A stretch of DNA of 38,802 nt from Actinomycetes bacterium (GTDB lineage: Bacteria; Actinomycetota; Actinomycetes; Prado026). The position numbers were made by a program, and so were the translations under genes. Each line of letters starts with the position of its first letter. Position 1 is the stretch's first letter. The notes beneath the pieces were generated by a model. That model saw nothing but the letters and a program-made list of their open reading frames with translations. It did not search any database and had not been told where the DNA came from. The DNA is taken from positions 1 to 38,802 of the forward strand of contig DATCDE010000072.1 in NCBI GenBank assembly GCA_036510875.1. The letters run 5' to 3'. Positions 1-38,802 of the stretch are shown one piece after another.

Positions 1-227
1 AGGCTGGTCACGCAGCTCGGAGAGATAGGGAGCGAGTCCATGGCACAAGGATGGCACCAGGGCGAGCGTGCACGAGCTGCTCCGCGCCCACTACCCAGCC
101 GAGCTAGGGCCGGCCCTGGAGGCACGGTTCGGCCGCGTGCCGTCAGCGGGCCTGGACCAGCCGCAGCCGCCCTCCCCGGTGGGTGGACGTGGGGACGGCC
201 CATGCGGACCGTCCCCGCGCCTCTCCT
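1..227. other. Left edge, no supported gene
   Basis: I see no convincing gene here. A short plus-strand frame opening with GTG at 68 and ending at 256 reads like a helical peptide for its first 25 residues and then becomes Pro/Gly-rich. It has no clear ribosome binding site, and its end overlaps the convergent small membrane gene. The first 60 bases could be the tail of a gene starting outside the window. Confidence 0.3.
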
Positions 228-365
228 TCAGTGGCCGAGCAGACCCTCCGCGATGACCAGCCCGGTCGTGCTGATGACGATGGCCTCTACGACGGGGTAG
301 TTGGACTGCGTGAAGCGGAACCCGGCCACGCCGAGGAACGCCATGAGGACGATGAAACTAAGCAC
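228..365 (-). CDS. Small membrane peptide (45 aa)
   Basis: This gene encodes a 45-residue peptide that begins VLSFIVLMAFLGVAGF and is mostly hydrophobic. It contains an N-terminal membrane-spanning stretch (residues 1-16), a short polar turn (RFTQSNYP) and a second hydrophobic stretch (residues 25-43). The GTG start at 365 is chosen because an almost perfect Shine-Dalgarno, GGGAGGT, lies six bases upstream, the strongest ribosome binding site in this part of the window. A longer reading of the frame up to 557 is possible but has no such signal. I do not recognise the family. The length and two-helix layout would fit a membrane-embedded regulator or a holin/toxin-like peptide, but that is inference. 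Confidence 0.55.
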   Translation of the reverse strand: MLSFIVLMAFLGVAGFRFTQSNYPVVEAIVISTTGLVIAEGLLGH

Positions 366-370
366 CTTGT

Positions 371-380
371 TACCTCCCTT
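371..380 (-). promoter_or_regulatory. Strong Shine-Dalgarno for the 45-aa peptide
   Basis: On the minus strand the sequence reads AAGGGAGGTA, followed by ACAAG and then the GTG at 365. The match to the anti-SD sequence is nearly full length. It fixes the start of the small membrane gene and argues that it is really translated. Confidence 0.6.
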
Positions 381-469
381 CCATCGGTGCTGGTTGTTGA
401 CACGGCCCCCGGGGCGGGCCATGCGCGGGTTCGTCCTCTGAGCACTCCTGGGGTCGACATGCTGAGCAC

Positions 470-718
470 ATGGCCGAACTAGAACCCCCCAACGCCGGGG
501 TCTTGGAGCGTCTCGGGATGACTGAGCTCCCGACCGCTGTCTCCCTGGCAGAAGCATCCAGCGACCGACTGCTGGCTGCCGGTCGGGAGGCCGTCGAACG
601 GGTAGGTGAGCCGGGTGAGGACCTCTGGGTCCTGATGGGGCTGCTGGCGCGAGCGCAGGGCTTTCACGAGGGGGCTGTTCGGGCCGTCAAGGACGACAAC
701 CCCGGGCGAGCACTCTGA
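470..718 (+). CDS. Hypothetical protein (82 aa), possibly truncated
   Basis: This 82-residue frame has an amphipathic, Ala/Leu/Glu-rich composition typical of a real helical protein, and the opposite-strand frame over the same bases is poorer. The C-terminal part (LMGLLARAQGFHEGAVRAVKDDNP) resembles the early helices of longer actinobacterial proteins of unknown function in which this helix continues for a further 100 or more residues. This copy stops soon after, so it may be an N-terminal remnant. There is no Shine-Dalgarno; a CATGCT hexamer sits six bases before the ATG, one base off the TANNNT leaderless layout seen elsewhere in the window. Function unknown. Confidence 0.4.
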   Translation: MAELEPPNAGVLERLGMTELPTAVSLAEASSDRLLAAGREAVERVGEPGEDLWVLMGLLARAQGFHEGAVRAVKDDNPGRAL

Positions 719-800
719 GGGCCGTGTCATGGATTCCCCAAGCAGGTGTCATCTCGAGCCCGCGGGGGAGGCGAAGATCTTCAATGCGTGAGGTCGACCG

Positions 801-1574
801 TCAGGTGGCGAGCCGGGCAACCCAGAGCTCTTCGGCCGGCCACCTTGACGCCCACTCGGCAGTGGCGATGTCGTAGTACTCGTGGTCGGCCGATCCCGGG
901 GGCGCGTAGAGCTCGTGAAGCGCGTCGACGACGAAGCCATTGCGGCGCAGAACGCCGATCCAGTCGCCGTGCGATGGGTGCCGTTCGACGCCGCCGCCCG
1001 ACCACGCGATCCGGTACGTCTCGCGCTGGCCCCGCAGCAGACGGTCGCCGGCTGGACCCTCGTTGGCAGGGACGCACAGCGCTGACAGCAGGCTGTTCGT
1101 GAGGAACACCAGTCGCCCGCCCGGCCTGAGGATCCGGGCGGCCTCGGACACCCAAAGCTCGGGATCACACCAGGCCGCGACCCCATGCTCGCTCAGCACC
1201 AGGTCGAATCGCGCGGGAGCGAACGGCACCCGCTGCGCGTCGGCCTGGATGATCGGGAACGTGGGACCGTAGGTCTCTTGGCAGCGCTGTGCCGTACGCA
1301 GCTGGTCGGACGACAAGTCAAGAGCGACCACGCGAGCGCCGTGTCGGCGCAGCCAGGACGAGAAGTACGCCGTGCCGCATGCGAGCTCGACGACGTCGAG
1401 CCCCTCGACGTGGTCGAGCGCGCCGAGGTCGCGATCGGGAACGCCGAACAACCCCCACCGCACGTCGTCGGCGGTCCAGGCGCTATCGGCGGCTGAGTCG
1501 GTGAACTGCTCGTTGAGAACGGACCATAGGTCGCGGTTGCGTGCGAGGTCGTCGTCCTGCTCCCGATCGCCCAC
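801..1574 (-). CDS. Class I SAM-dependent methyltransferase
   Basis: This 257-residue protein has the Rossmann-type methyltransferase core. Motif I is VVELACGTAYFSSWL (residues 61-75), the acidic residue ending strand beta2 is in VVALDLS, the motif II region reads IIQADAQRVPF, and the post-core segment is AARILRPGGRLVFLTN. These place it in the Methyltransf_11/25 superfamily. The substrate cannot be read from sequence: the C-terminal third (HELYAPPGSADHEYYDIATAEWASRWPAEELW) is characteristic of a common actinobacterial subgroup annotated only as methyltransferase. The GTG at 1574 is preferred because TAGCCT lies exactly six bases upstream, giving a leaderless start. It stands alone; the neighbouring acyl-CoA synthetase ends 258 bases upstream. 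Confidence 0.85.
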   Translation of the reverse strand: MGDREQDDDLARNRDLWSVLNEQFTDSAADSAWTADDVRWGLFGVPDRDLGALDHVEGLDVVELACGTAYFSSWLRRHGARVVALDLSSDQLRTAQRCQETYGPTFPIIQADAQRVPFAPARFDLVLSEHGVAAWCDPELWVSEAARILRPGGRLVFLTNSLLSALCVPANEGPAGDRLLRGQRETYRIAWSGGGVERHPSHGDWIGVLRRNGFVVDALHELYAPPGSADHEYYDIATAEWASRWPAEELWVARLAT

Positions 1575-1580
1575 AGTCGC

Positions 1581-1586
1581 AGGCTA
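1581..1586 (-). promoter_or_regulatory. Leaderless -10 box (TAGCCT)
   Basis: TAGCCT, then six bases, then the GTG of the methyltransferase gene. This fits the actinobacterial TANNNT -10 element with transcription starting at the start codon. No Shine-Dalgarno is present. Confidence 0.5.
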
Positions 1587-1832
1587 GAGGACCACCTGCT
1601 GCGCTCGGTCCAGTAGTCGTCCACGACAACCGGCTGAGGGGAGCCTGCGGTGAGCGGATTCACCGGCCTCTTCGACCAGCGCGCAGTCCTAGTCAGGCGA
1701 CCGCTTAGGTCGGGTCTCCCATCCCGGCCCAGTTCGACGGCGCCGACTATGGTGGCCAGGTGGCCAGGCGTGTGTGCGCACGGACACCCGGAGCACCTCG
1801 GTGCGGCCGTGCCGCCCGGCAGAGTCGACGGC

Positions 1833-3395
1833 TCAGCCGGCGACAGGGGCGTCGCGCAGCAACCGCCGCAGGATCTTGCCGGACGCCGACTTAGGAACGG
1901 CGTCGATAAAGTGGACCTCGCCGAGACGCTTGTAGTGGGCCACCTGGTCGGCCACGAACGCCTTGATCTCGTCCTCGGTGGCCTGGTGGCCGTCCCTGAG
2001 GACCACGTAGCCGACCGGGACCTCACCGGCCTCGTCGTCCGGGCGGCCCACGACGGCGGCGTCCGCGACGGCCGGGTGGGTGAGGAGCAGCGACTCCAGC
2101 TCGGCGGGTGGCACCTGGAAGCCCTTGTACTTGATCAGCTCCTTCAGCCGGTCTACGACGTACACGTGCCCGTCGGCGTCGATGTGCCCGATGTCGCCCG
2201 TGCGCAGCCAGCCGCCGGCATCGAGAGTGCTGGCGGTTGCCGTCGGGTTGTTCAGGTAGCCCTTCATCACCTGCGGACCGCGGATCCACAGCTCGCCATC
2301 GGCGTGGACCCCGAGGTCCTCCCCGGAGGTGGGGTCGACGATGCGCAGCTCGGTGTTGGGCGCGGTCAGCCCGACCGAACCTGGCTTGAACTGCCCTGGC
2401 GGGGTCAGGTGGGACACCGGGGACATCTCGGTCATGCCGTAGCCCTGAACCACCTCACAGCCGAGCCGGGTACCCGCCTCGACCGCGAGTTCGGCGGACA
2501 ACGGCGCCGCACCGCTGAACACCTGCTCCAACGCCGACAGGTCGTAGCTGTCCACGAGCGGGTGCTTGGCCAGGGCCACCACGATGGGTGGGGCGACGAA
2601 CGACCGGGTGATGCGGTGGTCCACGTGCAGCTGCAGGAACTGCTCCAGGTCGAACCGGGGCATGGTGATGATTGTCGCGCCAGCGCGAAGGCCGGTGTTC
2701 ATCAGCACCTGCATCCCGTAGATGTGGAAGAAGGGCAGCACGGCGATGAACTTCTCGTCGGGACGGACCTGCGCCGGGACCAGCACCTGTGCGATGTTCG
2801 CGATCAGGTTGCGATGGGTGAGCATGACCCCTTTGTTCAGGCCGGTCGTGCCTGAGCTGTACGGCAGGACGACGAGGTCGTCCGGTGCGACGGGCACCTG
2901 CTCCGCCAGGGGCGGGCCCATCAGCTCCGAAAGCGGCCGGGCATCGCTGCCTTCGGGGGGGTCACCGATGACGTAGATCTCGGACACGCCGGTGCCGGCC
3001 ACCGCCGCGACGACGACGTCCAGGAAGGGTGTCACCGTGATGAGCATCCGGGCGTTCGAGTCGAGCAGCTGGTGGTGCACCTCGCGCTCGGTGTACGTCG
3101 GGTTGATCGTGGTGATCACCCCGCCGGCCATGGCCACCCCGTGGAACACCACCGCGAACTCGGGCAGGTTGGGCGCCATGAGCCCGACGACGTCGCCCTT
3201 GGCGAAGGCGTGCGCGACCAACCCCCCGGCCAGCGACCGGACCGCACCAGACAGCTGCGCGTAGGTCAGCGTCCGACCCGAGGGACCGTCGACGAGAGCG
3301 GGTTTGTCGCCGAGACCTTCCGCCGCAAGCAGGACGTACTCGGTCAGCGGCACATCCGGGATCTCGACGTCCGGCAGCAGGCTGGCGTGGATCAT
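1833..3395 (-). CDS. Acyl-CoA synthetase, 4-coumarate-CoA ligase-like
   Basis: This 520-residue enzyme of the ANL (AMP-binding) superfamily activates a carboxylic acid with ATP and transfers it to CoA. The P-loop reads YSSGTTGLNKGVMLTHRN, the A5 motif is QGYGMTEMSPV, the A7 aspartate is in LRTGDIGH, the A8 hinge is VDRLKELIKYKGFQVPPAELE, and the A10 catalytic lysine is in PKSASGKILRR. The YKGFQVPPAELE form and the motif PFFHIYGM are those of 4-coumarate-CoA ligases and their bacterial relatives, so an aryl or medium-chain acid is likely, but the substrate is not determined. I place the start at the ATG at 3395 because GAGGAG lies seven bases upstream; a TTG seven codons earlier is the less likely alternative. 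Confidence 0.88.
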   Translation of the reverse strand: MIHASLLPDVEIPDVPLTEYVLLAAEGLGDKPALVDGPSGRTLTYAQLSGAVRSLAGGLVAHAFAKGDVVGLMAPNLPEFAVVFHGVAMAGGVITTINPTYTEREVHHQLLDSNARMLITVTPFLDVVVAAVAGTGVSEIYVIGDPPEGSDARPLSELMGPPLAEQVPVAPDDLVVLPYSSGTTGLNKGVMLTHRNLIANIAQVLVPAQVRPDEKFIAVLPFFHIYGMQVLMNTGLRAGATIITMPRFDLEQFLQLHVDHRITRSFVAPPIVVALAKHPLVDSYDLSALEQVFSGAAPLSAELAVEAGTRLGCEVVQGYGMTEMSPVSHLTPPGQFKPGSVGLTAPNTELRIVDPTSGEDLGVHADGELWIRGPQVMKGYLNNPTATASTLDAGGWLRTGDIGHIDADGHVYVVDRLKELIKYKGFQVPPAELESLLLTHPAVADAAVVGRPDDEAGEVPVGYVVLRDGHQATEDEIKAFVADQVAHYKRLGEVHFIDAVPKSASGKILRRLLRDAPVAG

Positions 3396-3714
3396 CGGGC
3401 TCTCCTCGGTCGACAAGACGCGTGCGTGCGCAGATTCTGTCGGCCGCGGCCGGCTCCCGCCACCCCATTCCGGCCCGTGGCCTCAGTCACCCACGGTCCT
3501 GTGGTTCCGATGGTCCTTGTGATCGCCGACCGGTACCTGCCCCCAGTAGCGCCGTTCCGGCCATGTCCTGCACTTCGTGTCTGACCGAGATCGGGCGGCC
3601 TCGGCCAACATCTGGCTTGCGGCGTTCGGCGCTACGCCGGATGCGCTGGCAGGGCGATCTTGGCCGCCCCAACGGTGAGCGTGATCGGCTTCGACGGGAG
3701 ATCGACGACGTCGG
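3396..3714. other. Intergenic region, nothing recognised
   Basis: This 319-base stretch lies between the VOC-fold gene and the acyl-CoA synthetase gene, both on the minus strand. Frames on both strands are short and Arg/Pro-rich, as expected of non-coding high-GC sequence. I see no tRNA, repeat or clear terminator. Confidence 0.4.
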
Positions 3715-4080
3715 CTACCCGGGGAGTTCCTGGAGTGCCCACGAGTTCCCGTCCGGGTCGCTGAAGTACGCGTACTTGACGCCTCCCATGTCGTTCACCC
3801 CTGAGACGTCGACGCCCTTGCCCAAGAGCATTGTGCGGGCCGCCTCGACATCGTCGACCACGAGGTGCAGGCCGAGGACGCGCCCGGCGTCGGGATCACT
3901 GATGCCCACCCCGACGACGATCGAGCACGCTGAGCCGGGAGGAGTCAACTGGACGACCCGCATCCCGTTGCCGGGCTGGATGTCGTGGTCGAGGTTGAAT
4001 CCCACCCGGTCGACGTAGAACTGCTTGCTTCGGTCTACGTCGGTCGTGGGAAGGGGTACGAGCTCCAGGCGCATGTCCAT
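3715..4080 (-). CDS. VOC-family (glyoxalase/bleomycin resistance fold) protein
   Basis: This 121-residue protein shows the paired beta-alpha-beta-beta-beta modules of the vicinal-oxygen-chelate fold. The first module starts LELVPLPTTDVDRSKQFYVD and leads into GFNLDHDI; the second starts LGLHLVVDDVEAARTMLLGKGVDVSG and ends with the family signature YAYFSDPDGNSWALQE. Members are metal-dependent lyases, dioxygenases or antibiotic-sequestering proteins; nothing here selects among these. The ATG at 4080 has GAGGAG eight bases upstream. It is divergent from the UvrA-like gene, and antibiotic-binding would suit that neighbour, but this is only suggestive. Confidence 0.82.
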   Translation of the reverse strand: MDMRLELVPLPTTDVDRSKQFYVDRVGFNLDHDIQPGNGMRVVQLTPPGSACSIVVGVGISDPDAGRVLGLHLVVDDVEAARTMLLGKGVDVSGVNDMGGVKYAYFSDPDGNSWALQELPG

Positions 4081-4424
4081 CGTGCTGGCTCCTCGGTGTG
4101 GCTCGAGATCGTCAAGGGTGTGCTGTTCGGACCGAAGGCGCGTTCCTTCCCGACTGAGCGCCCGGCGGCGATCAAGAGCATCGCATGCGGTCCTGACAGG
4201 TTGCTGCTTCGGGAGTGGGCGAATGGCCGGTGCAGCGCGCAGGTGTCATAGAACGCAGGATCGCCGCGCCGCGCTCTGAGGTGCCATGTCGCCTGGCGCT
4301 GAACCCTGCTTGGTGCCAAGCGGGTCAGCGGCTCGATACTGAGGCAGCACATACTGCCGGACCACCCCGCCCGTCAACGGCATCCGGGGCGGTCACGACG
4401 AGCGTTGTGAGCGATGGAGACACG
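4081..4424. other. Divergent intergenic region with one inverted repeat
   Basis: This 344-base region separates the divergent VOC-fold and UvrA-like genes and should contain both promoters. Apart from the inverted repeat at 4303-4325 and the GGAGA ribosome binding site of the UvrA-like gene, I recognise no element. The short frames crossing it look non-coding. Confidence 0.4.
4303..4325. promoter_or_regulatory. Inverted repeat, possible operator
   Basis: The arms ACCC(T)GCTTGG and CCAAGCGGGT pair perfectly around a TG centre except for one bulged T. It lies about 100 bases upstream of the UvrA-like start. A symmetric element of this size would suit a dimeric repressor, but no regulator gene is adjacent, so it is a candidate only. 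Confidence 0.3.
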
Positions 4425-6851
<2,427 letters not shown>

Positions 6852-6874
6852 CGTCCGTGTGGCACCTCGGGGGG

Positions 6875-8198
6875 TCAGCGCCGACAGTCCGCGCCGGTGA
6901 GCTCGCCGAGCTCGGCCAGCAGCGCCGTGCTGATCTCGAGCAGCTCCGGGACGACGTCTGGGTCGACCATCACAGTGATGGTGAGGGCTCCTGCGTACGA
7001 CAGCACGGCGAAGGCAACCGTGGCGTTGCCCTGGATGCCGGAGACCGGGATGACTGCGGTCACCGGCGCCCGCATGAACGTCATCGGGTTGGCTGGCCCG
7101 CGCAGGTTCGTCACGAACGTGTTGACCAGCCGCTGGTGGTTGACGAACCAGCCGAGCAGGCCCGCCGCTGCCAACGCGCGGAAGACAGGCTGCAGCAGCG
7201 CCGCTGACGCGCCCGGCGTCTGCGTCTTGTGGGCCCGGGTGATGGCTGCGACGGCCGCCAGTCGCTCTTCAGGGCGTCCGCTGGTCGGCAACGACACCGG
7301 GACGGCGCCCACCCTGGTTGCCCACCTCGACCGGGCCGGTCGTGGCTCGTGCCGACATGGGTACCGACACGACCAGCCTCGGCAGCGTCTCTCCTCGTCC
7401 GGCGAGCAGTGCCACGAGCGCGCCGGTGACTGCAGTGAGGACGACGTTGTTCACCGTCGCACCGTGGGCATGGGCGGCGTCGACGACCGAGGCCAAGTCC
7501 ACGCTGACGACACGGATCGCGCGTCGAGACCCGGTGGGTCGGTTCAGTGCCGTGTGCGGGGCGGCAGCCGACCGCGACGCGCCGAGCTGGGCCGCAGCCG
7601 CGCGGAGCCGCCGCAGCTGGGCCGGCACTCTGGCGGGGGCGCTCAACCGATCCGTCCAGGCGTCCGAGGCCAGCGCGCGCCGGGACGGCGCGGCACGGGG
7701 TCGTCGGCGTTCCTCGGGTCCCTCATCGGATCCGCCGTCGACCAGGCCGGCGAGCATGGCCAGACCACCCAGCCCGTCGGCCACGACGTGGTGCAGGACG
7801 ACGACCAGTGCGATCCGTCCATGCTCAAGGCCGGAGACGAACGTCGCCGACCACAGCGGTCGCGCCCGGGGCAACCGCCGCGCGACGAGGGCGAGCGCCG
7901 TGCTGAGCAGCGCGGCCTCGTCTCCGGGCGCCGGGCACCTGATCACGTCCACGTGCCGGTGCGGGTCGAAGGCGGGGTCGTCGACCCAGTGCGCTCGTCC
8001 ACAGCCGACTGGAGCGCGAACCAGCCGCTGCCGAAGCCGCGGCACGCGGGCCAGACGCTGGGCCACCAGCTCGCTGGCCGCAGCAACGTCCCAACCCACC
8101 TTCGGCTCAAGCACGAGCACCCCGGCGATCTGCATCGGCACGGGTCCGACGTCAGACGCCAGCTGCATCAAGTCGTTCGGCGTGGCTCGCTCGATCAC
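6875..8198 (-). pseudogene. WS/DGAT-family acyltransferase, broken by a +1 frameshift
   Basis: Wax ester synthase/diacylglycerol acyltransferases move an acyl group from acyl-CoA to an alcohol or diacylglycerol. The N-terminal part starts at GTG 8198 (VIERATPNDLMQLASDVGP) and contains the catalytic HHxxxDG motif as HHVVADG (residues 136-142). It ends in VPMSARATTGPVEVGNQ near 7310. The rest of the family fold (VGAVPVSLPTSG...NTFVTNLRGPANP...) continues in another frame to 6875. The span is 1,324 bases, one more than a whole number of codons. Removing one G from the GGG run around 7309-7312 restores a 440-residue protein of normal family length. Either the gene is inactivated or the base is a sequencing error. 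Confidence 0.8.
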
Positions 8199-8319
8199 CC
8201 TTCCGACTGTGCGGCCCGTAGCCGAACGGCGGAAGGGTCGTTCGCCAGCGGTGCGCTGAGCCCCCGCACCACGCGGAGCGGACACGAGTGAGGAGACCCG
8301 CTCTGGGACCCTGCAGCGG

Positions 8320-9753
<1,434 letters not shown>

Positions 9754-9979
9754 GGGCCGACCCCCGGCGGCGCTCTCCGCCGCCCCCGGTCAGTCCGCCG
9801 TGGCCGGTCTCCGCTTTCGGTGGACAGCACCTAGGTCCTCATCGCTGGGCAGCTCGACTGCGACGCCTCATCCAGGTCGGCAGCCGTTCGAGGCCTCGGT
9901 GAAGTGTGGGTAGGTCACGTCCCACTGCCTGGGCGTGCAGAAGCCTGCCGCCGGCACGTCGCGGCACCTCGGGGGCGGA

Positions 9980-11161
9980 TCAGGTGGCGGCTTGCCCGCC
10001 GAGCACCTCGCGCAGTCTCACCCGGTGGCCGGTGATGATCAGTGCGCGCCGGTAGATGGAGGAGGCGACCGCCACGAGCAGCACGGCGGTGGCGGCGGTC
10101 AGCGTCATGGCGAGCAGCAGCTGGTAGAGGGGGACCTCGCCGGCGGCCCACCGGATCGGCATGGCCAGCGGTGCGGTGAGCGGGAAGAGCGAGATGACGA
10201 TGCTCCAGGCACTGGATGGGTCCGAGTTGACGACGATGATCGCGAGCAGGTAGCCGACGACCAGGATGGTGGTCACCGGCAGGACCGCTGAGCTGACTTC
10301 TGTGATCTTGTTGACGAGCGCAGCTGTGGCGGCGAACAGGAACCCGTAGAGAGCGAAGCCGAGCAGGAACCACGCCAGGGCGAGGGTGAGGTCACCGGCA
10401 GCCACTGCGGGCAGCCCGATCGTGTCGGTGACCTTGACAGAGACGGCGAGCGGCGTGGCGAGGATGAGCAGCTGGGCGAGGGTGACGGTACCGACCGCCG
10501 CGACGGTGCCGACGAGGATCTGGCTGGGCCGCAGGACGGCCAGCAGCACCTCGGAGATGCGGGTCGACTTCTCCATCGCGACCGTGGTGGCGATGGAGTT
10601 CCCGGCGAACGTGAGCGCCAGGTACAAGATGATCCCGACGGCGAATCCGACTCCAGCCCGTCCTGGGTTGCTGACCCGGCTGACCGGGATCTGCTCGGGG
10701 GGTCGCACCGACTGGATGCGGGCCACCTGCTGGGGGTTCAGCCCGGCCTCGGCCAGCCGGCGCGAGGTCTCCAGGGCGACGACGGTCTGGGAGACCACCA
10801 CCGGGAAGGGTCCGGTCGAGGTGGCCGAGGTGAACAGGGCCCCTCCGGCCAGCCCGGCGGTGGCGGCACCGTCGCGAACGGCTTCCCGGACCGCGCCAGC
10901 GTCTTCCCGGGAGACGAACGTGACCTCGAAGTCGGCGGACTTGCCGGCCGCGTGCAGCACTGCGACCAGCTCGGCCGGGGCAGGTCCGACGGTCGCCAGC
11001 GTGTACGTGGTGCCGCGGTTGGCGAGGATCTGCGGCACCAAGACAGCGGCAACCGACAGCAGCAGCAGCAGCCCGGTGACGATCCTGAGGGAGCGGGATC
11101 GCAGGTTCTCGACCAGGCCGCGTTCGGCGACCAGGCGGGTCCCGCGCCACCAGGTGCTCAT
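9980..11161 (-). CDS. ABC-2 type exporter permease (NatB-like)
   Basis: This 393-residue membrane protein has one N-terminal helix (IVTGLLLLLSVAAVLVPQIL, residues 28-47) and a large extracytoplasmic domain of about 120 residues. Five or six helices follow, in the segments VGFAVGIILYLALTFAG, LAQLLILATPLAV, LTLALAWFLLGFALYGFLFAATAAL, VLPVTTILVVGYLLAIIVV and LLAMTLTAATAVLLVAVAS. The segment TTVAMEKSTRISEVLL is the conserved cytoplasmic loop of the ABC2_membrane_3 (NatB) family. Its ATG overlaps the ATPase stop codon (ATGA), so it is translationally coupled to that gene. The substrate is unknown; relatives export sodium or small hydrophobic compounds. Confidence 0.87.
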   Translation of the reverse strand: MSTWWRGTRLVAERGLVENLRSRSLRIVTGLLLLLSVAAVLVPQILANRGTTYTLATVGPAPAELVAVLHAAGKSADFEVTFVSREDAGAVREAVRDGAATAGLAGGALFTSATSTGPFPVVVSQTVVALETSRRLAEAGLNPQQVARIQSVRPPEQIPVSRVSNPGRAGVGFAVGIILYLALTFAGNSIATTVAMEKSTRISEVLLAVLRPSQILVGTVAAVGTVTLAQLLILATPLAVSVKVTDTIGLPAVAAGDLTLALAWFLLGFALYGFLFAATAALVNKITEVSSAVLPVTTILVVGYLLAIIVVNSDPSSAWSIVISLFPLTAPLAMPIRWAAGEVPLYQLLLAMTLTAATAVLLVAVASSIYRRALIITGHRVRLREVLGGQAAT

Positions 11162-12117
11162 CAGCTCGCCCCCGCCTGGTCGGCGGTCGCCTCGACCGCG
11201 GCGAGGAACAGCTGCGACAGGGTGGGCAGATCAAGCCCGAAGTCGTCGACCCGGCCCGCGGCTCGTGCCGCATCGAGCACCGCCAGCGGATCGGCGCCGG
11301 GCGGGAGGGCGAGGCGCAGCTCGTCGGCCTCGTCGCTGACGACGCTGAGGCCGGGGAAAGCAGCCAGCCAGTCATGGTTGGGCGAGTCCACGTGCAGCCG
11401 CAGCTGCCGACGCCCGGACGAGGCGCGCAGTGTCGCCAGGGTGCCCTGGAGCACGACCCGCCCATGGTCGACCATGACGATGTCTTCGCAGAGGTCTTGC
11501 ACCAGGTCGAGCTGGTGGCTGGAGAACAGCACCGTGCAGCCGTCGTGGGCACGCTGCCGCAGGGTCTGCGACAGGCTCGCCACGGCCACCGGGTCCAGAC
11601 CGCTGAACGGTTCATCGAGAACGAGGACATCGGGGTCGTGCACCAAGGCGGTGGCCAGCTGCAGGCGCTGTTGAAGCCCGCCGGAGAGCTTGTCGGTGCG
11701 TTCGGCCCACCGATCGGCCAGGCCCAGCTCCTCCAGCAGCAGGCCCGCCCTGCTCTTCGCGTCGCGGCGGGACAGGCCGTGCAACCGGCCGAAATGGACG
11801 ACCTGGTCCCCGGCCGGCATCCCCGGGTACAGCCCACGCTCCTGCGGCATGTACCCCCAGTCGCGGCGATCTTGCTCATCCACCGGATGACCGTCGAACC
11901 GCACCTCGCCACGGTTCTGGTCCAAGACCCCGAGCATCACCCGCATCAGGGTCGTCTTCCCAGCGCCGTTGGGCCCCAGCAGTCCTGTCAGCGCCCCGGG
12001 CGCCACGTCGAAGCTCACACCGTCAAGGGCTGCCCGGTCGCCGAACAGATGCACGACGTCACGGATCAGCAATCCAGCGGTCGGCCTCGACACTCTCAGC
12101 GGGTCACCCCTCACCAC
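11161..12117 (-). CDS. ABC-2 exporter ATP-binding protein (NatA-like)
   Basis: This 318-residue ATPase has Walker A GPNGAGKTT (residues 48-56), Q-loop GYMPQERGLYPGM, signature LSGGLQQRLQLA, Walker B VLVLDEPFSGLD and switch His in LFSSHQLD. The GYMPQERGLYP form and the C-terminal domain of about 90 residues after the ATPase core match NatA-type proteins that pair with ABC-2 permeases. It is the first gene of a two-gene operon with the overlapping permease. Start choice is uncertain: GTG at 12117 gives the longest form, and a GTG at 12093 would remove eight non-conserved residues. There is no regulator gene beside it. Confidence 0.9.
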   Translation of the reverse strand: MVRGDPLRVSRPTAGLLIRDVVHLFGDRAALDGVSFDVAPGALTGLLGPNGAGKTTLMRVMLGVLDQNRGEVRFDGHPVDEQDRRDWGYMPQERGLYPGMPAGDQVVHFGRLHGLSRRDAKSRAGLLLEELGLADRWAERTDKLSGGLQQRLQLATALVHDPDVLVLDEPFSGLDPVAVASLSQTLRQRAHDGCTVLFSSHQLDLVQDLCEDIVMVDHGRVVLQGTLATLRASSGRRQLRLHVDSPNHDWLAAFPGLSVVSDEADELRLALPPGADPLAVLDAARAAGRVDDFGLDLPTLSQLFLAAVEATADQAGAS

Positions 12118-12434
12118 GGTTCCAGCGGTGCGCAGGCCTGCCCCTGACCTCGGGACACCCGCCCGCGCGCCGGTTCCTCATTCGACCGGACCGGCGATCG
12201 ACGCGGTAGGGCGCTTCGTCCCAAACGCGCAGGCAGTCACACGTGTCGAGGTGGCTGGATCGTCAGGATGCCCCGGACGGCCAGCGCGAGCGCATGCCTG
12301 GTGCAGGGAGGAGTACTCAGCCGGCGCCTGGGCTGCCGCGACCACGGCGTCCTCGACCGGACCGTCGCTCTTCAGCGCATGCGTGGTCGAGGACGGCGTT
12401 CAGGTCGTGCTCGCGTGGTTGTCCCATGCGCCGG
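12118..12434. other. Intergenic region with a stem-loop
   Basis: This 317-base region separates the ABC exporter operon from the enoyl-CoA hydratase gene; all three genes read on the minus strand. Apart from the stem-loop at 12348-12395 I recognise nothing. Open frames here have no start signals and no recognisable motif. Confidence 0.4.
12348..12395 (-). terminator. Stem-loop downstream of the enoyl-CoA hydratase gene
   Basis: CGTCCTCGACC and GGTCGAGGACG form a perfect 11-bp stem around a 26-base loop that itself contains the palindrome CGCATGCG. It starts about 40 bases after the stop codon of the upstream gene. There is no T-run, so a role in termination or mRNA stability is only a suggestion. 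Confidence 0.3.
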
Positions 12435-13097
12435 TCAGCCCTGCGGTCGACCGAGGGCTTCGACGACGTCGGCGAACATGGTTGCCTTGATGGCCCCGAG
12501 CGTGGCCCGGTCCTTGCCGGCCAGCTCCCGAACCAGGTCGGCCGCCGCGTCGGGCAGGTCGTCGAGGCCGGCAACGGCATCGACGAGCCCCGCGTCGTGC
12601 GCGGCTGACGCGGGGAACCGGCGACCGGTCGTCATGGCGTCGAGGGCAGCGCGGGGTGAGAGCTTGGCCGTGATGAGTGCCGCCATGCCAGGGGTGAACG
12701 GAATGTGGATGTCCACCTCCGGGAAGCAGAAGTAGCCCCGGTCATCCCGCATCACCCGGTAGTCGTGCGCCATGGCGAGCATCGCCCCCGCCCCGAACGC
12801 GTGGCCGTTGAGCGCGGCCACGGTGGGCACCGGCAGCGTCAGCATCCGCGCAAAGAGCGCGTGCACCCGCTCGACGTACGAGCCGAGCTGGTCCGGGTGG
12901 CCACCGAGCCACTCCAGATCGAGACCGGTGGAGTAGAACTTGCCACCGCCGACGGTGACCAGCGCGGCGGGCTCACGGTCGGTGGCGATGGTGTCGAGCA
13001 GCCCGTCCAGAGAGTCCAGCCAGCCGGGGGAGAAGCGGTTCTCGTCGTCCCCGAGGTCGACCGTCCAGAGGGGTCCGTCCTGGGTGAGCGTGGGCAT
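12435..13097 (-). CDS. Enoyl-CoA hydratase/isomerase family protein
   Basis: This 220-residue crotonase-fold protein shows the oxyanion-hole segments KFYSTGLDLEWL and ALNGHAFGAGAMLAMAHDYRVM. The region RGYFCFPEVDIHIPFTPGMAALI contains one acidic residue, in FPEVDIHI, in place of the two catalytic glutamates of true hydratases. This pattern and the short length resemble delta3,delta2-enoyl-CoA isomerases, which move double bonds during breakdown of unsaturated fatty acids. I therefore favour isomerase over hydratase without certainty. The ATG at 13097 has GGAGA five bases upstream. No beta-oxidation partner lies beside it. Confidence 0.85.
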   Translation of the reverse strand: MPTLTQDGPLWTVDLGDDENRFSPGWLDSLDGLLDTIATDREPAALVTVGGGKFYSTGLDLEWLGGHPDQLGSYVERVHALFARMLTLPVPTVAALNGHAFGAGAMLAMAHDYRVMRDDRGYFCFPEVDIHIPFTPGMAALITAKLSPRAALDAMTTGRRFPASAAHDAGLVDAVAGLDDLPDAAADLVRELAGKDRATLGAIKATMFADVVEALGRPQG

Positions 13098-13204
13098 GTG
13101 TCTCCTTCCGTCCAGCGTAGGGCATCAGAGCCTTCGCTCCAGAACGCGCGCGGCGAAGACGTTCCACGGCCGAGCGCGAAGGTCGGCTCGCGGCCGGTCC
13201 CGGG

Positions 13205-13582
13205 TCACGAAGCGCGTCGGGCGCAGGCGGCTGCGGCCTCCCGCAGGGCCAGCTCGCGCGGATCGGACACCAGGTAGTAGTCCATCCGGTTCATGGCGTA
13301 GCAGAAGCCGAGGCCGAGCTGGGGGTCGGCGAAGCCGAAGGAGCCGCCTGCCCCCGGCGTGCCGAAGGCGGCGGGGGAGCCGAACTTGAAGCCCCGCCAG
13401 GGCTTGCAGTAGCCGAGGGAGAACCGTGACTCCAGGCGCAAGACCCGGTCCATCCGGCCCAGCCTCGAGGGTGGGCGCGTCGAGCCGAGGCGGGGCGAAC
13501 CGACGGCGAGGTCTCCGTAGGCCGGTGCGACGCTGCGCGCCGTCCCGATGCCGTTCGAGGCCGGTAGCTCGATGCGCATCAT
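13205..13582 (-). pseudogene. C-terminal fragment of a serine esterase / beta-lactamase-like protein
   Basis: The 125 codons read like the last quarter of an EstB/class C beta-lactamase-fold hydrolase. The segments ELPASNGIGTARSVAPAYGDLA, RLESRFSLGYCKPW, FGSPAAFGTPGAGGSFGFADPQLGLGFCYAMNRMD and a final helix are typical of that end. The catalytic SxxK motif and the Tyr motif are absent, because roughly the first 270 residues of a normal family member are missing. The matching frame continues only about 15 codons before the first ATG and then meets a stop. The linker between the first two segments is also unusual (Pro/Arg-rich), suggesting a second lesion. It cannot be an active hydrolase. Confidence 0.65.
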
Positions 13583-13704
13583 CGTGCGGTCGTGCTCAAC
13601 GAGGCGGTCCGCGCCGCGAAGCAGGTCGCGACGCCTGTGTCAGCCCCGGCCAAGAGGGCACCCGCACCTTCCTCGGGGTGTCCTCACGCGGCAGGTGACA
13701 GGGG

Positions 13705-14201
13705 CTATCTTGGGCGCCAGCGCTTCCAGTGGGCGGTCGCGGCGGCCCGGACCTTGCCGTCCCACAACAGCTCGACCTCCGCGGTCATCTCGGCCTCCAT
13801 GGCGATGGTCGCCTCAGCCCGAAGCCCGCTCGGCTCGGCTTGGCTAGCGGGCTCGGCCGCAGGTAGCGGACTTCGAGCCCGGCCGTGACGTACGACAGGT
13901 CGGCACCCGGCAGGGGCGGCCAGCCGCGGCGTTCCGCCTCCGGCATCACCGCCGCCGCACTGTGGCAGTCCAGGACGGTGGAGATGATCCCGCCGTTGAG
14001 GTAGCCGAGGCCGTTGTCGTGCTCGGGCCACGGCTCGAACACGGCCGTCACGACCCCGTCGCCGGGATAGCTGCGCAACCGCAGCCCTTTGGGGTTGCTG
14101 CGACCGCACCCGAAGCAGGGCAGGTCCGGGTACAGCCGCTCCCGGATGCTCAGTCCCTGATCGGCCCCGCCATCGGCGGGCTGCGGCACGGCGTCCGTCA
14201 T
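13705..14201 (-). pseudogene. Hotdog-fold acyl-CoA thioesterase, frameshifted
   Basis: The N-terminal part (ATG at 14201) contains CFGCGRSNPKGLRLR, the HDNGLGYLNGGIISTVLDCHSAAAV core helix of PaaI-like hotdog thioesterases, and VTAGLEVRYLRPSPLA. After about 13845 the family sequence moves to another frame: GLRAEATIAMEAEMTAEVELLWDGKVRAAATAHWKRW, ending at 13705. The switch falls in a tract of tandem pentamers (CGCTC GGCTC GGCTT GGCTA, 13827-13846). The span of 497 bases is two more than a codon multiple, as one extra pentamer would produce; removing it gives about 163 residues, a normal family length. Either a slippage mutation or a sequencing fault. TAGCTT six bases before the ATG indicates a leaderless start. 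Confidence 0.7.
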
Positions 14202-14207
14202 GACCCC

Positions 14208-14213
14208 AAGCTA
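14208..14213 (-). promoter_or_regulatory. Leaderless -10 box (TAGCTT)
   Basis: TAGCTT lies six bases upstream of the thioesterase ATG at 14201. It sits only four bases from the AAGGAT element of the divergent small membrane gene, so the two promoters share the same few turns of DNA. Confidence 0.5.
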
Positions 14214-14228
14214 CGAAAGGATGGGGCG

Positions 14229-14438
14229 GTGGGGCTCAGCGTCAGCGCCGACTCCGCCGCCGTCGTCGTGGCGCTGGCCGCGCTCGGGTTCTGGGCGTAC
14301 TGCCTGTACGACTTCGCCCGGACCGACGAGCGGTACATGCGCACGTTCTCAAGGCCGGTCTGGGTGCTGCTCTTGGTCTTTGCCAGCATCTTCGGCGCAC
14401 TGCTCTGGCTGGCCAACGGTCGGCCGCAGCGTCGCTAG
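14229..14438 (+). CDS. Small two-TM protein, PLDc_N-like
   Basis: This 69-residue protein has two membrane helices (SAAVVVALAALGFWAYCLYDF, and WVLLLVFASIFGALLWLA) joined by a charged loop ARTDERYMRTFSRP. The order helix - xYDFxRT - helix - W at the membrane edge resembles the phospholipase D N-terminal membrane domain (PLDc_N) found as stand-alone small proteins in actinobacteria. The GTG at 14229 is chosen because the hydrophobic pattern begins right after it; AAGGAT six bases upstream can serve as -10 box or, less well, as Shine-Dalgarno. It is divergent from the thioesterase gene with 27 bases between the starts. Specific role unknown. Confidence 0.65.
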   Translation: MGLSVSADSAAVVVALAALGFWAYCLYDFARTDERYMRTFSRPVWVLLLVFASIFGALLWLANGRPQRR

Positions 14439-14496
14439 GCTCTCCGGCCCGCCCCGTGGGCCGCGAGCACGTCGCGGATCCCGTGTCCGTCCCGGC

Positions 14497-15312
14497 TCAG
14501 ACCCGGCACAGGACCTCCCCGTGCAAGATTGCCAGCCACCCGTCCGGCGCCTGCGCCCAGCGCAACCACCCGTCGGCGAGCCGTTCGAGATCCGGCCGGG
14601 ACACCAGCCCCTCAGCCACGGCTTGCTCCCCGAACGACGAGGCGAGCAGCCGGTCGGCCCACGCGCCGCCCCACCAGGCCCGGTCGGCGCCGTCGGCGTA
14701 GCACCAGGCGGAGGCACTGGGAGTGATCGTGCGGAATCCGGCCTGCTGCGCCCAGCCGAGCAGCCGCCGACCAGCATCCGGCTCACCGCCGTTGTGCCGG
14801 GCCACCCGCTCGTACAGCGCGAGCCACTCATCGAGCTCCGGGACCTCGGGGAACCAGGTGAAGGCCGCGTAGTCGGCGTCCCGGGCGGCGACGACGCCGC
14901 CCGGGCGGCACACCCGCCGCATCTCGCGGAGCGCAACGACGGGGTCACTGACGTGCTGGAGCACCTGGTGGGCATGGACGACGTCGAAGGAGCCGTCCCG
15001 GAAGGGGAGTCGCTCGCCACGGGCCGCCGCCACGGCCACGTCGGCACCGGACCTGGCGCAGGTCGACCGGGTCCGGCCCAGGATCGACTCGGCGCTGTCC
15101 ACCGCGACGACTCGTCCGGGTGCCACCAGGCCTGCGAGGTCTGCGGTGATGGTCCCCGGGCCGCACCCGAGGTCGAGCACCACCAGCCCCGGGTGAAGCG
15201 ACGGGAGCAGGTAGCCGGCCGAGTTCTCGGCCGTGCGCCAGGTATGGGAGCGAAGGACCGGCTCGGCGTGGCCATGGGTGTAGCGGGGCTGAGCGGGGGG
15301 CTGGGCAGCCAT
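14497..15312 (-). CDS. SAM-dependent methyltransferase (UbiE-like)
   Basis: This 271-residue enzyme has motif I LVVLDLGCGPGTITADLA (residues 43-60), the acidic end of beta2 in VVAVDSAESIL, the motif II region AARGERLPFRDGSFDVVHAHQVLQHV and motif III VCRPGGVVAARD. The sequence FRDGSFDVVHAHQVLQHVSDP is characteristic of UbiE/COQ5-like small-molecule methyltransferases. The segment DADYAAFTWFP and the long C-terminal cap recur in a well-populated actinobacterial subgroup with no assigned substrate. The ATG at 15312 is supported by TAGGTT six bases upstream, again a leaderless layout. It is monocistronic. Confidence 0.87.
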   Translation of the reverse strand: MAAQPPAQPRYTHGHAEPVLRSHTWRTAENSAGYLLPSLHPGLVVLDLGCGPGTITADLAGLVAPGRVVAVDSAESILGRTRSTCARSGADVAVAAARGERLPFRDGSFDVVHAHQVLQHVSDPVVALREMRRVCRPGGVVAARDADYAAFTWFPEVPELDEWLALYERVARHNGGEPDAGRRLLGWAQQAGFRTITPSASAWCYADGADRAWWGGAWADRLLASSFGEQAVAEGLVSRPDLERLADGWLRWAQAPDGWLAILHGEVLCRV

Positions 15313-15318
15313 CGCCCG

Positions 15319-15324
15319 AACCTA
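15319..15324 (-). promoter_or_regulatory. Leaderless -10 box (TAGGTT)
   Basis: TAGGTT lies six bases upstream of the methyltransferase ATG at 15312; no Shine-Dalgarno is present. Confidence 0.5.
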
Positions 15325-15353
15325 CGTGGGTGCCGGTCCGAACGCGCCTCGGG

Positions 15354-15536
15354 TCAGCCGATCGGGGCGGCCAGCGAGCCGGGGACCAGCCCCGGGTTCA
15401 TGTGCTCGGTCACGTCCAGCGCCAGGCCGTCGAGCTCGGCGGCCGTGCTCGACCAGCCGCACTGGCAGGTGACCCGGTTCAGCCCGGTCGTCGTCTGGGT
15501 GAGCGGGCCGGTCCGGTGATCATTCTTCGACGTCAT
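15354..15536 (-). CDS. Small hypothetical protein (60 aa) with a CxC pair
   Basis: The 60 residues contain VTCQCGWSSTAAELDGLALDVTEHMN, which reads like a small single-domain protein: a Cys-X-Cys-Gly-Trp strand followed by a helix ending in His. That spacing could bind a metal (two Cys and one His visible), as in short actinobacterial zinc-ribbon-like proteins. The start at 15536 has no clear Shine-Dalgarno. I do not recognise a named family; real coding is supported mainly by the composition of this central segment. Confidence 0.45.
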   Translation of the reverse strand: MTSKNDHRTGPLTQTTTGLNRVTCQCGWSSTAAELDGLALDVTEHMNPGLVPGSLAAPIG

Positions 15537-15656
15537 GGTGGCTACCTGCTGGCTCGTTCGTCGAGGAGACGGGCTCGTTGCCGCCTCCGGTAAGTGGTCG
15601 ACCGCTGATGGTACGCACAGGGCAAACTGATCACGCGGGAGGAGGCCCCGGCGGGT

Positions 15657-17618
15657 CTAGTCGAGCGCGACGACGGCTTGGGCGAACTGCGCCGCGTACA
15701 GCCGGGCGTAGGCGCCGCCGGCGCTGATCAGCTGCTCATGGCTGCCCTGTTCGACGATCCGCCCGGACTCCATGACGAGGATCACGTCCGCGTCCCGGAT
15801 CGTCGACAGCCGGTGCGCGATGACGAAGCTGGTGCGCCCGCTGCGCAGCGAGCTCATGGCCCGCTGGATCAGTACCTCGGTCCGGGTGTCGACCGAGCTG
15901 GTGGCCTCGTCCAGGATCAGGATGGCCGGGTCGGAGAGGAACGCCCGCGCGATGGTCAGCAGCTGCTTCTCACCGGCGCTGACGTTGGTCGCCTCCTCGT
16001 CGATGACCGTGTCGTAGCCGTCCGGCAGGGTACGCACGAACCGGTCCACGTGAGTGGCCTGAGCGGCCCGCATGAGGTCGTCGTGGGTGGCGCCGTCCGC
16101 CCCGTAGGCGATGTTCTCCGCGATGGTGCCGCCGAACAGCCAGGTGTCCTGAAGCACCATTCCCATGGTGGACCGCAGGTCGTCCCTGGTCATGGCGGCG
16201 ATGTCGACCCCGTCGAGGGTGATCCGCCCGGAGTCCACCTCATAGAACCGCATCAGCAAGTTGACCAGGGTGGTCTTGCCGGCGCCGGTCGGTCCGACGA
16301 TCGCCACCGTCCGACCCGGCTCGACGGCCAGCGACATGTCCTCGATGAGCGGCTGCGCCGGGTCGTAGGCGAAGTTCACGTGCTCGAACGCCACCCGGCC
16401 CAGGACCTGCGCGGGCCGGGCCGGCGTGACCGGGTCGGGGCTCTGCTCCGGGGCGTCCAGCAGCTCGAAGACCCGCTCCGCGGACGCCACGCCGGACTGC
16501 AGCAGGTTGGCCATGCTGGCGATCTGGGAGATCGGCTGGCTGAACTGGCGGCTGTACTGGATGAACGCCTGCACGTCACCGATCGACATCGCACCGGAGG
16601 CCACCCGCAGGCCTCCCACGACGGCCACCAGCACGTAGCCGACGTTGCCGATGAACGTCATGGCCGGCTGGATCGTCCCGGAGATGAACTGGGCCCGGAA
16701 GCTCGACCCGTACAGCGCCTCGTTGAGCCCGCGGAACGTCTCCGCCGACTCGTGCTCGCGGCCGAACGCCTTGACCAGGGAGTGCCCGGAGTACATCTCC
16801 TCGATGTGGCCGTTGAGCTGTCCCGTGGTGGACCACTGGGCGACGAACTGCGGTTGGGCGCGCTTGCCGATCACGGTGGCGAGCAGTACGGACGCGGGCA
16901 CGGTGACCAGCGCGACCAGCGCCAGCAGCGGTGAGATCACGAACATCATCACCAACACCCCGACGACGGTCAGCACCGAGGTGACCAGCTGGCTCATCGT
17001 CTGCTGCAGCGTCGTCGCGATGTTGTCGATGTCGTTCGTCACGCGGCTGAGCACCTCGCCGCGTTGCTGGCCGTCGAAGTACTTCAGCGGCAGCCGGGCC
17101 AGCTTGGCCTCGACGTCCTCGCGCAGCCGGTACACCGTGCGCTGCACCACGCCCGCGGTCAGCCGGCCCTGGAACAGGGCGAACACGGAGGCGGAGACGT
17201 AGACCAGCAGTGCCACCATCAGCACCCGGCCGACCGCGGTGAAGTCGATGCCCTGCCCTGGAACGAAGTTGATCGAGGCCAGCATGTCCGCGAGCGTGGT
17301 CTCGCCGGCACTGCGCAGCTGGCCCACCGCCTGGTCCTTCGTAACCCCGGCCGGGATGCGTCGGCCGACCACGCCGGTGAAGATCAGGTCGGTGGCCCGG
17401 CCCAGGATCTTGGGCCCGAGCACGTTCAGCGCGACGCTGATGACACCGAGGGCGAGGAGGCTGAGGACCACGGGCCGCTCGGGGCCCAGCATGCGCAGCA
17501 GCCGACGGCTGGAGCCGCGGAAGTCCATGGACTTCTCCACCGGGCCGCCGCCGCCCATCCAGTGACCGGGGCCGCGTGCTGGCAGGGGCCGGCGCTCGAC
17601 GGTGCCGGCGGTGCTCAC
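15657..17618 (-). CDS. ABC exporter half-transporter (canonical ATPase site)
   Basis: This 653-residue fusion of a six-helix transmembrane domain and an ATPase is a type IV (LmrA/MsbA-like) exporter subunit. The ATPase has Walker [10 protein letters not shown], signature [15 protein letters not shown], Walker [13 protein letters not shown] with the catalytic Glu, and switch His in VIAHRLSTI. The transmembrane part starts about residue 50 ([20 protein letters not shown]). The GTG at 17618 overlaps the stop codon of the partner gene (GTGA), so the two are translationally coupled and almost certainly form one heterodimer. An insertion of about 40 residues after the first helix ([26 protein letters not shown]...) is typical of this paired actinobacterial class. 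Substrate unknown; multidrug or lipid export is the usual role. Confidence 0.92.
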
Positions 17619-19348
17619 GCAGCCTCCTGCTCGGTCAGCTGGGACAGCACGATCTCGCGATAGGTCGCGTTGTCGGCCATCAGCTCGCGGTGAGTGCCGG
17701 TTCCCACGACGGTGCCCTCGTCGAGCACGACGATGTGGTCGGCGCCCCGGATCGTGCTGACCCGCTGAGCCACGATGACGACCGTGGCGTCCGCGGTCTC
17801 CTCGGCCAGGGCGGCGCGCAGGGCGGCGTCCGTGGCGTAGTCGAGCGCGGAGAAGGAGTCGTCGAACAGGTAGATCTCCGGACGGCGGACCAGCACTCGG
17901 GCGATAGCGAGCCGCTGTCGCTGCCCACCCGAGACGTTGCCGCCCCCCTGGGCGATCGGCGCCTCGAGCCCCCCGGGCATCTGCTCGACGAACTCGCGGG
18001 CCTGGGCCACCTCCAGTGCGTGCCACAGCTCCTCGTCGCTGGCGTCCGGGCGGCCGTACCGCAGGTTCGAGGCCACCGTGCCCGAGAACAGGTAGGGCTT
18101 CTGCGGCACGAGTCCCACCGTCCGGGAAAGCAGCGCGGGGTCGAGCTGTCGGACATCGACGCCGTCGACGAGGACCGATCCTGCGGTTGCGTCGAACAGC
18201 CGCGGGATCAGGTTGAGCAGCGTGGTCTTGCCGCTGCCCGTGCTGCCGATCACCGCCGTGGTCTCACCCGGTCGGGCGAGCATCGACACGTCCCTGACCA
18301 CCGGCGCCTGCGCGCCGGGGTAGTGGAAGCCGGCCCCGCGCAGCTCGAGGTAGCCGTGCTGGGGCAGCTCGGTGACCGGCTCGGCCGCCAGGACGACGCT
18401 CGACTCGGTGCTGAGCACCTCCTCGATGCGCTCGGCGGAGACCTCGGCCCGCGGGACCATCACGAACATGAAGGTGGCCATCATGACGGCCATCAGGATC
18501 TGCATGAGGTAGCTCAGGAACGCCGTGAGCGCCCCGATCTGCATGGCCCCGCTGTCGATGCGGTGGGCGCCGAACCACAGCACGGCCACGCTGGACACGT
18601 TGATGACGAGCAGCACGCTCGGGAACATCAGCGCCATCAGCCGCCCGACGCCGAGCGAGACGGTCATCAGCTGGTCGTTGGCCCCGGCGAAGCGCTCCTG
18701 CTCGTGCTCGTCCCGGACGAACGCCCGGATCACCCGGATGCCGGTGATCTGCTCGCGCAGCAGCCGGTTCACCAGGTCGATGCGGTCCTGCATCTTGCGG
18801 AACAGCGGCCGCATCCGGCTCACGATGGCCACGACGATGACGATCAGCACCGGGACGACGACGAGCAGCAGCCCGGAAAGGGGGATGTCCTGCCGCATCG
18901 CCATGATCACGCCGCCGACGCCCATGATCGGCGCCGCGACCATGAGCGTGAACGTCATCAGGGCCAGCATCTGGACCTGCTGCACGTCGTTCGTCGTCCG
19001 GGTGATCAGGGACGGGGCCCCGAAGTGGCCGACCTCCCGGGCCGAGAACGACTGGACCTGGTCGAACACCGCACCCCGGACGTCGCGGCCGAGCGCCATC
19101 GCCACCTTGGCGCCGAGGTAGACCGCCGCCATCGCGCAGGCCACCTGGAAGACGGTGATGACCAGCATGAGGGCACCGACCCGGACGATGTAGCCGGTGT
19201 CGCCCTTGACCACGCCGTTGTCGATGATGTCCGCGTTGAGCGTGGGCAGGTACAGCGTGGCGAGGGTCTGCAGGAACTGCAGCAGCATCACCACTGCGAC
19301 CGTCCTCGCATAGGGACGCAGGAAGGTGCGGAGCAGGCGCACGAGCAC
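17615..19348 (-). CDS. ABC exporter half-transporter (degenerate ATPase site)
   Basis: This 577-residue half-transporter has six membrane helices (the first two at residues 13-35 and 50-75) and an ATPase with Walker [10 protein letters not shown], signature [16 protein letters not shown] and Walker [13 protein letters not shown]. The residue after the Walker B aspartate is Asp rather than the catalytic Glu, and the switch position is Gln ([10 protein letters not shown]) rather than His. Both are marks of the degenerate subunit in heterodimeric exporters such as BmrCD, LmrCD and TM287/288. It is the first gene of the pair. The GTG at 19348 is supported by TAGGCT six bases upstream, so the operon is probably transcribed as a leaderless mRNA. 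Confidence 0.92.
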
Positions 19349-19354
19349 GCGGTA

Positions 19355-19360
19355 AGCCTA
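19355..19360 (-). promoter_or_regulatory. Leaderless -10 box of the ABC exporter operon (TAGGCT)
   Basis: CTAGGCTTACCGCGTG places TAGGCT six bases before the GTG start. It differs from the argG promoter at two positions in 16. Confidence 0.55.
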
Positions 19361-19505
19361 GGCCAGCCACGCCGTGCGTCCACCGGCCCGCTAGGCACCC
19401 CGGATGGCTCATGGCCCCGGCCCCGGCTGCCGATAGAGAGGACAACGGGGGCCCGGCGTTGTGCGCCGTGGCCCTTCGACGTGCTGGGGGAGGGGGTCTC
19501 GCATC

Positions 19506-21803
19506 GTGTTGGGGGGACAGCGGCGCGCGGCCGGGCGCGGGACCCGCGTTGTCGCGCGGCTGGGCAGCCTCACCTGGGCCTGGGTCTTCGCCGGGGTCTT
19601 CGGCGGCCTGGCCCTGCGCGGCGAGGCACAAAGCGATGTCGGCCGCTCGTACCTGCTGGTCATCCTCACCGGCTTCTTCCTCACGGCCATCGCGCGACTC
19701 GGTGCCGTGGGCGCAGTCTGGAGCCAGCGCCGGCTCGCCGCGCTGGTTCTGGCGACAGCGATGCTCGCGTGGGCCGCCGGCTCCGCCGTCCTGACCGCGT
19801 CCGGGTTGGCCAACGTCCACACCTCGTTCCCGGCGCCTGGCGAGTGGCTGTTCCTGATCTTCTATCTCGCGGTGGCCGGATACGTCTTCCTCGACGCCGA
19901 CCGCCCGCCGTCCACGGCGCTCAGCGCCTGGCTGGACGCGGCCGTGGTCACCGGTGGCGTCGCCTGCCTGGCCGGCGCCCTGCTGCTGGTGCCGATGACG
20001 GCGACCTTCGGCCCCAAGGGCCTGCCCCTCATGCTGGCGCTGATGTACCCGCTGCTCGACCTGATGCTGGCCCTGGTGGTCGTGGCCCAGGCGGTGCTGC
20101 GGGCCCGCCGCTGGGACCCTTCGACGCTGCTCCTCGCGGTCGGGTTCGTGCTGCTCGCGGTCGCCGACTCCAGCATCGTGCTGAACCTCAGCTCGGGCGG
20201 CTACGACTTCACCCTGCTGCTCGACGTGACCTACGGGCTGGCCTTCGCGCTGGTGGCGACGTCGGCCTGCCGGGTCCCACGGGTGGGCAGCCTCCCGTCG
20301 GCCGCAGGGACGGGGAGCAAGATCCTGCTCAGCGCGGTGTCCGTGGCCTTGCTCTCCCTCGTGCTGCGGCCAGACGGAGCGCTCGGCTGGTACGTGACGA
20401 TCCTCGCTGTGGCCACCCTGCTGGCCGCCGGGGCACGCATGGCGCTGGCCCTGCGGGAGGCGCACGGCGCCGCGGAGGCCCAGCAGCTCTCGCTCACCGA
20501 CGACCTGACCGGCCTGCCGAACCGGCGGGCGGTCCTCGCCCAGATCGACGCCGCGATCAAGGCGGACCGGGTGTTGGCGCTCATGCTCATCGACCTCGAC
20601 GGGTTCAAGGACGTCAACGACACCTTCGGCCACGTCTCTGGCGACGCCGTCCTGCGGTTGTCCGGGCAGCGGATGCGAGCCGCCCTGCCCCGGCACGTCC
20701 AGGTGGGTCGACTGGGTGGCGACGAGTTCGCGATCCTCGTCGAGCAGGACGACCCGGTTCAGCTGCTCGAGACGGCGAACGCGCTGCGCGCGGTCCTGTC
20801 CAAGCCGACGATGGTCGAGGACCTGGAGCTCGCCGTCGGGGCCTCGATCGGGATCACGGTGCGCGAGAGGGGTGACCGGGTCAGCCCAGACCTGCTCCGC
20901 AGAGCCGACGTGGCCATGTACCAGGCCAAGATCAGTCGTGCTGGCGCGCTGCTCTACGACCACGGTAGCGACGGCTCCTCGCGCAAGCGGCTGCGCCTGG
21001 CCGAGGAGCTGCGGCGCGCCCTGCAGGGCGACGAGCTCACGGTGCACTACCAGCCGCAGGTGGAGGCAGCCACCCAGCGGGTGCTGGGGGTCGAGGCACT
21101 GGTCCGCTGGCAGCACCCGCAGCACGGTCTCGTGCTACCGGCCATCTTCCTTCCGGTGGCCAGACAGACCGGGCTCATGCTGGCAATCTCCGAGATCGTC
21201 CTGCAGCAGCTGGTCGACGACGCTCGCCGCTGGGAGGCCAGCGGGCTGTCGCTGCGGCTGTCCATGAACGTCGCCCCGCCGGAGCTGCTCGGAGGGCTGT
21301 TCCTGCCCCGCCTGTTCGACGTCGTCCAGGCCTCTGGCCTGGCTCCGGACACCTTCATCCTGGAAGTGACCGAGGATTCCTTCCTCGCCGACCCGCAGCG
21401 AGCCCGGCAGATCCTGGACGACGTCCGGGCCGTAGGGGTACAGCTGTCCATCGACGACTACGGGACTGGGTTCTCCTCCCTAGCCTACGTGCGCGACCTG
21501 CCGGTTCAGGAGCTGAAGATGGACCGGTCGTTCGTGTCCACCATCTGCCGTGACCGTCGCAGCCGCATGATCGTCGCGTCCACGAACCAGATGGCGCACG
21601 CCCTGGGCATGCGGCTGGTGGCGGAGGGCGTCGAGGACGCCGCGACGGCCGCGGAGCTGGTGGCGATCGGCGTCGACTCGATGCAGGGCTTCCACCTGGC
21701 CCGACCGATGCCCGCGTCCGAGGTGGAGCCGTGGGTCCGCCGCTGGTCCGCAGGGCGCTTGGGCGACTACGCGTCGCTGCCGCTGCGCCCCGGCGTGGCC
21801 TGA
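19506..21803 (+). CDS. Membrane GGDEF-EAL cyclic di-GMP enzyme
   Basis: This roughly 765-residue protein has about nine N-terminal membrane helices (residues 15-310), a GGDEF domain and a C-terminal EAL domain. The diguanylate cyclase motif is intact (RLGGDEF, residues 404-408), with no RxxD feedback site before it. The phosphodiesterase motif is also intact: EAL in GVEALVRW, Asn in MNVAP, Glu in LEVTED, DDYGTGFSS, Lys in LKMDRSF and Glu in AEGVED. Either activity is therefore possible. The membrane part lacks a sensor fold that I can name. Start: GTG at 19506 follows GGGGAGGGGG nine bases upstream; a GTG at 19461 in the same frame is the alternative. Its last 37 bases overlap the convergent acyltransferase gene. 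Confidence 0.92.
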   Translation: MLGGQRRAAGRGTRVVARLGSLTWAWVFAGVFGGLALRGEAQSDVGRSYLLVILTGFFLTAIARLGAVGAVWSQRRLAALVLATAMLAWAAGSAVLTASGLANVHTSFPAPGEWLFLIFYLAVAGYVFLDADRPPSTALSAWLDAAVVTGGVACLAGALLLVPMTATFGPKGLPLMLALMYPLLDLMLALVVVAQAVLRARRWDPSTLLLAVGFVLLAVADSSIVLNLSSGGYDFTLLLDVTYGLAFALVATSACRVPRVGSLPSAAGTGSKILLSAVSVALLSLVLRPDGALGWYVTILAVATLLAAGARMALALREAHGAAEAQQLSLTDDLTGLPNRRAVLAQIDAAIKADRVLALMLIDLDGFKDVNDTFGHVSGDAVLRLSGQRMRAALPRHVQVGRLGGDEFAILVEQDDPVQLLETANALRAVLSKPTMVEDLELAVGASIGITVRERGDRVSPDLLRRADVAMYQAKISRAGALLYDHGSDGSSRKRLRLAEELRRALQGDELTVHYQPQVEAATQRVLGVEALVRWQHPQHGLVLPAIFLPVARQTGLMLAISEIVLQQLVDDARRWEASGLSLRLSMNVAPPELLGGLFLPRLFDVVQASGLAPDTFILEVTEDSFLADPQRARQILDDVRAVGVQLSIDDYGTGFSSLAYVRDLPVQELKMDRSFVSTICRDRRSRMIVASTNQMAHALGMRLVAEGVEDAATAAELVAIGVDSMQGFHLARPMPASEVEPWVRRWSAGRLGDYASLPLRPGVA

Positions 21804-22525
21804 GCCCGCACCGGGAGGCCGGGCAGCTGGATGACCAGGTCGCGCTCGCGCAGCCGGAACGCGTCGTCGCCGGGCACCTCGATGCCGTCCAGGCCGATGC
21901 CCAGGCCAACCAGCCGGTAGGCGTCCGGGTTGGCCCGACGCTGGCCGTCGACCATCTTGGCGCAGTCGCCGTAGACGGGGGTGCTCGCGGGAGAGCCCAG
22001 GTAGGGCGCCGACCTCGTCCCCGGGATCGGGTGCATGTAGACGCCGAGGGCGTCCATCAGCCCCTTGACCTTGTCATCCATGATCGACACCGCGTGCCGC
22101 ACCCGGTTGACGCGCTGCACCTTGACCAGCCCGTGGTACAGCGCGACGGACGCCAGCATCCCCTCCGCCCCCAGCCCAGTGCGCACGCCGACGGTGGCGA
22201 TGTCCCACGTGGTGGCGGGCTGGAGCCCGGCGGCGGCTGCCGCCCGCTCGCCGTCGACGTTCCACGGGTCGGCGCCGATGTCCGCCAGCGTCTTCAGCCC
22301 GAGCGGCCCCGGGGTGATCAGCCGGCAGGCCGCGATGACCTGGCCGTCGTCGTCGGCCAGTGCGAGGAAGGTGGAGTGGTCGGCGTAGGGCCCGTACTCG
22401 TCGTCGAGCTGGGCGCGGGTGTTCCCGTACCACTGGAGGAAGACCGCTGCCTCGCACTCCAGCGCGGCGTCGAGCAGCGAGCCGCGGACGTCGAAGCGGA
22501 GGTGCAGCAGGCCTGGCCGGGCCAT
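21767..22525 (-). CDS. GNAT-fold N-acyltransferase resembling LuxI/FeeM autoinducer synthases
   Basis: This 252-residue protein shows the order of conserved elements of the LuxI/FeeM branch of the acetyltransferase fold: an aromatic-rich helix (ECEAAVFLQWY, residues 23-33), an acidic stretch (LDDEYGPYADHSTFLAL, from residue 40), the strand DDGQVIAACRLI with a conserved Arg (residue 68), and WDIATVGVR in the place of the Glu-Arg strand. FeeM and LuxI enzymes join an acyl chain from acyl-ACP to an amino acid or to SAM. The length exceeds LuxI (about 200 residues); the extra C-terminal part (residues 170-252) is unfamiliar. The ATG at 22525 has AAGGGAGA four bases upstream. I infer acyltransfer; the product is unknown, and plain GNAT acetyltransferase is the alternative. 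Confidence 0.6.
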   Translation of the reverse strand: MARPGLLHLRFDVRGSLLDAALECEAAVFLQWYGNTRAQLDDEYGPYADHSTFLALADDDGQVIAACRLITPGPLGLKTLADIGADPWNVDGERAAAAAGLQPATTWDIATVGVRTGLGAEGMLASVALYHGLVKVQRVNRVRHAVSIMDDKVKGLMDALGVYMHPIPGTRSAPYLGSPASTPVYGDCAKMVDGQRRANPDAYRLVGLGIGLDGIEVPGDDAFRLRERDLVIQLPGLPVRAQATPGRSGSDA

Positions 22526-22626
22526 GGGTTCTCCCTTCGTCCTTCCCCCGTCCAGGTCGAGCCGCCACTGTACTGGCTGCCGTCCGGGAATCCTCAGCGG
22601 GGCACGCCGGGCGGGACGGGGCGTCG

Positions 22627-22632
22627 TAGGTT
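22627..22632 (+). promoter_or_regulatory. Leaderless -10 box (TAGGTT)
   Basis: TAGGTT lies six bases upstream of the DUF2804 gene's GTG start at 22639. Confidence 0.5.
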
Positions 22633-22638
22633 GGCCCG

Positions 22639-23631
22639 GTGCGGACGGAGCGAGAGATCACCGACCCGGTGGACCTGTGCACCCCCGACGGCCGCCTCAA
22701 CCCGGCCGCGGTCGGCTGGACGAGGGTCCCGCTCCACACGGCGAACCTGCGCGGGTGGGGTCGGACCAAGCGCTGGGAGTACTGGGGGATCGTTACCCCG
22801 ACGCACGTGGTGGGCCTGACCGTGTCCTCCCTCGACTACGCGGGCGTGCACGGGCTGTACGTCCTCGACCGGACCACCGCCGCCGAGATCGTGCGGGACG
22901 TCGTGGTGCCGTTCGCCCGCGGGGTCGTGCTGCCCACGCGCAGTGCCGGGGGACCGGCCAGGGCTCGCGCCAAGGACTTGACCATCGACCTGGACGAGAC
23001 CAGCGAGGGGACCCGGCTGCGGGCCAGCGCACCCGGCGTCGAGGTCGACGTCCTGGCGCATCGGCCGGACGGCCACGAGTCGCTCGGTGTGGTGGTGCCG
23101 TGGAGCCGCCGGCTGTTCCAGTACACGGTGAAGGACGTCGCCCGGCCCGCCTCCGGGCGCCTAGTCGTGCACGGCGTCACCCACCCGCTCGCCGCGGACT
23201 CGTCGTTCGCGGTCCTGGACCACGGCCGTGGGCGGTGGCCGTACTCGATCACCTGGAACTGGGGGGCCGGCTACGGCCAGGTGGCCGGGGGTGCGGTCGG
23301 CATCCAGATCGGCGGGAAGTGGACCGACGGGACCGGGTCGACCGAGAACGGCCTGTTCGTGGACGGTCGGCTGCACAAGATCAGCGACGAGCTGCGGTGG
23401 GACTACGACCGCAGCGAATGGAAACGACCGTGGTCGATCACCGGGCAGCGCCTCGACCTGCGTTTCGACCCCTTCCACGAGCGGGTCGCGCGCACCAACC
23501 TCGCCGTGGTGGCCGCCGAGACCCATCAGTGCTTCGGCCACTACACCGGGTGGGCCTCGACCGACGACGGCGAGCGGGTGTCGCTGGACGGAGTCGTTGG
23601 CTGGGCGGAGGAGGCCCGCAACCGCTGGTAG
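22639..23631 (+). CDS. DUF2804 family protein
   Basis: This 330-residue protein carries the DUF2804 hallmarks: an N-terminal LCTPDGRLNPAAVGWTRVPLHTANLRGWGRTKRWEYWGI, a central beta-rich domain with LDHGRGRWPYSITWNWGAG, and the C-terminal LRFDPFHERVARTNLAVVAAETHQCFGHYTG. The family is found in many bacteria, is predicted to form a double beta-sandwich, and has no established biochemical function. Start at GTG 22639 follows a TAGGTT box at the leaderless distance. The DUF389 gene begins 17 bases after its stop in the same direction, so the two may be co-transcribed. Confidence 0.88.
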   Translation: MRTEREITDPVDLCTPDGRLNPAAVGWTRVPLHTANLRGWGRTKRWEYWGIVTPTHVVGLTVSSLDYAGVHGLYVLDRTTAAEIVRDVVVPFARGVVLPTRSAGGPARARAKDLTIDLDETSEGTRLRASAPGVEVDVLAHRPDGHESLGVVVPWSRRLFQYTVKDVARPASGRLVVHGVTHPLAADSSFAVLDHGRGRWPYSITWNWGAGYGQVAGGAVGIQIGGKWTDGTGSTENGLFVDGRLHKISDELRWDYDRSEWKRPWSITGQRLDLRFDPFHERVARTNLAVVAAETHQCFGHYTGWASTDDGERVSLDGVVGWAEEARNRW

Positions 23632-23648
23632 AGCGGCAGGATGCTGTC

Positions 23649-24584
23649 GTGCTGCACCTGCGCATCTACGCACCGGCGTCCCAGCGGGAGGCGGTGGCCG
23701 CCGTCCTGCGCGACCATCCCGCGGTGAGCAGCCTCGCGGTGCTCGTGGACGCCTCCGTACGGCCGCCGGGCGACGTGATCCTCGCGGACGTCGCCCGCGA
23801 GGCGGCCAACGACGTCATCGACCGGGTGCGGGCCACCGGGGTGCAGGCCGAGGGCGCCATCCAGATCGAGCCGGTCCGCACCTGGATCTCGCGGGAGGGA
23901 CTGGACGCCGAACGCAGGACGCCGGGCAGCAGCGCCGACGCGGTGGTCTGGGCCGATGTCGTGCAGCGCGCCTACGAGGACTCCGAGTTGACCTGGTCCT
24001 ACGTGAGCTTCATGCTGCTGGCCACCCTGCTGGCCAGCATCGCGATCGTCCTGGACTCCCCGGTCCTGCTCGTCGGCGCCATGGTGCTCGGGCCCGAGTT
24101 CGGGGCCATCGCCGCGCTGGGACTGGCCCTCGTACGGCGTCGCCGTCGACTGTTCTCGCTGGCCCTGCGGACCGTCGTCGTGGGCTTCGCGTCCTCCATC
24201 GTGGCGACCACCCTGTTGGTGCTCGTCGGGAGGTGGCTGGGCTGGATCGTCCGCGACGACGTTGCCGGGCTTCGGCCGAGTACCGCCTTCATCTACCAGC
24301 CCGGCCGGTGGTCGCTCGTTGTCGCCGTGATCGCCGGCGCGGCCGGCGTCCTGTCCCTGACGTCTGCTCGCACGACCGGGCTGGTGGGCGTCTTCGTCTC
24401 GGTGACCACCGTCCCGGCTGCCGGGAACGTGGCCCTGGGCCTCGCTTTCGGGGTCCGGGAGGAGGTCTGGGGCAGCACCCTGCAGCTGCTCATCAACATC
24501 ACCGGGATGGCGATCGCCGGGTGGGCCACCCTGGCCGTCCAGTCGGCCGTGTGGGGAGCGGCGAACCGCCGACATCGCCGTTAG
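23649..24584 (+). CDS. DUF389 membrane protein
   Basis: This 311-residue protein has an N-terminal soluble ferredoxin-like domain (VLHLRIYAPASQREAVAAVL to about residue 100) followed by six or so membrane helices. The membrane part opens with SYVSFMLLATLLASIAIVLDSPVLLVGAMVLGPEFGAIAALGLAL, the conserved DUF389 core with its Gly-Pro motif (GAMVLGP) in the second helix. DUF389 proteins are predicted small-molecule or ion transporters without a proven substrate. The GTG at 23649 is chosen because the conserved soluble domain starts there; CAGGAT six bases upstream could act as a -10 box, and GGCAGGAT as a weak Shine-Dalgarno. Its TAG overlaps the TAA of the convergent broken small gene. Confidence 0.87.
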   Translation: MLHLRIYAPASQREAVAAVLRDHPAVSSLAVLVDASVRPPGDVILADVAREAANDVIDRVRATGVQAEGAIQIEPVRTWISREGLDAERRTPGSSADAVVWADVVQRAYEDSELTWSYVSFMLLATLLASIAIVLDSPVLLVGAMVLGPEFGAIAALGLALVRRRRRLFSLALRTVVVGFASSIVATTLLVLVGRWLGWIVRDDVAGLRPSTAFIYQPGRWSLVVAVIAGAAGVLSLTSARTTGLVGVFVSVTTVPAAGNVALGLAFGVREEVWGSTLQLLINITGMAIAGWATLAVQSAVWGAANRRHRR

Positions 24585-24862
24585 CGGGCCAGGAAGTGCC
24601 AGCCCAGCCACCACCACCAGCCGAACACGAGCACCTTGCCGGAGGTGCTGGTCATCGCCGCGGTGAGCGGCTCTCCGAGCCGCACCGGCCGCCCGGCGAG
24701 GACGACGAAGCCAAGCTCGGCGAGCTGCCGGCGGTCACGGGTTCGTCACCGAGGTGCTCCGGCTACACTGCCGCAGCCAGCCGCCGCCGGCCAGCGGGCC
24801 ATCAGCCCCGCCGCGAGCAGCCCGATCCCGACCCCGCTCGCCGTGCGTGCCCGGGGGCCCAT
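24581..24862 (-). pseudogene. Small membrane protein gene (DUF6186-like) with an in-frame stop
   Basis: Reading from ATG 24862 gives MGPRARTASGVGIGLLAAGLMARW and so on to a TGA at 24746-24748. The same frame then continues without further stop as RDRRQLAELGFVVLAGRPVRLGEPLTAAMTSTS... and ends KVLVFGWWWWLGWHFLAR at 24581. The ending closely resembles short actinobacterial membrane proteins that finish WLWLGWHFFAR (DUF6186, name from memory). Those have one helix near the N-terminus and one at the end, as the two halves here would. The total of 93 codons matches their length. The simplest reading is a nonsense mutation. No start codon with a ribosome binding site lies between the TGA and the end. 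Confidence 0.45.
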
Positions 24863-24979
24863 CCCGTCGTTGTCCTGGCCGAGCCGTCATGAAACGGCAA
24901 TGTCGCCAGCCGGGTGACCGTCATCTGGCGGGGGAAGGGTGAGCCCAGGAGTGCCGCCGAGACGGGGAGGGACACCCGG

Positions 24980-25213
24980 ATGGACACCAGGCCCGAGGTC
25001 AGTGAGCTGTACGCGACGGCGCGGGGGCTGTGGCTGAGCGATCAACTGACCTCCCGGCGGCTGGCCGAGGAGTCCGGTCACCGCGAGGACCTGCTCACCG
25101 GGCTGGCCGAGCACGCCGAGGACGTCTACCTCAACGACCAGATCTTCCTGGCCGGTGAGATCGCGGGACTGGCCCGCACCGCGTTGGTGGCGCGGTCCGA
25201 TCCGCTGTACTGA
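24980..25213 (+). CDS. Hypothetical helical protein (77 aa)
   Basis: This 77-residue protein starts MDTRPEVSELYATARGLWLSDQL and is almost entirely predicted helix, with alternating Leu/Ala and Glu/Arg. There is no membrane segment and no motif I recognise. The ATG at 24980 is supported by GGAGGG eight bases upstream; the frame is open 22 codons earlier, but those codons are Arg/Gly-rich and lack a signal. It ends just before a long perfect hairpin that may terminate its transcript. Confidence 0.55.
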   Translation: MDTRPEVSELYATARGLWLSDQLTSRRLAEESGHREDLLTGLAEHAEDVYLNDQIFLAGEIAGLARTALVARSDPLY

Positions 25214-25236
25214 GGTCACGCCGGGCCGGAACGGAT

Positions 25237-25279
25237 GACGCCCCGTCGTCACCGCTTGAAGCGGTGACGACGGGGCGTC
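25237..25279 (+). terminator. Perfect 19-bp hairpin
   Basis: GACGCCCCGTCGTCACCGC and its exact complement flank a five-base loop TTGAA. It begins 24 bases after the stop codon of the 77-residue gene. No T-run follows, but such stems are common actinobacterial terminators. It could act in both directions. Confidence 0.6.
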
Positions 25280-25491
25280 GTTGTCGGTGGCCGCCCCCTC
25301 CGGTGGCCCCGACCGGTTCCGCATCGGACTGCCCCTCAGCTGCCGATGCGCGCCGTTCGGGGAGGAGACGTGCCATCGGGGCGGCCATGACGCGGTGTGC
25401 GGCGGCGTCACCCGTCCAGCCCAATCCGGGCACCGTGGCGGTCCGGCCTGGGCCGGGACTTCCGGCTCAGGCCCCTGCCGGGGCCGCGGCC
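25280..25491. other. Intergenic spacer, nothing recognised
   Basis: Together with the hairpin this fills the 290 bases between two small plus-strand genes. I find no tRNA, repeat or frame with coding character; the only element is the TAGCGT box at its right end. Confidence 0.4.
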
Positions 25492-25497
25492 TAGCGT
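25492..25497 (+). promoter_or_regulatory. Leaderless -10 box (TAGCGT)
   Basis: TAGCGT, then GGAGAC, then the ATG at 25504. The GGAG within the spacer could instead act as a Shine-Dalgarno, so this promoter call is less secure than the others. Confidence 0.4.
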
Positions 25498-25503
25498 GGA
25501 GAC

Positions 25504-25893
25504 ATGGCTACCACTCCGCTCGCCCATGCGGACCGCGAACGGCTCGCCCGGCGGGGGTTGGCCCTGATCGAGGACCGGCCCAGCGACTTCACCCTGCTGT
25601 CCGTCCAGTGCACCCACGGCCACCACCTGGCCACCGTGTACCGGACCGCTGACGGCCCGGTGTACCAGTCGACATCGCTCGGGCACAGCCACAGCCACGG
25701 TGACCGCGACCGCTACGACGGCGCCCACCACGGCGACGTGACGCCCCCGTGGGTGGACCTGCTGCAGGTGGCAGCGTCGGCCGCGGTGGACGATGGGCTG
25801 CCGGCCTGGTGCGAGTGCGGGGCCCGCACGCTCTCGCGCGCCCAGCTGATCCAGTGGATCGCGGACGGCGAGCACCGCGTCAACCTGGACTGA
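25504..25893 (+). CDS. His/Cys-rich hypothetical protein (129 aa)
   Basis: This 129-residue protein carries a striking metal-ligand pattern. It has CTHGHHLATVYRT (residues 34-46), then a run GHSHSHGDRDRYDGAHHGD (from about residue 60), and then WCECGARTLSRAQLI near the C-terminus. Eight histidines and three cysteines fall within about 70 residues. The end, CECGARTLSRAQLIQWI, looks like half of a zinc ribbon; CTHGHH would be the other half. I do not recognise a named family. Metal binding, possibly zinc, is inference from the residues. The last 14 bases overlap the convergent beta-glucosidase gene. Start ATG 25504 has both a TAGCGT box and GGAG upstream. Confidence 0.65.
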   Translation: MATTPLAHADRERLARRGLALIEDRPSDFTLLSVQCTHGHHLATVYRTADGPVYQSTSLGHSHSHGDRDRYDGAHHGDVTPPWVDLLQVAASAAVDDGLPAWCECGARTLSRAQLIQWIADGEHRVNLD

Positions 25894-27268
25894 CCGGCTC
25901 GGCCCGCACGAGCTCCTGGAAGTAGCGGTAGGACCGCTTCGGCACCCGCCGCAGCGTGCCCGGGTGCACGGCGACCAGCCCGAACAGCTGGGTGTACCCC
26001 TCGCCCCACTCGAAGTTGTCCATGAGGCTCCACGCGACGTAGCCGCGCACGTCCGCGCCCTCGGCCTGCGCCTGCCGCACCGCGGCGATGTGGTCGCGCA
26101 GGTAGGCCACCCGGTCGTCGTCCACCACGCTGCCGTCGTCCGCCCTGGCCGTGTCCGGGTAGGCCACGCCGTTCTCGGTCACCATGAGCGGGACCCCGGC
26201 AGCCTCGCGGGAGAGGTCGACGAGCAGGCTGCGCAAGCTGTCCGGGTGGACCTCCCAGCCCATCGTCGTGAGCGGCGGCCGCGGCCGGAACGAGCAGGCC
26301 GGGGCGCCCGGGTAGGCGTCGGTGGCCTGGCCGACGCTGGCGTGGGCGTCCGGCTGGGGCAGCCCGACCCGGAACGGCGTGTAGTAGTTGACGCCCATCC
26401 AGTCCAGCGGGGCGGCGATCGTGGCCAGGTCGCCGTCCCGGACCAGGGCCGGGTCGGCGAGCTCCGGCACCCGGGCGACCAGCGCCGCCGGGTAGTGGCC
26501 GTGCAGCAGCGCGTCCAGCCACAACCGGTTCTGGACCAGGTCGACGACCTGCGCGGCCTCCTCGGCCCCCGGCTGGTCCACGTAGGCCGGGGACAGGTTG
26601 AGCACGATGCCGACCTCGAGCCCCGGGTCGGCGGCACGCAGCGCCCGTGCGGCCAGGCCGTGGCCGAGCAGCAGGTGGTGGGCGGCTGCGTAGGCGGCCG
26701 CGGGCTCCCGTCGTCCGGGGGCGTGCACTCCCGCGGCGTAGCCGAGGAAGGCCGCGCACCACGGCTCGTTGTGGGTCGTCCAGGTGCCGACCCGGTCACC
26801 GAGCCGGTCATGGACGAGGGCGGCGTAGTCGGCGAACCGGTCGGCGGTGTCCCGGTTCGGCCAGCCGCCGGCGTCCTCGAGCGGCTGCGGGAGGTCCCAG
26901 TGGTACAGGGTGAGCAGCGGGGTGACGCCGCGGCCGAGCAGCCCGTCGACGAGCCGCTCGTAGTAGTCCAGCCCGGCGGCGTTGACCGGGCCCCGGCCGG
27001 CCGGCTGCACCCGCGGCCAGGCCACCGAGAACCGGTACAGCGGCACCCCGAGGTCGGAGATCACCGCCAGGTCGTCGTCCAGCCGGCGGTAGGAGTCGCA
27101 GGCCACCGACCCATCGGTGCCGTCGGCAACCGCGCCGGGGGTCGCGGCGAAGGTGTCCCAGATGGAGCGGCCGCGGCCGTCGACGTCCACGGCGCCCTCG
27201 ATCTGGTACGACGAGGTCGCAACGCCGAAGGCGAGGTGGTCGTTGGTCAGGTCCCGGATGCGCAGCAT
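25880..27268 (-). CDS. Family GH1 beta-glucosidase
   Basis: This 462-residue retaining beta-glycosidase has the N-terminal GH1 signature FGVATSSYQIEGA, the acid/base glutamate in THNEPW (E168) and the nucleophile in MVTENG (E365). It also has NYYTPF and the C-terminal WSLMDNFEWGEGYTQLFGL. It hydrolyses beta-glucosides or related sugars; no signal peptide is seen, so it is intracellular and should act on imported oligosaccharides. It lies four bases downstream of the M20 gene and may be in that operon. TAGCGT six bases before its ATG could also give it its own leaderless transcript. No sugar transporter or LacI regulator is adjacent. Confidence 0.94.
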   Translation of the reverse strand: MLRIRDLTNDHLAFGVATSSYQIEGAVDVDGRGRSIWDTFAATPGAVADGTDGSVACDSYRRLDDDLAVISDLGVPLYRFSVAWPRVQPAGRGPVNAAGLDYYERLVDGLLGRGVTPLLTLYHWDLPQPLEDAGGWPNRDTADRFADYAALVHDRLGDRVGTWTTHNEPWCAAFLGYAAGVHAPGRREPAAAYAAAHHLLLGHGLAARALRAADPGLEVGIVLNLSPAYVDQPGAEEAAQVVDLVQNRLWLDALLHGHYPAALVARVPELADPALVRDGDLATIAAPLDWMGVNYYTPFRVGLPQPDAHASVGQATDAYPGAPACSFRPRPPLTTMGWEVHPDSLRSLLVDLSREAAGVPLMVTENGVAYPDTARADDGSVVDDDRVAYLRDHIAAVRQAQAEGADVRGYVAWSLMDNFEWGEGYTQLFGLVAVHPGTLRRVPKRSYRYFQELVRAEPVSPG

Positions 27269-27272
27269 GGCC

Positions 27273-28436
27273 CTACGCTACGACCGACGGGTCCCTGGCC
27301 ACGGCCAGCGCGGTGAGCGCGAGCGCCATGGCGCCCTCGAGCATGGTGCGGTCGCCCGGCTCGGTGACGCAGTGGGCCGCGAACTCGTGCTGGTGGTTGA
27401 CCGCGGGCCACGAGTGCACCGCCAGCTCGGCGTGCACCCCGGGCACCAGCTGGGCGACGTTGCCGAAGTCGGTGGAGCCGCTGATCGGCTCGCCGCCGGG
27501 ATCGGGGGTGTAGGGCCGGCCGATCGCCGCGCAGGCCGCGCTGAACGTCGCGGACAGGCCCGGGTGCACGGCCAGCGGCTCGTAGACGTGGCCCATCCGC
27601 TCGATCGTCACCGTGGTGAAGGTCGCCGTGGCCGCCCCCTCGAGGCAGGCCCGGACCCGGTCGCGCAGGTCCTCGAGGTCCGCGGCGTCGACGGCGCGCA
27701 GATAGAAGACCGCCTCGGCCCGCTCCGGGACGATGTTCGGCGCGGCCCCGCCGTCGGTGATGATCCCGTGCACCTGCTGCAGCGGGCGCAGGTGCTGGCG
27801 CAGCATGGCGATCGCCTGGTAGCCCTGCACCACGCCGTCCAGCGCGTTGCGGCCGAGCTCGGGGGAGGCGCTGGCGTGCGAGGCTTGGCCGCGGTAGGTG
27901 ACCTTCCACTCCTCGATGGCCAGGCCGCGCGGGGCGTGCAGGTCGAACGGCGCCGGATGCACCATGATCGCGGCGTCCACGCCGTCGAAGGCTCCGGCGT
28001 CGATCAGGTCCACCTTGCCGCCGCCGGACTCCTCGGCCGGGGTGCCCAGGACGGTCACCCGCAGGCCGGCGTCCGCGGCGAGGGCGGCCAGCGCGATCCC
28101 GGCGCCGACGGCGGACGCCGCGATGATGTTGTGGCCGCAGGCGTGCCCGACCTCGGGGAGGGCGTCGTACTCGGCGCACACGACGACGTGCGGACCGGAC
28201 GTGCCGGTCCTGGCCGCGAACGCCGTCGGCTGGCCGTACGCGCCGCGTTCCACGGCGAACCCGTGGGCCTCGAGCAGGTCGGCGCAGCGCGCCGCCGACC
28301 GGTGCTCGACGTAGGCCAGCTCGGGGTCGGCGGCGAGGGCGTGGGAGAGCTCGACCAGCTCGGGAGCGGCCCGGTCGACCAGCTGGCGGACCTGCTCGAC
28401 GGTGCGCGGCTCGGGGGGCGCGGCGGCAACGGTCAT
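27273..28436 (-). CDS. M20-family amidohydrolase
   Basis: This 387-residue metallopeptidase has metal-binding segments CAEYDALPEVGHACGHN and GTPAEESGGGK, the dimerisation-domain strands with SHASASPELGRNALDG, and the final STDFGNV and VNHQHEF. CAEYDALP with GHACGHN is typical of the M20D group, which includes the aminobenzoyl-glutamate hydrolase AbgB and amino-acid amidohydrolases. I infer hydrolysis of an N-acyl or amide bond; the substrate is open. The ATG at 28436 is chosen because GAGGAT lies seven bases upstream; the frame is open 26 codons further with low-complexity Pro/Arg sequence. It is the first gene of a pair with the beta-glucosidase. Confidence 0.9.
   Translation of the reverse strand: MTVAAAPPEPRTVEQVRQLVDRAAPELVELSHALAADPELAYVEHRSAARCADLLEAHGFAVERGAYGQPTAFAARTGTSGPHVVVCAEYDALPEVGHACGHNIIAASAVGAGIALAALAADAGLRVTVLGTPAEESGGGKVDLIDAGAFDGVDAAIMVHPAPFDLHAPRGLAIEEWKVTYRGQASHASASPELGRNALDGVVQGYQAIAMLRQHLRPLQQVHGIITDGGAAPNIVPERAEAVFYLRAVDAADLEDLRDRVRACLEGAATATFTTVTIERMGHVYEPLAVHPGLSATFSAACAAIGRPYTPDPGGEPISGSTDFGNVAQLVPGVHAELAVHSWPAVNHQHEFAAHCVTEPGDRTMLEGAMALALTALAVARDPSVVA
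27275..27280 (-). promoter_or_regulatory. Possible internal leaderless -10 box (TAGCGT)
   Basis: TAGCGT overlaps the last codons of the M20 gene and lies six bases before the beta-glucosidase ATG at 27268. It may allow separate expression of that gene. Confidence 0.35.
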
Positions 28437-28605
28437 GGCGGCATCCTCGCTGGTAGCCCGGGGCCGTGGGGAGCCGGGTGGCCGAGGGTTCCCAGGGCGG
28501 CCGGGATGAGGCACAATGAGCCACGCGTGCCGGGTGTGACTCCTGGGATCGGCGAGACCGCTGGGGAAGGCGACTCTCGAGCCGACCGATCAGGAGGAGG
28601 ATCCG

Positions 28606-29100
28606 GTGTCCCGTGGCGTGTTGTTCGTGCACTCAGCCACTGCCGCGCTGAGCCCGCATGTCGAGTGGGCGGTGGCCGGCGTCCTCGGCCGTCCGGCCTC
28701 CCTCGAGTGGATCCCGCAGCCGGCGTTCCCCGGCAGCTGGCGGGCCGAGCTGTCCTGGCAGGGCCAGGCCGGCACCGGGGCCAGGCTCGCGTCCGCCCTG
28801 CGCGGGTGGGAGCACCTGCGCTACGAGGTGACCGAGGAGCCCACCCCCGGCGTCGAGGGCGCGCGGTGGTCCTACACGCCGTCCCTGGGGATCTATCACG
28901 CGATCATCGGGGTGCACGGCGACGTGCTGGTGCCGGAGGACCGGCTGCGCGCCACGGTGGCCGCCGCGGTGGCCGAGGGGTGCCCGCTGGAGCAGGAGAT
29001 CGCCCGGCTGCTCGGTCAGCCGTGGGACGACGAGCTGGAGACGTTCCGGTGGGCCGGGGAGGGCGCCCCGGTCCGCTGGCTGCACCAGGTCACCGGCTAG
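28606..29100 (+). CDS. DUF3145 family protein
   Basis: This 164-residue protein matches the actinobacterial DUF3145 family throughout. It starts MSRGVLFVHSATAALSPHVEWAVAGVLG, has WRAELSWQGQAGTGARLASALRGW in the middle, then FEVTEEP-type (here YEVTEEPTPGVEG) and LGIYHAIIGVHGDVLVPEDRLR. Its function is unknown, but the gene is habitually found at the end of the FAS II cluster in actinobacteria, as here, where it converges on accD with 14 bases between stops. The GTG at 28606 follows an excellent Shine-Dalgarno (AGGAGGAGG). Confidence 0.93.
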   Translation: MSRGVLFVHSATAALSPHVEWAVAGVLGRPASLEWIPQPAFPGSWRAELSWQGQAGTGARLASALRGWEHLRYEVTEEPTPGVEGARWSYTPSLGIYHAIIGVHGDVLVPEDRLRATVAAAVAEGCPLEQEIARLLGQPWDDELETFRWAGEGAPVRWLHQVTG

Positions 29101-29114
29101 CCGCTGCGAGGTAG

Positions 29115-30524
29115 CTACAGGGGGATGTTGCCGTGCGCACCGCGGACGGCGGGCGCCGCGGCGATGGCGGCGGCGACCGCTGAGCGGGTCGTCCCCGGGG
29201 CGATGACCTCGTCGATCACACCGAGCGCCATGGCCCGGTCCAGGCCGCCGGCCAACAGCTCGTGCTCCTCGGCCAGCTCGACCTCGAGCTGGGCCCGCAG
29301 GTCGTCGGGGGCCTCGGCCAGCCGGCGCCGGTGCAGCACCCGCACGGCGGCCACCGAGCCCATGACGGCCACCGTGGCGCCGTCCCAGGCGAACACCCGG
29401 GTCGCGCCCAGCGCCCTGGCGTTCATCGCGATGTACGCACCGCCGTAGGCCTTGCGGGTCACCACGGTCACGCGCGGCACCACGCACTCGGCGAAGGCGT
29501 GCAGCAGCTTGGCGCCGCGGCGGACCACGCCGTCCCACTCCTGGCCGACGCCGGGCAGGTAGCCGGGCACGTCGACGAGCACGACGAGCGGCACCCCGAG
29601 CGCGTCGCACATGCGCACGAACCGGGCGGCCTTCTCGGCGGAGGAAGAGTCCAGGCAGCCGCCCAGCCGCAGCGGGTTGTTGGCCACGACACCGACCGTG
29701 CGGCCGCCGAGGCGGCCCAGCGCGGTCACGATGTTCGGTGCCCAGCGCGGGTGCAGCTCGATGCCGGTGCCCTCGTCCAGCAGGCCGTCGACGAGCGGGT
29801 GGACGTCGTAGGCGCGCCGCGCGGACTCCGGCAGCAGACCGCCGAGGTCGGCATCCTCGACGGCGCCTAGGCTGCCCTGGTTGCCGAGCAGCGCGGCCAG
29901 CCGCCGCGCCTCGTCGAGGGCGCCCCGCTCGGTGTCGGCGACCACGTGGACGACGCCGCTGCGCCGTCCGTGCGGCTCGGGGCCGCCGAGGCGCTCCATG
30001 TCGACGTCCTCACCGGTGACCGAGCGGACGACGTCCGGGCCGGTGACGAACACCCGTCCGGCCGGGCCCATGATCACGATGTCAGTGAGCGCCGGGCCGT
30101 AGGCGCCGCCGCCCGCGGCGGCACCAAGCACCACCGAGATCTGCGGGATGCGGCCGGACGCCCGCGTCATGATCGCGAAGACCTCGCCGACGGCGTGCAG
30201 GGACAGCACGCCCTCCCGCAGCCGGGCCCCGCCGGTGTGCCACAGCCCGATGACCGGGACGTCGTCGGCCAGCGCCCTGGCGTACGCCGCCAGGATCACC
30301 TTGCAGCCGGCCGCGCCCATCGCGCCGCCCTGGATCAGCGGGTCCGAGGCGAACGCCACGGCCACCGAACCGTCGATGCGCCCGACCCCGGCCAGCATGC
30401 CGCTGTCGTCCTCGGCGGTGATCGAGGTGAACGACCCCGGGTCGAACAGGGCGGCCATCCGCACCCGTGGGCTGCGGGGGTCGGGCGCCGCGGCGGCGTC
30501 GGGTCGGGCTTCGGCGATGGTCAC
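29115..30524 (-). CDS. accD: Acyl-CoA carboxylase beta (carboxyltransferase) subunit
   Basis: The 469-residue carboxyltransferase moves CO2 from carboxybiotin to acetyl- or propionyl-CoA. The two crotonase-like halves each show an oxyanion-hole segment, VLGAAAGGGAYGPALTD and RKAYGGAYIAMNARALGA. It also has the biotin/CoA-binding WHTGGARLREGV, VGVVANNPLRLGGCLDSSSAEKAARFV and the typical ending RGAHGNIPL. Length and location after fabF are those of mycobacterial AccD6. The GTG start abuts the fabF stop (TGA-GTG, no gap), so it is translationally coupled as the last gene of the operon. The biotin-carrying alpha subunit and epsilon subunit are not in the window. Confidence 0.92.
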   Translation of the reverse strand: MTIAEARPDAAAAPDPRSPRVRMAALFDPGSFTSITAEDDSGMLAGVGRIDGSVAVAFASDPLIQGGAMGAAGCKVILAAYARALADDVPVIGLWHTGGARLREGVLSLHAVGEVFAIMTRASGRIPQISVVLGAAAGGGAYGPALTDIVIMGPAGRVFVTGPDVVRSVTGEDVDMERLGGPEPHGRRSGVVHVVADTERGALDEARRLAALLGNQGSLGAVEDADLGGLLPESARRAYDVHPLVDGLLDEGTGIELHPRWAPNIVTALGRLGGRTVGVVANNPLRLGGCLDSSSAEKAARFVRMCDALGVPLVVLVDVPGYLPGVGQEWDGVVRRGAKLLHAFAECVVPRVTVVTRKAYGGAYIAMNARALGATRVFAWDGATVAVMGSVAAVRVLHRRRLAEAPDDLRAQLEVELAEEHELLAGGLDRAMALGVIDEVIAPGTTRSAVAAAIAAAPAVRGAHGNIPL

Positions 30525-31769
30525 TCAGACGCTCCGCAGGACGAGGGCGACGTTGTGGCCGCCGAACCCGAACGAGTTGTTGAAGGCGGCCAGCTCGCCG
30601 CTGGGCAGCGGGCGTGGCCCGCCGTGGACCACGTCCAGGTGGACGTCGTCGTCCGGATCGTCGAGGTTGATCGTCGGTGGCGCCACCCGGTGCCGCAGCG
30701 CGAGCACCGTGGCCACCGACTCCAGCGCCCCGGCGGCGCCCAGCAGGTGCCCGGTCATCGACTTGGTGGCCGACACTGCGACCCGGTCGGTCGCGTCGCC
30801 GAGCACCACCCGGATGGCGGCGGCTTCGGCCACGTCGCCCTGCGGCGTCGACGTCGCGTGCGCGTTCAGGTGCACAATGTCGCCGGGGGCGGCGCCCGCG
30901 TCGTCCAGCGCCGCCCGCATGGCCCGGATCACGCCGTGGCCCTCCGGGTCCGGCTGCGCGATGTGGTGGCCGTCGGAGCTGATCCCGACGCCGGACACCT
31001 CGGCGTAGAGCCGCGCGCCGCGGGCCCGAGCGTGCTCCTCCGACTCCAGGACGAGCATGGCGGAGCCCTCACCGAAGACGAAGCCGTCGCGGCCCTTGTC
31101 GTAGGGGCGGGAGGCCCGCTGCGGCTCGTCGTTGCGCTTGGACAGCGCCATCATCGCGCTGAACGCGGCCAGCGGCAGCGGGTGGATGCAGGCCTCGGTG
31201 CCTCCGGCCACGACGATGTCGGCGCGGCCGCTGCGGATCATCTCGGTGGCGTAGGCGACCGCCTCGGCGCCGGATGCGCAGGCCGAGACCGGCGTGTGAA
31301 CGCCGGCGCGCGCCCTGAGCTCCAGCCCCACGATCGCGGCCGGACCGTTGGGCATGAGCATCGGGATGGTGTGCGGGGAGACCCGGCGCGGGCCGTTCTC
31401 CCGCAGGTTGTCCCACTGGCCGAGCAGCGTGAGCGCGCCGCCGATGCCGGTGCCGATCACCGTGCCCAGCCGCTCCGGGTCGACGTCCGGGCTTCCGGCG
31501 TCGGCCCAGGCCTCGCGCGCAGCGATCAGCGCGAACTGCTGGGTGCGGTCGAGCTTGCGCGCCTCGACCCGGTCGAGCACCTCGGAGGGGTCGACCGCTG
31601 CCGATGCGGCGAACCGTACCGGCAGCTCGGCCGCCCACTCCTGGGTCAGCGTGCGGATGCCCGACCGGCCCGACAGCATGGCGTCCCAGGTCGAGGCGAC
31701 ATCGCCGCCGAGCGGCGTGGTCGCGCCCACCCCCGTGACGACGACGCGGCGGCCGGGACGCGGGCTCAC
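30525..31769 (-). CDS. fabF: 3-oxoacyl-ACP synthase II
   Basis: The 414-residue elongating ketosynthase condenses malonyl-ACP with acyl-ACP. The catalytic triad is visible: Cys164 in VSACASGAEA, His304 in NAHATSTPQGD and His341 in KSMTGHLLGAAG. The FNNSFGFGGHNVALVL ending is standard. The start is a GTG that overlaps the acpP stop codon (GTGA), so translation is coupled to acpP. It stands in the usual actinobacterial order between acpP and accD; only one such synthase is present, unlike the KasA/KasB pair of mycobacteria. Confidence 0.96.
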   Translation of the reverse strand: MSPRPGRRVVVTGVGATTPLGGDVASTWDAMLSGRSGIRTLTQEWAAELPVRFAASAAVDPSEVLDRVEARKLDRTQQFALIAAREAWADAGSPDVDPERLGTVIGTGIGGALTLLGQWDNLRENGPRRVSPHTIPMLMPNGPAAIVGLELRARAGVHTPVSACASGAEAVAYATEMIRSGRADIVVAGGTEACIHPLPLAAFSAMMALSKRNDEPQRASRPYDKGRDGFVFGEGSAMLVLESEEHARARGARLYAEVSGVGISSDGHHIAQPDPEGHGVIRAMRAALDDAGAAPGDIVHLNAHATSTPQGDVAEAAAIRVVLGDATDRVAVSATKSMTGHLLGAAGALESVATVLALRHRVAPPTINLDDPDDDVHLDVVHGGPRPLPSGELAAFNNSFGFGGHNVALVLRSV

Positions 31770-32017
31770 GCCGCGCCGCCCGCCTTCTCGATGTAGGCGA
31801 CCGCGTCACCCACGGTGGCCAGGCCCTTGACGTCGTCGTCCGGTATCTTGACGCCGAACCGCTCCTCGGCTGCGACGACGACCTCCACCATGGACAGCGA
31901 GTCGACGTCCAGGTCGTCGATGAAGTGCTTGTCCATCTGGACGTCGTCAGCGGGGACGCCGGCGACCTCGTTCACGATCTCGGCGAGGCCGGCGAGGATC
32001 TCCTGCTGGGTGGCCAT
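31766..32017 (-). CDS. acpP: Acyl carrier protein
   Basis: The 83-residue carrier holds growing acyl chains on a phosphopantetheine arm. The attachment serine is Ser40 in DDLDVDSLSMVEVV, followed by the acidic recognition helix. The sequence MATQQEILAGLAEIVNEVAGV matches FAS II carriers of Streptomyces-like bacteria closely. I choose ATG 32017; AAGGAG lies nine bases upstream, and an ATG two codons earlier is only three bases from it, too near. The gap of 76 bases to the fabH stop is the largest within the operon and could carry extra translation signals to raise carrier levels. Confidence 0.95.
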   Translation of the reverse strand: MATQQEILAGLAEIVNEVAGVPADDVQMDKHFIDDLDVDSLSMVEVVVAAEERFGVKIPDDDVKGLATVGDAVAYIEKAGGAA

Positions 32018-32093
32018 GGGCATGTGCTCCTTCGTTGTTGTCGCGGACCGGTCGCGGGCGCGGCCGGGTCGTGCGGAGGGGCGTGGTGCGGGG

Positions 32094-33098
32094 CTAGGGA
32101 AGCGTGACCACCTGGGCCGCGAACGACAGCCCGGCGCCGTATCCGATGAGCAGCGCGGTGCCGCCGTGCGGCGCCGCACCGCTCTCGAGCAGCCGGTCCA
32201 TGGCCAGGGGGATGGACGCCGCGGAGGTGTTGCCGGTGTCGACGATGTCGCGGGCCACCGCCACGGACTCGGGGATCTCCAGCCGCTTGACCATGGCGTC
32301 CACGATGCGCAGGTTCGCCTGGTGCGGGATGAAGGCGTCGAGGTCGGACACGGTGATCCCGGCGGCGTCCAGGGCCTGCTGGCAGACCGGGGTCATCGCG
32401 AAGACCGCCCAGCGGAACACCTGCGGCCCGTTCATCGCGAGCATCGGGAAGTGGTCCGTCGTGCCGTCGCGCAGCGCGTTCCACGGGGCGTCCTGGGTGA
32501 TCGCCTCGTGCTGCGATCCGTCCGCGCCCCACACGACCGGGCCGATGCCGGGGATGTCCGACGGGCCCACCACGGCCGCACCAGCGCCGTCGCCGAAGAT
32601 GAACGCGGTGCCGCGGTCGGTCGGGCTGACCATGTCGGTGAGCTTCTCGCAGCCGATGACGAGCACGTACTCGGCGGAGCCGCCGCGGATCATGTTGTCG
32701 GCGAGCGCGAGGCCGTGGGAGAAGCCGGCGCAGGCCGCCGAGATGTCGAAGGCAGCGGCGTTGGTCGCGCCGATCCGGTGGCCGACCATCGCGGCGGCGG
32801 ACGGCGTCTGCCACAGGTGGGTCACAGTCGCGAGGACGATGCAGCCGATCTGCTCGGCGGCGATGCCCGAGCCGGCCAGCGCCTGCTCGGCGGCCGCCAC
32901 GGACATGTCGACGACGTCCTCCTCGGGCGCAGCGTGGTGGCGGGTGACGATCCCGGACCGCTCCCGGATCCACTGGTCGGAGGAGTCGATGTGCTCACAG
33001 ACCTCGTCGTTGGTGACCACCCGGGCCGGCCGGTAGGCGCCGACGCTCAGCATGCGGGAGAACGGGGCGCCCGGGCGGGGCGCGAGTGGGGTGCTCAC
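32094..33098 (-). CDS. fabH: 3-oxoacyl-ACP synthase III
   Basis: The 334-residue initiating ketosynthase joins a starter acyl-CoA to malonyl-ACP. The catalytic residues are Cys123 in DISAACAGF, His259 in FIPHQANLRI and Asn290 in DTGNTSAASIP; WIRERSGI and the final LLIGYGAGLSFAAQ are standard. The start GTG at 33098 overlaps the fabD stop (GTGA), so the two are coupled. In actinobacteria this enzyme commonly accepts branched starters, but the pocket cannot be judged from sequence alone here. Confidence 0.96.
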   Translation of the reverse strand: MSTPLAPRPGAPFSRMLSVGAYRPARVVTNDEVCEHIDSSDQWIRERSGIVTRHHAAPEEDVVDMSVAAAEQALAGSGIAAEQIGCIVLATVTHLWQTPSAAAMVGHRIGATNAAAFDISAACAGFSHGLALADNMIRGGSAEYVLVIGCEKLTDMVSPTDRGTAFIFGDGAGAAVVGPSDIPGIGPVVWGADGSQHEAITQDAPWNALRDGTTDHFPMLAMNGPQVFRWAVFAMTPVCQQALDAAGITVSDLDAFIPHQANLRIVDAMVKRLEIPESVAVARDIVDTGNTSAASIPLAMDRLLESGAAPHGGTALLIGYGAGLSFAAQVVTLP

Positions 33099-34273
33099 AC
33101 GCCCACCGCTTCGGGGTGCAGCCGGAGCAGCGGCTGGCCCGGGGCCACCGGGTCGCCGTCCTCGACGAGCCACTCGACCACGTGGCCGCCGTGCGGTGCG
33201 GAGACGACGTGCTCGTCGCGCAGGGTCACCACCGAGCCGACGACGGCGCCCGGCTGCAGCAGGTCGCCGCTGCCGTTGCGATGGAAGGTGCCCTTGGCGG
33301 GAGCCACGAGCAGCCGCCAGGTGGGGGAGTCGGACAACGGGTTGGAGGAGCCGTGCCGCTCGACCAGCGCGCGGGCCGCCGGCAGGTCGTCGGGGGTCTT
33401 CAGCGCGACGGTCTCCGCGCCGGGGATGGCCCGCCTGACCAGCCCGGTGAGGGTGCCGGCCGGTGGCACCTCGAGCACGCCGGTGACCCCGAGGTCGGCC
33501 ATGGTCGCCATGCAGAGGTCCCAGCGGACGGGTGCGGCGACCTGGTTGACGATCCGGGCCAGCGCCTCGCGGCCGTGGTGGACCACCGAGCCGTCCCGGT
33601 TCGACAGCAGCCGGGTGCGCGGGTCGTGCGTGGTGACCGCGCCGGCCAGCCGGCCCAAGACGTCGACCGCGGGCGCCATGTGCTCGGTGTGGAACGCCCC
33701 GGCGACCTCCAGCGGGCGCAGCCGGGCGCCGTCGGGCGGGTCGGCCTGCAGGGCTGCGAGCTGCTCGAGGGTGCCGGCGGCGACGATCTGGCCGGCCCCG
33801 TTCTCGTTGGCCGCCGTCAGTCCGTGCTCGGCCAGCTTGGCCACCACGGTGTCCCGGTCGCCGCCGAGGACGGCGGTCATGCCGGTGGGCCGGGCGGCGG
33901 CCGCGTCGGCCATCGCGCGGCCGCGCTCGCGGACCAGGACCATGGCCTGCTCGGCGCTGATCACGTGGGCGCCGGCCGCGGCGGTGATCTCGCCGACCGA
34001 GTGCCCGGCACCGATGCCGACGACCCCGTAGGCCTCGGCCGGCACCGGGAACAGCTCGAGCAGCGCCACCAGTCCGGCGGCGACGATGAGCGGCTGGGCC
34101 ACCGCGGTGTCGCGGATGGTCTCGGCCTCGGACTCGATGCCGTGGGCCGCGAGGTCCATGCCGGCGCAGGCGGACAGCCACTCCAGCCGGGCCCGGACCG
34201 TCGGCAGCTCGAGCCACGGGCTGAGGAAGCCGGGGGACTGGGCCCCCTGGCCGGGGGCGACGATGGCGAGCAT
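33095..34273 (-). CDS. fabD: Malonyl-CoA:ACP transacylase fused to a biotinyl/lipoyl-like domain
   Basis: Residues 1-315 are a complete malonyltransferase: GQGAQ near the start, nucleophile Ser92 in GIGAGHSVGEITAAAGA, Arg117 in VRERGRAM and catalytic His195 in GAFHTEHM. It moves malonyl from CoA to AcpP. Most FabD proteins end near residue 315. This one continues for about 75 residues (318-392): WRLLVAPAKGTFHRNGSGDLLQPGAVVGSVV, then HVVSAPHGGHVVEWLVEDGDPVAPGQPLLRLHP. The second half matches the return strands of biotinyl/lipoyl domains, but the loop that should read AMKM is VTLRDEH, with no lysine. The addition is in frame and ends at the fabH overlap. First gene of the operon. Confidence 0.92.
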   Translation of the reverse strand: MLAIVAPGQGAQSPGFLSPWLELPTVRARLEWLSACAGMDLAAHGIESEAETIRDTAVAQPLIVAAGLVALLELFPVPAEAYGVVGIGAGHSVGEITAAAGAHVISAEQAMVLVRERGRAMADAAAARPTGMTAVLGGDRDTVVAKLAEHGLTAANENGAGQIVAAGTLEQLAALQADPPDGARLRPLEVAGAFHTEHMAPAVDVLGRLAGAVTTHDPRTRLLSNRDGSVVHHGREALARIVNQVAAPVRWDLCMATMADLGVTGVLEVPPAGTLTGLVRRAIPGAETVALKTPDDLPAARALVERHGSSNPLSDSPTWRLLVAPAKGTFHRNGSGDLLQPGAVVGSVVTLRDEHVVSAPHGGHVVEWLVEDGDPVAPGQPLLRLHPEAVGV

Positions 34274-34340
34274 CCGTCCAGCCTGGGCTACCGCTGGGAC
34301 CCGACCGGGTGTCGACGCCGACGGAGATCGCGGACGATCT

Positions 34341-34357
34341 TTGGAGGTTTCCTACAA
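34341..34357. promoter_or_regulatory. Palindrome upstream of fabD, candidate FasR operator
   Basis: On the minus strand TTGTAGG-AAA-CCTCCAA is an inverted repeat with six of seven positions matching. It overlaps the fasR stop codon (TAG) and lies about 67 bases upstream of the fabD start, in the only gap in front of the operon. FasR of Streptomyces is known to bind the fabD promoter and activate it; assigning this site to it is inference. Confidence 0.45.
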
Positions 34358-35512
34358 CTTGGGGGCCGCATCCAGCCGGCCGAACACGAGCGCCAGCCGC
34401 AGCGCGAACGCGCCCCGGGCCTCGGTCGGCACGAAGCCGGTGACCTGGGCGATCCGGCGCAGCCGGTACCGCACCGTGTTCGGGTGCACGAACAACCGGC
34501 GGGCCGCCCCCTCGATGGACCGGCCCTCGTCCAGGTAGGCGCCCAGCGTCACGAGCAGGTCACCGCCCGCGCCGACCAGGGCCGCGTAGCCGTGCTCGAC
34601 CAGCCGGGCCCGCGCGTCCGTGTCGCCGTCCAGGGCCCGCTCCGGCAGCAGATCGTCGGAGCCCACCGGCCGGGGGGCGCCCGGCCATGCGGGCGCGGCG
34701 CGCAGCCCGGCTACGGCCTCTCGCGCCGAGCGGGGGGCCGCGCTGAGGTCGGGGACGACAGGTCCGACGACGACGGGGCCGGCCGCGTACTGCCCGACCA
34801 GGGCGGTGGCCGCGCGGACCGGGTCGGTGGCTCCGGACACGGCCAGCACCAGCCGGTCGCCCTGGATGCCGCTGATCACGTCCAGGTGGGCGGCCTTGGC
34901 GGAGCGCTGGACGGCGTCGGCCACGGCGTCCGGGGGCGCGTCCCGCGGCTGCCCAACCACGACGACCACGTTGCCGCGGCTGCCCCAGCCGAGCGCGGCG
35001 GCCCGGGAGCGGATGGCCTCGTCGACCTCGCCGCGCAGCAGCGCGTCGACGACCAGGGCCTCCAGCCGGGCGTCCCACGCGCCGCGGGCCTCGGCCGCCT
35101 GCGCGTACACCTGGGCCACCGCGAAGGCGATCTCCCGCGAGTACAGCAGCACCGCCTCGCGCAGCTCCGGCACCTCGCCGGGTGCGGCCAGCTCGTCGAC
35201 CCGCTCCTCCATGACGGCGATGGACACCCGGATCAGCTCGACGGTCTGCTGCAGGGAGACGGCTCGGGCCATCTCCCTGGGCGCCGTCCCGAAGACGTCC
35301 GTGGTGATGGTCAATGACTGGCCGGGGCGGCGGAACCAGTCGAGGAACGCGGCCAGCCCGGCCTGGGCCACCAAACCGACCCACGAGCGCTCGGCGGGCG
35401 GCATCGCCCGGTACCAGGGCAGCGTCTCGTCCATCCGCTGGATCGCGGCCGTCGTGAGCGTCCCGAGGTTCTGCTCGAGGCGTCGGGCGGTCGCGGCGTG
35501 GCGGCGGGGCAT
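34352..35512 (-). CDS. fasR: PucR-family regulator of fatty acid synthesis (FasR-like)
   Basis: This 386-residue protein ends in a PucR-type helix-turn-helix (AAYLDEGRSIEGAARRLFVHPNTVRYRLRRIAQVTGF region, about residues 325-365). The longer N-terminal part (SWVGLVAQAGLAAFLDWFRRP, VSLQQTVELIRVSIAVMEERVDELA) belongs to the FasR/PucR group encoded directly upstream of fabD in actinobacteria. In Streptomyces coelicolor FasR activates the FAS II operon. Residue VVVVVGQPRDAPPDAV starts a GGDEF-like central fold typical of the family. Start: ATG 35512 has no Shine-Dalgarno, but TACGCT lies seven bases upstream, in keeping with a leaderless start. Confidence 0.9.
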   Translation of the reverse strand: MPRRHAATARRLEQNLGTLTTAAIQRMDETLPWYRAMPPAERSWVGLVAQAGLAAFLDWFRRPGQSLTITTDVFGTAPREMARAVSLQQTVELIRVSIAVMEERVDELAAPGEVPELREAVLLYSREIAFAVAQVYAQAAEARGAWDARLEALVVDALLRGEVDEAIRSRAAALGWGSRGNVVVVVGQPRDAPPDAVADAVQRSAKAAHLDVISGIQGDRLVLAVSGATDPVRAATALVGQYAAGPVVVGPVVPDLSAAPRSAREAVAGLRAAPAWPGAPRPVGSDDLLPERALDGDTDARARLVEHGYAALVGAGGDLLVTLGAYLDEGRSIEGAARRLFVHPNTVRYRLRRIAQVTGFVPTEARGAFALRLALVFGRLDAAPKL

Positions 35513-35519
35513 GAGGGGA

Positions 35520-35525
35520 AGCGTA
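35520..35525 (-). promoter_or_regulatory. Possible leaderless -10 box of fasR (TACGCT)
   Basis: TACGCT is followed by seven bases and the ATG at 35512. It fits TANNNT but not the stricter TAGNNT-N6 pattern of the other promoters. Confidence 0.35.
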
Positions 35526-35570
35526 CGGACTCCGCCGCCGAGACCCTTGTGGGACAGCCACAACGCCACC

Positions 35571-35596
35571 CCCCTCCCTGCAGAAGGGGGGAGGGG
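35571..35596 (-). terminator. GC-rich hairpin after ppk2
   Basis: The 8-bp stem CCCCTCCC/GGGAGGGG with a 10-base loop begins directly after the ppk2 stop codon. It is followed by no T-run. It probably ends or attenuates the aceE-ppk2 transcript before fasR. Confidence 0.45.
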
Positions 35597-36460
35597 TCAG
35601 GCCTCGGCCTGCTGGGCGGCCTTGATGATGTCGCCGGCGTGGTCGGGCACGTACGTGTTGAGCTCGCGCGGCGGCCGCTCGTACCCGGTGGACGGCGGCC
35701 GGACCGGCAGCTCCAGCGTCGTCGGCGGCGGCACCAGCGTGTACGGCACGGTGGACAGCAGGTGGGCGATCATGTTGATCCGGGCCCGCCGCTTGTCGTC
35801 CGCCTCGATGACGTACCACGGCGCCTCGGGGATGTCGGTGTGCACGAGCATCTCGTCCTTGGCCCGCGAGTACGCCTCCCACTTGGTGATCGACTCGAGG
35901 TCCATGGGGGAGAGCTTCCAGCGGCGCATCGGGTCGTCCAGCCGGGACCGGAACCGGGCCTCCTGCTCGGCGTCGCTGACGCTGAACCAGTACTTGCGCA
36001 GCAAGATGCCGTCCTCGGCCAGCAGCCGCTCGACGATCGGTGCCTGGTGCAGGAACCGCCGGTACTCGTCCGGGGTGCAAAAGCCCATGACCCGCTCGAC
36101 CCCTGCACGGTTGTACCAGGACCGGTCGAACAGCCGGATCTCACCGGCCGCGGGCAGCTGCTCGACGTAGCGCTGGAAGTACCACTCGGACCGCTCCCGC
36201 TCGGTCGGGGTCGGCAGCGCGACGATCGAGGCGACACGCGGGTTCAGGTACTGGGTGACCCGCTTGATCGCCGAGCCTTTGCCCGCCGCGTCCCTGCCCT
36301 CGAAGAGCACGACGAGCCGCACGCCCTCGGCGCGGACCCACTCCTGCATGACGACCAGCTCCGCCTGCAGCCGGAACAGCTCCGCGTCGTAGAGCTTCTT
36401 GGGCATCCGATCCACGGTGCGGCCATGGTGCCTGTCGTGGTGCCCCTCCTGCTTGGCCAC
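35597..36460 (-). CDS. ppk2: Polyphosphate kinase 2
   Basis: The 287-residue enzyme transfers phosphate between polyphosphate and nucleotides. It has Walker A FEGRDAAGKGS (residues 53-63), LPTPTERERSEWYFQRY, Walker B FDRSWYNRAGVERVMGF, the lid arginines in DDPMRRWKLSPMDLES, and WYVIEADDKRRARINMIAHLL. The length and PPK2 domain without duplication place it with single-domain PPK2 enzymes; which nucleotide it prefers cannot be decided. The GTG start at 36460 shares its G with the aceE stop (TAGTG), so it is translated by coupling to pyruvate dehydrogenase E1. The N-terminal 20 residues are His-rich (EGHHDRHHGR). Confidence 0.94.
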   Translation of the reverse strand: MAKQEGHHDRHHGRTVDRMPKKLYDAELFRLQAELVVMQEWVRAEGVRLVVLFEGRDAAGKGSAIKRVTQYLNPRVASIVALPTPTERERSEWYFQRYVEQLPAAGEIRLFDRSWYNRAGVERVMGFCTPDEYRRFLHQAPIVERLLAEDGILLRKYWFSVSDAEQEARFRSRLDDPMRRWKLSPMDLESITKWEAYSRAKDEMLVHTDIPEAPWYVIEADDKRRARINMIAHLLSTVPYTLVPPPTTLELPVRPPSTGYERPPRELNTYVPDHAGDIIKAAQQAEA

Positions 36461-38802
36461 TACGCGTCCCCCATCCCCGTGCCCGGGTCCACCGAGCGGA
36501 TGTCGGTCAGCGCGTAGAGGTCGATCCCCTGGGCGGCCGCCGCGGGGTCCACCGCGCCGGTCCGGCTGAGCCGGCCCAACGTCTGGACGACGATCGACTC
36601 GGCGTCCACGCCGAAGTGCCGACGCAGCGCACCGCGGGTGTCCGACATGCCCCAGCCGTCAGTCCCGAGCGAGCTGAAGTCCTGCGGCACGTAGCCCTGG
36701 ATCTGGTCCTGCACCGCGCGCATGTAGTCCGAGACGGCGACCACCGGGCCGGGCCGGTCGGCCAGCCGTTGGGTGACGAACGGCGCCCGCGGCTCGTCGG
36801 ACGGGTGCCGCCGGTTCCACCGGTCCACCGCCAGGGCCTCCCGGCGCAGCTCGTTCCAGGAGGTCACCGACCACACGTCCGCGTGCACGCCCCAGTCGTC
36901 CCGCAGCAGCCGCTGCGCCTTGAGCGCCCAGTTCACCGCGACGCCGGACGCCAGCAGCTGGGCCTTGGGCGCGCCCTCCGGCACGTCCGCCGCCGGCGCG
37001 TACAGATACATGCCGCGCAGCAGGTCCTCCACGGCGAGGCCCTCGGGCTCGGCCGGCTGGACGTACGGCTCGTTGTAGACCGTGAGGTAGAAGAAGACGT
37101 TCTCCGGGTCGTCGCCGTACATGCGGCGCAGCCCGTCCTTGACGATGTGCGCGACCTCGAAGGAGAACGCCGGGTCGTAGTGCACGGCCGCGGGGTTGGT
37201 GGCCGCGATCAGCGGAGACTGCCCGTCCTCGTGCTGCAAGCCCTCCCCGTTGAGCGTCGTCCGCCCAGCCGTGGCGCCGAGCACGAAGCCGCGCGCCATC
37301 TGGTCCATGGCCGCCCACAGCCCGTCGCCGGTGCGCTGGAAGCCGAACATCGAGTAGAAGATGTAGACGGGGATCATCGGCTCGCCGTGGGTGGCGTACG
37401 ACGTGCCCACCGCGGTGAACGAGGCGACCGACCCGCCCTCGTTGATGCCCTCGTGCAGGATGACGCCGGTCTCGGACTCCTTGTACGACAGCACGAGGTC
37501 GCGGTCCACCGACAGGTAGGTCTGGCCGTGCGGGCTGTAGATCTTCTGGGTCGGGAACATGGAGTCCATCCCGAAGGTGCGCGCCTCGTCCGGGATGATC
37601 GGGACGATCCGCGGGCCGATCTCGGGGTCCTTGAACAGCTCCCGCAGCAGCCGCACGAAGGCCATCGTGGTGGCGACCTCCTGCTTGCCGGAGCCGCGGC
37701 GGACCACGTCGTAGACCGGGTCGCCGGGCAGCACGAGCGCCTTCGCGGCGCTGCGCCGCTCGGGTACCGACCCGCCGAGGGCCTGCCGCCGCTCGGCCAC
37801 GTAGGCGGCCACGTCGGAGTCCGGTCCCGGGTGGAAGTACGGCGGCAGCTTGGCGTCCATCTGGTCGTCCGGGATCGGGATCTCCAGCCGGTCGCGGAAG
37901 GCGACCAGGTCATCCATGGCCAGCTTCTTCATCTGGTGGGTCGCGTTGCGCGCCTCGAAGTGGCTGCCCAGGGTCCAGCCCTTGATGGTCTTGGCCAAGA
38001 TCACGGTGGGCTGGCCGGTGTGCTCCGCCGCGGCGAGGTAGGCGGCGTACAGCTTGCGGTAGTCGTGGCCGCCGCGCTGCAGGCTCCAGACCTCCTCGTC
38101 GGTCCAGTCCTCGACCATCTTGCGGGTCCGCGGGTCGCGGCCGAAGAAGTGCTCGCGGACGAAGGCGCCGTCCTCGGCCTTGAACGTCTGGTAGTCGCCG
38201 TCCGGCGTGGTGTTCATGAGGTTGACCAGCGCGCCGTCGGGGTCATTGGCGAGCAGCTGGTCCCAGTTCCGGCCCCACACGACCTTGATGACGTTCCACC
38301 CGGCACCGCGGAACAGCGACTCGAGCTCCTGGATGACCTTGCCGTTGCCACGTACCGGACCGTCGAGCCGCTGCAGGTTGCAGTTGACGACGAACGTGAG
38401 GTTGTCGAGCTCCTCGCGCGCGGCCAGGCCGATCGCGCCGACGGACTCGACCTCGTCCATCTCGCCGTCGCCGAGGAACGCCCAGACGCGCTGGTCCGAG
38501 GTGTCCTTGAACCCGCGCCCGGCGAGGTAGCGGTTGAACCTCGCCTGGTAGATCGCGTTCAGCGGCCCGAGACCCATCGACACCGTCGGGAACTCCCAGA
38601 ACTCCGGCATGAGCCGGGGGTGGGGGTAGGACGAGAGGCCGCCGCCCGGGTGGGTGAGCTCCTGCCGGAAGCCGTCGAGCTGGTGCTCGGTCAGCCGGCC
38701 CTCGAGGTAGGCCCGCGCGTACATGCCGGGGGAGGCGTGGCCCTGGAAGTAGATCTGGTCGCCGCCACCCTCGTGGTCACGTCCGCGGAAGAAGTGGTTG
38801 AA
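36460..38802 (-). CDS. aceE: Pyruvate dehydrogenase E1 component, homodimeric type (partial)
   Basis: AceE decarboxylates pyruvate with thiamine diphosphate and passes the acetyl group to the E2 lipoyl arm. About 780 codons are visible; the coding frame stays open to the right edge ([20 protein letters not shown] at the border), so the N-terminal 120 or so residues lie outside. The thiamine-binding motif reads [44 protein letters not shown]-like [15 protein letters not shown], and [20 protein letters not shown] further on, are standard. This single-chain type is used by actinobacteria. It is upstream of and coupled to ppk2. Confidence 0.96.

Follow-up and report, generated by a model that had tools for sequence, protein, structure and literature searches.

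Background

LuxI-type acyl signals have been found mainly in Gram-negative bacteria, where LuxR acts as their receptor. LuxI enzymes acylate S-adenosylmethionine (SAM), enzymes of the FeeM/OlsB type make N-acyl amino acids and aminolipids, and proteins can be acylated by enzymes with a GNAT fold. The Streptomyces proteins RmdA and RmdB are membrane GGDEF-EAL proteins, in which a membrane domain, a GGDEF domain and an EAL domain follow each other in that order. For LuxI, the residues Arg24, Phe28 and Trp34 have been called absolutely conserved or invariant (PMC3704786). A 'luxI solo', rhdI, has been described in the Actinomycetota, and no receptor gene was found next to it (PMC13136126). SpeD homologues that turned into amino-acid decarboxylases have also been documented (PMC10407285).

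The gene pair

The window (i.e. the whole stretch of 38,802 nucleotides that was analysed) contains a gene for a putative N-acyltransferase that converges on a gene for a membrane GGDEF-EAL protein (Table 1). The sequence features by which the preliminary description had recognised the acyltransferase, namely the acidic stretch D41-D42-E43-Y44, Arg68 in the strand 63-70 and the motif W107-DIATVGVR, are all present, and the 3' end of its gene indeed lies inside the end of the partner gene. A scan for promoters and terminators found nothing, and a search of plasmids gave no match.

Table 1. Features of the acyltransferase/GGDEF-EAL gene pair (positions in the window)
Feature	Position	Strand	Basis and remarks
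N-acyltransferase of the LuxI/FeeM superfamily, putative signal synthase	21767..22525	-	252 aa, ATG start; ORF, 66-member family, AlphaFold2, Foldseek
Membrane GGDEF-EAL protein, putative receptor/effector	19506..21803	+	765 aa, or 780 aa from a start at 19461; Pfam, adjacency in 64/67 loci
Membrane domain of the GGDEF-EAL protein, about ten helices, without known family or fold	19506..20480	+	Pfam, AlphaFold2, PDB fold search
GGDEF domain, RxGGDEF motif intact	20493..20933	+	Pfam 7e-34; motif in 58 orthologues
EAL domain, catalytic residues intact	21003..21707	+	Pfam 4e-65; residues in 58 orthologues
Convergent overlap of both coding sequences, judged incidental	21767..21803	.	exactly 37 nt, both stop codons included

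The acyltransferase family

The acyltransferase is not a chance open reading frame, because 66 aligned homologues share invariant residues (E25, V28, F29, G34, N35, Y44, R68, K78, W107, D150, Y175 and S178) and the AlphaFold2 model has a pLDDT of 88 (pTM 0.84). Weak matches in two genomes (G034 and G377) were discarded as spurious on account of low identity and, in one of them, an internal stop. The top PDB match in a Foldseek search with the model was the AHL synthase BjaI (E-value 5.9e-7), followed by LasI (TMt 0.67), and FeeM (2g0b; TMq 0.56, TMt 0.73) had the highest TMq among the matches listed; many GNATs were returned at similar E-values. LasI was also the sole match when the family profile was compared with PDB sequences (E-value 0.038). 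The fold is thus the one expected from the earlier assignment to LuxI/FeeM-type enzymes, with an AHL synthase and not an ordinary acetyl-CoA GNAT as the top match.

The sequence models gave a more divided picture. Autoind_synth (PF00765) did match the window protein, yet weakly and under its cut-off (11.3 bits against 24, E-value 0.25); the best E-value among 10 family members was 0.011, and a search with this model across the genome of the window found nothing. The FeeM model (PF21926) did not match the window protein and matched 1 of 10 members weakly (E-value 0.0054), although the fold is common to both, and one member matched Acetyltransf_5 at 0.15. The closest curated sequence family was that of the PEP-CTERM/exosortase-associated acyltransferases (TIGR03694), which 9 of 10 members match (best E-value 1.4e-8), yet the window protein reaches 23.6 bits (E-value 2.9e-5), far under the cut-off of 111.95 bits. 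No exosortase or PEP-CTERM family was recognised among the recurrent neighbours in a clustering of 63 loci. The acyltransferase represents an uncurated family in the superfamily of LuxI, FeeM and the exosortase-associated acyltransferases.

Judged from the alignment, the acyltransferase is not a LuxI, as four conserved LuxI residues have been lost from almost every member: Arg24 is replaced by Glu25 (66/66), Asp45 by Gly45 (61/66) and Arg104 by Thr or Ser111 (66/66), while the position of Trp34 falls on the invariant G34-N35, aligning with Asn35. Other LuxI residues are kept, namely Phe28 (F29, 66/66; an N-terminal VF motif is common to both), Arg70 (R68, 66/66) and Glu101 (acidic, D/E108).

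Conservation of the pair and properties of the GGDEF-EAL partner

The same GGDEF-EAL protein adjoins the acyltransferase in 64 of 67 loci, which makes the pairing far stronger than could be seen from the window sequence alone. The adjacency was kept through at least four changes between convergent and co-directional arrangement on the tree. With AHL synthases at the top of the fold search and the pairing maintained in the relatives, both the type of enzyme and the partnership proposed in the preliminary description are supported. The hosts are many soil and freshwater actinobacteria, including the cultured genera Nocardioides, Aeromicrobium, Actinotalea and Blastococcus.

The GGDEF motif (G404-G405-D406-E407-F408) is invariant in 58 orthologues, and the catalytic residues of the EAL domain (E530AL, N588, E620, D650-D651, K671 and E707) are likewise found in 100% of these. 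With both motifs intact, the partner is predicted to be a bifunctional c-di-GMP enzyme. The order of its domains is also that of RmdA and RmdB, but the membrane domain is a different matter: it had no Pfam match, the best E-value in a PDB fold search with it was 0.064 (the AlphaFold2 model has a pLDDT of 89), and it is nearly confined to genomes that carry the acyltransferase, being present in 12 of the 395 genomes searched, 9 of which are acyltransferase-positive (Fisher 3.7e-15). The two proteins co-evolve, with a distance correlation of r = 0.93 that none of 2000 permutations equalled. It is this co-occurrence that suggests that the membrane domain may sense the product of the acyltransferase.

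A linked decarboxylase in the relatives

In most relatives a decarboxylase gene is linked to the pair, which is of the AdoMetDC/SpeD-like pyruvoyl type in 45 loci and of the PLP group-II type in 13, and never of both types. The PLP type occurs in one clade and one swap suffices to account for the distribution on the tree. Neither type is found near the pair in the window, nor in a few other loci. The earlier reading, made from the window sequence only, did not include this gene.

Both family assignments follow from Pfam: the SpeD-like protein scored above the PF02675 (AdoMet_dc) cut-off in 5 of 5 tested cases (26.9-40.6 bits versus 25), and two tested PLP-type proteins matched PF00282 (Pyridoxal_deC) at 4.2e-49 and 7.4e-55, the lysine of the PHKW motif being kept in 13/13. 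A profile of the SpeD-like protein returned RNA-binding-domain noise alone from the PDB sequences and no AdoMetDC, so that Pfam and an alignment with SpeD homologues from its own phylum are the basis of its family membership. The pyruvoyl Ser63 and the catalytic Cys83 are kept, and the AdoMetDC residues His68, the Pro after Trp70 and Glu72 are all replaced. Because His68 is a Tyr in all 44 sequences, self-processing and activity are only putative. The SpeD-like gene mostly lies at most 1 nt from the acyltransferase start, which fits the expectation for coupled translation.

Like the neofunctionalised SpeDA and SpeDC (PMC10407285), the protein is a SpeD homologue that keeps the pyruvoyl Ser and Cys and occurs without a second genomic SpeD, none being found in 10 tested genomes that carry the gene. 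It differs from them in the replacement of His68 by Tyr and in its linkage to the acyltransferase and GGDEF-EAL genes instead of polyamine genes.

The genome of the window contains an unlinked homologue (48%) of the PLP decarboxylase (G000:C244). We rejected it as the amine source: it belongs to a sister clade of the linked enzymes, is present in 56 of 198 actinomycete genomes and has homologues in several genomes that carry the SpeD-like gene. As a common actinobacterial gene it was not counted as evidence. Given that no decarboxylase is linked in this organism, the acceptor would have to come from general metabolism or from an unlinked enzyme.

A putative signalling module

We propose, at about even odds, that these genes form a conserved two- to three-gene module of Actinomycetota in which an amine is produced, receives an N-acyl group and is then detected by the membrane domain of the GGDEF-EAL protein. 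The acyltransferase would use an acyl thioester (ACP or CoA) as donor and attach its fatty acyl chain to a small molecule at the amino group. In most relatives this acceptor would be the amine produced by the dedicated amino-acid decarboxylase, i.e. the SpeD-like pyruvoyl protein or, in one clade, the PLP group-II enzyme that may have replaced it as amine source, so that the third gene probably makes a building block of the signal. On this reading an N-acyl amine, not a homoserine lactone, would be formed, and its binding to the membrane domain of about ten helices could let the GGDEF-EAL partner shift the cellular c-di-GMP level.

LuxI is partnered by LuxR, whereas here the acyltransferase has a decarboxylase and a GGDEF-EAL enzyme as partners. 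Somewhat more tentatively, the module may belong to an undescribed class of small-molecule signalling, in which a LuxI-superfamily enzyme makes a decarboxylase-derived N-acyl amine and, instead of a transcription factor, the co-inherited receptor is a GGDEF-EAL enzyme of the membrane that has a sensor domain of a new kind. As the receptor is itself a GGDEF-EAL enzyme, the signal would translate directly into an altered c-di-GMP level. Sender and receiver genes travel together, which looks like a chemical signalling system of its own, and the new, putative membrane sensor domain gains a likely ligand class. A LuxI-fold synthase is in this way coupled with a c-di-GMP enzyme as its candidate receptor, and the occurrence of the pair in cultured actinobacterial genera makes an acyl signal with its receptor directly testable in Gram-positive bacteria.

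Alternative readings

The product could instead be a structural or intracellular N-acyl lipid (an aminolipid), with the GGDEF-EAL protein as local regulator or lipid sensor and no signal passing between cells. This is unlikely but deserves consideration, in view of the products of FeeM/OlsB-type relatives, the single matches to PF21926 and Acetyltransf_5, the membrane location of the partner and the finding that no dedicated exporter is conserved with the module among the recurrent neighbours of the 63 clustered loci. However, a one-to-one combination of a synthase with a c-di-GMP sensor whose module-specific membrane domain co-evolves with it resembles a ligand and its receptor more.

It is improbable that SAM or decarboxylated SAM is the acceptor, the SpeD-like protein being a real AdoMet decarboxylase whose product is acylated by the LuxI-like enzyme. 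LuxI enzymes do use SAM and the linked protein does belong to the AdoMetDC family, but its replaced residues argue against this, as does the loss of LuxI Arg24 and Arg104 from the acyltransferase, and one clade has instead a PLP group-II amino-acid decarboxylase, a class for which no action on SAM is known.

Still less probable is an authentic, divergent AHL synthase that makes homoserine lactones, like the Rhodococcus solo luxI. The fold is the same, the match to Autoind_synth, though weak, exists, and disruption of a luxI homologue in an actinomycete reportedly led to loss of AHLs (PMC13136126). Nevertheless, the replaced residues (among them the Arg24 and Trp34 of PMC3704786) and the PF00765 results speak against a true LuxI, and a lactone would give the decarboxylase partner no obvious sense. 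The product of rhdI is, like the acyltransferase here, a candidate acyl-signal synthase of actinobacteria without luxR, but in a comparison by neighbourhood and not by sequence the published gene sits elsewhere, beside iscS, mnmA and etfAB, with no GGDEF-EAL partner mentioned in the parts of the report considered here (PMC13136126). On these neighbours alone, a match to the 2026 Actinomycetota luxI genes of GV4 and Y88A was set aside.

An equally slim chance is that the acyltransferase modifies a protein, e.g. the GGDEF-EAL enzyme; GNAT-fold enzymes are capable of this and many GNATs appeared at similar E-values, but the decarboxylase points to a small amine as acceptor, and LuxI/FeeM-type structures came first by E-value or query TM-score among the matches listed.

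That opposing transcripts across the overlap control each other, as the preliminary description suggested, is very improbable: the 37-nt overlap in the window is real but incidental, since neither overlap nor orientation is kept in the relatives, 24 of which are convergent with spacings from -116 to +69 nt, all other arrangements being co-directional.

Conserved pairing of the acyltransferase with a GGDEF-EAL protein

The acyltransferase open reading frame is a real gene, since 66 homologues align with invariant residues (E25, V28, F29, G34, N35, Y44, R68, K78, W107, D150, Y175 and S178); the DDEY acidic stretch, the Arg-bearing beta strand (Arg68) and the WDIATVGVR motif named in the preliminary description were all found in it, as was its end within the last 37 nt of the GGDEF-EAL gene. 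Nine clear relatives occur in the 395 actinomycete genomes searched and 61 loci on public contigs (Actinotalea, Pengzhenrongella, Nocardioides, Pimelobacter, Aeromicrobium, Blastococcus, Modestobacter, Geodermatophilus, Acidimicrobiaceae and others). By neighbour clustering and a six-frame HMM check, 64 of the 67 loci have the same GGDEF-EAL protein next to the acyltransferase, which bears out the conservation of the pair; the remaining three are two contig ends (L014 and L045) and one divergent locus (L070). The association is not frozen gene order, because the family tree shows at least four switches between convergent and co-directional arrangements. The convergent 37-nt overlap is real in the window, but the regulatory role proposed for it found no support: it is not kept among relatives (spacing -116 to +69 nt) and is therefore probably incidental.

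The divergent homologue (L070, Blastococcus sp. TBT05-19) has neither a GGDEF-EAL partner nor a decarboxylase, is flanked by genes for proteins of 620 and 490 aa, and is possibly a paralogue with a different role.

Features of the acyltransferase locus and of a decarboxylase gene on another contig (L106) of the same genome
Feature	Position	Strand	Remarks
Two adjacent ABC exporter half-transporters	15657-19348	minus	just beyond the GGDEF-EAL start
GGDEF-EAL gene	19506-21803	plus	GGDEF 7e-34, EAL 4e-65
Acyltransferase, 252 residues	21767-22525	minus	ORF call, homologue alignment
DUF2804 gene (2e-110), then DUF389 membrane protein gene	22639-24584		divergent from the acyltransferase
Group-II PLP decarboxylase	L106:10889-12241		homologue of the module's PLP decarboxylase

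At the N terminus of the GGDEF-EAL protein, the first ~325 residues are modelled as about ten helices (pLDDT 89), for which a Pfam search gave no family and a PDB fold search no match (best E 0.064). This membrane domain was found in 12 of the 395 genomes, nine of them acyltransferase-positive (Fisher p 3.7e-15, nominal because the genomes are related); left out of this count was an acyltransferase-positive Blastococcus genome (G390) with a membrane domain too diverged for a match, in which a GGDEF-EAL gene adjoins the acyltransferase. The two proteins have co-evolved, their pairwise distances correlating at 0.93 (58 loci; 0 of 2000 permutations), to which shared species history contributes. 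All 58 orthologues examined keep the catalytic residues of both GGDEF and EAL, so synthesis and breakdown of c-di-GMP would both be possible.

Distant copies of the membrane domain were seen in three genomes without a detected acyltransferase (G288, G076 and G310; loci L138, L140 and L141), two in short frames (468-480 aa), and the domain may thus be used in other contexts too.

Fold of the acyltransferase and distance from LuxI

The AlphaFold2 model (pLDDT 88, pTM 0.84) predicts a LuxI/FeeM-like fold, in line with the earlier suggestion and by the structural comparison proposed with it: the top four Foldseek matches were all entries for BjaI, an AHL synthase (lowest E-value 5.9e-7), LasI had a TMt of 0.67, and among the matches listed the highest query TM-score (0.56) was that of FeeM, with ordinary GNATs close behind by E-value. 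Sequence comparison nevertheless places the protein outside LuxI and outside every curated family searched. As single sequence it matched Pfam Autoind_synth weakly (E 0.25) and found nothing among PDB sequences, the exosortase-associated acyltransferase model TIGR03694 gave a weak match (E 2.9e-5, 23.6 of 112 bits), and a 10-member profile retrieved only LasI from the PDB (E 0.038). Arg24, Phe28 and Trp34 have been termed absolutely conserved in LuxI (PMC3704786; a longer list is given in PMC5539150). By profile alignment with LasI, the acyltransferases retain Phe28, Arg70 and the acidic residue at 101, whereas Arg24 is replaced by Glu (66/66), Trp34 by an invariant Gly-Asn, Asp45 by Gly (61/66) and Arg104 by Thr or Ser in all.

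Exchange of the linked decarboxylase and proposed function

In 45 loci the pair is linked to an AdoMet decarboxylase-family (SpeD-like) protein of roughly 100-150 aa (PF02675 above cut-off in 5/5 tested), whose gene mostly ends within 1 nt of where the acyltransferase gene begins, a spacing like that of translationally coupled operons. In 13 further loci its place is taken by a ~445-aa PLP group-II decarboxylase (PF00282 at 4e-49 and 7e-55), and none has both. One exchange suffices on the family tree, most simply in the ancestor of Nocardioidaceae and neighbours. Although a single event, this substitution of one decarboxylase by an unrelated one is the strongest pointer to the chemistry of the module, namely that it requires a decarboxylated amino acid, an amine. 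In ten tested genomes with the SpeD-like gene no other SpeD was found, by a search too insensitive for most SpeD-like genes themselves; SpeD homologues in such a setting have proved to be enzymes that decarboxylate ornithine or arginine (PMC10407285). Caution is also due because the SpeD-like proteins retain the pyruvoyl Ser and the Cys but have Tyr for His68, and because six of the ten genomes carried spermidine-synthase-family genes, mostly weak matches. At L013 (about 5200-5600) the SpeD-like gene shows up as two same-strand HMM pieces in this assembly, perhaps through a frameshift or sequencing error.

The analysis establishes fold, linkage, co-occurrence, co-evolution and the decarboxylase exchange, and we infer acyl donor, acceptor, product and sensing as follows: the acyltransferase would most likely make an N-acyl amine, and the partner's membrane domain would sense it, changing c-di-GMP. 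In the window, the product would be an N-acylated amine or amino acid, with the acceptor from general metabolism. No description of the trio was found in the open-licence PMC literature; the nearest report concerns AHL production in actinomycetes (PMC13136126), at loci with a different gene neighbourhood. The parts are known folds or families, the membrane sensor domain excepted, and their combination appears new.

The locus in the window

The window carries the pair without a linked decarboxylase, and a search of its genome (95% complete) for a SpeD-like gene gave nothing credible (best E 0.03). Neither the DUF2804 gene (113 nt upstream of the acyltransferase) and DUF389 gene nor the ABC exporter half-transporters belong to the neighbourhood conserved in relatives. 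The PLP decarboxylase on the other contig, considered as the amine source in the window, is a widespread gene and proves nothing; it is sister to the PLP decarboxylase of the module, and its presence in 56 of 198 actinomycete genomes, among them very small ones (1.2-1.5 Mb), suggests a core function.
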